From NCBI RefSeq assembly GCF_011761565.1, contig NZ_JAASRM010000001.1, positions 1,116,139 through 1,180,138 of the forward strand: DNA of 64,000 bases. The letters run 5' to 3'. Shown here in pieces: positions 1-64,000 of the stretch (the first letter of the stretch is position 1; each line of letters starts with the position of its first letter). Source of the stretch: Rhizomicrobium palustre (GTDB lineage: Bacteria > Pseudomonadota > Alphaproteobacteria > Micropepsales > Micropepsaceae). The notes under the pieces were generated by a model. It was not told the DNA's origin. It searched no databases and saw only the letters and a list, made by a program, of their open reading frames with translations. The translations under genes were made by a program, and so were the position numbers.

Positions 1-96
1 AAACGCTTCCATGCGGGCAGAAAGACCAGCGGGAAGGTAAAGATCAAGCCCCCCGGCCTTGCTTTGGCCAAAAGGAAGCGTCAGGACGGGCCCATT

Positions 97-1173
97 ATGG
101 AGGCAACCCTCGAAAAGTTGATGATCCGGATCGCGCCGCACAGGGCGGTGCAATGGGGGATTGTGCTTGGCTTTTCGCTGCTCTTTCTCGCCGCGCTGGA
201 GGCGCTTGATATTCCCGCCGGGCTTTTGCTGGGACCGATGATCGCGGGCATCCTTTTTGCCGCAGCGGGCGGCAGCATCCGCGTGCCGGCCCCCCTTTAT
301 GGCACGGCGCAAGCCCTGATCGGCGCGATGATCGCAAGCGCGCTGCCCTTTTCCCATCTCGGCAATATCCTCACCAATTGGCCGGTGCTGCTCTTGGGCG
401 TGGGCTCCACCATCATCGCCGCGGCTACTATCGGCTTTGTCCTGGCGCGCGGACGCGTGCTGCCCGGCACCACCGCGATCTGGGGTTCTTCCCCCGGCGC
501 GGCCTCGACCATGGTGGTGATGGCGGAAGTCTTTGGCGCCGATGTGCGCCTCGTCGCCTTCATGCAATATCTGCGTGTGATGTGTGTGGCGGGGCTTGCC
601 TCATTGACGGCCAGCATCACCATGACCACGAGTGGCCATGCGCCGAACCCCATTGATTGGTTTCCCGCATTTGATGGTGTGAGCTTTGTGCTGACTCTGG
701 CAGTGGCCTTCGGCTCCGGCCTTGCCGCGCATCTGTTGAAGATTCCTGCGGGCGGGCTTCTTACCCCGATGGTGGCCTGCATTCTTGCCAGCGAAGCCGG
801 CCTCACCATCGTGCTTCCGCCTTGGCTTCTCGCCATCGCTTACGCGCTGTTCGGCTGGACCATTGGCCTGCGCTTCACACGCGCGGTGTTTCTGCACGCG
901 GCCCGCGCGCTGCCGCGCCTATTGGGGGCGATTTTTCTTTTGATCGCGATCTGCGCCGGCTTCGGTTTCGCGCTTTCGGCGTTCGCCGGGATTGATCCTT
1001 TGACCGCTTATCTTGCCACCAGCCCTGGCGGCGCGGATTCGGTTGCCATCATTGCGGCCTCTGCACCCGTAGATGTCGGTTTTGTCATGACCATGCAGAT
1101 GGCCCGCTTCCTGGTCGTGACGGCGACCGGCCCCGCTCTGGCCAAGCTTTTGGCGGGAAAAGTGACTTCTTAA
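97..1173 (+). CDS. AbrB family integral membrane protein (AbrB duplication / ammonia monooxygenase-like)
   Basis: A polytopic inner-membrane protein of 358 residues with about ten hydrophobic segments in two similar halves. Each half carries a small-residue stretch of the type GSSPGAAS (first half) and TSPGGADSVAII (second half), which marks the AbrB/PF05145 membrane family once annotated as putative ammonia monooxygenase; the function is unknown and a transport role is only inferred. The ATG at 97 is preferred because AGGACGGG lies 6-8 bases upstream; an in-frame TTG at 64 would add 11 residues. Nothing can be said of the 5' neighbour. Confidence 0.8.
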   Translation: MEATLEKLMIRIAPHRAVQWGIVLGFSLLFLAALEALDIPAGLLLGPMIAGILFAAAGGSIRVPAPLYGTAQALIGAMIASALPFSHLGNILTNWPVLLLGVGSTIIAAATIGFVLARGRVLPGTTAIWGSSPGAASTMVVMAEVFGADVRLVAFMQYLRVMCVAGLASLTASITMTTSGHAPNPIDWFPAFDGVSFVLTLAVAFGSGLAAHLLKIPAGGLLTPMVACILASEAGLTIVLPPWLLAIAYALFGWTIGLRFTRAVFLHAARALPRLLGAIFLLIAICAGFGFALSAFAGIDPLTAYLATSPGGADSVAIIAASAPVDVGFVMTMQMARFLVVTATGPALAKLLAGKVTS

Positions 1174-1289
1174 AGCCAGTCCTACGCAACAAAGCGGCTC
1201 TTCCTGGCTGACAGGGCGTTAACATAGCGCCAGTCTTGAATCCGCCCCAAATTTGGGCCACCAAACGCGCATCTTGGGGAGCGGACCGA

Positions 1290-3368
1290 ATGTTTGATGG
1301 GTTCTTGCGCGCGGGTAGCGCCTTGGGAGAGTGGATCATCCGCAACAATCGCACACTGTTGAAAATCGCCGTCTGGGCGGTGGGCATCATCACCTTACCG
1401 CTGCTTGGGCTTTGGCTGTTGCCGATTGTCTTAGGACTTATCGCGCCGCCGCTCGACAGATCGCAAGATCTTTACGCGCTGAACCGCCCCGTCGCCTTCA
1501 CCTTCCTCGACGCGAAAGGCGAAGTGATCGGACGCCGTGGCGCCGCGGTGGGCGAACGCCTGACGCTGGAACAGATGCCCGCTTATCTTCCCGCCGCCTT
1601 CATCGCGATGGAAGACCGCCGCTTCTATGAGCATCACGCGATCGATCCGCGTGGCATCGTGCGCGCGCTGGTGGCCGATATCCGCGCCCGTCACGCGGTC
1701 GCCGGTGGCTCCACCATCACCGAACAGACCGCCAAGATTCTCTACACCAATCAGGAACGCACGCTCTCGCGCCGCTTAAAGACCGAGCTTGATGCGGCGA
1801 TGCTGGAAAAGTCGCTCTCCAAGAAAGAGATTTTGGAGCTTTACCTCAACCGCATCTATCTCGGCTCTGGCGCTTATGGCGTCGATGGTGCCGCCCATAT
1901 CTATTTCGGCAAATCGGCACGTGAGCTTTCGCTGGCCGAAGCCGCCATGCTCGCCACGCTAACCCGCGCGCCGTCCGTCTTCTCGCCGCGCCGCGATCTC
2001 GCTGCGGCGCAGGAACGCGCCGATGTCGTGCTCTCCACCATGGTGGAAACCGGCGCCATTACCGAGGCGCAAGCGAAAGCCGCGCATGATCACCCCGCCG
2101 TGGTGGTGGATCGCGCCACCGCCGAAGCGCGCAACTATTATCTCGATGCGGCGCGCGAAGAAGCTTTGCGGCTGGCGCAAGCCAGCGGCCAGGCGGTCGG
2201 CGGCGATCTTACCGTGCGCACGACGCTGGAACCCAAAATCCAGGACATCGCACGGCGCACCGCCCATTCGGTGATCACCGGCAAGCAGGGTCAGAAGGCC
2301 AATGCGCATGAAGCCGCGGTGGTGGTGATGAAGCCCGATGGCGCCGTCTCGGCCATGATCGGCGGTGTCGACTACACCGAATCCACCTTTAATCGCGCCA
2401 TTCAGGCCCATCGCCAGCCTGGTTCCGCCTTCAAGCCTTTCGTCTATCTCGCAGCGTTGGAAGCAGGCGTTTCGCCTTGGGAGACGCGTGAAGATACGCC
2501 GATCTCGATCAATGGCTGGACCCCGACCAATTTCGGCGGGCGCTCTTATGGCACCATCATGCTCGCCGATGCCTTGGCCCATTCGGTCAACACCATCGCG
2601 GTGCAGCTCTCCCAGGAAGTCGGCATTGATACGGTCGTGGACGCGGCCAAGCGCTGTGGCATCACTTCCAAGCTCACGCCTAACGCCTCGCTGGCGCTGG
2701 GTACCGCCGAAGTGACGCCGCTGGAACTGACCAGCGCTTATGCGACCTTCGCTTCGGGCGGGCTGCGCGTGCGTCCCTATATGGTGACGCAGGTGAATGG
2801 CCCCGACGGGCGCACGCTGTATAAGCGCAAGGATGTGCCGGGCGAACGCGTGGTGGCGAGCCATGTCAATCGCGACCTCCTCGCCATGATGTTCGGCGTG
2901 GTCAGCCACGGCACCGGCTTCTCCGCCAACCTGATGGATCGCGAGGCCGCGGGCAAAACCGGCACCACCCAGGATTATCACGATGCCTGGTTCGTCGGCT
3001 TCACCACCGATTATGTGACGGGCGTCTGGGTTGGCAATGATGACTCTTCGCCGATGCGCAATGTCACCGGCGGCACCCTGCCCGCGCAAATCTGGAAAAC
3101 GGTGATGAAGGTCGCCGAAGCGGGTCTGCCGCCCAAAGGTCTTGACCGTTCGCCGCCGCAGGATGCCGAGAATGGCGAGATGACGCTGGAATCCGGCCCA
3201 GGCGGCTTCACCGCCGATGACGAGGCCGCCATCAACCGCACGCCGCAAATCGAGGGCCAGAGCGAAGGCCCGCAGGAGAAGAAGAAATCCACGGGCGGTC
3301 TCTTCAACTGGCTGTTCGGCGGCGACGATAAGGAAAAGCAGAATAATCAATCCAGTCGCGACGACTAG
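1290..3368 (+). CDS. Class A penicillin-binding protein (PBP1A family), glycosyltransferase/transpeptidase
   Basis: Bifunctional peptidoglycan synthase anchored in the inner membrane and acting in the periplasm. The 692-residue protein has an N-terminal membrane segment (about 25-52), a GT51 domain with the EDRRFYEHHA motif (Glu about 108), then a transpeptidase domain with SAFK (nucleophile Ser about 379), SVN (about 432) and KTGTTQD (about 556). The C-terminus is charged and disordered, rich in Glu/Lys. The length suits the shorter alphaproteobacterial PBP1A, which lacks the large OB insert of E. coli MrcA. ATG 1290 has GGGGAGCGG upstream; an in-frame TTG at 1236 would add 18 residues. A perfect 12-bp palindrome, CCCAAATTTGGG, sits at 1246-1257 ahead of the start. 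Confidence 0.95.
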   Translation: MFDGFLRAGSALGEWIIRNNRTLLKIAVWAVGIITLPLLGLWLLPIVLGLIAPPLDRSQDLYALNRPVAFTFLDAKGEVIGRRGAAVGERLTLEQMPAYLPAAFIAMEDRRFYEHHAIDPRGIVRALVADIRARHAVAGGSTITEQTAKILYTNQERTLSRRLKTELDAAMLEKSLSKKEILELYLNRIYLGSGAYGVDGAAHIYFGKSARELSLAEAAMLATLTRAPSVFSPRRDLAAAQERADVVLSTMVETGAITEAQAKAAHDHPAVVVDRATAEARNYYLDAAREEALRLAQASGQAVGGDLTVRTTLEPKIQDIARRTAHSVITGKQGQKANAHEAAVVVMKPDGAVSAMIGGVDYTESTFNRAIQAHRQPGSAFKPFVYLAALEAGVSPWETREDTPISINGWTPTNFGGRSYGTIMLADALAHSVNTIAVQLSQEVGIDTVVDAAKRCGITSKLTPNASLALGTAEVTPLELTSAYATFASGGLRVRPYMVTQVNGPDGRTLYKRKDVPGERVVASHVNRDLLAMMFGVVSHGTGFSANLMDREAAGKTGTTQDYHDAWFVGFTTDYVTGVWVGNDDSSPMRNVTGGTLPAQIWKTVMKVAEAGLPPKGLDRSPPQDAENGEMTLESGPGGFTADDEAAINRTPQIEGQSEGPQEKKKSTGGLFNWLFGGDDKEKQNNQSSRDD

Positions 3369-3388
3369 AACCGATCAACAAACTCTCA

Positions 3389-3414
3389 AAAAGGCGCTCT
3401 TCGGGGCGCCTTTT
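3389..3414 (+). terminator. Rho-independent terminator after PBP1A
   Basis: Perfect 9-bp stem AAAAGGCGC/GCGCCTTTT with an 8-nt loop, 20 bases after the PBP stop codon and ending in a T run. Confidence 0.85.
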
Positions 3415-3507
3415 ATGTTTTGCGTTATCGTTTTGGTGAGACCGAGCCGCTACCCTCGATTGCAAGGTGCCATGGGCACGCCCATCGGACCACGGGGGAG
3501 GTTCGAG

Positions 3508-3909
3508 ATGAAATCCTATCTGGTCTACGGGCTTTTCGCGGTGACCATCACAGTCGCAGCAGTCCTGCTGCTGAAAGACCCAGGCACCAAAGGCCGCGAG
3601 CTCATCATCTCCAACTCTAGCGATAATCGCATCTCGGTGGTCACCACCTTGGAAGGCGACGAGAATTCGCTCGAAGCCATCTATCACATCTACCTGCGCT
3701 CCAACGCCACTGGCGCCAAGCCCGACGAAATCGCCTGGGTCACACGATCCAACCAAGCCTATGCGCGATGGGGGAATGACGACACCGTTGAGCTGGTCGT
3801 CGATGGCGGAGAGGTTCATTACACCCGCGCCAGCGACGTGCCCGTTCCGGTACAAGCCGGAGATCGCATCCGCCAGATCGCGATCTTGCTGATATTCACC
3901 CGAAGCTGA
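3508..3909 (+). CDS. Hypothetical membrane-anchored protein
   Basis: 133 residues with one N-terminal hydrophobic segment (about residues 4-22, probably an uncleaved anchor) followed by a soluble, beta-rich region with many Asp, Thr and Val. No family is recognised. ATG 3508 follows a strong ribosome binding site, GGGGGAGG, 6 bases upstream; a long upstream extension of the frame crosses the PBP terminator and is not coding. It is a single-gene unit between the PBP terminator and the hcp promoter. A weak stem, GGTGC/GCACC (3924-3942), follows the stop and may end its transcript. Confidence 0.65.
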   Translation: MKSYLVYGLFAVTITVAAVLLLKDPGTKGRELIISNSSDNRISVVTTLEGDENSLEAIYHIYLRSNATGAKPDEIAWVTRSNQAYARWGNDDTVELVVDGGEVHYTRASDVPVPVQAGDRIRQIAILLIFTRS

Positions 3910-4025
3910 CAGCAAAGCAGATAGGTGCCTCCAAAGTGCACCATTTTGTTTGCGTTGCACTCTTAATTAGCCGCGACAATCCGTCAATTCGCATACCTCT
4001 TTTATGGGGCGTACAGTTTCACAAT

Positions 4026-4046
4026 AGATGCACGTAGAATGCATCT
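4026..4046 (+). promoter_or_regulatory. NsrR-like operator upstream of hcp
   Basis: Inverted repeat AGATGCA-N7-TGCATCT, 37 bases before the hcp start. The 10-1-10 geometry and the AGATGCA/TGCATCT ends agree with the known NsrR consensus (AAGATGYATTT and its complement), and hcp is the most widespread NsrR target. Binding is inferred; no nsrR gene lies in this window. Confidence 0.7.
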
Positions 4047-4083
4047 TTAAGGGAACGCAAACGCAAAATCCAAGGAAGAGAAA

Positions 4084-5748
4084 ATGTTCTGCTATCAATG
4101 CGAACAAACCCAATTCGATGAAGGCCGCCATGGCTGCTTCGGCTCACGCGGGGCTTGCGGCAAGGATGCGGCGACCAGCGATCTGCAGGATGTGCTGATC
4201 CATCTCTGCAAAGGCATCGCGCAATATACCGCGAAGGCCCGCGCGCTCGGCGCATCCGATATCGAGATCGATCGCTTTGTCAGCTTCGCCGTCTTCACCA
4301 CCCTCACCAATGTCAATTTCGATGCGGAGAAATTCGTCGCCTGGATTCACCAAGCCGCGTCGGTGCGTGACCGCGCGAAGGCGATGTATGAAGCTGCTGC
4401 CAAAGAAGCTGGAAAGCCGGTGGAAGCCTTGAGCGGCCCCGCCCTTTTCCAGCCTGCCGCCGATCAAGCCGGGCTTCTCGCCCAGGCCCAGGAAACAGGC
4501 ATTCTCTACGGCATCGAGAAGCTTGGCGAAAACGCGGTGGGCTTGCGTTCGTTGCTGCTCTTCGGGGTGAAAGGTGTTGCCGCCTATGGTCACCATGCGA
4601 GCGTGCTGGGTGAAGAGCGCGAGGCGGTGTTCGCGGGCATCGAACGCGCCCTGGTGAGCCTTTCCACAGAGGAGGCCGATCTTGGCCTGCTGCTCGAAGA
4701 AGGGCTTGAACTTGGCCGGGTGAATTTCACCGCCATGGAAGCGCTTGATAAAGCCAATACCGCCACCTTTGGCTCGCCCGTGCCGACGGCGGTGCGCGTG
4801 ACGCCGGTCAAGGGCAAGGCCATCCTTGTTTCCGGCCATGACCTGAAAGACCTTCTGGTGCTGCTCAAAGCCACCGAAGGCACAGGCATCAACGTCTATA
4901 CCCATGGCGAGATGCTGCCCGCGCATGGCTATCCCGGCCTCAAGAAATTTCCGCATCTCGCGGGCAATTACGGCGGCGCCTGGCAGGATCAGCAGATCGA
5001 GTTCGCCGAATTCCCCGGGCCGATCATTCTCACCTCCAATTGCCTGATCAAGCCGACGCCGAAATATAAGGATCGTGTTTATACGCTGGGGCCGGTCGGC
5101 TGGCCGGGTGTGAAGCATCTTTCCGGTGAAGACTACAGCGCGATAATCGCACACGCGCAAAACCTGCCCGGCTTTACCGAAGACGGCGCCGATAAAACCA
5201 TCCTCGTCGGCTTCGGCCGCGAGGCGGTTCTTTCGGTGGCCGACAAGGTGATCGGCGCGGTGAAGGACGGCGCGATCAAGCATTTCTTCCTGGTGGGCGG
5301 TTGTGACGGCGCCAAATCCGGCCGCAACTACTTCACCGATTTTGCCGAGAACGCGCCGAAGGATACGGTGGTCTTGACGCTGGGCTGCGGCAAATACCGC
5401 TTCAACAAACATGATTTCGGCACCGTGGCGGGGCTGCCGCGTCTCCTCGATGTCGGCCAATGCAACGACGCCTATTCGGCCCTCATCATCGCCACCAAAC
5501 TCGCCGAGGCTTTCGGCGTGGGCGTCAATGAATTGCCGCTGTCTTTGATCGTCTCCTGGTTCGAACAGAAAGCGGCGGCGATTTTGCTGACGCTGCTTGC
5601 GCTCGGCGTGAGGAATATCCGCCTTGGCCCGACGCTGCCGGTCTTCCTCACCCCGGCGCTGGTCAATGTGCTGGTGGAGAAATTCGGCATCGCGCCGATT
5701 GGCGATGCCAATGCCGATATCGCGGCCTGCATGGCGCGGGTGGCGTAA
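4084..5748 (+). CDS. hcp: Hybrid cluster protein (hydroxylamine reductase / NO reductase)
   Basis: Cytoplasmic Fe-S protein that detoxifies nitric oxide or hydroxylamine under low oxygen. The 554-residue length matches the family. N-terminal cysteines C3, C6, C18 and C25 have the C-x2-C-x11-C-x6-C spacing of class II (facultative aerobe) Hcp. Hybrid-cluster ligand regions are visible as [33 protein letters not shown] and [11 protein letters not shown]. The usual NADH reductase partner hcr is not adjacent. An NsrR-type palindrome in the promoter argues for induction by nitrosative stress. ATG 4084 follows AAGGAAGAG. Confidence 0.97.
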
Positions 5749-5753
5749 CTGCC

Positions 5754-5895
5754 TGTCATCCCGGACGCGCCCTCGGCGATCTCAACATTCGCACTGGGGC
5801 GCGATCCGGGACCCATTTCAAAATCTGTGCAACGTCCGGGTGGATCCCGGGTCTCTCAGCCGATGCGGTGCATCGCCTGATCGCCCGGGATGACA
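5754..5895. repeat. Long palindromic intergenic repeat, TGTCATCCCGG family, copy 1
   Basis: 142-bp element with terminal arms TGTCATCCCGG (5754-5764) and CCGGGATGACA (5885-5895), filling the space between the convergent hcp and GH9 genes. Inner GATCCGGGACCCA and GGATCCCGGGTCTC blocks give further pairing. Copy 2 (34302-34446) shares the arms and the inner GCGCGATCCGGGACCCA block. It may act as a two-way terminator. Confidence 0.8.
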
Positions 5896-5899
5896 ACCC

Positions 5900-8383
5900 T
5901 TATTCCTTCGCCGCTTCGATCGCGGCCTGGGCAGCGAGGATGTAGCCCGACGCGCCCGCAACAGTGGCTTCATTCTCGAACCACAAGAACGGCCAATCGA
6001 CCTTTTGCTCGGGATAATCCGGCTGGATCACGATCACGCCGGGCGTCAAGGCGCCAGGCACAAAGGAGTAATCCGCGCGGTTATGGCCATACATGATGAG
6101 CTTGGACGAGGTGCCCACGCCCGTCACCAGCGAGAGATTATGCACTGGATGACGGCCCAAGAGATAATCGATGGCCGCCAGCGAATATTCCTTGCCGATG
6201 AGATCGGGGAAGGCCTTGTGCAACAGATACATGGTGTTGCCGAACATGGCGACCTGACCTGACCCGGCCCATGTGCCAAGCCCGACAGGAACATTGAACG
6301 GCGTCTTGGCAAGCTCGGCATCGAGCTTGGGCTTATTGGCTTTGACGAGGGTTTCAAGTTCCTGGCGATAAGAGGCATCCATATACGGGATGGCCAACAC
6401 CACCTCACCCGCGAGGAAGTTGAAATACTTGCCCACCACCGGCATCAAGGATTTCAGCTTGGCGGTATAGAGCGGATCACCCTTGGTGGTGAGGATCAAC
6501 TCCACCGTGGCCGACACCGCGGCGGCATCAAGCCAATCGGGCATATCATCCCGGCCCGGACGATCCTTGCGGTCGCCAAGGTTTTGCTGATTGGCCCAAA
6601 GCTTCTTGGCTGCTTCAAGCGCTTCCGCCGACAAGGCCGGATCGGAGTCTTTCAAAGCGCGCGCCGAGGCCGCCAGCCCCGAAGCCACCATGTAATTGAC
6701 CGACGGCACATCGGTGGTGAAGGCCCAGCGATCATCCGGCGTGCCGGAGCGGTCGCCCTTGATCTCGCCCACTTTGAGGCTTGGGTCATAAAGCAGGCGA
6801 TCGGTTTGCGAGCCGGAATCGCCCAGATGGGTGTATTGCTTCAAGACCGGATCGATGATGCCGACAATGGCGTGACCGAAGGTCTTATACTGCGCCAGAA
6901 GCTGGAAGGTGCCATGGCGGATTTGCTGGATGGCATCGTCGGTGCCGTCTGGCTTGCGGATTTCGACCGCGCGGGCTTTTTCATCGACCGTGGTCTCATC
7001 CCATTTCAGGCCGAAGATTTCGCGCGCACGCACCAGATCGCGCACCACTTCGGCATTTTGCGGCGTCTGGATGTCGTAATCGCCCGCATCCTGCCAGCCG
7101 CCGATATTGAGGCCCGGAATATGCTCGCCCGGCTTGAAGGGCGAATCCAGATTGGGGCCCATCTTATAGCCGTCGAAATGGATGGTGTTGGGCGGCGCCT
7201 GACGGGCATCATCCATATGCGAAAGGCCGGACCAGACGCGATACTGTTCGCGGATCGACATATGGTCCATCTGCTCGGCGATATAGGTGTCGAGCGAGGC
7301 ATGCCAGATATTGGCATAGGCATCCGTGGCAATCGGGAAAGGATTGGTGGTCTTGCCCGCATAGGAGATGGCGTAAACGCCCGGCTCCTTCACGCTTGAG
7401 AAATCGAAGCTCGCATAGTTATAGCGGGTCCATTTCCCCCAAGGCTTGATCTTGCCTTTCAAGACCGGCGTGAACTTGCCATCAGCGCCGACCTTGACGA
7501 GTTCGGCCTCATCCGGCGCTTTGAACAAGGGATCAAGCTCGATCAGCGCGGATTTAGAGCGGCCCGGCGTATAGCCCGCCTGATTGAACGACACCACCGG
7601 CTCACGCGTCCAGCCCGGGATCACATTGGGCTTCACATGCCAGACGATGGCGTTCTTGGTAACACCCGCGGGGATCAGCGCGCGCACCACGAACCAGCCG
7701 TTCTGGGCGCGGTTGCGCGCATCATAAAGCGCGATGGGCGCAGCGTCGGAGGTGATCGAGACTCGCGTCAACGGATCTTCCGGCGAGAGCGTGATCGAGT
7801 GAGCGCCTTTGGCGAGCGGCTCGGGATCACCCGAACCATCTTTCAGCATCGGTCCAGCCGGTGTGCGCGGGAACAGCCCCGGCGCGCCATCCATCACATA
7901 GGTCTTGCCGAAATAAGAGGTCGGCAGGAAATCGAGATTGAATCCGGCCTTGCCCTCGAGATCCTTCGGCAGCGGCTTGTCGAGATTGACGACAATGCGA
8001 AAGCCGCCCTCTTCGGGGGTGACTTCTGTCGTGTAGCTGAGCCCCTTGGCGGGATAGCCCGACTTCGCCACGACCTGATTAGGGGCCTTGCCCGCTTTGC
8101 GCGACACAAAGGTCGGGATCGGGTCCCACTGCTCAGGCGTGGGGTTCAGACGAATCTCGCCGTCCGTCGCGATGCGTTCGCCATGCAGGACGATCTGCAA
8201 GGCGGCGTTTTTTTCGTCGAAGAAGATGGGGTGGAATTTGTTGTGATCGATGAAAACGCTAAGACCTTGTTCTTCCAGCGTTTCGTTGGCGCTGCGGACA
8301 AGCCCCGCAGCAGCGCAGGACGGCGCCGCCACGAGCAAAGCAATCAGTCCGGCAACGCCGCTTTTGTATGTTTTGTGCGGCAT
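5900..8383 (-). CDS. Glycoside hydrolase family 9 protein (endoglucanase-like) with N-terminal accessory domain
   Basis: Secreted beta-glucan hydrolase of 827 residues. A signal peptide (about 1-26) precedes a beta-rich domain of unknown type (about 30-255), an Ig-like CelD_N domain starting near EPVVSFNQAGYTPGRSK (about 261), and the GH9 catalytic domain from about 355. Catalytic landmarks are GGWQDAGDYD (428-437, Asp base) and FENEATVAGASGY (Glu about 805, acid). The active-site sequences depart from those of classical cellulases, so the substrate may be another beta-glucan. ATG 8383 follows AGGGAGAG. It is divergent from the sulfite reductase cluster, and an imperfect LacI-type operator overlaps its leader. 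The region before the Ig-like domain is about 230 residues longer than in minimal GH9 enzymes. Confidence 0.85.
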   Translation of the reverse strand: MPHKTYKSGVAGLIALLVAAPSCAAAGLVRSANETLEEQGLSVFIDHNKFHPIFFDEKNAALQIVLHGERIATDGEIRLNPTPEQWDPIPTFVSRKAGKAPNQVVAKSGYPAKGLSYTTEVTPEEGGFRIVVNLDKPLPKDLEGKAGFNLDFLPTSYFGKTYVMDGAPGLFPRTPAGPMLKDGSGDPEPLAKGAHSITLSPEDPLTRVSITSDAAPIALYDARNRAQNGWFVVRALIPAGVTKNAIVWHVKPNVIPGWTREPVVSFNQAGYTPGRSKSALIELDPLFKAPDEAELVKVGADGKFTPVLKGKIKPWGKWTRYNYASFDFSSVKEPGVYAISYAGKTTNPFPIATDAYANIWHASLDTYIAEQMDHMSIREQYRVWSGLSHMDDARQAPPNTIHFDGYKMGPNLDSPFKPGEHIPGLNIGGWQDAGDYDIQTPQNAEVVRDLVRAREIFGLKWDETTVDEKARAVEIRKPDGTDDAIQQIRHGTFQLLAQYKTFGHAIVGIIDPVLKQYTHLGDSGSQTDRLLYDPSLKVGEIKGDRSGTPDDRWAFTTDVPSVNYMVASGLAASARALKDSDPALSAEALEAAKKLWANQQNLGDRKDRPGRDDMPDWLDAAAVSATVELILTTKGDPLYTAKLKSLMPVVGKYFNFLAGEVVLAIPYMDASYRQELETLVKANKPKLDAELAKTPFNVPVGLGTWAGSGQVAMFGNTMYLLHKAFPDLIGKEYSLAAIDYLLGRHPVHNLSLVTGVGTSSKLIMYGHNRADYSFVPGALTPGVIVIQPDYPEQKVDWPFLWFENEATVAGASGYILAAQAAIEAAKE

Positions 8384-8393
8384 TATTCTCTCC

Positions 8394-8412
8394 CTGATAA
8401 CGCTACCGTAGC
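8394..8412 (-). promoter_or_regulatory. Candidate LacI-type operator in the GH9 leader
   Basis: On the minus strand GGTAGCGTTATC has the central CG and near-palindromic halves typical of LacI-family sugar regulators. A second dyad, GCTAC-c-GTAGC (8402-8412), overlaps it. It lies 11-29 bases before the GH9 start, where it could block transcription. No LacI gene is in the window. Confidence 0.3.
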
Positions 8413-8581
8413 AGGGGGCCAGGGGACCGCCTAGCGGTGCACGAGGAAGTGATATCTTCCCGTGAAGGGTGTAATTTACCTCTCACCAAAAAGTACATCT
8501 GTGCAGTGTTGTTTTGCTTTATTCACACCTCGCGCGCTGTAATGGCTTGATTTCTGGGCCTCAAGGTGGGAGGTGTAGAGC

Positions 8582-8860
8582 ATGGCACAGAAGCTCACCG
8601 CGAACCGGCTGGTTGACGGCATCGTCCTGTATTGGAAGGGCGAAGGCTGGATCGAAAATTTTGCTGAGGCCGATCTTTTCGAGGATGAAACGGTGGCCAA
8701 AGCCGCTCTCGAGGCGGCCCGCGCCTCGGTGGCGCGCAACGAGGTCGTGAATCCCTATTTCGTCGAGCTGAAGGGCGAGCAACCCTTGAAGGAGCGCGAA
8801 ATCATCCGCGCCGCGGGCCCCAGTGTGCGCCCCGATCTCGGCAAGCAGGCGGAGGGCTGA
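8582..8860 (+). CDS. DUF2849 domain-containing protein
   Basis: Small soluble protein of 92 residues that begins MAQKLTANRLVDG and matches the DUF2849 family, which lies beside assimilatory sulfite reductase genes in alphaproteobacteria. Its role is unknown; an accessory role for the reductase is inferred from constant linkage. ATG 8582 follows GGTGGGAGG. It ends 3 bases before cysI, so the two are translated from one transcript. Confidence 0.85.
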   Translation: MAQKLTANRLVDGIVLYWKGEGWIENFAEADLFEDETVAKAALEAARASVARNEVVNPYFVELKGEQPLKEREIIRAAGPSVRPDLGKQAEG

Positions 8861-8863
8861 CCC

Positions 8864-10519
8864 ATGTATCGCTATGACGAGTTCGACGCCAAATTCGTGG
8901 CCGAGCGCACCGAGCAATTCCGCTTTCAGGTCGAGCGCCGCTTAAAGGGCGAGCTCACCGAAGACCAGTTCAAGCCCTTCCGCCTGATGAACGGGCTTTA
9001 TCTGCAACTGCACGCCTATATGCTGCGCGTGGCGGTGCCCTATGGCACGCTTTCGGCGCGGCAGCTCAAGAAGCTCGCCCATATCGCGCGGGTCTATGAC
9101 AAGGGCTATGGCCATTTCACCACCCGCCAGAACATCCAATATAACTGGCCCAAGCTGAAAGACGTGCCGGACATTCTCGCCGAACTGGCGGAAGTGGAAA
9201 TGCACGCCATCCAAACCAGCGGCAATTGCATCCGCAATGTCACCGCCGATCATTTCGCGGGCGCTGCCGCCGATGAGATTGAAGACCCGCGCCCCGTGGC
9301 GGAGATCATCCGGCAATGGTCGAGCCTGCATCCCGAATTCACCTTCCTGCCGCGCAAGTTCAAGGTCGCGGTGTCGGGCGCCAAACAGGACCGCGCCGCG
9401 CTGCAATATCACGACCTTGCAGTGGAGATCGTTGAGAACGAAGAAGGCCGCGCCGGCTATCGCATTCTGGTGGGCGGCGGCATGGGGCGCACGCCGTATC
9501 TCGCACTGGTCGTGGGCGAATTCGTCGAGAAGCAGGATCTGCTCGCCTATCTGGAAGCGGTGCTGCGCGTCTATAACGAGAATGGCCGCCGCGATAACAT
9601 CTATAAGGCCCGCATCAAGATCCTCGCCCATGCGCTTGGCGAAAGCGAAATGCGCGACCGGGTGCTGCGCGAATTCATGGAGATCAAGAAGGCGGGCACT
9701 TTGCAGGTGCCCGACGAAGAGCGCGCCCGCATCGAATCCTATTTCGCCCCGCCCGAATTCGAGGCGCTGGACGATATTGCGCTGCCGACAGACGGCGCCT
9801 TGGGTGCCTTCGTGAAGAACAACGTCGCGCAGCATAAAGCCAAGGGCTATGCGATTGTCACGATTTCCTTGAAGCCCATCGGAGGCGTGCCGGGCGATAT
9901 CTCCCATGAACAGCTCGATGGCGTGGCCCAGCTGATGGAAGATTTCGGCTATGACGAAATCCGCGCCAGTCACGAGCAGAATTTGGTTCTGCCGCATGTG
10001 AAGCAGAAGGATATCCCTTCGGTGTTCGCGCGACTGGAACAGCTTGGGCTGGCGACGCCCAATGCCGGGCTGATCAGCGACATCATCTGCTGCCCTGGGC
10101 TTGATTACTGCGACCTTGCCAATGCGCGGTCCATTCCGATTGCGCAGGAAATCGCCAAGCGCTTCGGCGATCAAAAGCGCCAGGAAGAGATTGGCGAACT
10201 CAAGATCAAGATGAGCGGCTGCATCAATGCCTGCGGCCATCACCATGCCGGTCATATCGGCATCTTGGGCGTCGATAAGAAGGGCGTGGAATATTACCAG
10301 CTGCTGCTCGGCGGTTCGGGCGCTGAAGATGCCTCCATCGGCACCATTCTGGGCCCCGGCTTCGGCGAGCATGAAATCGTGGATGCCGTGGAACGCGTAG
10401 TGAATCTGTATCTGAAACTACGCAAAGACGGCGAGCGTTTCCTCGACACCACGCGCCGCGTCGGCATCGAACCGTTCAAGCAGATCGCCTATCAGGAGCA
10501 GCTCCATGCCGCTTATTAA
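8864..10519 (+). CDS. cysI: Nitrite/sulfite reductase hemoprotein (assimilatory sulfite reductase, CysI type)
   Basis: Siroheme and [4Fe-4S] enzyme that reduces sulfite to sulfide in cysteine synthesis. The 551-residue protein has two ferredoxin-like halves and two siroheme-binding halves. The cluster and siroheme cysteines are in CCPGLDYCDLANAR (about 409-422) and SGCINACGHHHAGH (about 454-467). The Arg/Lys-rich first half (TTRQNIQYNW) fits the substrate channel. Context with DUF2849 and DUF934 favours sulfite over nitrite as substrate. The 3' end overlaps the DUF934 gene by 14 bases. Confidence 0.93.
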   Translation: MYRYDEFDAKFVAERTEQFRFQVERRLKGELTEDQFKPFRLMNGLYLQLHAYMLRVAVPYGTLSARQLKKLAHIARVYDKGYGHFTTRQNIQYNWPKLKDVPDILAELAEVEMHAIQTSGNCIRNVTADHFAGAAADEIEDPRPVAEIIRQWSSLHPEFTFLPRKFKVAVSGAKQDRAALQYHDLAVEIVENEEGRAGYRILVGGGMGRTPYLALVVGEFVEKQDLLAYLEAVLRVYNENGRRDNIYKARIKILAHALGESEMRDRVLREFMEIKKAGTLQVPDEERARIESYFAPPEFEALDDIALPTDGALGAFVKNNVAQHKAKGYAIVTISLKPIGGVPGDISHEQLDGVAQLMEDFGYDEIRASHEQNLVLPHVKQKDIPSVFARLEQLGLATPNAGLISDIICCPGLDYCDLANARSIPIAQEIAKRFGDQKRQEEIGELKIKMSGCINACGHHHAGHIGILGVDKKGVEYYQLLLGGSGAEDASIGTILGPGFGEHEIVDAVERVVNLYLKLRKDGERFLDTTRRVGIEPFKQIAYQEQLHAAY

Positions 10520-10991
10520 AGATGGCGCGCTTGCCGAAGACCACTTTGCTTTCGTGGCCGATGATGCGGCGCTGCCCGATGGGCCGGTGGTGGTCTCGTT
10601 AAAACGCTTAAGGGCTGACCGCGACGCCCTCTTCGCGCGCAATCAGAAGCTGGGCGTGAAGCTGACCAGCGAAGAATCCCCTGAAGGCATCGGCTCCGAT
10701 CTCGACCGTCTCTCGCTGGTGGTGCTGGAATTTCCCAAATTCCGCGACGGGCGACCCTTCTCCTGGGCGCGCATCCTGCGCACAAGGCTGAAGTTTGCAG
10801 GCGAAATCCGCGCCGTGGGCGATTACCTCTATGATCAGGTCGCCTATCTTTCCCGCGTCGGCGTCAACGCCTTTGAGCTGCCGCCCTCCATCACGCCGGA
10901 ACTTTTTGCGCGCGCCTTGACCGAGATGACCAACGTCTATCAGCCCGCGGCGGACGGCAAGAAAACCATCCGGGATTTGCGGGCGGGCTGA
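10506..10991 (+). CDS. DUF934 domain-containing protein (sulfite reduction-associated)
   Basis: 161-residue soluble protein of the DUF934 family, a regular companion of alphaproteobacterial cysI. The conserved block FPKFRDGRPFSWARILR (about residues 77-93) is typical. The start overlaps the end of cysI by 14 bases, which implies translational coupling. Its exact role in sulfite reduction is not established. The cysH reductase gene that often lies between cysI and DUF934 is missing from this cluster. Confidence 0.88.
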   Translation: MPLIKDGALAEDHFAFVADDAALPDGPVVVSLKRLRADRDALFARNQKLGVKLTSEESPEGIGSDLDRLSLVVLEFPKFRDGRPFSWARILRTRLKFAGEIRAVGDYLYDQVAYLSRVGVNAFELPPSITPELFARALTEMTNVYQPAADGKKTIRDLRAG

Positions 10992-11125
10992 TCCTGATGA
11001 ACGCGCCCGCCAGCCACTTCCGTCGCTGGTACATATCGTTACACGATGAAACCTTATTCAGCGAACGGATAGACGGAGCGCAAGGTTCATGGCGTTGAAT
11101 TCTCGATAACGAACGGGAGTTCCCC

Positions 11126-11701
11126 ATGAAGTTCACCATTCCGGCGCTTGCCGCGACGCTGCTTCTGTCCTCCGCCGCTTTCGCGCAGGATGCCGCCCCG
11201 CCCAAGGGCCCCGATTTCGCCGCCCGCCACACCGAAATGTGCCAGGGCCATTACGCCCATGCCGTCGGCAAGCTTGCCGAGCTGGAAGTGCGCTTGAAGC
11301 TAACCTCGATGCAGAAGCCCCTCTTCGAACGCTGGAAGAATGTGAAGCTCGCCAACGCGAAAGCCAATTCGGCCAAATGCGCGGATATGAAAATGCCCGT
11401 GCCGGGCGAACGCCCCAGCCTGCTTGAGATGCGCCAGCGCCACATCGCCATGCTGGAATCGCGCCTTGCCGATATGAAGGCCGAAACGCCCTCGCTGGAA
11501 GCCTTTGTGAAATCGCTGGATGAGGCGCAGGTGAAGATTCTGACGCGCGAAGCCCATGAAGCGCGCGGCCGCTTCTTCGAACATCGTGGGCCGATGGGTC
11601 ATGGCCCGATGGGCCAAGGTCCTATGGGCATGATGAATGGCCCGCATCATCCGCAACACGCCATGCTCGACGGCGGAATGCCGATGGGTGCTGACGACTA
11701 A
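11126..11701 (+). CDS. Periplasmic LTXXQ-motif (Spy/CpxP-like) protein
   Basis: 191 residues. A signal peptide ending near AFA-QDAA (about 20) precedes a helical region with the LTSMQ variant of the LTXXQ motif (about residue 60), as in Spy/CpxP chaperones and metal-stress proteins. Two conserved-looking cysteines (about 39 and 86) could form a disulphide. The C-terminus (about 149-191) is a low-complexity Gly/Pro/Met/His tail with PMGHGPMGQGPMG repeats, which could bind copper or nickel. The family role as an envelope chaperone is known; metal binding here is inferred. ATG 11126 follows CGGGAG. Confidence 0.75.
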   Translation: MKFTIPALAATLLLSSAAFAQDAAPPKGPDFAARHTEMCQGHYAHAVGKLAELEVRLKLTSMQKPLFERWKNVKLANAKANSAKCADMKMPVPGERPSLLEMRQRHIAMLESRLADMKAETPSLEAFVKSLDEAQVKILTREAHEARGRFFEHRGPMGHGPMGQGPMGMMNGPHHPQHAMLDGGMPMGADD

Positions 11702-11723
11702 ACCTTGAATCTGGTTGCTACCC

Positions 11724-11753
11724 TGTCTGCCAAAGCCCCCTCTCGGGCAGACA
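11724..11753 (+). terminator. Hairpin after the LTXXQ gene
   Basis: Perfect 8-bp arms TGTCTGCC/GGCAGACA with a 14-nt loop, 23 bases after the stop codon. There is no T run, so termination is likely Rho-assisted or the hairpin protects the 3' end. Confidence 0.4.
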
Positions 11754-11756
11754 GGC

Positions 11757-11814
11757 GGGGACCCGGGAAAAGCCCAAAGCGGTTCCCCCCCCACCGCGAA
11801 ATCCCCGGGTCCCC
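11757..11814. repeat. Palindromic repeat, GGGGACCCGGG family, copy 1
   Basis: Perfect 11-bp arms GGGGACCCGGG (11757-11767) and CCCGGGTCCCC (11804-11814) around an AAAAGCCCAAAGCGG core. The core recurs at 14109-14162, after the fucosidase gene. Confidence 0.7.
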
Positions 11815-11866
11815 ATTCTATTATCGCAAAACACAGCGCATACTGTTTGCGACGTGGAGCAAACAA

Positions 11867-12250
11867 ATGTCCGAGATCGTGCGCGCGGGGGCCTTCGCCA
11901 TTGTGCCGAGCAATAATTTGCCAGCTTCCATTCCTTTCTGGGAACGCCTCGGCTTTGCGCGGACCGGCGGAGAGGCAAGTTATGTGATCATGACGGGCTG
12001 GGAGTGCGAGGTGCATCTGACGCAGGCGGGCAGCGGCCCGTGGCGTGTGCCCGAGGAGCACAATCCTTTTGGGGTTTATATCCGCACGCCGCATGTCGCG
12101 GCCATCGCGGCACGAGTCGACGACCTTGTCATCCGCCCTGGCGGCGTTCTGCGCCATCGCGAATGGGGGCTTTACGAAGTCGGCATCGCCGGGCCGGATG
12201 GCCTCCTGGTCCGCATCGGCTGGCCGTCGCACCTCATCAACCCCGCTTAG
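11867..12250 (+). CDS. VOC family (bleomycin resistance/glyoxalase-like) protein
   Basis: 127 residues with the repeated beta-alpha-beta-beta-beta pattern of the vicinal oxygen chelate fold: a first module from AIVPSNNLPASIPFWERLGF, and a closing strand EVGIAGPDGLLVRIGWP typical of bleomycin-binding/glyoxalase proteins. The family covers antibiotic sequestration, glyoxalase and dioxygenase activities and the substrate cannot be read from sequence. ATG 11867 follows GTGGAGC; an upstream in-frame extension runs through the palindromic repeat and is rejected. Confidence 0.8.
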   Translation: MSEIVRAGAFAIVPSNNLPASIPFWERLGFARTGGEASYVIMTGWECEVHLTQAGSGPWRVPEEHNPFGVYIRTPHVAAIAARVDDLVIRPGGVLRHREWGLYEVGIAGPDGLLVRIGWPSHLINPA

Positions 12251-12293
12251 CTTAACCCGGCCCCGTATTGCCAAGGCCGCCCGATCACCATGT

Positions 12294-12347
12294 GGCGCTG
12301 GATAAAAATATCCAGGCATCTAGAGCTATTATCCATGGCTCAGCGCC
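12294..12347 (+). promoter_or_regulatory. Stem-loop upstream of the fucosidase gene
   Basis: Outer arms GGCGCTG (12294-12300) and CAGCGCC (12341-12347) enclose, and slightly overlap, an inner perfect repeat CTGGATA-AAAA-TATCCAG (12298-12315). It lies between the VOC stop and the GH29 start, so it may end the VOC transcript or serve as an operator for the fucosidase gene. Confidence 0.35.
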
Positions 12348-12411
12348 GGTCTTGGCCATAACTTCCCCGCCGGACACAAGCCGACATTCCAGAACGGCGA
12401 CCGGGGAAACG

Positions 12412-14049
12412 ATGACGAAGATTTCCAAGAGAACCTTATTCAAGGCGGCGGGCACGCTGGGACTTGCCGCGGCGCTGCCCGCGGCTTCACGCGCGGAAGA
12501 AGCGTCCGGCATCGCTGGCGGGCCGTTCCGCCCGAACTGGGAATCATTGGTCTCCGGCTATCAGACGCCTGAATGGTTCCGCGATGCCAAATTCGGTCTG
12601 TGGGCACATTGGGGCCCTCAATGCGTGCCGGAAGCAGGCGATTGGTATGCCCGCCAGATGTATGTGCAAGGCAACGGCCAATACGATCAGCATGTCGCGA
12701 AATTCGGCCATCCCGCCGATACAGGCTTCATGGATGTCATCGGCAAATGGAAAGCGGAGAAATTCGATCCGGACGCGCTGCTCAACCTCTATAAGCGCGC
12801 GGGCGCGAAGTATTTCGTCGCGCTGGCCAATCACCACGACAATTTCGACACCTTTAATTCCAAACACCATGCGTGGAACGCCACGCGCATCGGCCCCAAG
12901 CGCGACCTGATCGGCGCCTTTGCCAAAGCGGCACGCGCCCGCGGGCTCAAATTCGGCGTCTCCAACCATTCGGCTCATGCCTGGCATTGGTTCCAGACCG
13001 CGTATGGCTATGACCTTGAGGGCCCGCGCAAAGCCGAGCGTTATGACGCCTTCAAGCTCACCAAAGAGATGGGCAAAGGTAAATGGTGGGAGGGGCTGGA
13101 CCCGCAGGAGCTTTATGCGGGACGTGTCATGGCGATGCCGGACGGCATCCCCTCGATCGCGGAAGCCAATAAATGGCATGAGATGAACGACCGGGTGTGG
13201 GACGAATATCCACCCATCGCCAATCCCGAATTCGTGCGCCGCTGGTTCCTGCGCTGCAAGGATCTGATCGACAGCTATCAACCCGATCTTCTCTATTTCG
13301 ACAATTTCGATCTGCCGCTCGGCCAAGCCGGGCTCGATATCGCCGCCCATTACTACAACGCTTCCATCGCTTGGCATGGCAAGCTCGAGGCGGTGCTGAA
13401 TTTCAAAGCCGTTGTGCCGCAACATCGCGGCGCGGCGGTGGAAGATGTCGAGCGCGGCTTCCGCGCCGATATCGAACCCAAACCCTGGCAAACCGACACC
13501 TGCATCGGCGACTGGCATTACAGCCGTCCGCTTTATGAAAAGAATGGCTATAAATCGGCGGCTTCGGTGATCCACCGCTTATGCGATGTGGTGTCGAAAA
13601 ACGGCAATCTGCTGCTCAGCGTGCCGGTGCGCGGCGATGGCTCCATCGATGAAAAGGAAACAGCCATCGTGGAAGGTGTCGCGGGCTGGATGGCGCGCTT
13701 CTCCGAGGCGATTCATGGCACGCGGCCTTGGATCAAGGCGGGCGAAGGTCCGACCCAAGTGGCGTCCGGCCAATTCGGCGAAGCCAAGGAAGACCCGTTC
13801 AGCGCCGAAGACATCCGCTTCACCACCAAGGCTGGCGCGCTTTACGCCATCACCCTGGGCAAGCCGCAAACCGAGACGATCACCGTGAAAAGCTTAGCCT
13901 CAGCCAAAATCGAGCGTGTGGAAGTGGTTGGCGCCAAAGCACCGCTCGCATTTCGGCAAGACACGCAAGGGCTGCACATCACCCTGCCCGCGCGCGCCAG
14001 CCACGATTATGGCCTCGCCTTCAAGATCAGAGGCAAGGGGCTGGTTTAG
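12412..14049 (+). CDS. Alpha-L-fucosidase, glycoside hydrolase family 29
   Basis: Exported exo-glycosidase that removes alpha-L-fucose from plant or glycan chains. The 545-residue precursor has a Tat-like leader (SKRTLFKAAG then a hydrophobic run, cleavage near SRAEE); Lys replaces the first Arg of the twin-arginine pair. GH29 landmarks are WFRDAKFGLWAHWGPQ (about 45-60), YFVALANHHDNFD with His-His (about 135-147), FGVSNHSAHAWHW, and DLLYFDN (about 295), which holds the nucleophile Asp. A C-terminal beta domain follows. ATG 12412 follows CGGGGAAACG; the frame also runs upstream to 12268 without support. It may use plant cell-wall sugars together with the GH9 enzyme. Confidence 0.88.
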   Translation: MTKISKRTLFKAAGTLGLAAALPAASRAEEASGIAGGPFRPNWESLVSGYQTPEWFRDAKFGLWAHWGPQCVPEAGDWYARQMYVQGNGQYDQHVAKFGHPADTGFMDVIGKWKAEKFDPDALLNLYKRAGAKYFVALANHHDNFDTFNSKHHAWNATRIGPKRDLIGAFAKAARARGLKFGVSNHSAHAWHWFQTAYGYDLEGPRKAERYDAFKLTKEMGKGKWWEGLDPQELYAGRVMAMPDGIPSIAEANKWHEMNDRVWDEYPPIANPEFVRRWFLRCKDLIDSYQPDLLYFDNFDLPLGQAGLDIAAHYYNASIAWHGKLEAVLNFKAVVPQHRGAAVEDVERGFRADIEPKPWQTDTCIGDWHYSRPLYEKNGYKSAASVIHRLCDVVSKNGNLLLSVPVRGDGSIDEKETAIVEGVAGWMARFSEAIHGTRPWIKAGEGPTQVASGQFGEAKEDPFSAEDIRFTTKAGALYAITLGKPQTETITVKSLASAKIERVEVVGAKAPLAFRQDTQGLHITLPARASHDYGLAFKIRGKGLV

Positions 14050-14063
14050 GAGAATGCCATTTC

Positions 14064-14085
14064 ACCTCCCCGAACACGGGGAGGT
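14064..14085 (+). terminator. Hairpin after the fucosidase gene
   Basis: Perfect 8-bp stem ACCTCCCC/GGGGAGGT with a 6-nt loop, 15 bases after the stop codon. No T tract follows. Confidence 0.5.
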
Positions 14086-14108
14086 CGGAAGGCGCGGAAC
14101 GACGGGCT

Positions 14109-14162
14109 GGCACCCGGAAAAGCCCAAAGCGCGCCCCCCTGCCGCCAAATCCCCAAGTCCCC
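14109..14162. repeat. GGGGACCCGGG-family repeat, copy 2 (degenerate)
   Basis: Shares ACCCGGGAAAAGCCCAAAGCG (one base missing), a C run and AAATCCCC..GTCCCC with 11759-11814, but the outer arms no longer pair fully. Confidence 0.55.
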
Positions 14163-14269
14163 AATTTCTTCATCAGCCTCTCACGAGCGGTCGAAGGCAA
14201 CGTGCGACGCGGCAGGCCTTTCAGCCGAGTGTGATATCTGCATTTATGCGGAACTAATCGGGGGCGTTC

Positions 14270-14728
14270 ATGGCCGGCAAAAGCTTTCGCGAAGACCACA
14301 GATTCAGGCTGGCCGGTTTGATCATCATTGCGGGGTGGCTTGGAACAGAGGCCATCCGCGAGCTTTGGCCTTATCTGCATTTATCAGATAGCTTGGCTAT
14401 GGCTATCATACTGCTGCATGCCGCCTTTCGCCTCGCATTTTTTGTCTGGATGGCGATATTTACGTGGCGATGGTGGCGCGGCGCCTATCGGGCGGAGTTC
14501 GAAGAGCAACGCGCCCAAGGCAAACTCCCGAATGCAAAGTTTTCGCTTCTGTTTTGGATTGGCGTCGCCGTCGTTCTCGTTTTCGTGTTCAATGTGATCC
14601 CCGAGTATGTGAAAGACAGCCATGTCGCAGGCCTAATCACGACCGTCGGGCCGCTTCTGCTTTTGATCGCAATTTGGATCGGGGCATTCCTCTGGATGCG
14701 GCGGGGCGGGAAGAGAGATTCCAAATGA
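14270..14728 (+). CDS. Hypothetical membrane protein (four predicted TM segments)
   Basis: 152 residues with hydrophobic segments near 15-35, 40-65, 92-112 and 122-143. A cytoplasmic-looking linker rich in Arg, Glu and Gln (about 70-88) lies between TM2 and TM3, and the C-terminus is basic. No family is recognised. The stop overlaps the next start (ATGA), so it forms a two-gene unit with the following membrane protein. Confidence 0.6.
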   Translation: MAGKSFREDHRFRLAGLIIIAGWLGTEAIRELWPYLHLSDSLAMAIILLHAAFRLAFFVWMAIFTWRWWRGAYRAEFEEQRAQGKLPNAKFSLLFWIGVAVVLVFVFNVIPEYVKDSHVAGLITTVGPLLLLIAIWIGAFLWMRRGGKRDSK

Positions 14729-15153
14729 ACCTTTCACTCGCTGAGCTTTCCAAACAGCCGAAGCACGCAATCGCGTTCGGCGCTCTTCAGCTACTCGCGG
14801 CGAGTAGCTTGGTTTGCGCCCAGCCATGGCTTCGGGACGGCTATCCGCACAGGCTCGTGAACGCGCTAGACCTAGCAAGCACCATCCTGGTACTTTCGGG
14901 CCCTCTGTATGTTCTTGCCGGAATACAATCATGGCGTAAGGCCCAGGCCGACACGTTCGACACCGCGCGTGAAACCGGGAAGGCGGGAATATTTTGCATT
15001 GTCGCCGGAGCGCTTCTTTTCGCTCTTGGGATGCTCGCGAACCAGAGCGACGTCCCCCGCTGGATCGAGGATGTGCTGGCACGGCTGAGCATGGGGGTAT
15101 TCTTTATCGGTGCCCTCTATGCCGCCTCTGGCTTCCGGCCCGGCCAGAAATAG
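14725..15153 (+). CDS. Hypothetical membrane protein
   Basis: 142 residues with four hydrophobic stretches (about 15-32, 48-66, 86-106, 115-136) and a basic C-terminus. It is translationally coupled to the upstream membrane gene through ATGA, with AAGAGAGA as ribosome binding site. No family is recognised. The pair is bounded by the fucosidase repeat and the decarboxylase promoter. Confidence 0.6.
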   Translation: MNLSLAELSKQPKHAIAFGALQLLAASSLVCAQPWLRDGYPHRLVNALDLASTILVLSGPLYVLAGIQSWRKAQADTFDTARETGKAGIFCIVAGALLFALGMLANQSDVPRWIEDVLARLSMGVFFIGALYAASGFRPGQK

Positions 15154-15295
15154 GAAGTAGCGCCCTTCTCCCCTCGGCGCCCTATGCTCCCGGCGCGGGG
15201 ACCTGCGACCGGGCCAATGCCCTCCCCCGCACACACCTCTTGACCCCACCCCCCCTCTGCCCCATGTAACGGGCGAAATTTTATTTGGGGCCGCC

Positions 15296-16477
15296 ATGAA
15301 CGCGCACCCTCTTTCCGCCCAGACGCTCCCAGCTATGGAGCGGTTTTCCTCGGTTGAAGAGGTGATCACGGCCATGAAGCCGGGTGATCCCGTTTATGTG
15401 CTGGAACCGGCCAAGTTCCGCGCCTCGGCGGAGCGCTTCCTGAAGCATTTCCCCGGCACGCCGATGTATGCGGTGAAAGCCAACCCGACCACGCGCGCCA
15501 TGGACCTCATCTGGCAGTCGGGCATCCGTCATTTCGACACCGCCTCCTTTGGCGAGGTGAAGATGGTGAAAGAGCGCTTCCCGGAAGCCGTGTGTCACTT
15601 CATGGCGCCCGTGCGCCTGCCCGGCCATGCCAAGGCGGCTTTCGAGCAATATGGTGTCACCGATTATGTGGTGGACTGCGAATTCGAGCTGGAAAAGCTG
15701 CTTTCGGAGATCGAAGACCACTCCCGCTTGCGCATCTTCGTGCGGCTGGCGGCGGCCCTTGGCGGGGCGCTTTTGGAACTCTCCTCCAAATTCGGCACCA
15801 ACCCGGATGAAGGCGCGCGGCTGTTGAACCGCGTTGTCGCGGCGGGCGCCCAGCCGGCCGCGACCTTCCATGTCGGCAGCCAGTGCCTTTCGCCCTTCTC
15901 TTATGCCCAAGCGGTAGAGATCGTCCGGCGCACCATCGACAAGGCCGGGGTGAAGATCACCGCCCTCGACATCGGCGGCGGCTTCCCCGCCCCGCTGCTC
16001 AACAATGACGTGCCGCCCTTCATCTGGTATTTCGATACCATCCGCGAAGCCATCGAAACGCTAGATATTCCGGATCTGCAACTTTTGTGCGAGCCTGGCC
16101 GCGCCCTCGTGACCGAAGGGCTGTCGGTGGTGACCCAAGTGGTGCTGCGCAAAGGCGACCGGCTTTACCTGAACGACGGCACCTATGGCAGCTTCGACGA
16201 GCTGACCCTGCCGGGCTTCAATGCCGATTACCCGAGCCGCGCCTTCCGGCTTTCCGCCACCGGCGAGGCCCAGCCGCTGACCACGCAGACGACGCCCTTC
16301 CGCGTCTATGGCCCAACCTGTGACACGCTCGATGTGCTGCCGCGCCCGCAAATGCTGCCCGAGGACATCAAAGCCGGGGACTTCATCGTCTTCGACAATA
16401 TGGGTGCCTATACGGTGGCCGTGCGGACCAACTTCAACGGCTTCTACAACGACACCTGGGTCCAGGTTGGCGCCTAA
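15296..16477 (+). CDS. Type III PLP-dependent ornithine/lysine decarboxylase
   Basis: Fold III (alanine racemase-like) decarboxylase of 393 residues that makes putrescine or cadaverine. Landmarks: YAVKANP with the PLP lysine (about residue 61), HVGSQC (about 190), GGGFP (about 224-228), EPGRALV for the PLP phosphate (about 264), and GPTCDTLDVL with the catalytic Cys at the dimer interface (about 341). The GPTCDxLD form resembles bacterial lysine/ornithine decarboxylases rather than diaminopimelate decarboxylase, which would have a longer insert. Single-gene unit with no other polyamine gene nearby; the choice between ornithine and lysine remains open. Confidence 0.9.
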   Translation: MNAHPLSAQTLPAMERFSSVEEVITAMKPGDPVYVLEPAKFRASAERFLKHFPGTPMYAVKANPTTRAMDLIWQSGIRHFDTASFGEVKMVKERFPEAVCHFMAPVRLPGHAKAAFEQYGVTDYVVDCEFELEKLLSEIEDHSRLRIFVRLAAALGGALLELSSKFGTNPDEGARLLNRVVAAGAQPAATFHVGSQCLSPFSYAQAVEIVRRTIDKAGVKITALDIGGGFPAPLLNNDVPPFIWYFDTIREAIETLDIPDLQLLCEPGRALVTEGLSVVTQVVLRKGDRLYLNDGTYGSFDELTLPGFNADYPSRAFRLSATGEAQPLTTQTTPFRVYGPTCDTLDVLPRPQMLPEDIKAGDFIVFDNMGAYTVAVRTNFNGFYNDTWVQVGA

Positions 16478-16574
16478 GAAACAGCCCGTTTTAACCTTGG
16501 CCTCAAAAAGACGCAGTTAACACCAACAAAACCTTAACGCTCGCTGCTATAGTCTTCCTGGGTGGGAGGCTTGG

Positions 16575-17222
16575 ATGGTTACGGCGCGGGCGCGGTTGAA
16601 CCAATTGTTGGCGATGGCGGCAGAGCGCAAATGGGCGCCGCTGGCGCGCGATCTGGCTGAACTCGTCCTCTCCTGGCCCGCCGATTGCCCCGTCCAGATG
16701 CGCGGCCCCATGCTGGCGCTGTTCGAGACCGCCCTGCGCGAAGCCGATGCGGCCATCCTTGGCGAGATCGCCCCCCGCTTTGCCGGACGCAGTGACGTGC
16801 CGCTGAAGGTGCTGAATCTTCTCTATCTCTCTGCGCCCGCGCCGCTGCGCCGGGAAATCCTGCTGCGCAACGGGCTGGAAAACGAAGAGATGGCGGCGGT
16901 CCACCCCGCCGATAGCCTGCTCATCCTCTCAGCGGCCAGAAATGGGGCGCGCGATTTCGCCTCCGCCTTCGCGGTGGGAACCGGCCTTACGCGCCGCATG
17001 GCCGAAGCAGTGTTGGCCGATAGGAGCGGCGAGGCCCTCGCCGTGGTCTGCCGTAGCACCGGGCTTGACCGCGCCACCTTCTCGGCGCTGGTGCTCTTGA
17101 AGGCCCCGCGGGGCACACAGCTTTCGGCCTATGACACGGTCACACCCAAGGCGGCGGCGCATCTGATGCAGGAATGGCAGAAATTCGCGCCCCTGAAACC
17201 GCACGCCCACGCGGCGGAATAG
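16575..17222 (+). CDS. DUF2336-like all-helical protein
   Basis: 215 residues, almost wholly helical and rich in Ala, Leu and Arg. It looks like short HEAT-type helical repeats of the DUF2336 kind, found in alphaproteobacteria and sometimes tied to two-component systems. The family assignment is tentative. ATG 16575 follows a strong GGTGGGAGG. It is convergent with the histidine kinase gene, with only 5 bases between stops. Its promoter region has TTAAC words with no clear regulator spacing. Confidence 0.55.
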   Translation: MVTARARLNQLLAMAAERKWAPLARDLAELVLSWPADCPVQMRGPMLALFETALREADAAILGEIAPRFAGRSDVPLKVLNLLYLSAPAPLRREILLRNGLENEEMAAVHPADSLLILSAARNGARDFASAFAVGTGLTRRMAEAVLADRSGEALAVVCRSTGLDRATFSALVLLKAPRGTQLSAYDTVTPKAAAHLMQEWQKFAPLKPHAHAAE

Positions 17223-17227
17223 AAGCT

Positions 17228-18604
17228 TCAACGCCCAGGCAGGGTGGCACAGGCTTCCAAACCGCCCTCGGCAAGATTGCGCAAGACCAAATCGCCGCCA
17301 TGACCGCGCAGAATGGAGCGCGCCGCCGTCAAACCCAGCCCCACCCCGCCGCGCGCCTTGTGGCGAGATTTATCGAGTCTGAAAAAGGGCTCGAAGACCG
17401 ATTCCAGCGCCGCCTCAGGGATGCCTTGGCCGCGATCGCGGACCGTAATGGTAACCGCGGTGGCTTCGCGCTCCAGCGTAATGGCGGGGGCGGAGGCATA
17501 TTTGACGGCGTTTTCCACGAGATTGGTGACGGCGCGTTTGATGGCGAGGGCGCGGCCCGTATAGACGACATGATCCGGACCGCTATAGGCGACCTCCACG
17601 CCCTGATCGGCGAAGCCATCGACAATGCTTTGCAAAAGGCCGGAGAGATCGAAGCTGCGCACCGGTTCTTCTTCGCTATCGCCGCGAAAGAAGGCCAGTG
17701 CCCCGTCCACCATCTCCTGCATCTCGAGCGCATCGGCGATGAGCCGCTCGCGCTGCACCGGATCGGCGATGTATTCGCCGCGCAGGCGGATGCGCGTCAG
17801 CGGCGTGCGCAGATCATGCGAAATCGCCGCCAGCATCGCCGTGCGATAAGCCACAAAGGCCGATATCTTGGCTTGCATGCCGTTGAAGGCCGCAATCACT
17901 TCACGCAGCTCATGCGGGCCGCTTTCCGGGATCGGTGGAGCATTGGGATTGACACCCGCAGCATGCACCGCCACGGCGAATTTGCGGATCGGCCGCGAAA
18001 TCTGGCGCGTCGCCACCGCGCTGATGCTGCCCGCAACGACGAGAAAAACGGCCAGCAGGATCGCGATGCGTTCGCCGCTCGAAAGCCCCCATTTATGCCC
18101 GCCGCCCAGGAATACGAGCCAGCTGCCATCGCGCAGTTTCACGATCAGGTAATAGGCATCCGGCTTTTGCGGCCCGAAAGGAAAACCGCTGCCAGCACGC
18201 AACGGCTTCTCAGGCCCGATCATGACGTAAGGCCGGTGCAGTTCGGTGTTGAGGCCTTGGAAAATCTCAACCCGCTTCGGCAGGTGCTGCGTTTGACGCG
18301 CCGCATCGAACCAGCGCGCCGCACCGCTATCGGCGCCGTACCATTCCATCCTGTAATATTCATTGCCGTGCGCAACCGGGGTTGCCACGAGGCGCGGGCG
18401 TATCTCGGGCGGAGCGGCTTCGATGATATCAACAACCGCCGTGACACCGGCGAGCAGCGAGCGCAAGTCCATCGGCGGCTGCGTCCACCGTCCGCCAAAC
18501 ATGTAGAACAACCCCGTCAACACGCCGGTGACGACGATCGCAGCGGTGATGATCGCGCCAAAACGCCAGGCGATGGTATCGCGTAGTCGGCATGGCGGTT
18601 TCAT
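17228..18604 (-). CDS. Membrane sensor histidine kinase (EnvZ-like)
   Basis: 458 residues: TM1 (about 13-35), a periplasmic sensor region (about 36-165), TM2 (about 166-188), HAMP (about 190-240), a HisKA dimerisation domain with phospho-acceptor His in ISHDLRTPLTR (about 263), and a HATPase_c domain with N box NLVENAVKY, G1 box DRGQGIP and G2 box GVGLGLT. It works with the response regulator gene upstream, whose stop overlaps this start by 4 bases (ATGA). The signal is unknown; the divergent mipA-like outer-membrane gene is a possible target. Confidence 0.92.
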   Translation of the reverse strand: MKPPCRLRDTIAWRFGAIITAAIVVTGVLTGLFYMFGGRWTQPPMDLRSLLAGVTAVVDIIEAAPPEIRPRLVATPVAHGNEYYRMEWYGADSGAARWFDAARQTQHLPKRVEIFQGLNTELHRPYVMIGPEKPLRAGSGFPFGPQKPDAYYLIVKLRDGSWLVFLGGGHKWGLSSGERIAILLAVFLVVAGSISAVATRQISRPIRKFAVAVHAAGVNPNAPPIPESGPHELREVIAAFNGMQAKISAFVAYRTAMLAAISHDLRTPLTRIRLRGEYIADPVQRERLIADALEMQEMVDGALAFFRGDSEEEPVRSFDLSGLLQSIVDGFADQGVEVAYSGPDHVVYTGRALAIKRAVTNLVENAVKYASAPAITLEREATAVTITVRDRGQGIPEAALESVFEPFFRLDKSRHKARGGVGLGLTAARSILRGHGGDLVLRNLAEGGLEACATLPGR

Positions 18605-19326
18605 CGCGCCACCACCTTCAGCGCGAACATATACCCGCCATTGCGGACGGTGCGGATGATAGCCGGGCTCTTGGGATCATCCTCCAGCTTGCGGCGCAAG
18701 CGGCTGACTTGAACATCGATGGTGCGGTCGTTCGGCGCGTCATAGGTGGCATAAGGAAGTCCACGCGCGTCGAGCAATTGATCGCGCGTCAGAACTCTTT
18801 GAGGATGCTCGACGAAGGTGAGCAGAAGATCGAACTCGCCACTGGTCAGAAAAATCAGCGTGTCGTCATCGGCAACAAGTTCACGGCGGGCTACATCCAG
18901 CCGCCACTTGCCGAAACAGAGTTTGGGGCGACTCGGCTGGGCCTGCTGCGGGCGCTCAGCGGAGCGGCGCAAAACGGCGCGCACCCTGGCCAGAAGTTCA
19001 CGCGGATCAAAGGGCTTGGTGACGTAATCATCGGCGCCGACCTCCAGCCCGATCACCCGCTCGGTCTGGTCGGACATGGCCGTCAGCATGATGACCGCAG
19101 TGGAGGCCGCGCCCCTGAGGCGGCGGCACAGGGAGATGCCGTCTTCGCCTTGCAGCATCAGATCGAGAATAACGAGATCGATAGGGTGGCGACCCAGCGC
19201 CGCGAACATTTCCTCGCCGCCGCACGCCACGGATACTGCGTAGGCGTGGCGCTCGAAAAATGCCTTCAAGAGGCTGCGGATATCCTCGTCGTCGTCGACG
19301 ATCAAAAGATGCGGTGCGCGCTCCAT
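18601..19326 (-). CDS. OmpR/PhoB family response regulator
   Basis: 241 residues: a receiver domain with the acidic pocket VDDDED (about 9-14), phospho-acceptor Asp in LVILDLML (about 54) and Lys in TKPF (about 104), then a winged-helix Trans_reg_C domain ending NGGYMFALKVV. ATG 19326 is chosen over the in-frame GTG 19329 and TTG 19332. It is co-transcribed with the downstream kinase, and divergent from the MipA/OmpV gene across a gap of about 155 bp where it probably binds. Confidence 0.92.
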   Translation of the reverse strand: MERAPHLLIVDDDEDIRSLLKAFFERHAYAVSVACGGEEMFAALGRHPIDLVILDLMLQGEDGISLCRRLRGAASTAVIMLTAMSDQTERVIGLEVGADDYVTKPFDPRELLARVRAVLRRSAERPQQAQPSRPKLCFGKWRLDVARRELVADDDTLIFLTSGEFDLLLTFVEHPQRVLTRDQLLDARGLPYATYDAPNDRTIDVQVSRLRRKLEDDPKSPAIIRTVRNGGYMFALKVVAR

Positions 19327-19481
19327 CACCAAGATTTAGCACAGCCTCCCGCCCGCCATATATCGGAGTTTTTGCGCATTGTTTCCGGCCTGCAACATTA
19401 CATCAACCGCGAAACAATCGGGACATACGCCATTCAGGAAAGGGCGGCATGGTGGGGGCGGAAATATCGGAGCTATTGGCG

Positions 19482-20282
19482 ATGCCATTCCACCTAAGCG
19501 CGCGTCTATCCTGCGGCGCCATCCTGCTTATCTGCGGTGCGATCCCGGCGGCGGCCGCAGAGCCCGCGTCAACCGGCGCATTCGATATTTCGGCAGGGGC
19601 GGGCGTGATGATGCGCCCGACCTATTTGGGCAGTGATCGCTACAGGGCCTCCCCTTTGCCCCTCCTCTCGGTGAAGTGGAACGACATGGTGTCGCTCGAT
19701 CCCAGCGGTCTTCGCCTTTATCAGCGGCTGGGCGGTTTCACCGCGGGAATTGGCCTGACCTATGATGGCGGACGTGACGAAAAAGACCCCGGCGGCATCT
19801 CTTTTCGGGGTGGCGACGGCCGCCTCAAAGGCATGGGCAAAATCGGCACGGCGGTGGGCTATCAGCTCTTCGCGTCCTACACGCTGGGCCGGATCACTTT
19901 CGATGCCAACGCGACCAAATATGACGGCAGCCAAAACAAAGGCCTTTTGGTGCGCGCAGGCGCGGAGCTTCCGATCCGCCTCAACGAGCATTTCACCATA
20001 ATTCCCCATGGCGGCGCGAGCTGGGCCAATGACCGTTATATGCGCACCTTCTTCGGTGTCAGCAGCGAGCAGGCGCTGCATTCCAATTTCGCCCGCTATG
20101 ATGCGGAAAGCGGATTTCTAGGGGGGACCGTCGGGCTAAGACTGCACTACCGCTTCGATAACCATTGGTTTGCCGTGGGCGATGCCTCCACCACATTCCT
20201 GGCGGGGGATGCCAAGAAAAGCCCGATCAGCTTCTCGGATACGGCCACCATCGCTACCCTTGCAATCGGCTACCACTTCTAA
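19482..20282 (+). CDS. MipA/OmpV family outer membrane protein
   Basis: 266-residue beta-barrel precursor with a signal peptide cleaved near AAAAEPAS. The mature start FDISAGAGVMMRPTYLGSD is the family signature, and the protein ends in an aromatic residue (GYHF), as outer-membrane barrels do. MipA-type proteins scaffold murein synthesis or respond to osmotic or antibiotic stress. An upstream ATG at 19449, behind AGGAAAGGG, would add 11 residues and spoil the signal peptide, so 19482 is preferred with some doubt. It is divergent from an OmpR-type regulator. A second family member lies at 49804. Confidence 0.85.
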   Translation: MPFHLSARLSCGAILLICGAIPAAAAEPASTGAFDISAGAGVMMRPTYLGSDRYRASPLPLLSVKWNDMVSLDPSGLRLYQRLGGFTAGIGLTYDGGRDEKDPGGISFRGGDGRLKGMGKIGTAVGYQLFASYTLGRITFDANATKYDGSQNKGLLVRAGAELPIRLNEHFTIIPHGGASWANDRYMRTFFGVSSEQALHSNFARYDAESGFLGGTVGLRLHYRFDNHWFAVGDASTTFLAGDAKKSPISFSDTATIATLAIGYHF

Positions 20283-20301
20283 CCCGCAACCGGAGGCGGT
20301 T

Positions 20302-20565
20302 ATGCCTGCGATCCCCGCAAAACCGAAACGTCCATGGCAGCGGCGCAAACAGGCCCGCGCGGGCGAGATATTGGCCGCCGCCGCAGAGCTCGCCGCGGAA
20401 CGAGGCGCCCAGAACCTGCGCATGGCCAACATCGCCGAACGCGCGGGGATCACCAAGGGCACGATCTATCTTTACTTCATTAACAAGGAAGAGGTTCTGC
20501 GCCTGATCGCGCCGCCGGAAGAAACTCCGGCGGTCAGCGGGACAGAAATGCTGGCGGCGGAGTGA
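20302..20565 (+). CDS. Short TetR-type HTH protein lacking the ligand domain
   Basis: 87 residues. A basic N-terminus precedes a TetR_N helix-turn-helix, with ILAAAAELAAERGAQNLRM then IAERAGITKGTIYLYFINKE (about 43-62). Normal TetR regulators have about 120 further residues for ligand binding and dimerisation; here only some 20 disordered residues follow. ATG 20302 follows GGAGG. The stop codon abuts prfC on the other strand. It could be a truncated gene or a working mini-repressor. Confidence 0.65.
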   Translation: MPAIPAKPKRPWQRRKQARAGEILAAAAELAAERGAQNLRMANIAERAGITKGTIYLYFINKEEVLRLIAPPEETPAVSGTEMLAAE

Positions 20566-22134
20566 TCAGTTCTCCGCCTGCACGTCGGCGCGTTCGCGCG
20601 TCTTGGCGAATTTGATGCCGGGATTCTTGTCGGCGACATAGCCGAGTTCCCAAGCGCTTTTGGCGAGGAACACCGGCGCACCGTCGCGATCGGCCGCCAT
20701 GCCGCCGCGATTGCCATCGAGGAATTTCTCGATGTCCGCATCCGAGCCACTGATCCAGCGCGCGGTGTCGTAAGGCGCTTGCTCGAGCTCGACATCGAGG
20801 CCGTATTCAGCGCGCAGGCGCGACTTCAAGACATCGAGCTGCAGCGGCCCGACCACGCCGACGATCCAGTAAGAGCCGATCTGCGGCTTGAAGACTTGCG
20901 TCACACCTTCTTCGGCAAGCGAGGTCAGAGCACGCGCGAGGTGCTTCTGCTTCATCGGATCGGAGAGGCGCACGCGGCGCAGGATTTCCGGGGCGAAGTT
21001 CGGAATGCCGGTGAAAACGAGCTTGCCGGATTCCGACAGCGTATCGCCGACGCGCAAAACGCCGTGGTTCGGAATGCCGATGATATCGCCGGGATAGGCC
21101 TCATCCACCGTCTCGCGGCTTTGCGCGAAGAACAGGATCGGGTTGTGCACGCCGATGGTCTTGGCGGTGCCCGATTGGGTCAGCTTCATATTGCGGCGGA
21201 AGCGGCCCGAGGCGAGGCGCACAAAGGCCACGCGGTCGCGGTGGTTGGGATCCATATTGGCCTGGACCTTGAACACGAAACCGGAAACTTCTTCATCGGC
21301 CGGATGCACCACCTTTTCCTTGGCGCTTTGGGCGCGCGGCGGCGGGGCGTGCTCAGCCAGATGCGCAAGAAGGTCCCGCACCGAGAAATTCTTCAGCGCC
21401 GAGCCGAAGAAAAGCGGCGTGAGGTGGCCTTCGCGATAGCTTGCGGCATCGAAATGGGAGAGCCCGGCTTTGACCAGCTCGACATCCTCATCGAGCTTGT
21501 CTTTTTCCTCAGGGCGCAGCCGCGCCACCATCTCGGCCGAGGAGATGCGCTCGCCATCTTTGCCGAAAACCGAGAATTCATCTTTATAAAGATCATACAC
21601 GCCGCGGAAATTGAGGCCCTGCCCCACCGGCCAGCTCATCGGCGCGACATCAAGCTGAAGCTGATCGGCGATCTCGTCCACGATCTCGAAGGGATCGCGC
21701 GCCTCGCGGTCCATCTTGTTGACGAAGGTCATGATCGGGATATCGCGCAGGCGGCAAACCTCGAAGAGCTTGCGGGTCTGGGCTTCGATACCCTTGGCGG
21801 CGTCGATCACCATCACCGCGGAATCCGCCGCGGTCAGGGTACGATAAGTGTCTTCCGAGAAGTCTTCATGGCCCGGCGTATCGAGCAGGTTGAAGATGGC
21901 GTCATGAAATTCGAAGGTCATCACCGCCGACGTGACCGAGATGCCGCGTTCCTGCTCGATCTTCATCCAGTCGGAGCGGGCGCGGCGCGCCTCGCCGCGC
22001 GCTTTCACGCGGCCTGCCTCATGGATCGCGCCGCCGAGGAGGAGCAGATGTTCGGTCAGGGTCGTTTTGCCGGCGTCCGGGTGCGAAATGATCGCGAAGG
22101 TGCGGCGTCTTTGGGCTTCGTGGGCGAGTGTCAT
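20566..22134 (-). CDS. prfC: Peptide chain release factor 3
   Basis: Translational GTPase of 522 residues that recycles RF1/RF2 after termination. G1 is SHPDAGKTTLTEHLL (about 17-31), G3 DTPGHEDFSEDT, G4 NKMDRE. The RF3 C-terminal domain follows, ending with a charged tail. ATG 22134 (MTLAHEAQRRRTFAIISHP) is the family start; the frame runs on upstream to 22458 without homology. Convergent with the short TetR gene. Confidence 0.95.
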   Translation of the reverse strand: MTLAHEAQRRRTFAIISHPDAGKTTLTEHLLLLGGAIHEAGRVKARGEARRARSDWMKIEQERGISVTSAVMTFEFHDAIFNLLDTPGHEDFSEDTYRTLTAADSAVMVIDAAKGIEAQTRKLFEVCRLRDIPIMTFVNKMDREARDPFEIVDEIADQLQLDVAPMSWPVGQGLNFRGVYDLYKDEFSVFGKDGERISSAEMVARLRPEEKDKLDEDVELVKAGLSHFDAASYREGHLTPLFFGSALKNFSVRDLLAHLAEHAPPPRAQSAKEKVVHPADEEVSGFVFKVQANMDPNHRDRVAFVRLASGRFRRNMKLTQSGTAKTIGVHNPILFFAQSRETVDEAYPGDIIGIPNHGVLRVGDTLSESGKLVFTGIPNFAPEILRRVRLSDPMKQKHLARALTSLAEEGVTQVFKPQIGSYWIVGVVGPLQLDVLKSRLRAEYGLDVELEQAPYDTARWISGSDADIEKFLDGNRGGMAADRDGAPVFLAKSAWELGYVADKNPGIKFAKTRERADVQAEN

Positions 22135-22330
22135 AGCGGGGCCGGAGTTAGCAGGCGCGGGGCCCGCGCACAATGGCTGAGAGCTGTGCCCTGCCCGCCA
22201 CGGTTGCCGCGCCGGATTTCCCCAAGGATTTGGCGCTTTCGCGCCTTTCTTACGGGAACTGCCTAGGCATTCTCGCCAATTGTGCGTTAACCGGCGGGGA
22301 CGGATGCTGTCTGCAACAGGGATCAAGCTA

Positions 22331-22480
22331 ATGCAGAAGCAGCCAAGCGCGATACGCGACCTACAACGGGATTGGGACGGATGGGGCCCATGGGAACGCC
22401 GCGCCGTCGGCGCACTCGCCATCACCTCCTTCGCCTGCTCGATCTTCTGGCTCGCCATGAGCCTGGGGCTGATGCTTTAG
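22331..22480 (+). CDS. Small single-TM protein (hypothetical)
   Basis: 49 residues: a charged, Trp-rich amphipathic N-terminus (RDLQRDWDGWGPWERR) and one TM segment (about 28-49). The composition looks like a real small membrane protein, but the ribosome binding site (CAGGGATC) is weak and no family is known. It is divergent from prfC. Confidence 0.4.
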   Translation: MQKQPSAIRDLQRDWDGWGPWERRAVGALAITSFACSIFWLAMSLGLML

Positions 22481-22542
22481 GAAAGTGCCTGCGGCGCGGG
22501 CTCGCCGGGGATGACAATATTGTTGAATGCCCGGCTTCCCCC

Positions 22543-22878
22543 TCACACCACCTTTTCATCGAAAAAGACCCGCCCCTGGCGGTCTTCGATTTCGACGATC
22601 CAGAGATCGGGATCGTATTTTTGCTGCTTCTCGAAATAGGCTGAAGCGCGCGCCTCATCGCAGGTCTCGCCCAAAGGCCGGGCCCAGGCGCGCTCCCCGT
22701 CGGGCAATGTGGTCTGGCTATAGATGGTGCACGTGCCATCGAGCTTGGCGATCTTGATAAAAACCGCTCCGGCTTCTTCCGAGCCCTTCTTGACGAGATA
22801 GGCCGGCGCGCCCGCAACCTCGGCCCGGCGGATCAGCGCGCGCACAAAGAATCCGGCTTTCAGGCGAGGTGTGGTCAT
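22543..22878 (-). CDS. DUF1491 family protein
   Basis: 111-residue soluble protein with the DUF1491 pattern of alphaproteobacteria: start PRLKAGFFVRALIRRAE, middle GAVFIKI, end DPDLWIVEIEDRQGR. Function unknown. It stands alone; a palindromic repeat separates it from the upstream kinase gene. Confidence 0.82.
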   Translation of the reverse strand: MTTPRLKAGFFVRALIRRAEVAGAPAYLVKKGSEEAGAVFIKIAKLDGTCTIYSQTTLPDGERAWARPLGETCDEARASAYFEKQQKYDPDLWIVEIEDRQGRVFFDEKVV

Positions 22879-22914
22879 GGCGGGGTTATACGTGCTTTCT
22901 GGCCCATCTCATAC

Positions 22915-22994
22915 CGTCATGGCCGACCACCGAGCCGGCCATCCATTGCGGTCACAAGAAAGATTGGATGGCCGGGTCGGGCCCGGCCATGACG
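22915..22994. repeat. Palindromic intergenic repeat (CGTCATGGCC arms)
   Basis: 80-bp element with outer arms CGTCATGGCC/GGCCATGACG and inner arms GGCCATCCA/TGGATGGCC. It lies in a 137-bp gap between two minus-strand genes, and shares the GTCAT..GGCC style, not the sequence, of the TGTCATCCCGG family. Confidence 0.7.
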
Positions 22995-23015
22995 AATTAA
23001 AACTAGGGAAAGAGC

Positions 23016-24746
23016 CTACGCCGCCGCGCCGCGGAAGGGGATGACCTTGTTGGCGTCATCGGTCGCCATGCGCTCGCCGTTTTCGCCGACAGCGGCATAA
23101 GGCAGGCGCACGCGCACCGTGGTGCCGACACCGAGGGTGGATTCGATCACCGCCTCGCCGCCATGCATGGCTGCCAGCGCTTTCACCAGCGAGAGCCCAA
23201 GACCGGTGCCCTCCTTTTTGCGCACATGCTCGCCTTCCACCTGCTCGAAAGGCTGGCCGAGGCGCACAAGGTCCTTTTCGGGAATGCCGACGCCGGTATC
23301 GACCACCGTGATCTCGATCCCCTTGGTATCGAGGTTCGCGCGGATGCAAACCTCGCCGCCCTTGGGCGTGAACTTCACGCCATTGGAGAGGAGATTGACC
23401 AGGATCTGCTTGGTGGCGCGCTTATCGGCGAAAACGAATTGCGCGTTCTGGGCCACGGCGGTTTTCAAGACCACGCCCGCACGTTCGGCCGGCAATTTGA
23501 CAAAGCGCACCGCGGCTTCGGCCACCGCGGAAAGATCGAACACTTCTTCGGAAAGCTCGAACTTGCCCGCCTCGATCTTCGACATATCGAGAATGCCGTT
23601 GATCAGTTCGAGGAGGTGATTGCCCGATTCATGCACCAGGCGCGAATATTCAAGATAGCGCGCATTGCCGAGGCTGCCGAACATCTCATGCGTCATCACT
23701 TCCGAGAAGCCGATGATGGCATTGAGCGGCGTCCTGAGTTCATGGCTCATATTGGCGAGGAAGCGGGACTTGGCGCGGTTGGCCTCTTCGGCGAGATCGC
23801 GTGCCTCGATAAGCTCGCGCTCATGGGCCTTCCTCTCGGTAATATCGCGCGTCACCGCCACGATGTCGGCGCCTTCAAGCCCGCCCTTGGGCACCGGGCG
23901 ACAGCGGATTTCGGCCCAGACATAAGCGCCGCTCGCTTTTTTCAGCCGCACTTCCGCGGTGCCGGGGCGACCGAAATAGCTCGATTCCATGAAAGCGGCC
24001 TGCACCACCTTCAGATCATCGGGATGGCAGAGCGCGCCCGGGGCCAGGCCTTCGAGATTTTCAGGCGCCATGTCGAGCAGGGTATAGGCGGCGGGGCTGG
24101 CGAAGCGGATACGCCCATCGGCGGAATGACGGGTGATGAGGTCCATCGCGTTATCGGCTAGGAAACGATACATCGCGGCGCCCTGGGCCGCGGCCTGGTC
24201 GGCGGCGCGCTGACGATCCTGTGCCGCGGCGGCGACGAGAGCGGCCTGCACAATCGCGATGAAGATGCTGATGGCGTAAAGCTCAAAGGCGGGCAACGCC
24301 AGGCGCGGATGCGGCAGAAGCCCAAAGAACTGCAAGCCAGCGACCACACCCAATGCGGTGAGGGCGGCGAGCGCGGCGCGCAGCACGGTCGGGCGCCCGC
24401 CCGAAAGGGCGGCTTCCGCCGGCACCAGTGCGAACCATACCACCAGCGGCGAAAGCACCCCGCCTGTTAACCCCGCGAGCCAGCCGATCAAGGCCGCGAA
24501 TACAACCAGAGCGGTCTGTTCCAGCACGGCAAGGCGGATTTTGGTGAAGGAGAGCAGCGCCAACAGGGCAGGCGCCATAAGCCCGCCCATGGCGATCATT
24601 TCCGCCGCGTTAGGCTGGCGCACAAGCGCGACAAAACCGGCGCAGAGCACGGCGCCCAGCGCAGTCTTGGACAATTGTACGGCAAGGAACTGGCGGCGCT
24701 GACGATGCGCCGGAAGAGCTGCCGAATGTTCTCTGTGGACGTCCAT
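23016..24746 (-). CDS. PAS sensor histidine kinase with N-terminal membrane domain (DivJ/PleC-like)
   Basis: 576 residues. An N-terminal domain of about five or six hydrophobic segments (about 25-185) is followed by PAS (about 195-320, [20 protein letters not shown]), HisKA with His in [19 protein letters not shown] (about 335) and HATPase_c ([19 protein letters not shown]). The DHp segment resembles DivJ and PleC, kinases that control DivK in Caulobacter, and the size and multi-TM N-terminus suit DivJ. Orthology is inferred only. No receiver domain is present. Divergent from a second, soluble PAS kinase across 237 bp. Confidence 0.85.
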
Positions 24747-24983
24747 AATCCCCAAGCCGCCGGAGCATTCCCGTGTGGGGCATGCTGGCTCCGAAGTGAT
24801 TAACAAGGTTTGAATGAAGTTGATGTTCGTTCGTTAATTCACAATGTTTATTAAGGCACTCCTTTACCTTTGATTAACCATGGCGCACCGTTTCGGCGCA
24901 GGCATTTCATTGCTACCCTAGATGAAAGACTTCCGAAACTGCGCTTAATGCAGCCTTCTGCCCCCGTCTAACCGGTTCAGATA

Positions 24984-26573
24984 ATGCTTCCCGCTCAGCT
25001 TGCCAGCCTTCTTGATGGTCCCCCCGCCGCCGTGATCGAGGCGCTGCATTGCCTGCGCGTGGCGATCACCGTGTTCGACGCGGACGAAAGGCTGGTCTTC
25101 GTTAACCGCCATTTTGGGTACATGTTTCGTTCGCTGCCGCCGCGCGAAACCTTAATCGGCAAGCGTTATGAAGAACTGATCCGGCTGGAGATCGAAGGCG
25201 GCGATATTGGCGCGCTGGGCGAGGACATCGAAAGCTACATCACCAAGCGGCGCACCCAGCTCTTCGCACGTGATTACGGTTCGCGCGATATTCCCCTCGC
25301 CGATGGCCGCATTGTGGAGATCAAGACGCGGCGCACGCCTTCGCTCGGCTGGATCGCGCTGTGGAGCGACGTCACCGAATCCCGGCGCAACCTCGACCGG
25401 CTGCAAACCGCGATCGGCCTCTCCGCCGATGCCTTCGCCTTCTATGACCGCTTCGACAAGCTCATCCTCTGCAACAGCGAATACGCCGCCCTGAACGGCT
25501 CGAAATCGCCCGAGGACCTTATCGGGCTGAAATTCTCCGATGTCATTTTGCGCGCCGCTTTGCACACCATGCCGCGCGGCAATACCAAAGCCTGGCTAGA
25601 GAAGCGCCGCGCCATCCACGAAGAACAAGCCGGCGCCATGATGATGGAATGGGAGGATGGGCGCGCCTATCTCATTCGCGACCGCTTGAGCAGCGATGGC
25701 GGACGGGTGGTCGTCTTCACCGATTCCACCGAACATCTGCGCATCGAAAAAGCGCTCGCCGAACAGACCCGCTCGCTCAATGACACGCGCGAGGCGCTGG
25801 CCGCCACCACGGCCCATAACGAGGCGCAGGCCAATTATCTCGCCGATCTCGCCACCAAGCTTGAGAAAACTCAGGCCAGCGCCGACACTACCAAGAAGAC
25901 GCTGCTGAGGACGATGAGCCATGAGCTGAAGACCCCGCTCAACGCCATCATCGGCTTTTCCGATCTTCTGGGCAGCCTTGCCGACCGCGCCGGGCCGGAT
26001 CAAATCCGCGAATATGCCGGGCTGATCAACACCGGCGGCAAGAACCTCTTGCGGCTGCTCAATCAGATCCTCGACCTCACCAGGATTTCTGCCGGGCGCT
26101 ATGAACTCAACCGCCAACCCCTCGATGCGGGCCAGGCGTTGTGGAATGTGAAGGACCGCTTCGAGACGCAAGCCGCAGAGCGATCTCTCACCATCGATAT
26201 CGGTGAGCCCATGACCGGACTGATGGTGGATGCCGATGAAACCGCGTTCAGCGCCATCCTTCAGTATCTCGTCGAGAACGCCGTCTCCTTCACGCAGGCG
26301 GGCGGCACGGTGTGGCTGAAGACCGGCGGCGATGAAGACTGGATCACGATCACCGTCGCCGATAACGGGCCGGGCGTGGCGGAAGACGCCCTGTCGCGCA
26401 TCCTGGAGCCTTTCGAGCAGGGCGGCCGCTCCACCCATGATCATGCGGGCGGCGCAGGTCTCGGCTTGACCCTGGTGAAAGCCTTTTGCGAGCTTCAAGG
26501 CGGATCGCTTGAGCTTCAAAGCGCCAAGGGCCAAGGCTTCACGGCCATCGTGACCCTGCCGCGGGCGGAGTGA
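24984..26573 (+). CDS. Soluble PAS-domain sensor histidine kinase
   Basis: 529 residues without TM segments. Two PAS domains of the PAS_7 type come first (about 20-135, FDADERLVFVNRHFGYMF; and about 140-255, FYDRFDKLILCNSEYAAL), then a coiled-coil linker (about 256-300), HisKA with His in [19 protein letters not shown] (about 313), and HATPase_c (NAVSFTQ, VADNGPGV, GAGLGLTL). It probably senses a cytoplasmic redox or small-molecule cue. No cognate response regulator is adjacent. Both kinases share the divergent promoter region 24747-24983. Confidence 0.85.
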   Translation: MLPAQLASLLDGPPAAVIEALHCLRVAITVFDADERLVFVNRHFGYMFRSLPPRETLIGKRYEELIRLEIEGGDIGALGEDIESYITKRRTQLFARDYGSRDIPLADGRIVEIKTRRTPSLGWIALWSDVTESRRNLDRLQTAIGLSADAFAFYDRFDKLILCNSEYAALNGSKSPEDLIGLKFSDVILRAALHTMPRGNTKAWLEKRRAIHEEQAGAMMMEWEDGRAYLIRDRLSSDGGRVVVFTDSTEHLRIEKALAEQTRSLNDTREALAATTAHNEAQANYLADLATKLEKTQASADTTKKTLLRTMSHELKTPLNAIIGFSDLLGSLADRAGPDQIREYAGLINTGGKNLLRLLNQILDLTRISAGRYELNRQPLDAGQALWNVKDRFETQAAERSLTIDIGEPMTGLMVDADETAFSAILQYLVENAVSFTQAGGTVWLKTGGDEDWITITVADNGPGVAEDALSRILEPFEQGGRSTHDHAGGAGLGLTLVKAFCELQGGSLELQSAKGQGFTAIVTLPRAE

Positions 26574-26856
26574 AATAGGCAAATAGGCAGACCTCGATAC
26601 GCCCCCAACTCGCTATTCGCCTCTCGCCCAATTTGTTTCAAATTCTACTAAATCACGCCTCAACTACATCTAAAGCTCGCAGCGCATTTGTCTCTTTCTT
26701 GAATCGAGACATCAGGAATTTCCCAAAGCTTTGTTTTACTTGATGGCGCGAAGTAGCCCGATTAACGCCATCGTATCAAACTTTAGGAAATCCCTTCAGA
26801 GCCCGGAAAAGCGCCGCGCCTAGGCTTGCCCTCGCGTCTCGTGAAGGTAGGTCCTA

Positions 26857-27144
26857 ATGATCCTGCGCGCAGCATTCTGGATAGCCGTGGTAGCGGTTTT
26901 TATCCCGCGCGAGCCGGATTTAGGCTACGGCCGTCCGGGCGCTTTAGCACTAGCTCCAAAGACCGCCGAATGGCTCGCGGATACGCTCAAGGTCCCCCCC
27001 TGTGATGGGCATCCGCATTGCATCGCCGGTTTGTCGATCGCGTCCGACTTCCGCCAAGCGGTACGCGAACGCTTGGAGTTAGCGAGAGCGGAGCTCAAGG
27101 CGAGTTCCCCCCCAAGCCTCGCCAAAGGAACTCCGCTTCCATAG
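26857..27144 (+). CDS. Small exported or membrane-anchored protein (DUF5330-like)
   Basis: 95 residues: a hydrophobic N-terminal segment (about 2-15), then a soluble part with two cysteines in CDGHPHC (about 49-55) and a helical, charged tail. It resembles short alphaproteobacterial proteins that begin LRTAFWL; the DUF5330 link is tentative. A strong terminator follows at once. The 283 bp upstream (26574-26856) holds no recognisable gene. Confidence 0.5.
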   Translation: MILRAAFWIAVVAVFIPREPDLGYGRPGALALAPKTAEWLADTLKVPPCDGHPHCIAGLSIASDFRQAVRERLELARAELKASSPPSLAKGTPLP

Positions 27145-27151
27145 CCCACTG

Positions 27152-27187
27152 CCCCGCCCTCTCTTCTCCCCCGGAGAGAGGGCGGGG
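27152..27187. terminator. Bidirectional GC-rich terminator hairpin
   Basis: Perfect 12-bp stem CCCCGCCCTCTC/GAGAGGGCGGGG with a 12-nt loop, placed between convergent genes (stops at 27144 and 27206). Confidence 0.7.
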
Positions 27188-27205
27188 TCACTCTAGCTTC
27201 GCGCA

Positions 27206-27931
27206 TCACTTTTCTTCCGCCTGCCAGCCACGCATGCGCGCCTGATCGGGTGCGCCAAAGCCGTAATGGGCGGCGAGCCGCGTCAGCGCGAGTTTTAGCA
27301 CCACCTTGGCAGAGCCGCGCGGCCAGCCGCGGCCCTTCTCGCTCTCCTCAAGCCCTTTCAGATAGCAGCAGATATCGAAGAGAAGCTCCGACAGGCCGGG
27401 ACCCGCCGCCTTCATCGCGGCATTGAAGCGCTGGCGCGCAGCGAGTGTGGTCTCGGCCATATCGGGGCGATGCGAGCGCCCGCCAATCGGCATGGCATAA
27501 TTGACGCCCAAGCGCTGCGTGAGCTGGCCGATGGTGTAATCGCGGCGCAGCTTCTCGCCCGCTTCCACCTCAGGCGGGGTGAGCCATCCGAGCCGAGTCA
27601 GGAGCGCGAGCGGAGACTCAGCCGCATTGATCACCACAAAATGCTCGCGGCCATTTTCATCAGCGATCTTGGCGGTTTCCAAAAGCCGATGCTGCTCGGC
27701 GAAGCGTCCGCCATTCGAAAGCCAGTCCTCACCAGCTTTGGCGAGCACGATCATCTCGCCCCCGCTTTCTTTTTTGACCAGGCCGCGCCGCAAAAGCTGC
27801 TCGACCAGCCCGGCCGTCACCTGACGGCGCTTGCCGCGCAATCCCACCACCACAAAGCATGCGCCGTTGAACGGCCGCAGCTTGCCGCCCTCAGAAAGCT
27901 TCTGCAGTACGATCTCGGTTGCGTCAGACAT
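27206..27931 (-). CDS. DUF6456 domain-containing protein
   Basis: 241 residues. The N-terminal half looks like a winged helix (VVGLRGKRRQVTAGLVEQLLRRGLVKK), and the C-terminal DUF6456 domain carries ARQRFNAAMKAAGPGLSELL and DICCYLKGLEESEKGRGWP (about 165-215). Its role is unknown; in alphaproteobacteria the domain occurs with DNA-binding modules. ATG 27931 lies 8 bases behind GAGGA; ATG 27940 is a poorer choice. The first 8 bases overlap the end of the DnaA-IV gene, so the two are co-expressed. Confidence 0.75.
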   Translation of the reverse strand: MSDATEIVLQKLSEGGKLRPFNGACFVVVGLRGKRRQVTAGLVEQLLRRGLVKKESGGEMIVLAKAGEDWLSNGGRFAEQHRLLETAKIADENGREHFVVINAAESPLALLTRLGWLTPPEVEAGEKLRRDYTIGQLTQRLGVNYAMPIGGRSHRPDMAETTLAARQRFNAAMKAAGPGLSELLFDICCYLKGLEESEKGRGWPRGSAKVVLKLALTRLAAHYGFGAPDQARMRGWQAEEK

Positions 27932-28283
27932 GAGGGACATCCTCACGCCCAAGCCGGCCCACAACATGTTCGAGCCAGGCCATGGCCTCATCGAACTCGG
28001 CATCCTCGCGGGCATCCTCGATGCGCTGCACGGCATGGCCCACAGTGGAGCGGTCGCGCCCGAAACATTCGGCGATCTCGCTCAAGGGCATCTCGTAGAC
28101 CAAGCGGCAGAGATACATCGCCACTTGGCGGGCAAAGGCGGCATCCCGCCCACCCCGTATCTCGGCGCAGAGATCGGTAAATTCGACCCCCATCACTTCG
28201 GCGACCACCACCTGCGCCGTGACGGCCCGCGACGCGTCCGGCGGCAACTGGGTGGCTCCCGAAATCCTCATCCATCTGGTCAT
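27924..28283 (-). CDS. Stand-alone DnaA domain IV (DnaA C-terminal HTH) protein
   Basis: 119 residues that correspond only to the DNA-binding domain IV of DnaA: RQVAMYLCRLVYEMPLSEIAE followed by CFGRDRSTVGHAVQRI, the counterpart of the GRDHTTV/A-H signature that reads DnaA boxes. The AAA+ domain III and helicase-loading domain I are absent. ATG 28283 follows GGGGAGAG. It may recognise DnaA-box-like sites without loading helicase, as a transcription factor or replication modulator; this is inference. A cluster of DnaA-box-like sites lies 0.8 kb upstream, at 29104-29146. Confidence 0.82.
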   Translation of the reverse strand: MTRWMRISGATQLPPDASRAVTAQVVVAEVMGVEFTDLCAEIRGGRDAAFARQVAMYLCRLVYEMPLSEIAECFGRDRSTVGHAVQRIEDAREDAEFDEAMAWLEHVVGRLGREDVPHV

Positions 28284-28661
28284 CACTCTCCCCTTCCTGC
28301 TCAATGCTCTCGCGCCATGGTGCGCGAGGAACATTATCCTACAGATTTGGGTGAGGGGGATAGAAAAACAACCGGGAAGGGTGAGTGGGAAGGAAATTCT
28401 CTAGCAACAAGGGCGGTTAGCGCGACATCTCATCAGTGTAAACAAGGGGGATAGCCGTAAAAAGGGTAAACATTTTTCAACCAGAAATATATCACTGGTT
28501 GCAGGTTAATTGTCCCATTTTGTCCTTGAGCTTCGAGGCGCACATTCTGAAAGCAGACTCAGGCCCGCTCTTTTGCCTCCCCAAAGCCACCTTCGAGGAC
28601 CGCCTGAAGACCAACACCGCCGTAACTTTACGGGCCGCCTGCAACAGCTTAAGAGGGACGC
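28284..28661. other. Gene-free divergent promoter region
   Basis: 378 bp between the DnaA-IV gene and a lipoprotein gene. It is AT-richer than its surroundings near 28440-28520 and holds an inverted repeat, CAACCAG-N10-CTGGTTG (28478-28501), with an AT-only core apart from one C. TTATCCTACA at 28334-28343 is a one-off match to a DnaA box. No convincing ORF was seen. Confidence 0.5.
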
Positions 28662-29000
28662 ATGCTGACGCGCCGCTTCCTGAAAACCGCCCTCGTGATC
28701 TTCGCCGCTGGCAGCCTCGCCGGTTGCGGCATTCTCATGCCGACCGCCAAGGACCGCGCCGCCAAGAAAACGCCCGGCTTCAAAAGCGGCTATTCGGATG
28801 GCTGCGCCTCGGCCTCGCTGCAAGGCACCAATCACCGCGCCGAGCAGGTGCGTGACGAGAGCCTTTACAAGACCGACGCCCATTACCGCTCGGGCTGGGC
28901 CAGCGGCTTCACCAACTGCCGCAACAACAACGTCAATCCGCGCAACCAGCCCAATGCAGGCCCGATCCCGGATAACTCCCCCGGCGGCCACCCCTACTAA
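28662..29000 (+). CDS. Small lipoprotein
   Basis: 112 residues with a lipoprotein signal ending in the lipobox LAGC (Cys22). The mature part has two related blocks, GFKSGYSDGCASA and YRSGWASGFTNCR, each with Gly-Tyr/Trp and a Cys, which may form a disulphide. A Pro/Asn-rich tail follows. No family is named. GAGGGACGC precedes the ATG. Confidence 0.7.
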   Translation: MLTRRFLKTALVIFAAGSLAGCGILMPTAKDRAAKKTPGFKSGYSDGCASASLQGTNHRAEQVRDESLYKTDAHYRSGWASGFTNCRNNNVNPRNQPNAGPIPDNSPGGHPY

Positions 29001-29103
29001 GCAATCCTGAAAACCCGCCGCACGCCAAACGTCCGATCGTTTGCGGTACTGCGTTTTGGAGCGACCCGGTAACGCGGCTTTGCCGTCACCGCTGGGGATT
29101 AAT

Positions 29104-29146
29104 TGTGGAAAGTCCCTAGCTTGGCCTGTGGATAAAGTGTGGACAG
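29104..29146 (+). promoter_or_regulatory. Cluster of DnaA-box-like sites
   Basis: TGTGGATAA (29127-29135) is the exact complement of the consensus DnaA box TTATCCACA. TGTGGACAG (29138-29146) repeats it with two mismatches, 11 bases on (one helical turn), and TGTGGAAAG (29104-29112) precedes it. The sites lie in a 336-bp gene-poor stretch (29001-29336). No AT-rich unwinding element is obvious, so this is not called an origin. Confidence 0.4.
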
Positions 29147-29336
29147 AGCGCCCCAGCCGCGTATCCTCAGCCGTCCGAGGCTTTTGCTGATGGGGCAACG
29201 CTATGATCGGATTACTGGTCACCGGCAGTCACGGCTTTGCATCCGGCACAGCACCGCTGGCGCCACCGCGCAGCTTTTGGCGGCGGGTTATCGATTGGCT
29301 GATGGGCCGTTGAGCCCAGCTAACTGAACCAGAGCT

Positions 29337-30377
29337 TCACTTTCCCGGCGCGATATCCTCGAGCACGATGAGGTGGATGTCGCGCTTGGGCACGAAATTC
29401 TCCGCGGAAAATTCGAAGCTGGTTGGGCCGGTCTTCTTCAGCGCGCCATCCCAGCAGAGCGAGAGGATGTTCTCAGGCTTGCCCTTATCGAGGGTGAGAT
29501 GAAAGCGCCCGATGGGCCCCTGCCAATTGCCCGCGGTTGAAAGTATGTAAGACGTCTCATTGGCCAGCATATAGCCGCCCATATCGGGATTGGCCGCCTT
29601 GGCCTTGCCGGTCTTTTCTTCCAGCGCAGCCCAGCTCGGCGCGTCGAAGCAATAATCCTGATCGCTGTATTTATCGTGGCGCTTCATATAGGCGGTCGAA
29701 AAGAAGGACGAGCCGGTGACGGGCTGATATTCGTGTTCGATGACCACGGTCTTGCCCGCCGGGAATTTCTGCGGCCAATAAAGCCGCGTCTTCACCATCC
29801 AATGTGGAACCACATCGGCTTTTTTGACGAGCTTGCCATTCTCGCGGGTTTCGGCCTCGAATACTTCCACCAGCCCCGCAGCTTCCAGCATCTTGAGCTT
29901 GGCGAGCGGCAGCTTGTCGAGCGCGATATAGCCATCACCCGCTACCGGATTGACGGGCGCGCCTTGCGCCTTAAGACGCTCGGTAACGTCCTTGCCCTTG
30001 AAGAAGGCGCGCTGCTCGATGTTGAAGGGCACCTTCTTGCCGTCGACCACCGCCGTGAACCCGATGAAGTTTTGCGGGTCGTCGGTCAGCGTGCCGACGG
30101 CGCTGCCGTAATAGGCGTTGGTGTCGATATCGGGCAGCGGGAAAGCCACCAAGGTTTCGACATCGCGCCGCGTCGGATTGAGAAACTCAAAACGAATGCG
30201 GACTTTCCTGGAGCTGACGTAAAGATCTTCAGCGGCCATTTTCACCGGGGTGTTCTTGGTGAAAACAATACTGCCTGCGCTCAGCATGGCGGAGCTATCA
30301 TCGGCCAAAGCTGCTGAAAACAGCGCGCCCGAGATCAACACAACAGCCGCACCGGCCTTCAAACTCACGCCCCGCAT
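29337..30377 (-). CDS. DUF4424 family periplasmic protein
   Basis: 346 residues with a cleavable signal peptide (AALA-DDSS, about 25). The mature protein is beta-rich and carries family landmarks YVSSRKVRIRFEF, VAFPLPDID, a long middle with YWPQKFPAGKTVVIEHEY (about 210-227), and a C-terminal IGRFHLTLDKG block. The function of DUF4424 is unknown. Single-gene unit. Confidence 0.8.
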   Translation of the reverse strand: MRGVSLKAGAAVVLISGALFSAALADDSSAMLSAGSIVFTKNTPVKMAAEDLYVSSRKVRIRFEFLNPTRRDVETLVAFPLPDIDTNAYYGSAVGTLTDDPQNFIGFTAVVDGKKVPFNIEQRAFFKGKDVTERLKAQGAPVNPVAGDGYIALDKLPLAKLKMLEAAGLVEVFEAETRENGKLVKKADVVPHWMVKTRLYWPQKFPAGKTVVIEHEYQPVTGSSFFSTAYMKRHDKYSDQDYCFDAPSWAALEEKTGKAKAANPDMGGYMLANETSYILSTAGNWQGPIGRFHLTLDKGKPENILSLCWDGALKKTGPTSFEFSAENFVPKRDIHLIVLEDIAPGK

Positions 30378-30465
30378 TCCTGCCCCCGCCTCTTTGGCTG
30401 GCGCAGTTTAGGCATGTTTTTCCGTCAGGGACTATTCCGCAAAAGGCAGCGCCTTAAAAAGATTA

Positions 30466-30492
30466 TGGGGCCGGCGAACAGCACCGGCCCCA
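30466..30492 (-). terminator. Terminator downstream of the merR gene
   Basis: Perfect 9-bp stem TGGGGCCGG/CCGGCCCCA with a 9-nt loop, followed on the minus strand by ATAATCTTTTT. It lies 44 bases after the regulator stop. Confidence 0.75.
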
Positions 30493-30535
30493 CAAAGCTT
30501 CAGTTACCAAAATACAGCTTCAACTACCCAAATAC

Positions 30536-30967
30536 TCAGGCAGCAGCGGCAGCAGGCGCTTCGGCGGGTTCGCCGAGCGGGGCAGCCTTATCCGCCTCGA
30601 TGTCGGAAAGATGCTGATCGATCTCGACCAGGCTGCGCTTCAATTCGTTGATCGCAATGTCGATATCCACCTTCTGCTTTTCGAAAGCGACGATGCGTTC
30701 CTCGCACTTCTTACGCGCGTGGCTGAGCTGCCGCGAATTGTCGGCCTGGTTGTACATATCGAGATATTCGCGGATTTCAGCCAGCGAGAAGCCAAGCCGG
30801 CGACCACGAAGAATGAGAATGATCCGCGCACGGTCCTTCACCGAGTAAATGCGAGTCTGACCGCGCCGCTCCGGGCCGATCAGTCCTTCATCCTCGTAAA
30901 AACGCAACGTACGTGCCGTAACGGAAAATTCCTTAGTGAGCTGTCGAATCGTAAACGTCCTGTTCAT
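30536..30967 (-). CDS. MerR family transcriptional regulator (LiuR-like)
   Basis: 143 residues: a MerR winged HTH (FTIRQLTKEFSVTARTLRFYEDEGLIGPERRG, here given in two reads as FTIRQLTKEFSV and TARTLRFYEDEGLI), then a long dimerisation helix (about 75-120) and a Glu/Ala-rich tail. There are no Cys clusters for metal or redox sensing. In sequence style it is closest to the LiuR group that controls branched-chain amino acid and acyl-CoA catabolism, but no such genes are adjacent. ATG 30967 follows GGGAACAC. Two overlapping inverted repeats lie upstream. Confidence 0.82.
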   Translation of the reverse strand: MNRTFTIRQLTKEFSVTARTLRFYEDEGLIGPERRGQTRIYSVKDRARIILILRGRRLGFSLAEIREYLDMYNQADNSRQLSHARKKCEERIVAFEKQKVDIDIAINELKRSLVEIDQHLSDIEADKAAPLGEPAEAPAAAAA

Positions 30968-31041
30968 GTGTTCCCATCGCTCCACATTGGGGGCCCGGCT
31001 GCGGTTGGCCATTCATTGGCTCTTGGGTCACGTGCCCTGAT

Positions 31042-31081
31042 TAACATCAGACTAGGGGATGTTACGTATGCCGCAACGTAA
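31042..31081 (-). promoter_or_regulatory. Overlapping inverted repeats upstream of merR
   Basis: TAACATC-N9-GATGTTA (31042-31064) overlaps TTACGT-N8-ACGTAA (31062-31081), 75-114 bases before the regulator start. The second has the ACGT-centred arms seen in MerR/LiuR operators and may be the autoregulatory site. Confidence 0.45.
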
Positions 31082-31588
31082 GGGTCAAGCGATGCCCTAG
31101 GGTAATGGTAGTACTTTTCTAAAAGAGTTTACCGCAAAAAGCGAACATATGTTGTCTCTTTTAGTTGGTTATTACTCGCATATTAGAATGAATTCAGCTT
31201 TGTTTCTCGGCACTTATAGGTTTCGGAATGTCCCCAATTCTCATTAAGGTGGTCGTCCAAATTTTTGTGGGACAAATTTGAGACCTTTACCCCAACGCCT
31301 CCGGCAGTCTCCTAAAAGATGATTTTTGAGGGTCGTTCGGGACTACTACGCGCCAAAAGCACTTCGGCTGCAGATTCTCCGCGCCGGAAGTCCTCGTGAT
31401 TTCTCCCCTCAGGGAATACAAAATGAGGCGAACCGCCGCTGTCCCACCGGCGACGGAGTTCACGAGGGGGGAAGACAAAAGCGCGTGAGTTTCCTATCTC
31501 TCAAACGATGACGCTGGATACCAGAGAACACGCTCGCGCGACCGGGCTCAAAAAGGCCGGGACGGCCTAAGCCCAGGAGAGGATACCC
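31082..31588. other. AT-rich intergenic stretch with inverted repeats
   Basis: 507 bp without a credible gene. Inverted repeats: CTAAAAGAG/CTCTTTTAG (31119-31164, 28-nt spacer) and CAAATTT-N9-AAATTTG (31258-31280). Nearer the next gene GGGCT (31544-31548)/AGCCC (31570-31574) encloses GGCC/GGCC in a nested hairpin just before its ribosome binding site. Base composition from 31100 to 31280 is much AT-richer than the neighbours. Confidence 0.5.
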
Positions 31589-32374
31589 ATGCGCCATCAG
31601 CCACTTCTGGCCCGCCTGTCGTTTGCTGCCTTCCTGATCGGGCTTACCATCGCTGCGGTGGCCTGCGGAGGAACTCGCGCGGGCCATTGGACACTCGATT
31701 TCGGCATCAAGGTGCTGATCCCGGGCCTAGGCTTCGGCATTACCGGGCTGTTTCTGGGGGCGGCCTGGATCTGGCGCGCGCTTGCCATGAACAACAGCCT
31801 GGGCTGGCGGCTTGGCACGATCGGGCTGATCGGCTCGGCGATTCTGACCGGCATTCCGGCCAATCATCTCTGGCTCACCTACAGCCTGCCGCCGATCCAC
31901 GATATTTCGACTGATATCGGCAATGCGCCCGAGTTCGTTACCCTCAAACGTCTGCGCCAAGGCGCGCCCAATCCGGCGAGCTATGACGGCCCCACGGTCG
32001 TGACCTATGGCGGCGAACGCATGACCACCTCTGTGGCGCAGAAATATACCTGGCAGGAAATCAAATCGCTTGAGCCGCTCGACAACCGCATGCCGCAGCC
32101 GCGCCTGGTCGCCAAATATTTCTGGCGCGCCCTCAACGCGGTGAACGGTCTCGGCTGGACGGTGGCCGCGTTCAATCTCAAGGATGGCCGCATCGAAGCG
32201 ACCAGCACCTCGCCCTTCTTCGGCATTGTTTCCGATATCGTGATCCGGGTGAAGCCCGCGGGCTCCTTCGGCGCGCGCATCGATATCCGCGCCAAGAGCC
32301 GCGTCGGCCAAAGCGATGCCGGACGCAACGCGGCTTTGGTCAAAGCCTTCTTGAAGCGCGAGTCCGGGCACTAA
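31589..32374 (+). CDS. DUF1499 domain-containing membrane protein
   Basis: 261 residues: two or three N-terminal TM segments (about 8-28, 40-63, 75-95), then a soluble DUF1499 domain (about 105-255) ending in the typical IDIRAKSRVGQSDAGRNAALVKAFL. Function unknown. ATG 31589 follows GGAGAGG. Its last 4 bases overlap the stop of the convergent gene. Confidence 0.82.
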   Translation: MRHQPLLARLSFAAFLIGLTIAAVACGGTRAGHWTLDFGIKVLIPGLGFGITGLFLGAAWIWRALAMNNSLGWRLGTIGLIGSAILTGIPANHLWLTYSLPPIHDISTDIGNAPEFVTLKRLRQGAPNPASYDGPTVVTYGGERMTTSVAQKYTWQEIKSLEPLDNRMPQPRLVAKYFWRALNAVNGLGWTVAAFNLKDGRIEATSTSPFFGIVSDIVIRVKPAGSFGARIDIRAKSRVGQSDAGRNAALVKAFLKRESGH

Positions 32375-32676
32375 TCCACTTGGATCAGCGCGATGCGGAA
32401 GCCGCGATATTTCTTGCGCAGCGCCATCAGCGTGACGAAGAGGCTCCAGATGAGGCCGATCGCGCCACCGGCAATCTGGGCATAGACCTTTACCCCCTCG
32501 ATGCTGGTGAAATGGGTGATCGCGGCGGCAAGGCCAAGCACGAAACCGATGACAAAGGCTAAGACGAACGCCCCCACCGCCCCGCGCCACACCAACAGCC
32601 ACCAGATCGCCACGACTTGGCGGAAACCGGGTTCGATCTCTTCCGGAATCCGGCAATAGGGCAGTTTCTCGTCCAT
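32371..32676 (-). CDS. Small membrane protein, hypothetical
   Basis: 101 residues with two clear TM segments (about 32-55 and 66-86) and a basic C-terminal region. No family is recognised. ATG 32676 follows GGGGGGATTAAGC; the upstream extension of the frame has no ribosome binding site. Convergent with the DUF1499 gene. Confidence 0.6.
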   Translation of the reverse strand: MDEKLPYCRIPEEIEPGFRQVVAIWWLLVWRGAVGAFVLAFVIGFVLGLAAAITHFTSIEGVKVYAQIAGGAIGLIWSLFVTLMALRKKYRGFRIALIQVD

Positions 32677-32846
32677 GCTTAATCCCCCCAAAAGGCGCTG
32701 CGCTCTGCGCGGGATGCGCCTCGCAACCCCGAAGTGAGAATAGCCTGATTTCGCGTTCACCGCACCCGCGGCATTAAGCATGGCCAAAGCATTTCGGTAG
32801 GCTTTTTCATCAGCCCGCGTAGAGTATCCGGGGGAGGCGGGATCAG

Positions 32847-33473
32847 ATGCAGGACGACGACGAGGCACCGATACAGAGCAGCGGCGCAGCGCCCGAGACG
32901 CATAAGCTGATAGCCTGGGCCTTATGCGTGGCCGTGTTATTGGGCCCGGCGGCGCTGGTGTGGTTTGTGCGGGTGGTGGCGCTGATCGCGGGCTGCGCGC
33001 CGGGGCCGGGGCTTTGTCACGGTCTGCCGCTGGGCGCAGGCTTTCGCGACGCCTTGAATTTCTGCTGGGCGATCTCGGCCAACCCTTACATCGTGATCGG
33101 CTTGTCGATCGTGGCGGCGCTTCTGGCCTTCCGCATCTTTCGGCCGATGCTGGGCACGCTGACTCTGTTGATGCTGCCCGCCACCGCGCTGCTTCTGCCG
33201 CTGCTCGCCGTCTTTGTCAGCCGCTATGAGGATTGCCCGGTTTCAAGCGATGGCATCGGCTCCTGTCAGCTCTGGGGCGCCTCGATGGGGATGGCCTTCC
33301 ACAACGCCGCGCTGGCGCGCGACATGATCTACAACATCCTGCCCTATACTTTCGCGCTGACGGTGATGATGGGGCTTTTGGGATTCTTCTTCGCGCGGCC
33401 TAAACCGCCCCGCGCGCCGCACGCCATGGCGCATATGCAGCGCCCGTTTGGCGAGGAATGGGGCGGGCGCTAA
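32847..33473 (+). CDS. Hypothetical membrane protein
   Basis: 208 residues with five or so hydrophobic segments (about 20-48, 74-94, 98-122, 160-180) and several cysteines in extracytoplasmic loops (CAPGPGLC; CPVSSDGIGSC), which could form disulphides. Acidic N-terminus. No family is known. Divergent from the small membrane gene at 32371-32676. Confidence 0.6.
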   Translation: MQDDDEAPIQSSGAAPETHKLIAWALCVAVLLGPAALVWFVRVVALIAGCAPGPGLCHGLPLGAGFRDALNFCWAISANPYIVIGLSIVAALLAFRIFRPMLGTLTLLMLPATALLLPLLAVFVSRYEDCPVSSDGIGSCQLWGASMGMAFHNAALARDMIYNILPYTFALTVMMGLLGFFFARPKPPRAPHAMAHMQRPFGEEWGGR

Positions 33474-33491
33474 TCCGCCCCATCGCAGTCC

Positions 33492-33845
33492 TTAATAGGG
33501 CTTGTAATCCAAGGCGTGGACCAAGCCGCGGATGGTGCGGTAGAGGAACCAGACGACCAGCACCGGATAGACCAGAAGCCCAATGCCGATCAGGCAGAGC
33601 GGCAAGGCGGCCAGGCCAATCACCAGGCTGATCCAGAAGGTCGAGATGATCGCCTCCCAGTGGCTTTCCCAGAGCGTGCCGCGGGCCTCGCCGCGCTGCA
33701 CATAGGCGAGGATCACCCCGCCAATGGTCGCCATATGCAAGGTCGGCCAGCCGACCAGGAACAGGATGTAAGCCACAATGGCGAGCGTCCGATTGGAATC
33801 GGTCGTCACCGGGGGGTTCTGCTCGTTCACCGCGTGGTCGGCCAT
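33492..33845 (-). CDS. DUF4870-like membrane protein
   Basis: 117 residues with three TM segments in the DUF4870/YlxR-neighbour style: LAIVAYILFLVGW, then a loop with ESHWEAIISTFWISLVIG, and a third segment ending FLYRTIRGLVHAL. Function unknown. The domain match rests on the paired His-Trp loop and the conserved RTIRG end. Confidence 0.65.
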   Translation of the reverse strand: MADHAVNEQNPPVTTDSNRTLAIVAYILFLVGWPTLHMATIGGVILAYVQRGEARGTLWESHWEAIISTFWISLVIGLAALPLCLIGIGLLVYPVLVVWFLYRTIRGLVHALDYKPY

Positions 33846-34110
33846 GGGCGCCGCCTCTCCTGAATTCTAGTTTAGAATGTGGGAAGGGCCTTGGGGGTTT
33901 TCAATATTATGAAATTCGAATAGCCGCGCATGGCTTCCGCGTATTTCACGCAGGGCTTTGCGATAACACTCGCCGGGGAGCAAAAGGTAACATTTCGCGA
34001 CAGTCCCCATGGCAAAAATGTCATGGAATTGCAGGCGGTTCGCTCTTGTCCTGCCACAAAGTAAGGCCATATCTGGAGCATGAGCTGAGGGGGCAGACGG
34101 GAGAGAACCG

Positions 34111-34293
34111 ATGCCGAGCTATGACATCCGCTATCTGAACGAGGACGGCACCGTCCGCGCCAAGATCGCCACCGAATGCACCAATGACATGCAGGCCAAG
34201 GTGATGGCCCATGCCATGATCGCGTCCGGCACCCGCCGCATCGAGATATGGGACGGCCCCACCCTCGTCTACGAACGCCCGCAAAATCATTGA
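34111..34293 (+). CDS. Small conserved-looking hypothetical protein
   Basis: 60-residue soluble protein with an even mix of strand and helix (YDIRYLNEDGTVRAKI, then a helix, then RRIEIWDGPTLVYERP). A good ribosome binding site (GGGAGAGAACCG) precedes the ATG. No family is recognised. The upstream 265 bp hold only a weak minus-strand ORF (33867-34070). Confidence 0.6.
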   Translation: MPSYDIRYLNEDGTVRAKIATECTNDMQAKVMAHAMIASGTRRIEIWDGPTLVYERPQNH

Positions 34294-34301
34294 GCCCCAA
34301 T

Positions 34302-34446
34302 TGTCATCCCGGACGCGCCCCACGTGCTTTAGGCGCCTGAAAGATGCGGCGCGATCCGGGACCCACTCGGAAGTCTTTCAGACGTTGAAGTGGGTCCCGG
34401 CTCGGCGTGCCCGTTGCTCCGCAACGCGCCCTTGGCCGGGATGACA
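34302..34446. repeat. Long palindromic intergenic repeat, TGTCATCCCGG family, copy 2
   Basis: 145-bp element with the same arms as copy 1 (34302-34312 and 34436-34446) plus an inner GATCCGGGACCCACT/AGTGGGTCCCGGCTC pair. It lies exactly between convergent stops (34293 and 34450), as copy 1 does. Confidence 0.8.
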
Positions 34447-34449
34447 GAC

Positions 34450-34716
34450 TTAGTGTTCCCCGCCTTTCATGGCGTCGCCCTTCATGGCATCGCCTTTCAT
34501 CGCATCTTTCTTCGCCGGCTTTTTCTTCGTCATCATGGCGTCGTGACCCTTCATCGACCCGCCTTTCATGGCATCGCCTTTCATGGCGTCACCTTTCATC
34601 GCACCCCCCTTCATGGCGTCATGGCTTTTCATCGCCCCACCCGACATGGCATCCGGCTCGGCATAGGCCGCGGACACAAAGAGCGCGAGGGCGGAGGCGG
34701 CAATCAAAGCTTTCAT
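34450..34716 (-). CDS. Secreted pentapeptide MXKDX-repeat protein
   Basis: 88 residues: a signal peptide (cleavage near AYA-EPDA, about 20) and a mature part made almost wholly of five-residue repeats of the form DAMKG (DAMKGDAMKGDAMKGG and similar), with one KKKPAKK break. It matches the MXKDX-repeat family of small exported proteins with unknown function; the regular Met suggests metal or oxidant contact. A SigF-type promoter motif lies 50-75 bases upstream on the same strand, so it is a likely member of the adjacent sigma regulon. Confidence 0.8.
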   Translation of the reverse strand: MKALIAASALALFVSAAYAEPDAMSGGAMKSHDAMKGGAMKGDAMKGDAMKGGSMKGHDAMMTKKKPAKKDAMKGDAMKGDAMKGGEH

Positions 34717-34765
34717 CTGTATCTCCCAAAGCTGGTTATACCCGTCTACGGGCTGTAACGATGTA

Positions 34766-34791
34766 TTCGCGGCTGCGGATTTTGCGGTTAC
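34766..34791 (-). promoter_or_regulatory. Candidate SigF-type ECF promoter for the MXKDX gene
   Basis: On the minus strand GTAACC (34791-34786), 16 bases, then CGAA (34769-34766). This is the GTAACC-N16-CGAA motif described for Caulobacter SigF. It faces the MXKDX gene. Confidence 0.65.
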
Positions 34792-34814
34792 ATCCAAAAC
34801 CGCATAAAAAGCCT

Positions 34815-34840
34815 GTAACCAACCGGGGCCCCGATGCGAA
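34815..34840 (+). promoter_or_regulatory. Candidate SigF-type ECF promoter for the sigma-nrsF operon
   Basis: GTAACC (34815-34820), exactly 16 bases, then CGAA (34837-34840). It is identical in motif and spacing to the minus-strand copy 24 bases away, and it precedes the sigma gene, which implies autoregulation. It overlaps the ATG at 34834, so translation must begin further down. Confidence 0.65.
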
Positions 34841-34854
34841 AGCATCCAGAGACC

Positions 34855-35406
34855 ATGCGACAAGAGCCAGACACGGCGGAAGCGGCGCTGAAAGCGTTGA
34901 TGCTGGCGGGGCTGGCCGGAGACGGTGCAGCCTATCGGGCGCTGCTCTCGCGCTTGACGCCCTATTTGCGGGGCTATTTCGCGCGGCGGCTTTCCCGCGC
35001 GGCAGAGGCCGAGGATTTGGTGCAGGAAACCTTGATCGCCATTCATACCAAGCGCGCCAGCTTTGATCAGGCCCTGCCTTTTACCGCCTGGCTGCACGCC
35101 ATCGCGCGCTACAAGCTGATCGATCATTTGCGCAAAAGCGGCATCCGCGCCACCCTGCCATTGGAAGAGGCCGAGGCCGTTTTCGGCGAAAGCGATAGCG
35201 AGGCCGCCGAAGCCAGCCGCGATGTGCGGGAACTTCTCGCCAAATTGCCGGACGCCAAAAGGATATTGCTGGAGAAGGTGAAGCTCGAAGGACTATCCAC
35301 CGCGGAAGCCGCCCTCTCGCTCGGCATGAGCGAAAGCGCGGTGAAAGTCGGCGTACATCGCAGCTTGAAGGCGCTGATGAAATTGATCGGAGGCCGCGAT
35401 GACTGA
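34855..35406 (+). CDS. ECF-type RNA polymerase sigma factor (SigF-like)
   Basis: 183 residues with region 2 (LSRAAEAEDLVQETLIAIH and FTAWLHAIARYKLIDHLRK, about 50-95) and region 4 (LSTAEAALSLGMSESAVKVGVHRSLKAL, about 140-170, shown here as its HTH). Region 3 is lacking, as expected for ECF factors. ATG 34855 is chosen because the ATG at 34834 falls inside the putative -10 element. It overlaps the nrsF gene by 8 bases. Caulobacter SigF answers chromate and cadmium stress; the signal here is inferred to be similar. Confidence 0.88.
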   Translation: MRQEPDTAEAALKALMLAGLAGDGAAYRALLSRLTPYLRGYFARRLSRAAEAEDLVQETLIAIHTKRASFDQALPFTAWLHAIARYKLIDHLRKSGIRATLPLEEAEAVFGESDSEAAEASRDVRELLAKLPDAKRILLEKVKLEGLSTAEAALSLGMSESAVKVGVHRSLKALMKLIGGRDD

Positions 35407-36037
35407 TACCGAACATCTAATCGCAGCGCTCGCCTCCTCACCCGAACGCCCGCAGCCCGTTGCCGCGATTTTCACGCGCCGCCTCGCCGCTGGCGTCTTG
35501 GCCGCGATTTTATTGACCTTCCTGGTACTCGGCTTTCGCCCCGACGCCTTCACCGCCGCAGGCATGGCTGTGTGCTGGCCTAAGCTCATCTATACGCTGG
35601 TGCTCGCCGTGACGGGCTTTGTGGTGCTGGAGCGCCTGGGGCGGCCGGGCACCGTGGTGGGCAAGCGCGCGCTTCTGATAGCGGTGCCACTTGTGGTGAT
35701 GGGGCTTGGCGCGCTCCTGCAATGGCAAAGCGCCGATGCGAGCTTGCGCCCGCTGCTTTTATGGGGCCGCTCCTGGCTCGTCTGCCCTTATTTGATCGTC
35801 TTCATTTCGGCGCCGGTTTTCGCGGCCACGATTTTGGCGATGCGCCGCTTGGCGCCGACCAATCCGGTGGCGGCAGGCGCGGCGGCGGGGTTCTTCGCAG
35901 GCGCTGCGGGCGCCACCGTTTACGGCTTTCATTGCGGCGAGACCGCGATGGTCTTTGTCAGCATCTGGTACAGCCTTGGCATCGCCGCGATGACGCTGAT
36001 CGGCGCCGCGACGGGACGTTGGCTGCTGCGCTGGTAG
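35399..36037 (+). CDS. nrsF: NrsF-type membrane anti-sigma factor (DUF1109)
   Basis: 212 residues: a short cytoplasmic N-terminus (about 1-28) that would hold the sigma factor, then six TM segments. Two cysteines lie at TM ends, in AVCWPKL (about 59) and WLVCPYL (about 130); paired cysteines of this kind are needed for signal sensing in Caulobacter NrsF. FHCGETA adds a third. It is translated from GGAGG within the end of the sigma gene, which supports a coupled sigma/anti-sigma pair. Confidence 0.85.
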   Translation: MTDTEHLIAALASSPERPQPVAAIFTRRLAAGVLAAILLTFLVLGFRPDAFTAAGMAVCWPKLIYTLVLAVTGFVVLERLGRPGTVVGKRALLIAVPLVVMGLGALLQWQSADASLRPLLLWGRSWLVCPYLIVFISAPVFAATILAMRRLAPTNPVAAGAAAGFFAGAAGATVYGFHCGETAMVFVSIWYSLGIAAMTLIGAATGRWLLRW

Positions 36038-36038
36038 C

Positions 36039-37178
36039 CTAGCTTGCCGCGCGTTCCACCAGCGCTGCGAGTTTGGGGCTCATCACGCCATTAAGCGCGC
36101 GGAAGCAGGATTTGGGATCGGCGCTGGCGAGATCGATCTTCTGGAAGGCCTCGCGCCCCGCCGTCAGCGACAGAATGCAGGCCCGGCCCGGACGCATCTG
36201 GGCATGGTCGACGAAATTGGCCCAGCCGTTGAAGCTCACCGCCTTCACCACCTGCTTGGTATCGCAGGCAAAGAGCGTGTGCAGCACGGCGAGAGCGGTC
36301 TGGAACACCGCCTCGCTATAAAGCCGTTCGCGTTCTTTCTCGCTCAGCGCCACACTGTCGAAGCTGCTGCGCGAAGGCACGAATTTCACCGCCTTCAGCA
36401 CCGGCACCTGCGCCATGGACGGCAAATCGTAATCGATCTGAATGACGCCATCCACATAGGCCATACTCCAGAACACCGGAAAGCCTTCCGGACGCTCCAG
36501 CGATAAAAGCGCCAGATCGCAATGGCCGATCACCGCCTCGGGCTCGCCCCAGGCATAGCCGCGCGCCAGCGCATCCAACCGCGCATTGGCGCGCGCTTGC
36601 GCTTCCAAGAACAGCGTCTGACGCTGCTGCCATCCTGCGACGGCGCCGCGATAGCCCTCATAGGCCTTGGCATATTCCTGTTCGCGCCAGCGCTTCAAAT
36701 AACTCCAGCCATTATAAGCGGTTTCGAACTTGGCGCGGGTCTCTTGCTTGCGGCGGCGCATGGCCCCAGGCGTCAGCAGCGTGGCCAAGGTCAAGGGCGG
36801 GCGTTTGAACTCGCTCGGCTGCGGCTCGCTTTCCATCGCGGGCATAACAGGCTCGCGCGGCTGCGGTTCGGAAAACGGCGTCGTATCGTATTGCGCCGAC
36901 CAATCGCCGGTTTTTGTATGCTGCACAGCCTTAAAGAGGATTGAGGTCAGGGCGGAGATTTTATCCTCAGCCTCCTTGGTGCGCTCTTCGGCATCGAGCT
37001 TTGCGAAACCATCCATCACACTCGCGCCAGAGGATTTCAGAAGTTCGGCGCGGCGCCTCGCCATATCCTCCCAGCGCTTGGAAAAGGTGGCGGCGCGGCG
37101 CTCTGCCAAAGCCTGCAGCGGCGCCATCACACGCGCCATCCGGCCAAGGCCATCATGCCTGACATCGATGGTAATCAC
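36039..37178 (-). CDS. Mrr-type restriction endonuclease N-terminal module without the nuclease domain
   Basis: 379 residues. The N-terminal part is helical and charged (about 20-210). The C-terminal part carries a series typical of the region before the Mrr_cat domain in some restriction endonucleases: IQIDYDLPSMAQVPVLKAVKF, LSEKERERLYSEAVFQTAL, VSFNGWANFVDHA, CILSLTAGREAFQKIDLA, DPKSCFRALNGVMSPKLAAL. In full-length relatives an Mrr catalytic domain with a QAK-type motif follows; here the protein stops 6 residues later. The start is GTG 37178, behind GGGGGA. The stop lies 1 base from the nrsF stop. It is either a remnant or a DNA-end or tail-recognition module with another role. Confidence 0.6.
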   Translation of the reverse strand: MITIDVRHDGLGRMARVMAPLQALAERRAATFSKRWEDMARRRAELLKSSGASVMDGFAKLDAEERTKEAEDKISALTSILFKAVQHTKTGDWSAQYDTTPFSEPQPREPVMPAMESEPQPSEFKRPPLTLATLLTPGAMRRRKQETRAKFETAYNGWSYLKRWREQEYAKAYEGYRGAVAGWQQRQTLFLEAQARANARLDALARGYAWGEPEAVIGHCDLALLSLERPEGFPVFWSMAYVDGVIQIDYDLPSMAQVPVLKAVKFVPSRSSFDSVALSEKERERLYSEAVFQTALAVLHTLFACDTKQVVKAVSFNGWANFVDHAQMRPGRACILSLTAGREAFQKIDLASADPKSCFRALNGVMSPKLAALVERAAS

Positions 37179-37414
37179 TTGAAGTCCCCCGACCTGCTTT
37201 TACCGTAAAGAAAAACACAAATTGCCAGCGCGCACAAACAAAGACCGCGCCCATTTCTTGGGCAAACTCATCTGTGAAAGCAAATTGCGTTGCAGCCGCG
37301 CAACGCCACGCGCGCGCAGCTCTGGCGCGTTTCCATGGTAAACGTGCTGAATTCAGGCGCGGGAACGCCCAGCAAAACGCCACGCGAACAAAGGTCGGGA
37401 AAAATGCGCCGCGT

Positions 37415-37810
37415 TTAGGGAAGCTGGGACCAGGCGATATAGCCGCCATCCATGCTCACCGCTTTGCCATAGCCATGCGCTTGCAGAAACGCGACAGCCT
37501 TGGCGCTGCGATGTCCGGAACGGCAATAGACCACCAGCGCAACATCTTTGGGAAGCTTGCTGTAGTCATTGGCGAGGGTGGAGAGCGGCATCAGCGTAGC
37601 GCCCGCGATATGGCCAGCGGCGAATTCATTTGCTTCGCGCACATCAACGACCAGAACGCGCTCGCGCCCAGCCAGCATGGCTTTCACCGCGGCAGGCGCA
37701 ATCACGGGGACATTCTGGACCTGCTGCATATCAGGCGTTGCAGCATTCGCCGCGCTTGGTGTACCCGCGGCCATAAACACCGCGAAAGCGGCGCCCAACG
37801 GAAATGCCAT
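37415..37810 (-). CDS. Periplasmic rhodanese-like protein
   Basis: 131 residues: a signal peptide (cleavage near ANA-ATPD, about 23) and one rhodanese domain with VLVVDVREANEFAAGHIAGA and the active-site loop YCRSGHRSA (Cys about 94). It may carry sulfane sulfur or have another thiol role in the periplasm. ATG 37810 follows GGGGGAGACC. The upstream 235-bp gap 37179-37414 on its 3' side contains an inverted repeat GCGTTGC/GCAACGC (37287-37306). Confidence 0.85.
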   Translation of the reverse strand: MAFPLGAAFAVFMAAGTPSAANAATPDMQQVQNVPVIAPAAVKAMLAGRERVLVVDVREANEFAAGHIAGATLMPLSTLANDYSKLPKDVALVVYCRSGHRSAKAVAFLQAHGYGKAVSMDGGYIAWSQLP

Positions 37811-37945
37811 GGTCTCCCCCAATGTTTTTATCTCAGTGATGGTGGGCTCGCGTTCAGTAACGGTCAATGGGGCGCGCGGTCGCTAGGCAGTTGGCCGAGG
37901 TAACACGCCAGAAGCGAACCAGATCGAAGCGAACAGAACCGTACA

Positions 37946-38656
37946 TCAGGCCTCGGCGCCGGAGGTTGTTTGTGCCTCCAACCATTCCTTGTGCCATTGG
38001 GCGCGCAGCTTGGCACGGGATGTAGGATAGCGCGCCTCGAGGAACTCATAGGAGGTAATGCGGTCGGTGCGGAAATGGCGAAAAGCCTGGCGCAGCTCAC
38101 ACCACGCCACAATCAGGCGCACGCGCTCCCAATAGCTCACCGCAATCGGCCAGATGACGCGCAGCGTGTCGGCGTTTTTCTCATCACGATAATTGAGGCG
38201 GATCTTGCCTTGGGTGCGGATGGCGGTGCGCACCCGCGCCATATCGATCACATCGGGCGCTATATCGCCCCAAGCAGGCGACGCGGACCCCGCCGGGTCC
38301 ATCAAGACAGGACGCAAATGATCCGGAATGACGGCGCCGATTTTGGCAACAAGATCAGAGGCGGCGCGCGCCAGCGCCGGATCGCCCCGGCTCATTACCC
38401 ATTGCGCGCCCAGCATGGCGGCTTCGACTTCATCGGCAGTCAGCATCAAAGGCGGCATGTCGAAGCCGCCTTCCAGGACATAGCCGATGCCAGCCTCGCC
38501 GCGGATGGGTACGCGGTCGGCCATAAGCTGGGCGATGTCGCGATAAATTGTGCGCGGCGAGGCTTCGAGCTCCGTCGCGATCTCCTGTGCCGTCACCGGG
38601 CGCTTCTTGCGCCGCAATACTTGGATGATCCTGAAAAGCCGGTCGGCCCTGCGCAT
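37946..38656 (-). CDS. YafY family transcriptional regulator (HTH_11 + WYL)
   Basis: 236 residues: an N-terminal winged HTH (MRRADRLFRIIQVLRRKKRP, then TAQEIATELEASPRTIYRDI) and a WYL domain (about 135-225: IRLNYRDEKNADTLRVIWPI, YWERVRLIVAWCELRQAFRHF). The WYL core is slightly altered, since WxxxxLIVAWCE replaces WYLVAWC. It is divergent from a glutathione S-transferase gene, and a perfect 18-bp palindrome in the shared gap is the probable operator. Confidence 0.9.
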   Translation of the reverse strand: MRRADRLFRIIQVLRRKKRPVTAQEIATELEASPRTIYRDIAQLMADRVPIRGEAGIGYVLEGGFDMPPLMLTADEVEAAMLGAQWVMSRGDPALARAASDLVAKIGAVIPDHLRPVLMDPAGSASPAWGDIAPDVIDMARVRTAIRTQGKIRLNYRDEKNADTLRVIWPIAVSYWERVRLIVAWCELRQAFRHFRTDRITSYEFLEARYPTSRAKLRAQWHKEWLEAQTTSGAEA

Positions 38657-38696
38657 GTTTCTGCCTTTAAGCTAATGACAGACTGCTGCCATGCTC

Positions 38697-38714
38697 CTGA
38701 CAGCATGCTGTCAG
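38697..38714. promoter_or_regulatory. Perfect 18-bp palindrome, probable YafY operator
   Basis: CTGACAGCATGCTGTCAG is a perfect dyad, 40 bases from the regulator start and 46 from the GST start. A related half site, AATGACAGACTGCTGCCATG, precedes it. The position fits joint control of both divergent genes. Confidence 0.6.
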
Positions 38715-38759
38715 CAGTGATCCCCTATGAAAAGGGCCGTCCGCGCTTGGGAGGCATTC

Positions 38760-39479
38760 ATGGTGACGCTTTACGGTTCTTTTCCTGCTTTCGGCCTGCC
38801 GCAGGCCAGCCCCCTGGTCATGAAGACTGAAATCCAGCTCAAAATGGCCGAACTGCCTTATCGTTTGGAGCGCGGCCCTCGGCCGGACAGCCCGGAATAC
38901 AGCTTTCCCTATATCGTGGAGGCCGATCACCGCTATGGCGATTCCACCTTTATCCGGGACCACATCGAGAAGACCTTCCGCATCGATTTCGACCGCGGCC
39001 TCACCCCGGATATGCGGGCCAGGAGCTGGGCTATCGAGCGCATGCTAGAGGATCATCTTTATTGGGCGATCCTCTTCGACCGTTGGATGGATGACGCCAA
39101 TTTCGCTGCTGGCCCGGCGCATCTTTTCGACACCCTGCCGCGCGAGCGGCGCGAGATCGCCCGCGCCGAAGCCCGCAGCCATGTCGCCGACAACCTGCGC
39201 GGCCAGGGGCTTGGCCGCCTGACGCGGGACGACATCACCGGCCTTGCCTGCCGCAGCGTGAAAGCGCTCGCCGCCTTGATCGGCCATAAGGCCTATTGCA
39301 TGGGCCCGGCGCCTTCGGCGGTGGATGCCACCGCGCTCGCCATGATCGTGGCGGCGACCGCGCCAGTTTTCGCTTCTGCGCTCAAGGATTTCACCGAGGC
39401 GCAAACCAATCTGATGACCTATCGCGACCGCTTGATGCGCGAATTCTACCCCTGCCACGCCGCGCGGCAGGCGGCTTGA
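38760..39479 (+). CDS. Glutathione S-transferase family protein (Tom37/FAX-like)
   Basis: 239 residues: a thioredoxin-fold N-domain (LYGSFPAFGLPQASPLVMKTEIQLKMAELPY, read here as its first strand and helix, and PYIVEADHRYGDSTFI) and a helical C-domain with ERMLEDHLYWAILFDRW. The pattern fits the GST_N_4/GST_C_6 group related to Tom37 and Failed axon connections. A catalytic Ser or Cys is not clear. ATG 38760 follows a strong GGGAGGC; an ATG at 38727 has no such site. It is probably controlled by the divergent YafY regulator. Confidence 0.85.
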   Translation: MVTLYGSFPAFGLPQASPLVMKTEIQLKMAELPYRLERGPRPDSPEYSFPYIVEADHRYGDSTFIRDHIEKTFRIDFDRGLTPDMRARSWAIERMLEDHLYWAILFDRWMDDANFAAGPAHLFDTLPRERREIARAEARSHVADNLRGQGLGRLTRDDITGLACRSVKALAALIGHKAYCMGPAPSAVDATALAMIVAATAPVFASALKDFTEAQTNLMTYRDRLMREFYPCHAARQAA

Positions 39480-39556
39480 GGCTTCGGGCGGCGTGATGCA
39501 AAACCTTCACACCTGACAGATTGACGCAGCGCACCCATTCGCCATAATATCAACCT

Positions 39557-39922
39557 ATGGGTGCACTCGCAGATGTCCTGAAATGGGGGTTGCTAGGCTG
39601 GGTTGGCGCCTTGGCAGCGCTGATGGCGTGGCGACTCCTCTCTGGACAAATCATCCTGCGCGGCTTGCTCGGCCAGGATCAGCCCTATCAGGTCACGCCG
39701 GAGCGGCTGCAAATGCTCGCCGCCACCGCGCTCAGCGCCATCGCCTATATCCAGCTCGCTTTGAGCCAAAAGAGCCTCGGCAGGCTGCCGGATGCGCCGC
39801 CCGAGCTCCTTGGCTTTTTCGGCGCCAGCCACGCGATCTATCTCTCCACCAAACTCGGCCGCCGCCTCACCGCCGCGCGCCACGCCACATCTTCCCACCA
39901 CGAGCCACCTTTGGGGGTATGA
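39557..39922 (+). CDS. Hypothetical membrane protein
   Basis: 121 residues: an N-terminal TM (about 8-27), a linker (GQDQPYQVTPERLQML), a second TM (about 53-70), and a basic, His-rich tail. No family is known. It ends 4 bases before the next gene, which also codes for a membrane protein, and they appear to form an operon with the nuclease gene. Confidence 0.6.
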   Translation: MGALADVLKWGLLGWVGALAALMAWRLLSGQIILRGLLGQDQPYQVTPERLQMLAATALSAIAYIQLALSQKSLGRLPDAPPELLGFFGASHAIYLSTKLGRRLTAARHATSSHHEPPLGV

Positions 39923-39926
39923 CGTC

Positions 39927-40346
39927 ATGAACGGAAGTTGGAGCACGCTTGCCTATTTCGGCGCGACCGCGCTGGTGATCGTCATCCTGGGGATCGCCGC
40001 TGTGTTTCTTTATCTGGTGGTGGTCAACCGGATCGAGGTCAAAGACATTCTTGCGGAACCTGAAAGCGGCAAGGCGAGCCTGTCGCGGCTGCAATTCCTC
40101 ATCTTCACTTTTGTAATCGCGGGGCTGTTCCTGCTCCTCTCCATCGAGGCGGGCACCTTTGTGACCATTCCCGAAAGCGTGCTCTGGCTCTTGGGCCTGT
40201 CGGGCGGCAGCTACACCCTCTCCAAAGGGATCGCTGCACAAACCCATGGTCCGGCCGCGCGCGCGTCTGCCAACGCCTCCGCAGCACAAGCCGCAGCGGC
40301 GGCAGCCGTGGCAGCAGCAGCGGCGCAATCGACCACTACGCCCTAA
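39927..40346 (+). CDS. Hypothetical membrane protein with Ala-rich tail
   Basis: 139 residues: a TM at about 9-34, a middle loop (KDILAEPESGKASLSRLQF), TMs at about 55-72 and 80-95, and a C-terminal low-complexity tail of Ala and Gln (about 105-139). ATG 39927 follows GGGGGTATGACGTC. It lies between a membrane-protein gene and the secreted nuclease gene on the same strand. Confidence 0.6.
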   Translation: MNGSWSTLAYFGATALVIVILGIAAVFLYLVVVNRIEVKDILAEPESGKASLSRLQFLIFTFVIAGLFLLLSIEAGTFVTIPESVLWLLGLSGGSYTLSKGIAAQTHGPAARASANASAAQAAAAAAVAAAAAQSTTTP

Positions 40347-40369
40347 TCTTCGCGAAGAGGAACGCCGCC

Positions 40370-41185
40370 ATGCGCAGGCTTTTCTTTGCCCTGATCGCCC
40401 TAGGCGCGGCCGCAGCTCCGGCCCTGGCCGACGAGGATTTTTCCAAATGCGAGGCGCGTTACGCCGCGATTGGATTGCCCGTGCTCAAAAGCGGCGGCGA
40501 TCCCGAACCCATCGCGGTCTGCCATCAAGGCTATGCGGTGGCTTTCAACCCGGACTCGCGCGTGCCCTATTGGGTGATCGAACGCGTGCCCAAGGCTCAG
40601 CTCAGCGGCAAAGCCAAGCGTTCCAATAAATTCCTTCCTGATCCGGCGCTGGGAGATGCGAGCCCGGTGGATGCCGATTACCGCGCCTCGGGCTATGACC
40701 GCGGCCATCAAGCCCCTGCTGGCGATTTCAAATCCAGCCAGCCGATGACCAATGAGAGCTTCTTTTTCAGCAATATGGCGCCGCAGGTCGGCAAGGATTT
40801 CAATCGCGGCATCTGGCGGATTCTGGAAACCGATGTGCGCAGTTGGATTCTCTGCGGCGACCGGCCCGAGCTCTACATCATCACCGGCCCGGTTTTCGAT
40901 GAGAAGGAAAAATGGATTCCAAAAGGCAAACAGCGCGTGCGCGTGCCGGATGGGTTCTTCAAGGTGATCTATGACCCCACGCGTAAACGCGCGCTGGGTA
41001 TGCTTTTGCCCAACAAGGCGCTCGATACCGACACCTTGCCCCAATACGCGGTGGCGATCAAAACCATCGAGCAGCGCACCGGCCTTGTTTTCTTTCCCGC
41101 CCTCAACAAGCGCAGCCAGACGGTGCTGAAATCCTCCAAGGGCATTCTCTGGGGCGTAGATGGAAGCTGCCAAGCGGGGGAATAG
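40370..41185 (+). CDS. Secreted DNA/RNA non-specific endonuclease (NUC1 type)
   Basis: 271-residue precursor with a signal peptide (cleavage near ALA-DEDF, about 20). It has the beta-beta-alpha metal nuclease fold, with the DRGH signature in SGYDRGHQAPAGDF (catalytic His about 107) and the Asn/metal site in FFFSNMAPQVGKDFNRGIW (about 131-149). Such Serratia-type enzymes degrade extracellular DNA and RNA for nutrients or biofilm release. No inhibitor gene is evident, which an exported enzyme may not need. Cysteines (about 26, 48, 160, 267) could form disulphides. Confidence 0.88.
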   Translation: MRRLFFALIALGAAAAPALADEDFSKCEARYAAIGLPVLKSGGDPEPIAVCHQGYAVAFNPDSRVPYWVIERVPKAQLSGKAKRSNKFLPDPALGDASPVDADYRASGYDRGHQAPAGDFKSSQPMTNESFFFSNMAPQVGKDFNRGIWRILETDVRSWILCGDRPELYIITGPVFDEKEKWIPKGKQRVRVPDGFFKVIYDPTRKRALGMLLPNKALDTDTLPQYAVAIKTIEQRTGLVFFPALNKRSQTVLKSSKGILWGVDGSCQAGE

Positions 41186-41268
41186 AGCCCGGAACCCTTC
41201 AGAAGTGTGCGGCGTTTCTCTCCCGCGATGCGGAATGCGTGGTTCCGCCATTAACGGGAGAGAGTTCC

Positions 41269-41952
41269 ATGAAACGTCTTGCCGCCGCGGCCGCTCTGGC
41301 GGGTTTTCTGTTTGCTGGGAGCGCGCTTGCCAGTGACGAGACCGCGCTGATTGCCGACGCGGCAAACACCGTGCATCACATGCGCTCCGACGGCAGCTTC
41401 GGTCCCGCGCCAGATCTTTTGCGCCGCGCCCGCGCGGTGCTGATCGTGCCGAACCTTGTCAAAGGCGGCTTCTTCTTTGGCGGTGAGGGCGGCAATGGCG
41501 TGCTTGTCCGCCGTGAGGGCGAACGCTGGAGCAATCCTGCCTTCTACACCCTTGGCAGCGCCTCTTTCGGCTTGCAGATCGGGCTCGAGAAAGCCGAGCT
41601 TGTCATGTTCATCATGAGCCAGAAGGCGCTGGATGGTTTGCAGAAATCCAAATTCAAGCTCGGCGCCGGTGCGGGCCTGACTGTTGTCACCGTGGGTGCC
41701 AATGCGCAAGGTGCGACCGCGCCCAATCTCTCTGGTGATATCATCGTCTGGTCCGCCACCAAAGGCGCTTATGGCGGGCTGACGCTGGAAGGCTCGATCC
41801 TGGATCCCAAGCGCGATTGGAATGACGAGTTCTACGGCAAGCCCATGCCTATCGGCGATATCCTCAGCGATCATCGCGATATGCCGACCACTTCGGAACT
41901 GCGCGAAGCCCTCGCCGTCACCCGCGCCAAAGCCGCCCAGCACGACGATTAA
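41269..41952 (+). CDS. Exported YSC84/DUF500 lipid-binding domain protein
   Basis: 227 residues: a signal peptide (ALA-SDET, about 22) and one YSC84 (SYLF/DUF500) domain with ARAVLIVPNLVKGGFFFGGE, GNGVLVRRE, FYTLGSASFGLQIGLEKAE and a closing GAYGGLTLEGSIL. In eukaryotes this domain binds phosphoinositides; bacterial members are periplasmic and of unknown role. ATG 41269 follows GGGAGAG. A strong terminator follows. Confidence 0.88.
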   Translation: MKRLAAAAALAGFLFAGSALASDETALIADAANTVHHMRSDGSFGPAPDLLRRARAVLIVPNLVKGGFFFGGEGGNGVLVRREGERWSNPAFYTLGSASFGLQIGLEKAELVMFIMSQKALDGLQKSKFKLGAGAGLTVVTVGANAQGATAPNLSGDIIVWSATKGAYGGLTLEGSILDPKRDWNDEFYGKPMPIGDILSDHRDMPTTSELREALAVTRAKAAQHDD

Positions 41953-41974
41953 GAGGGGCGCGAGCTTCAAACAA

Positions 41975-42000
41975 AAAGGGCGGCCCGAGGGCCGCCCTTT
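41975..42000. terminator. Strong bidirectional terminator
   Basis: Perfect AAAGGGCGGCCC/GGGCCGCCCTTT stem with a T tail on one strand and an A run on the other, between convergent genes (stops at 41952 and 42022). Confidence 0.9.
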
Positions 42001-42021
42001 TCTTTTCACCCCTCAAAACTC

Positions 42022-43887
42022 TCAATCGTCCAGGTGCAGGCGCACATCGACGCCGTTTTTCTGGCTCGATACATTCACGGCGATGGCGGGCATCGCCGCG
42101 CTGACGGCCTCGGCAACCTTCACCGGAACATTCGCCTTCGCCATCGCATCGCGCACGATGCGCTTCACATCCGGCACGTTATAGCTTTGCTGCTTATCCC
42201 GGCGGCGCTCCTCAGCGTCTTGCCGCGCGTCTTCGGCGCGTTCACGAGCGGCATCAGCCCGGTCTCTGGCCGCTTCCCGGCGCGCCTCTTCAGCATCGCG
42301 GCGCTTTTCGGCGGCATCGCGCTGCTGCTCGGCAATCTTCTGACGCATTGCATCGGAGGCTTCGCGCATGGCTTCACGCATCTGGCGCTGCGCCTCGGCA
42401 ATCTGGCGCTTGGCTTCTTCGGCCGCGCGGCGGATTTCCCCTTCATGCTCGGCGACGAGGCGCAGCTGCTCGGCTTTGGCGAGGCCTTTGGCGCGCTCGA
42501 TTTCGGCGCGTTGCTCGGCTTCGGCCCGGGCTTGATCCGCTTTCATCTCCGCAGCGGCGCGCTGGATATCGGCGCGGGTTTGCGCATCGAGATCTTTGAC
42601 ATCCCAGGTCCAGCTTTTGCTATCGCCCCCATTCTTCCAATGGAAGGCGATGTGATGTGGCGCCTTGGCGGATGGAGCGGGAGGAGCGGGCGGAGCAGCG
42701 GGAGCTGCCGGCGCGGCGGGAACGGGCGTAACATCTGGAGCCACGGGCGCTTCCGGGGGTTCAGGCGCATCGGGCACGTCCGCATCATCCGAGACGGCAA
42801 CCTGAACATGGCCGTTATCGTCTTTGATGATGGTCGTGCGGGTCGCATGCCCTTCACGAACTGCGTGCTTCGCAGTGGTCTTTGCAGCGGTGCTTTGCGG
42901 TTTAGGCGCTTCAGCGAGCACGGGACGCGCCAGCGCGATCACCGCCACCGCGACTGAGCCCAGAAGCGCGATCTTCAAGATATCCGCGCGGCTGACGCCT
43001 TTACGATTTCGCGCGCCGTTGAGGATGGCTTCCACCCGCGCATCCAGCATGGAGGGCTCAGCCATGGCAAGCGAGAGACCCGAATGCGAGGGGCGCGCCG
43101 CCGCGAAAGCCCGCGCCAGACCGACAAGATGTTCGGCATAAGCGCTCGCCTTCATGCCCGTGCACAACACGCAATCATCGGCGGCGGTTTCGCCTTCACG
43201 GCGCATGGCGTTGGACGCCACCCAGACGAAGGGGTTCGGCCAATAAAGCGCGCAAGCCAGAACCGCGATCAGCCGCGAGAGGCAATCCTTGCGCCGCACA
43301 TGCGCGGCTTCATGCAAGAGCACCGCTTCGAGACGCTGGCGCGGCCAGGTGACGGCGGTCTTCGGCAAAAGCACCACAGCGCGGAAAAAGCCAAAGGTGA
43401 TCGGCCCCGCTTCGCCCGGCACCGTGCGGATGCGCAGCTGCCAGCGAAGGCCTTTGAAACGCTCCGGCGCAATCCCATCAGGAATGAAGGGCACGGATTG
43501 ACGATAGAGCCCCGCCAGCACCACCGCGCCGTAAAGCGCCTTGGAGAGCACGAAAATCACCCCCATGGCCCAGAGCGCGATAAGGCCCATTACCACCGTC
43601 GCCAGATCGAGGCTGTGCTGAACCGGAGCAGCGGCAGGAAGGGTCATGGGGGCCGCCATGGCCGGCATCGCAGTCACCGGCTGTGGCTGAGGCAGGAACC
43701 ACACCATTTGCGAGGGCAGCACCGCCGCCAGAAACGGCAGCGCCAGCATCGCCGCAAAGGCGCCAGTATAGATGAGATGGGCTTTGCTGCCGCTCGTGCC
43801 GCGCGCCAGAAGGAAGGCGAGCGCCAGGATCAGACTGCCGCCGAAGAAGCATTCACCCGCCAGAAGAAGCGTGTTGAGGATGATCAT
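42022..43887 (-). CDS. M56 family (BlaR1-like) membrane metallopeptidase with charged coiled-coil C-terminus
   Basis: 621 residues. The N-terminal half is a BlaR1/MecR1-type membrane protease: several TM segments and HEAAHVRRKD (HExxH zinc site, 192-196). A last TM (about 304-326) leads to an extracytoplasmic part. Instead of a penicillin-sensor domain it has a Pro/Ala-rich stretch (about 370-415) and a long Arg/Glu/Ala coiled coil (about 440-565), then a small C-terminal domain. It is coupled by ATGA to the BlaI-type repressor gene, so the pair should form a signal-to-cleavage circuit, but the signal is unlikely to be a beta-lactam. Confidence 0.85.
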   Translation of the reverse strand: MIILNTLLLAGECFFGGSLILALAFLLARGTSGSKAHLIYTGAFAAMLALPFLAAVLPSQMVWFLPQPQPVTAMPAMAAPMTLPAAAPVQHSLDLATVVMGLIALWAMGVIFVLSKALYGAVVLAGLYRQSVPFIPDGIAPERFKGLRWQLRIRTVPGEAGPITFGFFRAVVLLPKTAVTWPRQRLEAVLLHEAAHVRRKDCLSRLIAVLACALYWPNPFVWVASNAMRREGETAADDCVLCTGMKASAYAEHLVGLARAFAAARPSHSGLSLAMAEPSMLDARVEAILNGARNRKGVSRADILKIALLGSVAVAVIALARPVLAEAPKPQSTAAKTTAKHAVREGHATRTTIIKDDNGHVQVAVSDDADVPDAPEPPEAPVAPDVTPVPAAPAAPAAPPAPPAPSAKAPHHIAFHWKNGGDSKSWTWDVKDLDAQTRADIQRAAAEMKADQARAEAEQRAEIERAKGLAKAEQLRLVAEHEGEIRRAAEEAKRQIAEAQRQMREAMREASDAMRQKIAEQQRDAAEKRRDAEEARREAARDRADAARERAEDARQDAEERRRDKQQSYNVPDVKRIVRDAMAKANVPVKVAEAVSAAMPAIAVNVSSQKNGVDVRLHLDD

Positions 43888-44288
43888 CGTCCTTCCTCCT
43901 TGGCTTTTTCGATCATAGCCGAGAGCCGGTCGAGCTGATCGCGGCTGAGCTTTGTGTCTTCCTGATTGAGGAGTGCCGCCACCACGCCTTCCACCGAGTC
44001 ATTGAAGAAGGTGGAAAGCATCGATTTCACGGCCTTTTGCGCCATCTTCTCGCGCGCCACTTTGGGCTGATAGACATAGCGCGGCCCATCCTGGGTGTGG
44101 CGCACATGGCCCTTCTTCTCGAGGATGGTCAGATGGGTGCGGATCGCCGTGTAGGTCGGCGGATCGGCGAGCGCCATCTCCACCTGCGCGGCGGTCGCCT
44201 GCCCGAGCTTGTAGAGCACATCCATGATTTCGCGTTCGCGCCGGGAAAGCCCCTCCCCGCCAGCGTCTTTCGCCTCTTTAGCAGCCAT
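43884..44288 (-). CDS. BlaI/MecI/CopY family transcriptional repressor
   Basis: 134 residues with the BlaI winged helix (LSRREREIMDVLYKLGQATA, then TYTAIRTHLTILEKKGHVRH) and a C-terminal dimerisation helix with a probable cleavage region. It represses its own operon until cleaved by the M56 protease encoded next. ATG 44288 lies 10 bases from an AT-rich inverted repeat, which is the likely operator. Confidence 0.92.
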   Translation of the reverse strand: MAAKEAKDAGGEGLSRREREIMDVLYKLGQATAAQVEMALADPPTYTAIRTHLTILEKKGHVRHTQDGPRYVYQPKVAREKMAQKAVKSMLSTFFNDSVEGVVAALLNQEDTKLSRDQLDRLSAMIEKAKEEGR

Positions 44289-44298
44289 TGCACCACCC

Positions 44299-44330
44299 TG
44301 CCAAAAAATTAGCACGCCAAATTTTTGGCA
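44299..44330 (-). promoter_or_regulatory. Candidate BlaI-type operator
   Basis: TGCCAAAAAATT-N8-AAATTTTTGGCA: 12-bp arms with one mismatch. It lies just upstream of the repressor start, in the place expected for autorepression. The sequence differs from the TACA/TGTA operators of Gram-positive BlaI. Confidence 0.6.
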
Positions 44331-44397
44331 CCACCCAGGGCTGCTGTCAACGTGGGGAAGTGATGAATTTGCTGTTAGGCGAGGGTAGGATGCCTCG

Positions 44398-44733
44398 ATG
44401 GCTCGGCTGCCCAACCACAGGTCCGCGATTTTGGATATCCGTAAGCTTGAGGAATATTGCCTCAACTCGGAGCATCCCCGTGGACAGCACAAAGCCCGCG
44501 TCTTTTATGAAGCCCTGGGCATCAACCAGAGTGATGCGTCATGGCTGCACCAGAGATTGCTTAGCGCATTGCAGGACACTGACGCCGAGGCTTTGGAAAC
44601 TGACGCGTTCGGAACTCGCTGGCGAGCCGATCTGCGGGTAGCACGACAAAATAAGGAAATTGTGGTAAGAACCATCTGGATAATCCGTACCGGAGAAGAC
44701 CAGCCTCGGTTCGTGACCTGTTGGGTATTGTGA
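44398..44733 (+). CDS. DUF6883 domain-containing protein
   Basis: 111 residues with the DUF6883 order: MARLPNHRSAILDIRKLEEY, GQHKARVFYEALG, then TIWIIRTGEDQPRFVTCWV at the end. This compact domain is common in toxin-like and immunity-like gene pairs; a toxin or nuclease role is conjecture. ATG 44398 follows GAGGGTAGGA. The stop and the next start share one base (TGATG), which implies tight coupling with the DUF4926 gene. Confidence 0.75.
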   Translation: MARLPNHRSAILDIRKLEEYCLNSEHPRGQHKARVFYEALGINQSDASWLHQRLLSALQDTDAEALETDAFGTRWRADLRVARQNKEIVVRTIWIIRTGEDQPRFVTCWVL

Positions 44734-44963
44734 TGGACGCGAAACTGCCGCCAAGACCATCGCCTATGGATGCCGTAGCCCTGCTCTCGGAGCGCCCGGC
44801 GGACAAGCTGGCCCGTGGGCAAGTTGGGACGGTCGTGGAAACCCTCGATGAAGCGACCGCCCTGGTCGAATTCAGCGATGATAATGGCGAGGCCTACGCC
44901 ATTGTGCCGGTTGCCCTGACGGATTTGATGGTCCTGCGTTACGCCCGCCTAGCGGCAGAATAA
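44733..44963 (+). CDS. DUF4926 domain-containing protein
   Basis: 76-residue SH3-like small protein with the DUF4926 pattern: MDAVALLSERPADKLARGQVGTVVE, here seen as VALLSERP and LARGQVGTVVE, then ALVEFSDDNGEAYAIVPV. It is the usual partner of DUF6883 and is translationally coupled to it. An antitoxin or immunity role is inferred from the pairing only. Confidence 0.75.
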   Translation: MDAKLPPRPSPMDAVALLSERPADKLARGQVGTVVETLDEATALVEFSDDNGEAYAIVPVALTDLMVLRYARLAAE

Positions 44964-45036
44964 CCCGCAAAGCGTGCAATCCCGCCTTGCGTCTTAGGAC
45001 TGCACAAAGGGGGAACGAGCCCTTATATTCCTCCCC

Positions 45037-47367
45037 ATGCATAACAACGGCATGGTGCCCAAGGGGCCTGGAGAGGTACGCGGCTTCGGCGAGATGACCG
45101 GGGCGGAGATCGCGGGGTTTGTGCCGCATCGCCCCTCGCGCCCGGAGAAATCCGAAGGCGGCAAGCGCTTCGAGCTGGTCAGCGAATATTCCCCCGCGGG
45201 CGATCAGCCTACCGCCATCGCTGATCTTGTCGGCGGTGTTAACGCCAATGAGCGCGATCAGGTGCTGCTCGGCGTCACCGGTTCCGGCAAGACCTTCACC
45301 ATGGCGAAAGTGATCGAGACGGTGCAGCGCCCCGCTTTGATCCTGGCGCCGAACAAGACCCTGGCCGCCCAGCTTTACGCCGAGATGAAAGGCTTCTTCC
45401 CCAATAACGCGGTGGAGTATTTCGTCTCGTACTACGACTACTACCAGCCGGAAGCCTATATCCCGCGCACCGACACCTATATCGAGAAAGACTCCTCCAT
45501 CAACGAGGAGATCGACCGCATGCGCCATTCGGCGACGCGCGCGATTTTGGAACGCGATGACGTGATCATCGTGGCCTCGGTGTCGTGCATCTATGGTATC
45601 GGCGCGGTGGAAACCTATTCCGGCACGGCGCTCAGCATCCAAAAAGGCGAGCGCATCGACCGCAATGATTTGATGCGCGATCTTTCCGCCCTGCAATACC
45701 GCCGCAACGATGCCAATTTCGTCCGTGGTGCCTTCCGGGTACGCGGCGATGTGATCGACATTTTCCCGGCGCATTATGAAGACCGCGCTTGGCGCGTGGA
45801 ACTTTTCGGCGATGAGGTCGACAGTATCAGCGAATTCGATCCCCTCACCGGGCGTTCGGCGGGCGTGCTCGATCAGATCAAGATTTACGCCAACTCGCAT
45901 TATGTCACGCCGCGCCCGACGCTCGCGCAAGCGATGAAAGGCATCAAGGCGGAGCTGATCACCACGCTGGAGCGCTTCCGAAAGGAAGGAAAGCTGCTTG
46001 AAGCGCAGCGGCTGGAACAGCGCACCACCTTTGATCTGGAGATGATCGAGGCGACGGGTTCTTGTGCGGGCATCGAAAACTATTCGCGCTGGCTGACAGG
46101 ACGCAAACCCGGCGAGCCGCCGCCGACCCTGTTCGAATATCTGCCCGATGATGCGCTGGTCTTCGCCGACGAAAGCCATGTGACCGTGCCGCAGATCGGC
46201 GCCATGTATAAGGGCGACTATCGGCGCAAATCGACGCTTTCCGAATATGGCTTCCGCCTGCCCTCCTGCATGGATAACCGGCCGCTGAAATTCGATGAGT
46301 GGGACGCGATGCGCCCGCAAACCGTTTATGTCTCGGCGACGCCCGGCAATTGGGAGATGGACCGCACCGGCGGCGTTTTCACCGAACAGGTCATCCGCCC
46401 GACCGGCTTGATCGATCCGCCGGTGGAAATCCGACCTGTCGAAAGCCAGGTGGATGATCTCATCAGCGAATGCCGCATCGTGGCGAAGAAAGGCTATCGC
46501 GCCCTCGTCACCACGCTGACCAAGAAAATGGCCGAAGACCTCACCGAATATATGCATGAGCAGGGCATTCGCGTACGCTATATGCATTCGGATGTGGATA
46601 CGGTGGAGCGCATCGAGATCATCCGCGATCTGCGCCTGGGCGCCTTCGATGTCTTGATCGGCATCAACCTGCTCCGCGAGGGCCTCGACATTCCCGAATG
46701 CGCCCTAGTCTGCATTCTCGACGCCGACAAGGAAGGCTTCCTCAGAAGCGAGACCAGCCTGATCCAGACCATCGGGCGCGCGGCGCGTAACGTCGACGCC
46801 AAGGTCATTCTTTATGCGGATCATGTCACCGGCTCGATGGAGCGGGCGATGGCCGAAACCACGCGCCGCCGCGAGAAGCAGCAGGCCTATAACGCCGCCC
46901 ATGGCATCACGCCGCAAAGCGTGAAGAAGAACATCGCCGACATCATGGGCTCGATGTATGAGCGCGATCACGTCACGGTCGGCCAAGGCGAGCTCGGCTT
47001 CGCTGAGGACGGCAAGGAGTTCATCGGCCACAACATCAAGGCGCATCTCGCCGATCTCGAAAAGCGCATGAAGGAAGCCGCCGCCGATCTCGAATTCGAG
47101 GAAGCCGCGCGGCTGCGCGACGAAATCAAGCGCCTGACGGTGGTCGAGCTTGCCATCTCCGACGATCCCTTCGCGCGGCAGTCCCAAGTAGAAAATGCCG
47201 TGGATCAAGCCTTTCTCGACGCGGTGCGCGACGGCGCCGACCCCATGGCGGGCCTTGGCGGCAAACCGAAAAAAGCCTCGCGCTCGGCGGCGGGCAAAGC
47301 GGGCGGCAAAGGCAAACGGCTGGATAGGCCGGGCCGCCCCAAAACCTTCGGCAGCCGGAGCAAGTAA
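45037..47367 (+). CDS. uvrB: UvrABC excinuclease subunit B
   Basis: Damage-verification helicase of nucleotide excision repair, 776 residues. Landmarks: entry [17 protein letters not shown], Walker [14 protein letters not shown] (about 79-91), beta-hairpin [17 protein letters not shown], motifs DESHVT and NLLREGLD, and a C-terminal UVR motif for UvrC ([20 protein letters not shown], about 666-685) before a basic Gly/Lys tail. The first 40 residues are variable, so ATG 45052 or 45094 could also serve; no start has a strong ribosome binding site. It is flanked by accessory genes on both sides. Confidence 0.96.
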
Positions 47368-47420
47368 GCACGCGCCTCTTGCACGCGGGCTATCACATAC
47401 GGAGTCGGTCACACCAAAGC

Positions 47421-47619
47421 TGTCATTCCCGGCCGAGCAGAGCGAGCATTTCGCGAGCGCCGCGAGGGGAAGGGAACCCAGGTTGAACCGGCAAGACGAT
47501 CTCAAAGAAATAGTGCGGAGTTTGGTATATTTTGAAGGCACCAAACAGGCTTCAACACCTGGGTTCCCTTCCCCTTCGCCCATCTTCGCGCTGCTCGATG
47601 CGCTCGGCCGGGAATGACA
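47421..47619. repeat. Large palindromic element downstream of uvrB
   Basis: 199-bp element: 18-bp perfect outer arms TGTCATTCCCGGCCGAGC/GCTCGGCCGGGAATGACA and inner arms AAGGGAACCCAGGT/ACCTGGGTTCCCTT around a unique centre. It is related in arm style to the TGTCATCCCGG family. Its right end adjoins a truncated XRE gene, as if the element had landed in or deleted that gene. Confidence 0.85.
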
Positions 47620-47640
47620 GTGAGGTTTAAAGTCGCGCGC

Positions 47641-47736
47641 ATGGAGAGCGGCCGCACCCTGCCCTCCACCTCATCGCTGGTGAAATACGCCAAAGCCGTG
47701 GGGCATAAAGTCGAGATCGAGCTCAAGGCGGGGTGA
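47641..47736 (+). pseudogene. C-terminal fragment of an XRE/HigA-type antitoxin
   Basis: 31 codons reading MESGRTLPSTSSLVKYAKAV then GHKVEIELKAG. This is the end of an XRE helix-turn-helix antitoxin (normal form: sRiESGr..PSl.TL.kyA.A.G..v.i.l). In-frame KVAR immediately upstream extends the match to 47629. The HTH itself is absent; the palindromic element ends 22 bases before the ATG. No toxin gene is adjacent. Confidence 0.6.
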
Positions 47737-47811
47737 TCAGCGCCCACCCACAGTCGGTCCGCTCGCAAGCAGAATTAGATCTGCCCCCGGATTTTTTCGG
47801 AAATTCGGAAT

Positions 47812-48618
47812 CTAAATTGCATAGGAAGAAACAGCAAAATCGAGCAGGCGCCTCACATATGGCGCTTTAATAAAGTGGACAAAACTTCCACCTGCTCGAT
47901 TAATCACCCCAGCGAATTTCAAAGTGAGATGACCATCAAAGACGATAGCGAAAACAGGCCCGCCAGAGAAACCGTTCGGATCGACGTGCATCTCTGAAAG
48001 CAATTTGCATCTACCAACTGCTGGGTCTGAAATTTGCCCATTCGGATCACAAAGCAGTGCACGAACTGCCCTCCCAACGCAGTTCGCTTCGGCAACATCG
48101 TAATTCTGATCCGCAAATGCGCATCCAAATGCTAAGTAAAGGATGACGTCATCACCATCACTAAGGGCGGCAGCATTGTCGAAATGAAAAAACGTCCGTT
48201 CAATTTCACTGGAATTATCTGCTTGCCTGGTAAATTCAAAAGCCGATAGATCGGTGTAATCGCTGTCCGCCAACTTCGGCGAATTGCAATATGTGTATCC
48301 TGCTGAGCTGATGAACGCTTGTGTTTCCGAAACTAAAACGCCAACATCTACGATCGACACGCCAGCCAACTGATGTTTCGTCGAAATGAGAAATTTCTTT
48401 CCAAGGTAATTCAATCCAGTTGCTGACCCCAATAGTTGGAAGGGGTATGCTTCATCATGCGTAAAACACACTAAATTCTGAGCAAATAGGTGGAGCCGCA
48501 ACTGAAGGGAATCCGCGGGTATAAGTACTCCGTGGACTTCGACGCTCGTCCGCGTCTTTCGGTCGAGCTTACCTAAATTTGGGTGCCTATTAAAAAATTC
48601 TGCGAGCCGATCAACCAA
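47812..48618 (-). CDS. Trypsin-like serine peptidase domain protein, low-GC accessory gene
   Basis: 268 residues with a probable S1 peptidase triad: His in FLISTKHQL (about 82), Asp in DYTDLSAFEF (about 124), Ser in DPNGFSGGPVFAI (about 218). There is no signal peptide and no PDZ domain, so it should act in the cytoplasm. Base composition is much lower in G+C than the neighbours, with codon use to match, which points to transfer. The only start in the upstream open frame is TTG 48618 (an in-frame stop lies at 48655-48657), so a 5' truncation is possible. Cytosolic proteases of this kind occur in defence islands; this role is inferred. Confidence 0.6.
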   Translation of the reverse strand: MVDRLAEFFNRHPNLGKLDRKTRTSVEVHGVLIPADSLQLRLHLFAQNLVCFTHDEAYPFQLLGSATGLNYLGKKFLISTKHQLAGVSIVDVGVLVSETQAFISSAGYTYCNSPKLADSDYTDLSAFEFTRQADNSSEIERTFFHFDNAAALSDGDDVILYLAFGCAFADQNYDVAEANCVGRAVRALLCDPNGQISDPAVGRCKLLSEMHVDPNGFSGGPVFAIVFDGHLTLKFAGVINRAGGSFVHFIKAPYVRRLLDFAVSSYAI

Positions 48619-49244
48619 GCAACTAGAGACCTGTTTGTATGGAGCGGAAGCACATCATCTACGTCTCGCCCAGCATGTTCGCTATTTGGTGCAACTTTGT
48701 GCTGGGGCATAACCGTAAGCGGATACGCTTGAGAAGACTAGGCCAGAATTGCGGTTCAGCCTCACCATTTTCGGCCACTCCCCCGCAACGCAAAGTCGCA
48801 TACTGTCACAGTAAGAGCCTTTCCTGAGACGGCAAGAACCTCGATAGCCGGGGCGGTGTTTGCCTTCGCAGAAACGCCCACCTTGAAGCTCCCCTCCTCC
48901 CTCCCCACATCAAACACTGCGCCTCTTGCGCTGTTGTTTGACATTGCTGGTGAGAACAATATGCAGGCCGCGTTTTTGATCGCGTGATTTTCGCGTGCGT
49001 TCAAAGATTTACCGTCCAAATCGCCGATTTGTTTTCGCGTTTTTTATCGCCACACTCGAACACGCCTCCACCCGCCAGGCCCCGCCCAAACTTTCCGGCG
49101 ATAAGCGCGCGCTATCAACGCGTTAGCGGGAAAAACGGGCATTCGAACGTAAATTTTTCATTTTCCTATCCCCGCTCTATCCCCGCTTCATCCCCGCGCC
49201 CAGGCGCCAAGACTCAGCTACACTCGCTCAAGTCCGGGGGTGCC
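48619..49244. other. Gene-free stretch, lower GC
   Basis: 626 bp between the peptidase and the DUF695 pseudogene. Two weak ORFs (48639-48827 plus, 48762-49019 minus) lack family features and good ribosome binding sites. An AT-rich part (49000-49060) and a triple 11-nt repeat (49166-49198) lie near the 3' end. Confidence 0.5.
49166..49198 (+). repeat. Three tandem 11-nt direct repeats
   Basis: CTATCCCCGCT twice, then TCATCCCCGCG, with an 11-base period (one helical turn), 47 bases before the DUF695 start. Confidence 0.6.
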
Positions 49245-49695
49245 ATGGGCTGGGAGTATTTCTTCTGCGAGATCGGCGGCGAAGCGGCAGTGATGGCCGT
49301 GGACCGCAGCCTTAAGGCTGCCGCAGAAAACACGTCCCTACCTCGTCTATATGCGTGTCTATAAATCGCCCAGGCTCGATGTCACGCTGGAGCAGGGCGA
49401 AGAAGCGCGCCTCTTCGAAGGCATCGAGGCTTTTGTGGAGCGCATCGCGGCGCTCTTCGATGCCGTCTATGCCGGGCGCAGCAGCACCGCCGAAGCGCGC
49501 GTCTATGTTTTCTATGATGGCGAAGGGCGCTATTTGCAGCGCTGGCTCGAGCGCAGCTTCAAAAGCCTTGGCGACTATGGCTATGAGCGCTCCATCGGCT
49601 GGGGCCGCGATCCGGAATGGAAAGTCTATCGCGATTTTCTTCTGCCCGGCCCCAAGGAGCGCGAGGCCATCGCTACGCGGGCACTGAAAGCCTGA
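49245..49695 (+). pseudogene. DUF695-family gene interrupted by a frameshift
   Basis: The first frame (ATG 49245, behind GGGGG) reads MGWEYFFCEIGGEAAVMAVD and RSLKAAAE, then runs to a stop at 49364 after a non-homologous end. The family sequence goes on in another frame as TRPYLVYMRVYKSPRL, and reaches 49695 with YVFYDGEGRYLQRWLER. Removing one A from the AAAA run at 49327-49330 would restore one protein of about 150 residues (EFYFC...YLVYMRV... as in DUF695). It is a fresh mutation, a sequencing error or a slippage site. Confidence 0.65.
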
Positions 49696-49803
49696 GCAAG
49701 GCACGCGCGGCAAATTCGCCGCACCTGTATATGAAATGGACAGATTGGGAACTTGGCCCCCCTGCCCCCGTTCTTCCGGCACGAGCGGAGGAGTTCTTTT
49801 TTC

Positions 49804-50646
49804 ATGGCTTTGCGTAAGGTATTGGTGGCGTCCCTGTTGTGCGGCGCGGTGGCGATGAGTGCGGCTTGGGCCCAAGACCCGCAGCCTTCAAGTGCAAGCG
49901 GCAACGTCGCTTCGGAAGTGCCGCAGGAAGGTGAATCCAATTGGGCGGGCTACGCGTCCCTTGGCGCCAGCTTGCTGCCCGAATATGAGGGCTCCAACTC
50001 CTATATTCTGATGCCTTATGTGGAAGGGCGGCTGAACTACAAGAATTATTACGCGCGCTTCGAAGGCGGCACGCTGCGATTCAATCTGATCGACAACGAA
50101 GCGTTTCATGCGGGCCCGTTGATCGGCTTCCGGCGCGGACGCGGCAATGTCAATTCGCCGGTACATTCCTTCAAGCATCTCGACGATACCGAGACCGCAG
50201 GCGGCTTCATCGAATGGGAGCATGTCGCCGAAGACCCGCGCTCCGGCGAGACGGTGTATCTCACCGCCGATAATGCCGTATACGGAGAAAAAGGCGGCTG
50301 GCAGATCGTTCTGCGCGGCACCGCGCGCCGCCCCATCGAATGGGTGAACCCGGGCTTCATCGTCTCCCTGACCGGCGATCTTTCCTGGGTCTCGCGGCCT
50401 TATATGCAGAAGTATTTCGGCGTCACGCCATCGGATTCGATCGCCAGCGGCATGCCGATCTATACTCCGGGCGATGGCTTCAACCGCGCGGGCGTGGCGC
50501 TGTCGGTGGATCAGTTCTTGTCGCGCCATTTCAGCGTCGGGCTTCGCGGCTATTATGCGAGCCTGCTCGGCAAGGCATCGTCGAGCCCGGTGACCTCATC
50601 GTCGGATCAGTTCTTCGCGGGTGTGGTGGCGGGCTACGTGTTGTAG
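49804..50646 (+). CDS. MipA/OmpV family outer membrane protein (second copy)
   Basis: 280 residues: a signal peptide (AAWA-QDPQ, about 23), a short linker, and a beta-barrel from AGYASLGASLLPEYEGSNSY, the MipA signature. Barrel strands such as LMPYVEGRLNYKNYYARFEGG follow, and the last strand is FFAGVVAGYVL, without a terminal aromatic residue. ATG 49804 follows CGGAGGAG. It is a distant paralogue of the product of 19482-20282, with no regulator beside it. Convergent with the three mini-protein genes. Confidence 0.82.
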   Translation: MALRKVLVASLLCGAVAMSAAWAQDPQPSSASGNVASEVPQEGESNWAGYASLGASLLPEYEGSNSYILMPYVEGRLNYKNYYARFEGGTLRFNLIDNEAFHAGPLIGFRRGRGNVNSPVHSFKHLDDTETAGGFIEWEHVAEDPRSGETVYLTADNAVYGEKGGWQIVLRGTARRPIEWVNPGFIVSLTGDLSWVSRPYMQKYFGVTPSDSIASGMPIYTPGDGFNRAGVALSVDQFLSRHFSVGLRGYYASLLGKASSSPVTSSSDQFFAGVVAGYVL

Positions 50647-50664
50647 CCCGCGCAAGCCTCACAT

Positions 50665-51012
50665 TCAGAAGCGGCGTTCCGACCAGCGGCAATAATCGCC
50701 ATCACCATCACAGATCCAGCGACCACTGACATAGCGGTGATGGCGATACCAATCATGCCGCTCATGCTGCCAATAGCTCGACCAATAAGGATCATAGTCG
50801 CGGCGCCAGCGCGGACGGAATTCATAGGTCCGGCAATAGCCGTAAGGCTCGCATACGGTGCGCCAGCAGCGGTCGCCATCGCCGTCGCAGCGCGTGCGTC
50901 CGGCATCATAATCAGGTCCCCAGCCCCAACCATGGGCTTCTGCGGGGGTGGAAAGCGCAATCCCGAAGCCGATCACGGCACCCAAGATTGCCATGGAAGA
51001 AATCCGTTTCAT
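50665..51012 (-). CDS. Secreted Cys/Tyr/Arg/Trp-rich mini-protein A (CDGDGD motif)
   Basis: 115 residues: a signal peptide (AEA-HGWG, about 26) and a mature part with two copies of a CDGDGDxC motif (TRCDGDGDRCWRTVCEPYGYC; RWICDGDGDYCRW at the C-terminus) around a Tyr/Arg/His/Trp-rich centre. Six cysteines suggest disulphides in the periplasm or outside. The Asp-Gly pattern could bind calcium; this is a guess. No known family is recognised. It aligns along its length with the gene at 51379-51705. ATG 51012 follows AAGGGAG, with GAACGAT before the start as in that gene. Confidence 0.7.
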   Translation of the reverse strand: MKRISSMAILGAVIGFGIALSTPAEAHGWGWGPDYDAGRTRCDGDGDRCWRTVCEPYGYCRTYEFRPRWRRDYDPYWSSYWQHERHDWYRHHRYVSGRWICDGDGDYCRWSERRF

Positions 51013-51127
51013 CGTTCAGCTCCCTTGAACGTGATGCGGGATAAACATCGCGCCTTGCGGCTGAACGGCGGCTGAACAGAGCAGTCAGGGAGGCGCCAGG
51101 AAAGCACCTCCCCAAGGCGCGAAGAGA

Positions 51128-51355
51128 TCAGGGATTTCGATATTCCCAATGGCAGCGATCGCCATCTTCATCGCAGACGCGCACGCGGCGGGTGTCGTCG
51201 CGGCGATCGCGGTCATGCCAATATTCGCGATGTTCATAGCGATCGCGATCGTAATGGCCGTCGCGGTAATAGCGGCCATCATCGTCATAGCGGCTGGCAC
51301 AGCCTGCCGTTGCCAGCAGCGCCACGCCCGAAAGCGCGAGAAGCAAATTGCGCAT
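51128..51355 (-). CDS. Lipoprotein mini-protein B (C-terminal CDEDGDRC motif)
   Basis: 75 residues: a lipoprotein-type signal ending TAGC (Cys19), then a mature part of almost only Asp, Arg, Tyr and His (RYDDDGRYYRDGHYDRDRY), closing with RVCDEDGDRCHWEYR. The final motif matches the C-terminus of mini-protein A. ATG 51355 follows GGAGGTAATC. It lies in tandem between the other two family members, 23 bases after the stop of the third. The extreme polar composition suggests an unstructured, ion-binding envelope protein. Confidence 0.65.
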   Translation of the reverse strand: MRNLLLALSGVALLATAGCASRYDDDGRYYRDGHYDRDRYEHREYWHDRDRRDDTRRVRVCDEDGDRCHWEYRNP

Positions 51356-51378
51356 GATTACCTCCAGTTTGTTGGCGT

Positions 51379-51705
51379 TTAGCGCCGTTCCCATCGGCAA
51401 TATTCAGACGCGCCATCGCAGTTCCATCGGCCGTGGTGGCGCCGCCATTCCTCGCGGTCATAACGTCCATAGCCGTGATATCGGCCATAGGCATAAGGAT
51501 CGTAGTCATTACGATAGCCCTGCCAGCCCACGGGAATGTGGCGGGCGCGGCAATCATCGCCATCATAGTCACACGTCACGCGCACGCAGCGTCCGCCGCC
51601 GACATCACAGCGCGTATAGCCGCGTTCCGCAGCGGCTGGGCCCATGGTGAAGAGTCCGAGAAGGCCGCCGATTGCGGCCGTTTTCAAAACAGTGCTCCAG
51701 CGCAT
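51379..51705 (-). CDS. Secreted Cys/Tyr/Arg/Trp-rich mini-protein C
   Basis: 108 residues: a signal peptide (AAA-ERGY, about 26), then TRCDVGGGRCVRVTCDYDGD and DCR, a DYDPYAYGRYHGYGRYD centre, and RWNCDGASEYCRWERR at the end. Cysteine spacing and the C-terminal C-x5-C-R-W box match mini-protein A, so the two are paralogues. ATG 51705 follows GGAGTGAACGAT. It is the first gene of the three-gene minus-strand run. Confidence 0.7.
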   Translation of the reverse strand: MRWSTVLKTAAIGGLLGLFTMGPAAAERGYTRCDVGGGRCVRVTCDYDGDDCRARHIPVGWQGYRNDYDPYAYGRYHGYGRYDREEWRRHHGRWNCDGASEYCRWERR

Positions 51706-51859
51706 ATCGTTCACTCCATCGTCGAAGCCCAACGCGCGAGAGGCGCGGCAGGACAATTCACGAAAGAGAACGGCGCGATTACGGCTGCGCGCGGGCAAGC
51801 TTGGCGCGGATTTACGGCCAGTCTGGTGACAATATTGAGCCTGGAGGCGTGGCTTTGGA

Positions 51860-52480
51860 TTAGACGTTCTTGCGCGGCGGCTCGTAACAGGAACGGCAGC
51901 GCACCTGATATTCCCCGGCGTCACCCACCACCAATTGGCGGTCATCGGAGATGATGCGATGGGAGATGTAGCCCGCATCCGAACCGCAGACCATGCAAAC
52001 GCCGGTCAGCTTTTCCACGGAATCGGCAATTGCCAGAAGGCCGGGGATGGGACCGAAGGGCTCCTCGGCGAAATCCATATCGAGCCCGGCGATGATGATG
52101 CGCAGCTGGGTATCGCAGCGCTGGCGCAGAAGCTCGCGAATGGCGCGGCCGAACCAGCCCAAGCTATCGCGCATCGGGGTGTCGAGCGGGAAGAACTGCG
52201 CCTCGTCTACTGCCAGCACATCGAACTTGTTGAGGCCGACGATCTTCCAGAACTCTTCCTCGTCGCGCACCATCACGGCGGAAAGCTGATCGGTGATCTC
52301 GGTCGAGCCATCGGAATTCACGGCGCGGCTGGCGATATAGCCCTGGGTGCGGGTGTCGTGCGCAGGCTTGATGATGCGCACGCGCTTTCGGGCATATTGC
52401 GCGCGGTGCAGCTTGGAGATGAGCCGCTCGGTCTTGCCCGAGAACATCGGCCCAACGATGACTTCCAGACGCGCCGTCAT
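51860..52480 (-). CDS. tdk: Thymidine kinase (type II)
   Basis: 206 residues. P-loop GPMFSGKT (10-17), nucleotide salvage motif VDEAQFF with catalytic Glu (about 93), lasso region AGLDMDFAEEPFG, and a structural zinc site with CMVCG (about 153-157) and CRSC (about 196-199). Phosphorylates thymidine in the salvage pathway; cytoplasmic tetramer. Single-gene unit. Confidence 0.96.
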   Translation of the reverse strand: MTARLEVIVGPMFSGKTERLISKLHRAQYARKRVRIIKPAHDTRTQGYIASRAVNSDGSTEITDQLSAVMVRDEEEFWKIVGLNKFDVLAVDEAQFFPLDTPMRDSLGWFGRAIRELLRQRCDTQLRIIIAGLDMDFAEEPFGPIPGLLAIADSVEKLTGVCMVCGSDAGYISHRIISDDRQLVVGDAGEYQVRCRSCYEPPRKNV

Positions 52481-52597
52481 TGACCGCCCCGTGTGCTCTT
52501 CAAGTGGTTCAGCAAAGGGGTCTTAAAGCATGATTCGAAGCGCAGGCGGCGTCAGTTCCTGTGGACAACCGCCCAACGCGCTTACGGCCTGCCGGGG

Positions 52598-52930
52598 TTA
52601 CGGTTTTGCCGCGTCCCCGCAAGGATAGAGCTTGACGGCAGCCTCATAGAGCGCGTCGTCATAGGGCTCCTTGCTCAACTTGTCGGCGGCGCTGGATCTC
52701 AGCCAGCTCAGCATTTCGCTGCCCGCATCGGTCTCCGAGACGTTTTTCGGCAGGCAAATCACCTTCGCCGCCAGAGCGTTGACCACATAGTCCTTCATCT
52801 TCAAGCGGCAGGTCGTGGTGTCCCGCGTGCAGGCGGTGAGGTATTCGGAAAGGGTTGGTATGCTTTGGGCACTCGCGCTCGCCAGCAGAACAACACTCAA
52901 GGCGGCGGATGCGATCAGAAAGGTCTTCAT
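52598..52930 (-). CDS. Rap1a/Tai-like small periplasmic protein
   Basis: 110 residues: a signal peptide (ASA-QSIP, about 22) and a helical domain with four Cys (TACTRDTTTC, VICLP, YPCG), a VICLPKNVS loop and AADKLSKEPYDDALYEAAVKLYPC at the end, which agree with the Rap1a/Tai fold. The founding members are immunity proteins against T6SS amidases, but many members have no such partner, and none is adjacent here. ATG 52930 follows GGGGGAGTTGCC. Confidence 0.65.
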   Translation of the reverse strand: MKTFLIASAALSVVLLASASAQSIPTLSEYLTACTRDTTTCRLKMKDYVVNALAAKVICLPKNVSETDAGSEMLSWLRSSAADKLSKEPYDDALYEAAVKLYPCGDAAKP

Positions 52931-53119
52931 GGCAACTCCCCCTAAAAGAGATCCGGCGGCCGGCCTCCCACGGTGGCGCACCGGGTGAAACGGGGCGAGT
53001 GTAGCACAACTCTTCCGCCGCGGGGCCGGACCCGCGACGATTTGAACGGTTCTGAATGATCGCCCTGGGCAAAAGAGACGGGGCCTGCGACAGTTCGGCG
53101 GCACCAAGGGGGACGGCAC

Positions 53120-53662
53120 ATGCGGGGATGGGCTGTTGTGGCGGGGTTCGTGGCAGCAATGGCGGCGGCTGAGGCTGGCCCCACAGCAAGCGCGAAACTG
53201 ACCGGTCCGGATGGGGCTGAGATGGGCCTTGCCAATTTCCGCGCCGCGCCGCACGGCGTGTTGATCGAATTGAGGGTAAAGGGCCTGCCGCCCGGCCCGC
53301 ATGCGGTGCTGATCCATATGAGCGCCGAGTGTAATCGGGCGAACGGCTTTGCCTCCGCGGGACCGGTGTGGAGCCTCGACCCAGCCCGCCCGCATGGCTA
53401 TTTCGCCAAAGGCGGCCCGCGCACCGGCGATCTGCCACTGCAATTTGCCGGCGAGGATGGCGTGCTGCATGCCAGCATTTTCACCACCGCCTTCAGCCTG
53501 GGCGATGGCGCCAAATCTCTCTTCGATAAAGACGGCGCCTCGCTAATCGTGCATGCGGGAAGCGATGACTATGTGAGTCAGCCGGACGGCAAGGCGGGCG
53601 CGCGGCTCGCCTGCGGCACCATCCTGCGTATCACCGGCCCCAAAGACCGCAAGCGCGGCTAA
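53120..53662 (+). CDS. Cu/Zn superoxide dismutase-like protein with missing metal ligands
   Basis: 180 residues: a signal peptide (AAAEA, about 19) and a SodC beta-barrel, clear from DLPLQFAGEDGVLHASIFTT, SLFDKDGASLIVHAGSDDY and GARLACGTI. Of the seven metal ligands, the first Cu His (GFH becomes AVL), the bridging His (GGH becomes GPV) and one Zn His (GHxGD becomes PRTGD) are replaced. The second Cu His (LIH), one Zn His (PHG), Asp (GDLP) and the last Cu His (IVHAG) remain. Normal dismutase activity is therefore unlikely. The disulphide cysteines are kept (SAEC and LAC). ATG follows GGGGGAC. Confidence 0.8.
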   Translation: MRGWAVVAGFVAAMAAAEAGPTASAKLTGPDGAEMGLANFRAAPHGVLIELRVKGLPPGPHAVLIHMSAECNRANGFASAGPVWSLDPARPHGYFAKGGPRTGDLPLQFAGEDGVLHASIFTTAFSLGDGAKSLFDKDGASLIVHAGSDDYVSQPDGKAGARLACGTILRITGPKDRKRG

Positions 53663-53663
53663 A

Positions 53664-53713
53664 GCGCTTTCCGGAAAAGTGGCACCCGGTTTCCGTCCGA
53701 AACGCGGCAATTG
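53664..53713. repeat. Alphaproteobacterial intergenic repeat (TTTCCGGAAAAGTGG..CCGGTTTCCG)
   Basis: The stretch with GCGCTTTCCGGAAAAGTGG and CACCCGGTTTCCGTCCG resembles a dyad repeat that is very common between genes in Rhizobiales and relatives. It lies between convergent genes, next to a terminator. Confidence 0.5.
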
Positions 53714-53717
53714 AAAG

Positions 53718-53743
53718 AGGCCCCCATCTTGCGATGAGGGCCT
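53718..53743. terminator. Terminator between sodC-like and TonB receptor genes
   Basis: Stem AGGCCC-C-CATC/GATG-A-GGGCCT with one internal mismatch and a TTGC loop; T-rich downstream on the plus strand and A-rich on the other. Confidence 0.6.
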
Positions 53744-53767
53744 TGCTGTTCAAGGCTTCCGACCAGC

Positions 53768-56563
53768 CTAGAGCTTGATCTGAATGCCGGAACGGATTGA
53801 CCAGCTATAGCGCTCGCTCTCGTAAGCCTGATTAGTCGAGCCGATATAGCGGCGCCAGCGGGCACCGTTGAGGTTGGCGCCTTCGGTGAAGATCGTGAAG
53901 TTATCCGCGATGTCATAGGAAATGCGGGCGTCGAGCTGACCGTTGGGCAAGGTGTAAACATCGCTCGCCTTGGACGTGCCTAAAGTGTCCAGCCATTTGG
54001 AGCGGTAGGAATAGGCCAGCCGCGCTGTGAAGCCGTATTTTTCGTAGAAGACCTGCAGCGTCGAAACATATTTCGATTGTTGGGCCAGCGGCCGCACATC
54101 GCTGCGGCCCGGAATGCCCGTCGCCTTGGAATCGATCAGCGCGAAATTCGCCGAAGCCCCAAGCCCATTGAGCGCACCCGGCAGGAAGGTGAACTGGTCG
54201 GAGATGTTGAGTTCCAGACCTTTGATCTCACCCGAGCCAGCATTGAAGAAGCTCGAAACCGTGGCGTTGGAGAGGGCATAGCCGCCGAAGGTGCCGGTCG
54301 ACAGCACCGACTGGGCGTAGATCGGATCGTCGATATCCTTATAGAAGGCTGAGAGCGCGATGATGCCCTGGCCCGGCAGATAGTATTCCGCCGAAAGATC
54401 GAAATTGCGCGAGCGCAAGGGCTTGAGGTTGGGGTTGCCCATCGAGACCTGGTTCATGGTGGTATCGACCACGACATAGGCCGGGATTTCATTGTAATCC
54501 GGGCGGCCGATGGCGGTGGTGACGGCGCCACGCAGCACCATATCCTCGGTCACGTCATAGCGGGCATTGATGCCCGGGAAAACATCGAGATAGCTGTTCT
54601 TGGTGCTGTTCGGCGTGATCACCGGCACGCCGCCGCTGACCGTGGTGGCAACGGCCTTGGAAGCATAGGTACCATCCGTCGCTTCGACGCGCACGCCCGG
54701 AATAAGCTGCAGCTTACCGAACTTCAGATTGGCCATCACATAGCCGGCGATGATGTCCTCCTTGATATTGTAATCGCTGGAAGCCGAGGCGCTGGCAGAC
54801 CCTACCGGATCGCAGACAAAGCCGCCCGCCGCACTGGTATCGCAGGCGTGGTTGCCGTAATTGGCGGCGAAATAGGCTTCTGCCGTGGTATAATCCACAC
54901 GCGGGCCGAAGGTATAACGGCCATCATAGGTCGCTTTCTTCGCGCCGTAATAGCCAACCGGCGTGCCGCTGACCAAGGTCGCCATGGTCAGGCTGGATTT
55001 GGAGGCCTTATAGGAGAGCGATTCCACATCATATTTCTTGACCCGCTCGCTCCATTTAAAGCCCGCCTTCAGGCTGGAATCGCCATCGAAGATCGACAGC
55101 GCCCGCTCATAATCGCCGCGGAGTTGGAAAAGGTTTTCCGCCGCCTCACGATGATCCTTTTTCAGGCCCGAGAAGGCGTATTGCGCCGGATCATAGGCGC
55201 TGGCATCCGGGGTGACGAGATAGGTGAATTGCGAAAGATTGAGCGTGCCGGTGATCTTGGAAGGGCCTTTGAAAGTCCATTCATCGCGGCGCGGATCGGT
55301 CTTGATCGCTTCGGAATAGGTGGCTTCCAGCTTGAAGATATTTTCGCCCAGCGTGTACTTGCCACCGGTCGAGAAATTGATGGTGTGATCGTCTTCCTCG
55401 CGCGAGCGAACATAGCGCGTGCCAGCGCCGCCGGTGAAGGTGGAGCCCGTCACCGTGCCCGTGGTTACCGTGAAGCGGTCGCGGGTTTCCTTATCCGAGA
55501 AGCTGGAAAAGGTCGTGCGGGCGAAAAGATCGAGATGCTCGGAAGCGTGCCAATCGAAGTTCAAGACGGCACCGGCGCGGATGCGATTAAGGTTGTAATC
55601 GCGGATCTGCATGTTGTTCGGAATGCCGTTGGTCCAGGATGGGCCGCCGGAGCCGAAATTCTCCGAATTGATCGGACGGGTCGAGTAATTGGCCGAGAGA
55701 ACCAGACCGAACTGATCATTGGCGCCGAAAGTATTGCCGCCCGTCAGGTCGATTTCATAGGGGTTCAGGCCAGATAGATTGTAGACGCCGGTCGAAACGC
55801 GGCCATAGAGAAAGCCCGAAGAACGATCAAAGGCCGAGAGCGTGGTGATATCGATGGCGCCTGCGATGGCGTTGGCATCCATATCGGCGGTGAGGGTCTT
55901 ATTCACCGTCAAGGAGCCGATCAGCGAGGCCGGAATATCGTCGAGCTTGACTTGGCGGCTATCGGCTTCCGGCGCGGGCGCGGTCTGGCCGTTGACTGTG
56001 ACATTGGCAAGGTTCGGCGCGGCACCGCGGATCACCGCATAGCGGCCTTCACCCTGGTCGTTGGCGACCGTGACGCCCGGCAGGCGGCGGACGGCTTCGG
56101 CAACGTTCTGGTCAGGCAGTTTGCCGACGTCGTTGGAATAGAGCGTTTCTACGATGGCATCATCGGAGCGCTTAACCTGCAGCGCGACGCGTTCAGCCTG
56201 ACGCATGCCGGTCACGGTGACCGCTTCGATAGTTTCCTCGCGCACCAGCGGGATGGAAAGGGTCTCGGGCGCCGCGGCGCCAATCGACACCTGCATCGCC
56301 TTATCGGGATAGCCGACATATTCGATTTTGATTTTGTAGATGCCTGGCTTCAAATTCGGGAAAGAGAAGCTGCCATCGCGCGATGCCGTCGCGCTCAGCG
56401 CGGTGCCATCGACCGAAATCACCGCCCCCGGCAGCGCCGACTTGCTGATCTCGTCATAGACACGGCCGCGCAGTTCAGCCGCCGCGGCGGGCACGGCGAG
56501 CAAAGCCGCAGACAAAGCGATAGCGCTGGCGCTCGCGCGGGCGAGCCCCTTAAATTTCGTCAT
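53768..56563 (-). CDS. TonB-dependent receptor with carboxypeptidase-like regulatory domain
   Basis: 931 residues: a signal peptide (AAAA-ELRG, about 28), a CarboxypepD_reg domain (about 30-110: GRVYDEISKSALPGAVISVD), a plug domain (LPDQNVAEAVRRLPGVTV; VIRGAAPNLANVTVNG) and a 22-stranded barrel ending IRSGIQIKL. The plug sequences fit the proteobacterial TonB receptor group used for carbohydrates and other nutrients. ATG 56563 follows GGAGTGGGG. Its divergent partner is a phytase-like phosphatase, so it may import phytate or its products. Confidence 0.93.
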   Translation of the reverse strand: MTKFKGLARASASAIALSAALLAVPAAAAELRGRVYDEISKSALPGAVISVDGTALSATASRDGSFSFPNLKPGIYKIKIEYVGYPDKAMQVSIGAAAPETLSIPLVREETIEAVTVTGMRQAERVALQVKRSDDAIVETLYSNDVGKLPDQNVAEAVRRLPGVTVANDQGEGRYAVIRGAAPNLANVTVNGQTAPAPEADSRQVKLDDIPASLIGSLTVNKTLTADMDANAIAGAIDITTLSAFDRSSGFLYGRVSTGVYNLSGLNPYEIDLTGGNTFGANDQFGLVLSANYSTRPINSENFGSGGPSWTNGIPNNMQIRDYNLNRIRAGAVLNFDWHASEHLDLFARTTFSSFSDKETRDRFTVTTGTVTGSTFTGGAGTRYVRSREEDDHTINFSTGGKYTLGENIFKLEATYSEAIKTDPRRDEWTFKGPSKITGTLNLSQFTYLVTPDASAYDPAQYAFSGLKKDHREAAENLFQLRGDYERALSIFDGDSSLKAGFKWSERVKKYDVESLSYKASKSSLTMATLVSGTPVGYYGAKKATYDGRYTFGPRVDYTTAEAYFAANYGNHACDTSAAGGFVCDPVGSASASASSDYNIKEDIIAGYVMANLKFGKLQLIPGVRVEATDGTYASKAVATTVSGGVPVITPNSTKNSYLDVFPGINARYDVTEDMVLRGAVTTAIGRPDYNEIPAYVVVDTTMNQVSMGNPNLKPLRSRNFDLSAEYYLPGQGIIALSAFYKDIDDPIYAQSVLSTGTFGGYALSNATVSSFFNAGSGEIKGLELNISDQFTFLPGALNGLGASANFALIDSKATGIPGRSDVRPLAQQSKYVSTLQVFYEKYGFTARLAYSYRSKWLDTLGTSKASDVYTLPNGQLDARISYDIADNFTIFTEGANLNGARWRRYIGSTNQAYESERYSWSIRSGIQIKL

Positions 56564-56627
56564 TCCCCACTCCAAGACGCATGTTGCGTTGAGGGTTGGG
56601 GCTAGTTCATGTTTTTGAAACCAAGGT

Positions 56628-56641
56628 GACACTTGCGTGTC
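56628..56641. promoter_or_regulatory. Short dyad in the receptor/phosphatase divergent promoter
   Basis: GACAC-TTGC-GTGTC, a perfect 5-bp dyad near the middle of the 156-bp divergent gap. It does not fit the Pho box. A possible operator. Confidence 0.3.
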
Positions 56642-56719
56642 GAATATGTACGGCAAGACATAGAATTCATGCGCGATACTGACGCGCAACACCATTCACC
56701 GCAGTACTGGGGCGTACAT

Positions 56720-57961
56720 ATGAAATCCTTGCGTGCAGCCGCACTTCTTTTCGCATGCGCCCTGCCTGTTCATTCGGCAGTGGCCCAAACAAATGGCGCC
56801 GAAAGACTTGAGCGGGTGGTGATTGTCGAACGTCATGGTGTGCGCCCGCCGACCAAGGCGCCGGAAGCCATCGCCAAATTCGCCGAACAGCCCTGGCCGC
56901 AATGGAGCGTGAAGCCGGGCGAATTGACCGCCCATGGCGCCGAAGCGATTGCGCTGATGGGGGCTGCATTGAAGCGGGTCTATATGGAGAAAGGCCTCCT
57001 CGCTGCCACGCCTTGCCCGAAGAACGTCTTTGTCTGGTCCGACAGCGCTGACCAGCGCACCCGCGCCAGTGGCGATGCGGTGCTGAAGGGATTTGGCTGC
57101 GAGGCTCAATCCCATCATCTGGAACCCGGCATAGATGACCCGCTGTTTGATCCCATCGCGGCGGGCATCTGCCCTGTCGATCCCGAGAAAGGCAAAGCCG
57201 CATTGCAAGCGCGCCTGCCGATCATCCTGGACAAGCCGGGCGTGCGCGCGAGCTATCTGAAGGCGCGCGCCACCATGCAGGCGATCCTCACCCCCAATGG
57301 CTGCGGCAAGGAAGGCCAGCGCGCCTGCCTGATCAGCGAAGGCGAGGACAAGGTGGTGATCAGGAAGGGCGAGGTGCGTCTCGACGGCCCCCTCGACAAT
57401 GCTTCCGGCCTCACAGAAAATCTCTTGCTGGAATATTCGGAAGGAAAGCCACTCTCAGTGGTCGGCTGGGGGCGCGCAGGCGACAAGCTTTCCGAAGTCC
57501 TGACCTTGCATAATCTGTATGCGGATATTTTCCGCAGCGCCCCTTATATGGCTTCGCGCCGTGGCTCGCTGCTGGCACAGCAGGTGGTGGACATCCTGGA
57601 GGGTCAGCCGAGCCACTTCAAAGGCGCGGCCCCGGTACCGATGGACGCCAAGCTGGTGCTCTTCCTCGGCCATGACACCAACCTCTCCAACATGGCGGGA
57701 TTTTTGAACGCGACGTGGTCGCTCGCGGGCCAGCCGGACGACACAGCCCCCAACACCGCCATCGCCTTCGAGCGCTGGCGCCGGGCCGATGGCAGCGCTG
57801 TCGTGCGCGTAAATGTCTTTTTTCAGAGTTTGGATGAAACCCGCAAACTTACCCCGATCAAGACACCCAGAGTGTTGGAACTGTGCGGTCGCGAAGGCTG
57901 CCCCTTAACAGAGATCACACAGAAGATCAGCGCGAACGTCTCGCAGGACTGCTTACACTAA
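56720..57961 (+). CDS. Histidine-type acid phosphatase (phytase/glucose-1-phosphatase, AppA-like)
   Basis: 413-residue precursor: a signal peptide (AVA-QTNG, about 23) and a histidine acid phosphatase domain with the catalytic VERHGVRPP (RHGxRxP; His about 39) and the proton donor motif LGHDTN (about 317-322). Several Cys pairs (PCPKN, GICPVD, CGREGC) imply disulphides, as in AppA. It releases phosphate from phytate or sugar phosphates in the periplasm. The divergent TonB receptor gene supports substrate import through the outer membrane. ATG 56720 follows TGGGGCG; an upstream ATG at 56669 has poor context. Confidence 0.92.
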   Translation: MKSLRAAALLFACALPVHSAVAQTNGAERLERVVIVERHGVRPPTKAPEAIAKFAEQPWPQWSVKPGELTAHGAEAIALMGAALKRVYMEKGLLAATPCPKNVFVWSDSADQRTRASGDAVLKGFGCEAQSHHLEPGIDDPLFDPIAAGICPVDPEKGKAALQARLPIILDKPGVRASYLKARATMQAILTPNGCGKEGQRACLISEGEDKVVIRKGEVRLDGPLDNASGLTENLLLEYSEGKPLSVVGWGRAGDKLSEVLTLHNLYADIFRSAPYMASRRGSLLAQQVVDILEGQPSHFKGAAPVPMDAKLVLFLGHDTNLSNMAGFLNATWSLAGQPDDTAPNTAIAFERWRRADGSAVVRVNVFFQSLDETRKLTPIKTPRVLELCGREGCPLTEITQKISANVSQDCLH

Positions 57962-58427
57962 GTGGCCTGGGCGGGTGTGAAACCCTGGCTCACCCGCCAA
58001 TTTTGCCTGCTGGTGCTGCGCTTTATGCCGTATCGCTTTACGGGCAAACGCGATCCTTTCGCTTTTAGCAGCGCCTTTTAGCCCTCCCGATTGCGCCGCG
58101 GACGGAGCATTTGAACAAAACCTTCCGTGTGCCCATGGCATGCGCGAAAGCCTTGTTGCAGCGCACCAAATACGCCTTGCGGGAACACGCGCAGGTAGGC
58201 AACCGCTTGCCTAAAACACGGGCCTCAGCTAATGATGTCAAAGTCGAGGCCGCGCAAGCCACTACAGAGACAAGTTTCCAGCGCGCCCATGCGATACTCC
58301 CCTGGGAGGGATCGGCCTGGAGTGACGACGAAGACGCTTTCCCTGAAAATCCTGGTGCGACTTTGACGACTGCAACGAACGTGGTGTTCGGGGCAGGGTT
58401 TACTAATGCTTTCAGGAGAAAGCCGTC
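57962..58427 (+). other. Gene-free leader region of the cold-shock gene
   Basis: 466 bp without a credible gene. One plus-strand ORF (58111-58431) and one minus-strand ORF (58065-58517) overlap here with no family features; the first ends inside the csp ribosome binding site context. A long structured 5' leader is usual for cold-shock mRNAs, and this stretch may contain one. Confidence 0.45.
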
Positions 58428-58631
58428 ATGACCATCGGTCAAGTCAAGTTCTTCAACACGACCAAGGGCTTCGGATTCATCGCGCCGGAAGGCGGCGGCA
58501 AGGACGTGTTCGTCCACATGACCGCCGTTCAGGCTGCGGGTCTCCGCGGTTTGAATGAAGGCCAGAAGGTCAGCTTCGACGTCGAAGCCGACAAGCGTGG
58601 TCCGAAGGCCGTGAATCTGAAGCTCGTCTGA
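58428..58631 (+). CDS. Cold-shock protein, CspA family
   Basis: 67-residue OB-fold single-stranded nucleic acid chaperone with RNP1 KGFGFIAP (about 13-20) and RNP2 DVFVHM (about 27-32). It lacks the second domain of Caulobacter CspC/CspD. AGGAGA precedes the ATG, and a strong terminator follows at once, giving a one-gene transcript. Confidence 0.95.
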   Translation: MTIGQVKFFNTTKGFGFIAPEGGGKDVFVHMTAVQAAGLRGLNEGQKVSFDVEADKRGPKAVNLKLV

Positions 58632-58657
58632 GCTTCAGGAGCTTGACCGCATAACGG

Positions 58658-58692
58658 ACGGCGCGGGGTCACTCCCGCGCCGTTTCGTTTTT
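58658..58692 (+). terminator. Rho-independent terminator after csp
   Basis: Perfect 10-bp stem ACGGCGCGGG/CCCGCGCCGT with a 6-nt loop, followed by TTTCGTTTTT. Confidence 0.9.
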
Positions 58693-58716
58693 GGCGCGCC
58701 GTTTCGTTTTGGAGCC

Positions 58717-59091
58717 TCAGCCTTCTTTGGCAGGCTCCCACAATTCGATCTTGGTTCCATCGGGATCGAGGATCCAGGCAAAACGCCCGTGCTCTTCATC
58801 CATGCGCCCGAGCAAGCTCACGCCCTTGGCTTCAATCGCGGCCACCATGCCATCGAGATCCTCCACCGCGAAGTTGAGCATGAACTCGCGTGTCGAGGGC
58901 TGCATGTGAGAGGTGTCGGCCTTAAAGGGCGACCACACGACGTACCCCGGATGGACAGCAGCATCATAGCTGACCATCGCCCCGCCCCAGCTTTGTACAT
59001 CGAGCCCCAAGACCTCGCGATACCATGCCGAGAGCTTGCCCGGATCGGGCGATTTAAAAAACACACCGCCAATACCTGTTATGCGTGCCAT
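58717..59091 (-). CDS. VOC family protein (glyoxalase/bleomycin resistance type)
   Basis: 124 residues with one VOC domain: FFKSPDPGKLSAWYREVLGL at the start, then MLNFAVEDLDGMVAAIEAKG, and ILDPDGTKIELWEP at the end, where Glu is a usual metal ligand. Substrate unknown. ATG 59091 starts at MARITGIGG. It is divergent from cutA with only 39 bases between starts. Confidence 0.88.
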   Translation of the reverse strand: MARITGIGGVFFKSPDPGKLSAWYREVLGLDVQSWGGAMVSYDAAVHPGYVVWSPFKADTSHMQPSTREFMLNFAVEDLDGMVAAIEAKGVSLLGRMDEEHGRFAWILDPDGTKIELWEPAKEG

Positions 59092-59130
59092 GGCTTTTCC
59101 CGTGAGAGCCTCGCCCCTATACTGGCGGGC

Positions 59131-59484
59131 ATGAGTGAATTTGTCTTCGTCTATTCGACCTTCCCCGACCGCCAATCGGCCAGCGAAACCGCTGAGGCCC
59201 TGGTGGCCGCAAAACTGGCGGCTTGCGTCAACCTCTCGGCCCTGATGACCAGCGTCTATGAATGGGAGGGCCAGATCCGCAGCGAGCCGGAGATCGCCGC
59301 CTTCATCAAGACCCGCAGGGCTCTGGTGGATCAAGTGATCGAAGCGGCGCGCAAGACCCACCCCTATAGCGTGCCCTGTTTCCTGGTCCTCGATATTGAA
59401 AGCGGCAATGCCGATTACCTTGATTGGGCCCGCGCCCAAACTACGGCCAAAGAGGCCACAGGCCCAGGAAATCCCCCGCAATAA
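59131..59484 (+). CDS. cutA: Divalent-cation tolerance protein CutA
   Basis: 117-residue trimeric ferredoxin-like protein: FVFVYSTFPDRQSASETAEA, AACVNL (Cys about 32), YEWEGQIRSEPEIAAFIKTR and HPYSVPCFLVLDI are the family marks. Linked to copper tolerance in E. coli, but also seen as a PII-like signalling fold. The C-terminus has a short extra tail of about 15 residues. It precedes glnD by 93 bases. Confidence 0.93.
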   Translation: MSEFVFVYSTFPDRQSASETAEALVAAKLAACVNLSALMTSVYEWEGQIRSEPEIAAFIKTRRALVDQVIEAARKTHPYSVPCFLVLDIESGNADYLDWARAQTTAKEATGPGNPPQ

Positions 59485-59577
59485 CCCCACAAAACGGCAA
59501 AGCTGCCTTGCCGCTTGCCTTTAACGGCGGAGCAGCTTTTGATGCCTTATGCTCCTTGCTTTCGTAGAGGATAGACC

Positions 59578-62331
59578 GTGAGCGCGCCTGCAAAAAAAGC
59601 CCCGCGCACCGTCCCCTTGGACGGCGATATCTTGCGCCAGGATTTGACGGCGCTGGGGTCCCGCATTGCCCCGCGTGACGAGCTGCGCAAGGAGGCTCTG
59701 GTCCTTATCAAAGGCGCCTTCCAGAATGCGCGCGGCCGCATCAAGGATCAGGTGATGAGCGGCAAGCTGCATGGGCTGGAAGCGGCCCGCCAGCTTTCGG
59801 CGATTCAGGACAGCGTCATCCAGGTTCTCTACGATTTCGCGGTGAAGGAGTTTTATCCGCCCTCCAAGAAGGATGCCTCGGAACAACTTACCGTGGTGGC
59901 GACCGGTGGTTATGGCCGCGGCGAGCTGGCGCCGGGCTCCGATGTCGATCTGCTCTTCATCCGCCCCTTCAAGCCCACCGAATGGGACCAGCACGTCATC
60001 GAGTTCATTCTCTATATGTTGTGGGATCTCGGGCTGAAGGTCGGCCACGCCACCCGTTCCCTGCCCGAGTGCGTGCGCCTCGCCAAGCAGGACATCACCA
60101 TCCGCACCGCGCTTTTAGAGGCGCGGTATTTGTGGGGCGACCTCAGCCTTTATAACCAGCTCCGCAAGATGTTCTGGAGTGAGATCGCTACCGGTTCGGG
60201 CCAGGATTTCGTCGAAGCAAAGCTCGCCGAACGCGACGAGCGCCACCGTGCCCAAGGCGAAAGCCGCTATCTGGTCGAGCCCAACATCAAGGAAGGCAAA
60301 GGCGGGCTTCGCGACCTGCAGACCCTCTATTGGATCGGCAAATATCTTTATCACGTCTATGACGCCGCCGATCTTGTGCAGCACAACGTCTTCACCAAGG
60401 AAGAATACAAGACCTTCCAGAATGCCGAGGCATTTCTGTGGAATGTGCGCGTCAAGCTGCATTACCTGATGGGGCGCGCCGAAGAGCGGCTTTCCTTCGA
60501 CGCCCAGCCAGGCCTTGCCGCCGCCATGGGCTATACCGCCGAAAAGCCGCGCGAGGCGGTGGAAAATTTCATGCGCGCCTACTTCCTGGTCGCCAAGGAT
60601 GTGGGCGGGCTGACGCGCATCTTCTGCAAAGCCTTGGAAGTGCAGAACAGGAAGCGTCGCCGCTCCATCGCACGCATCATGCCGGGCTTCTTGAAGCTGC
60701 GCTCCAATTCGGATGATTTCTTTGTCGATACCGGACGGCTGAACGCCCGCCCCGACGCCTTTAAGCGCGACAAGGTCAATCTTTTGCGCCTCTTCCACAT
60801 GGCCGATACCAAGGGGATCGGCGTGCATCCCGACGCCATGCGCACGGTGACCCGTTCGCTCGACCTGATCGATGATGGTTTGCGCAATGACAAGGAGGCC
60901 AACCGGCTCTTCCTGGAGATGCTCACCTCGCGCAACGACCCGGAAAAATCCCTGAAGCGGATGAACGAGGCCGGGGTGCTTGGCCGCTTTGTGCCGGAGT
61001 TCGGACGCATCGTGGCGCTGATGCAATTCAACATGTATCACCATTATACGGTGGACGAGCATCTCATCCGTGCCGTCGGCAATGTCGCGTCCATCGAGCG
61101 CGGCGAGCACGGCAATGAGCACCCCATCGCGCACGACATGATCAAACGCATCGCGCCGCGCGAAGTGCTCTATTGCGCCATGCTGCTGCATGATATCGCC
61201 AAGGGGCTGCCGGGCGATCATTCGAAGGTCGGCGCGGACATCGCGCGCGCCTGCTGCCAGCGCTGGGGCCTTCCGGAATCGGAAACCACAAGCGTGGTCT
61301 GGCTGGTGGAGCATCACCTAGTCATGAGCGACACCGCGCAACGCCGCGATATCACTGATCCCAAGACAGTGCGCGATTTCGTGGATGTGGTGCAATCGCC
61401 CGAGCTTTTGCGCATGCTCCTGGTCCTGACCATCGCGGATATTCGCGCTGTGGGGCCGGGCGTGTGGAATGGCTGGAAAGGCCAGCTCCTACGCGAACTC
61501 TATTTCGAGGCGGAATCGGTGATGAGCGGCGGCGATTCCACCAAATCGCATTCCTCGCGCGTGGAAGAAGCCAAACAAGCCCTTACGGTTCAGCTCAAGG
61601 ATATGTCGCCGGAGGAGCGCGACCGCCAGATCTCGCGCCATTACGACAGCTATTGGCTCACGCTCGATACCGCCACCCATGAGCGCCATGCCCGCATGCT
61701 GGCCGAGGCGGACAAGAAGGGGGAGATGCTGGCGCTGGATGCCGTCAGCAACGCTTTCCGCGCCGTGACCGAAATCACCATCTACACGCCCGACCATCCC
61801 GGCCTTTTCAGCCAGGTCACGGGCGCCATCGCGGCGGCGGGCGGCTCCATCGTGGATGCCAAGGTCTTCACCACGTCAGACGGCTTCGCGCTTGACGTCT
61901 TCTCCGTGCAGGATGCCGAAAGCGGTCCCTTCGGCGATGCCGAACGCGCCCAGCGCCTCAAGCAAACCATCCTACGCATCGTGCGCGGCGAGGTGCAGCC
62001 CGAAGCGCTGTTCTCCAAGCGCCCGGTCTATAACAAGGCCTCGGCCTTCAAGGTCTCGCCACGCGTGTCCTTCGACAACGAAGCCTCACATCAGGCCACC
62101 GTCATCGAGGTGCGCGGGCGCGACCGCGTCGGCTTCCTGCATGACGTTTCCACAGCGCTGTTCGAGGCCGGGCTTTCCATTTCCTCGGCCATGATCGCCA
62201 CCTATGGCGAGCGGGTGGTGGACGTCTTCTATGTGCGCGACGGTTTTGGCCACAAAATCGTCCATACAGGGCGGCTGAAAGCGATCGAGGACATGCTGCT
62301 CAGAGCAGTGGAAGGCAACAAAACGAGCTAA
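59578..62331 (+). CDS. glnD: [Protein-PII] uridylyltransferase/uridylyl-removing enzyme
   Basis: Nitrogen sensor of 917 residues that uridylylates PII when glutamine is low and removes UMP when it is high. Domains: nucleotidyltransferase with GGYGRGELAPGSDVDLLFI (110-128), GlnD PII-UTase linker region, HD domain with MLLHDIAKGLPGDHS (about 533-547), and two ACT domains (about 735-810 and 840-912) that bind glutamine. The start is GTG 59578, behind AGAGG. trpS follows 60 bases after the stop. Confidence 0.97.
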   Translation: MSAPAKKAPRTVPLDGDILRQDLTALGSRIAPRDELRKEALVLIKGAFQNARGRIKDQVMSGKLHGLEAARQLSAIQDSVIQVLYDFAVKEFYPPSKKDASEQLTVVATGGYGRGELAPGSDVDLLFIRPFKPTEWDQHVIEFILYMLWDLGLKVGHATRSLPECVRLAKQDITIRTALLEARYLWGDLSLYNQLRKMFWSEIATGSGQDFVEAKLAERDERHRAQGESRYLVEPNIKEGKGGLRDLQTLYWIGKYLYHVYDAADLVQHNVFTKEEYKTFQNAEAFLWNVRVKLHYLMGRAEERLSFDAQPGLAAAMGYTAEKPREAVENFMRAYFLVAKDVGGLTRIFCKALEVQNRKRRRSIARIMPGFLKLRSNSDDFFVDTGRLNARPDAFKRDKVNLLRLFHMADTKGIGVHPDAMRTVTRSLDLIDDGLRNDKEANRLFLEMLTSRNDPEKSLKRMNEAGVLGRFVPEFGRIVALMQFNMYHHYTVDEHLIRAVGNVASIERGEHGNEHPIAHDMIKRIAPREVLYCAMLLHDIAKGLPGDHSKVGADIARACCQRWGLPESETTSVVWLVEHHLVMSDTAQRRDITDPKTVRDFVDVVQSPELLRMLLVLTIADIRAVGPGVWNGWKGQLLRELYFEAESVMSGGDSTKSHSSRVEEAKQALTVQLKDMSPEERDRQISRHYDSYWLTLDTATHERHARMLAEADKKGEMLALDAVSNAFRAVTEITIYTPDHPGLFSQVTGAIAAAGGSIVDAKVFTTSDGFALDVFSVQDAESGPFGDAERAQRLKQTILRIVRGEVQPEALFSKRPVYNKASAFKVSPRVSFDNEASHQATVIEVRGRDRVGFLHDVSTALFEAGLSISSAMIATYGERVVDVFYVRDGFGHKIVHTGRLKAIEDMLLRAVEGNKTS

Positions 62332-62391
62332 AGCTTGCCCCTTCGGCCCCTTCGCGGCATAACCCCTCCCTTAGTCCGAGGGTTTTCAGCC

Positions 62392-63417
62392 ATGTCCGAT
62401 ACGCCGTCCGCCCATAAGAACCTGATTTTTTCCGGCATGCAGCCGACCAACACGCTGCATCTCGGCAATTATCTGGGGGCGCTGCGCAATTGGGTGAAGC
62501 TGCAGGAACAGATGCCTTGCATCTATTGCGTGGTGGATATGCATGCCATCACGGCCGATGCGGGCTATGCCAAGCCGAAGGAGTTGCAGGCCGCCATCCG
62601 AGAGGTCACGGCCGCCTATATCGCTGCAGGCGTTGATCCGGCGCGCTCCATTCTCTTCAAGCAATCCGATGTTGCCGCCCATGCCGAGCTTGCCTGGGTC
62701 TTCAATTGCGTCGCCCGGCTCGGCTGGATGGATCGCATGACCCAATTCAAGGAAAAGAGCGGCAAGCACAAGGAACGCGCGTCGGTCGGGCTCTATACCT
62801 ACCCGACGCTGATGGCTGCCGACATCCTTGTCTATAAGGCGACCCATGTTCCGGTCGGCGAAGACCAGAAGCAGCATCTCGAGCTGACACGCGACATCGC
62901 TCAGAAGTTCAACAACGACTACAGCGCGCCGGATTTCTTCCCGCAGCCTGAGCCGTTGATCCTGGGCACTGCCACCCGCGTGATGAGCCTGCGCGATGGC
63001 GCGAAAAAAATGTCGAAGTCGGATGAAAGCGACATGTCGCGCATCAATCTCACCGATGATGCAGATGCTATCGCCGCAAAGATCCGCAAAGCTCGCACCG
63101 ATCCTAACCCGCTGCCGGACGACGAAAAAGGCCTTGAGGGCCGCCCGGAAGCCGAGAACCTGATCAACATTTATGCGGCGCTGAGCGACGAGAGCAAAGC
63201 CTCGATCATCACACGCTATGCGGGCCAGCAATTCTCCGGCTTCAAGAACGATCTGGCCGAGGTGGCGGTAGCAAAGCTCACCCCCATCGCCGCCAAAATG
63301 CGCGAGCTTCTCGCAGACCCCGCGGAAATCGACCGGATTTTGGAAAAAGGCGCCGCGCGGGCTGACGAAATCGCCGCGCCGGTGATCAAAGAGGTCAAGG
63401 CATTGGTCGGGTTCTGA
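62392..63417 (+). CDS. trpS: Tryptophanyl-tRNA synthetase
   Basis: Class Ic aminoacyl-tRNA synthetase of 341 residues. The HIGH-type motif is TLHLGNYLG (about 20-28), the KMSKS loop is [10 protein letters not shown] (about 204-213), and the [15 protein letters not shown] helix is typical of bacterial TrpRS. ATG 62392 is used; the open frame to 62335 lacks a ribosome binding site. It closely follows glnD, as in many alphaproteobacteria, but without the murJ gene often found between them. Confidence 0.96.
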
Positions 63418-63662
63418 TCTCCCCGATTTGTGATCTGTCTGCCGGCAATGTGAGGGCGGGTTAGCTGCCCTTGCGTGCCGAAATGTCACTGTAAAACGCT
63501 TCTAAGGTACTGGTAATCTGGCATTGAGCGGCGGGAGATTTCTCGCGCAATGTTTAGAGCCTGGTTCGCAGCGGCGTGGCCCCCTACGCTTTGGCTTTTC
63601 GTACAAGCCCCCCAACGTGCGAAACGCTTCAACTGCTGCGGATCAGGCTCTATCCTCCCCCC

Positions 63663-64000
63663 ATGACAGCTGGAACGATTCTAGTGACAGGCGGCGCCAA
63701 GCGCCTTGGACGGGCCATCGTGCTCGATCTCGCCCGCCATGGGTATGACGTGGCGCTGCATTATCACGCCTCGGAAAAAGAGGCGCGCGCCACCGCCGCT
63801 GACGCCATGACCAACGGCGTCAAAGTGGCTCTTGTGAAAGGCGATCTTAGTCTTGGGGCCGAGGGGCTGGTGGAAAAAGCCGCCGCCGAACTCGGGCCAT
63901 TGACTGGCCTTGTGAACAGCGCCTCGCTATTCGAGAAAGACGATTGGTATTCGGTCAGCCGCGAAAGCTGGAATGCGCATATGGAAACTAATTTGCGCGC
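63663..64000 (+). CDS. SDR family oxidoreductase, partial (pteridine reductase-like)
   Basis: The 5' part, 112 codons, is open to the window edge. TILVTGGAKRLGRAIVLDLA holds the Rossmann TGxxxxxG with the KR of pteridine reductase/FolM-like proteins, and LVNSASLFEKDDW is the usual NxAS strand. The catalytic YxxxK lies beyond the window. Probably reduces a pteridine or related substrate; the exact activity is open. Confidence 0.85.
   Translation, partial: MTAGTILVTGGAKRLGRAIVLDLARHGYDVALHYHASEKEARATAADAMTNGVKVALVKGDLSLGAEGLVEKAAAELGPLTGLVNSASLFEKDDWYSVSRESWNAHMETNLR

Follow-up and report, generated by a model that had tools for sequence, protein, structure and literature searches.

Three adjacent genes of a Rhizomicrobium genome, lying within the 64-kb stretch of DNA analysed here (the window, bases 1116139-1180138 of a single contig of 4,264,312 bases), appear to encode an unnamed and so far undescribed family of small exported proteins that share a cysteine-bounded acidic box, CDxDGDxC. 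We found that the box is expanded in the genus Rhizomicrobium, and that in the genome samples searched the family is almost confined to this one genus. Because the aspartates of the box alternate, cysteines flank them and the proteins carry export signals, we put first, at a probability of roughly 0.4, a disulphide-clasped acidic-loop module that is exported to the envelope and would hold a divalent cation there, most likely calcium.

The three genes and their boxes

The initial annotation had described three adjacent minus-strand genes for exported proteins of 75-115 residues, and we found the corresponding open reading frames. Gene A (50665..51012, minus strand) encodes a 115-residue three-box protein, with CDGDGDRC at 50866..50889, CEPYGYC at 50833..50853 and CDGDGDYC at 50689..50712. 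The product of gene B (51128..51355, minus strand) has 75 residues and a single C-terminal box, CDEDGDRC, at 51152..51175. Gene C (51379..51705, minus strand) encodes a 108-residue three-box protein with CDVGGGRC at 51586..51609, CDYDGDDC at 51550..51573 and CDGASEYC at 51397..51420. All of these boxes are read from the minus strand. Four of them were located by pattern match, and the three degenerate ones (box 2 of A, with five residues between its cysteines, and boxes 1 and 3 of C) by codon count. The motifs quoted previously, CDGDGDYCRW in A, CDEDGDRCHW in B and CDGASEYCRW in C, were all present. A second, N-terminal cysteine cluster had also been reported for A and C; it exists, but is better described as two further copies of the same box. 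A and C are thus built of an N-terminal box pair and a C-terminal box, while B has the C-terminal box only.

Export signals were judged by eye alone throughout the family. On this basis A and C carry putative Sec-type signal peptides, and B, as had been suggested for the middle gene, is a predicted lipoprotein with the lipobox LATAG-C, its cysteine at residue 19. A purine-rich stretch resembling a ribosome-binding site precedes the ATG of all three genes, again by eye. Between 50400 and 52700 there were no promoter and no terminator predictions (0 and 0, below the shuffle counts), and no structured RNA in the window reached its gathering score.

Written as a DNA pattern, CDxDGDxC matched four times in the 4.26-Mb genome, twice in A and once each in B and C, and the reversed control pattern gave 0 matches. 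When the mature proteins were shuffled, the observed number of strict boxes was reached in 0 of 20000 shuffles for A, 1 of 20000 for B and 0 of 20000 for C. Since all four genomic matches fall in these genes, and in view of the shuffles and the selection described below, we ruled out a chance motif or a mis-called frame.

A and C align along their length, as proposed earlier, with 43% identity across most of the mature part and a local score of 183 (shuffles: mean 46.2, sd 9.1). B scored 62 against A and 64 against C (shuffles averaged 43.8 and 42.1, giving z of 2.2 and 2.7). The proposal of a tandem family with a lipoprotein form is supported: A and C are related and the box is common to all three. 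The pairwise similarity of B to A and C was not significant. Profiles of the soluble proteins and of the lipoproteins cross-matched mainly over the C-terminal part. A phylogeny of 27 members was poorly resolved, with good support for 6 of its 24 inner branches, and A and C paired weakly in it (90/51). The family genes are under purifying selection in the eight pairs compared, all with pN below pS; dN/dS was 0.19, 0.23, 0.26, 0.36, 0.42 and 0.48 in six pairs (0.42 being that of A and C), and dS was saturated in two more.

For a census of the box we picked 36 distinct members (30 soluble proteins and 6 lipoproteins) by hand from their loci, giving 73 Cys-x6-Cys boxes. Conservation was high at D2 (61 boxes), D4 (65), G5 (69) and D6 (64), in contrast to positions 3 and 7, where Asp was found in 21 and 20 boxes (Fisher p < 1e-10 for each of six contrasts). 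All three aspartates were present in 56 of the 73 boxes, and D or N occupied all three positions in 57. These counts are too high, because most boxes came from searches that used the same box. Mature cysteines were even in number in 36/36 members, with the lipobox cysteine left out. Departures from the pattern were also seen. The first box often takes a shortened form, C-x-G-D-x-C, so that several members lack the full set of three aspartates there, and some boxes have lost two of them (CDVGGGRC and CDGASEYC of C, for example). One member, at L024, has three boxes in tandem. In three-box members the linker ranged from 19 to 52 residues.

Distribution and gene neighbourhood

We searched 69 genomes of the genus with a soluble-family profile of eight rows, one of them C itself (E 7.1e-40), at a threshold of E 0.001. 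Matches were obtained in 29 genomes. Ten of these (G009, G010, G022, G028, G029, G065, G069, G070, G078 and G086) hold shorter relatives that match via the signal peptide and first box; after reading the loci we counted soluble members in 19/69 genomes. Three boxes were found in 16 of the 19 (short boxes counted, among the proteins read), two boxes in G003 and G077, and a degenerate copy only in G032. The profile matched eight times in G082. It had no match in 27 genomes of other genera of the same family.

The DNA pattern gave a similar picture, with 77 matches in 27 of the 69 genus genomes against 3 reversed-control matches in 2, 3 against 0 in the 27 other genomes of the family, and 6 against 6 in 380 genomes of the class outside the genus. 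Among those 380 genomes at least two (G162 and G452) matched the profile at E 0.001, both weakly, with the first dozen or so candidates per genome scored; in G452 the matching protein has one box only, VCDEDGNCYR. With a second profile and a phylum sample of 398 genomes, the genome under study matched and 0 of the 397 others did at E 1e-4, again among the first dozen or so candidates per genome. At this depth of search, a wide alphaproteobacterial family is not supported. A strain-specific orphan, which the initial annotation had considered as a possible outcome, is ruled out because other species carry homologues. A plasmid or phage origin was rejected: protein A and one relative had no match in plasmids, nor had the relative, the only query used there, in phages.

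Full-length lipoproteins of the B type (E 5.5e-28 or better) were found in 7/69 genus genomes, that is, in six besides the one under study. All seven belong to the eight genomes with a soluble member at E 3.4e-31 or better (Fisher p 7e-9), a value that overstates the link because the cut-offs were set post hoc and several of these genomes supplied rows to the two profiles, and that also ignores kinship. In six of the seven genomes the lipoprotein lies near a thymidine kinase gene. In two genomes the soluble gene and the lipoprotein are separate, 325 kb apart on the same contig in G061 and on different contigs in G033.

The neighbours of the three genes serve as context and are not part of the family. 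Thymidine kinase (tdk, 51860..52480, minus strand; PF00265, E 4.7e-40) lies 154 nt upstream of gene C, and a small Rap1a-like protein is encoded upstream of tdk (52598..52927, minus strand; PF18602 at 23.0 bits, under the cut-off of 27.7). Convergent with gene A is a gene for a MipA-family outer-membrane protein (49753..50646, plus strand; PF06629, E 7.6e-36). Besides the genome under study (G000), seven genus genomes have tdk near box genes or the lipoprotein (G021, G027, G032, G033, G061, G067 and G082); in the stretches read of G061 and G033 the lipoprotein is alone there and the soluble gene elsewhere. G072 lacks tdk in the stretch read, yet keeps Rap1a-like genes and MipA. Rap1a-like relatives were seen at the loci of G021, G027, G033, G061 and G072.

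Some further features were noted at these loci. Small Rap1a-like proteins occur beside the tdk/box locus at L046 (158-487, 2028-2342 and 2603-2941) and L050 (1682-1948, 3304-3600 and 3888-4193), three of them in one 10-kb stretch; two such proteins were tested and fell under the PF18602 cut-off. An ORF at L046:9132-10310 has a signal-like start followed, near the N-terminus, by many FYGGINP copies. In G082 a gene for a Pal/OmpA-like lipoprotein (L045:5422-5985, by eye) adjoins two tandem box genes. In the window itself, about 2 kb (47400-49300) without a convincing gene separate a UvrB-like ORF (45037-47367, by eye) from the MipA region, and G+C is lower, 0.546, at 48001-50000.

Predicted function and its rivals

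The earlier statement that no named family fits these proteins agrees with our searches. No match of A, B or C in Pfam-A or NCBIfam (E up to 10) reached a curated cut-off. PHROGs gave no full-length match: A and C had none at E up to 1, and B matched a family of unknown function over residues 4-21 only, in the signal region (E 0.0038). Among the papers listed by literature searches, none dealt with such a family. By sequence, one PDB search gave a single chance-level match (E 0.41) and a second gave none; Foldseek against PDB had a best E of 1.4, with no match at E < 1. Two AlphaFold runs, which had different first sequences and nearly all alignment rows in common, gave a mean pLDDT of 61.2 for protein A (block means of 73-85 around boxes 1 and 2, and 75 at box 3) and of 50.4 for a mature relative (L003). 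Both low-confidence models show the arrangement strand-box-strand, in which five or six residues of each box form the loop.

In the oxidising periplasm, every box would be closed by its own disulphide, leaving a short loop pinned by a beta strand on either side. Its aspartates, at loop positions 1, 3 and 5, would face the interior and coordinate a divalent cation, calcium being the likeliest. At the N-terminus, two boxes may form a three-stranded meander and, at the C-terminus, one box may form a hairpin, with a flexible Tyr/Arg/Asp-rich linker between the two parts. Fixed to a membrane, the lipoprotein would work in the envelope together with the soluble members, and as a group they could stabilise the envelope, or buffer and bridge cations there. 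Ion binding, possibly of calcium, had been suggested by the initial annotation: the D-x-D-G-D pattern does point to an ion loop, but 0/73 boxes have the glycine that the published Dx[DN]xDG motif calls for, and comparison with solved structures gave nothing usable. That the boxes are a new, independently evolved ion-binding module, with a disulphide in place of the helix or glycine scaffold of known calcium loops, repeated one to three times in a genus-specific exported protein system that has a lipoprotein anchor, is a more ambitious proposal, which we consider rather doubtful.

The main rival, which we regard as possible, is that the box serves structure alone. It would be a beta hairpin locked by its disulphide, with a D-G turn, and act as a stable metal-free scaffold, while the proteins would coat the envelope or form an adhesion layer through their Tyr/Arg-rich linkers. 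Turns classically contain the pair D-G, and no loop residue is better conserved than G5 (69/73). The short C-x-G-D-x-C boxes retain this turn without the three aspartates, the glycine of the calcium motif is missing, and the linkers vary widely in length. On the other hand, D2 and D6 are kept almost like D4 while positions 3 and 7 vary, a pattern that a bare turn does not need and that would fit a chelating loop better; the models, of low confidence, also give an open loop and not strands continuing into a turn. A possible coat of the envelope, which the initial annotation had also raised, would fit the putative export signals and the lipobox.

Two other readings draw on the neighbours. It is improbable that the box proteins assist the MipA barrel, as accessory proteins or as sensors, in a role (not a fold) like that of MipB. 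In Pseudomonas aeruginosa the lipoprotein MipB co-purifies with MipA and the pair is proposed to sense polymyxins (PMC10936184). MipA is the convergent neighbour in three genomes (G000, G072 and G082), but the 10-kb stretches around the loci of G021, G027 and G067 (L043, L046 and L052) lack it, as do the stretches of about 3 kb of G061 and G033. The genes here are convergent and their products tiny, whereas MipB has a beta-lactamase fold and an operon in common with MipA (PMC10936184). We give very little credence to a role in secreted antagonism or immunity, although small exported cysteine proteins in tandem copies beside Rap1a-like, immunity-type genes could recall such components, with as many as eight profile matches in G082 and three Rap1a-like neighbours each in L046 and L050. 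No secretion-system gene was recognised among the ORFs of the loci read (by eye) or among eight scanned neighbours, and the two Rap1a-like proteins tested scored under the Pfam cut-off. Purifying selection and the lack of matches in plasmids or phages also argue against it.

Should the boxes prove to bind ions, they would represent an Asp loop of very small size closed by a disulphide, and offer a simple model of the origin of ion loops outside the cytoplasm. Even without ion binding, they define a testable family, in a soil genus, with a minimal and easily synthesised peptide.

Comparison with known systems and related proteins of the genus

The closest parallel to the proposed ion-holding loop is the Dx[DN]xDG calcium-binding loop, which is found in the EF-hand and other folds, in 16 contexts (Rigden et al. 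2011, PMC3123361). Both have three aspartates alternating in a short loop, and the published loop often lies outside the cytoplasm (PMC3123361). Unlike that loop, the box has glycine at position 6 in 0/73 cases (Arg is commonest, 28/73), a cysteine pair encloses it, and no later acidic ligand was identified in the box proteins. The LNR/Notch domain (PF00066) aligned to residues 32-53 of C, the first two boxes, at 14.4 bits (E 0.053), under its cut-off of 21.2, and did not match A or B. An Asp loop and cysteines also occur in the Excalibur domain. Pfam names this domain (PF05901) as calcium-binding; it had no match in A, B or C.

We also noted short lipoproteins with thrombospondin-3-like DxDxDG repeats (DRDRDGVPNRYDRDRDNDGVPN) in the same genus (L122, L123, L125, L127, L128, L129 and L133), whose repeat number varies between species. 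Full-length profile matches to this TSP3 type were found in 9/69 genus genomes, of which seven were read. Two were tested against Pfam: the PF02412 cut-off was reached by one and missed by the other, and PF05901 matched both, just under its cut-off. They resemble the box lipoprotein in being short and Tyr/Arg/Asp-rich with acidic loops, and the two profiles cross-match weakly. In contrast to the box lipoprotein, they have DxDxDG repeats without the box cysteines and sit in other genomes of the genus. Both full-length forms occur together in 0/69 genomes, a non-overlap expected by chance (p 0.36), and a replacement of one by the other was rejected. The TSP3-type lipoproteins make calcium plausible for this niche, while saying nothing direct about A, B and C.

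Another small exported family of the same genus, CNxxGDCWH ... YHEGRGYWRNGVWITF, also unnamed, was seen at L035-L037, L039-L041, L058:1928-2194, L059 and L060. Among 289 sampled genomes of the class it was present in at least two of the genus and at least one of another family. It differs from the box proteins in having a single box, whose cysteines are usually five residues apart, and its own conserved C-terminal part (GRGYWRxGVWITF). Like them, its members have a signal peptide followed by a box, one of these members adjoins a three-box gene at L058, and the form CDRDGDRCWHT (L037 and L060) bridges the two.
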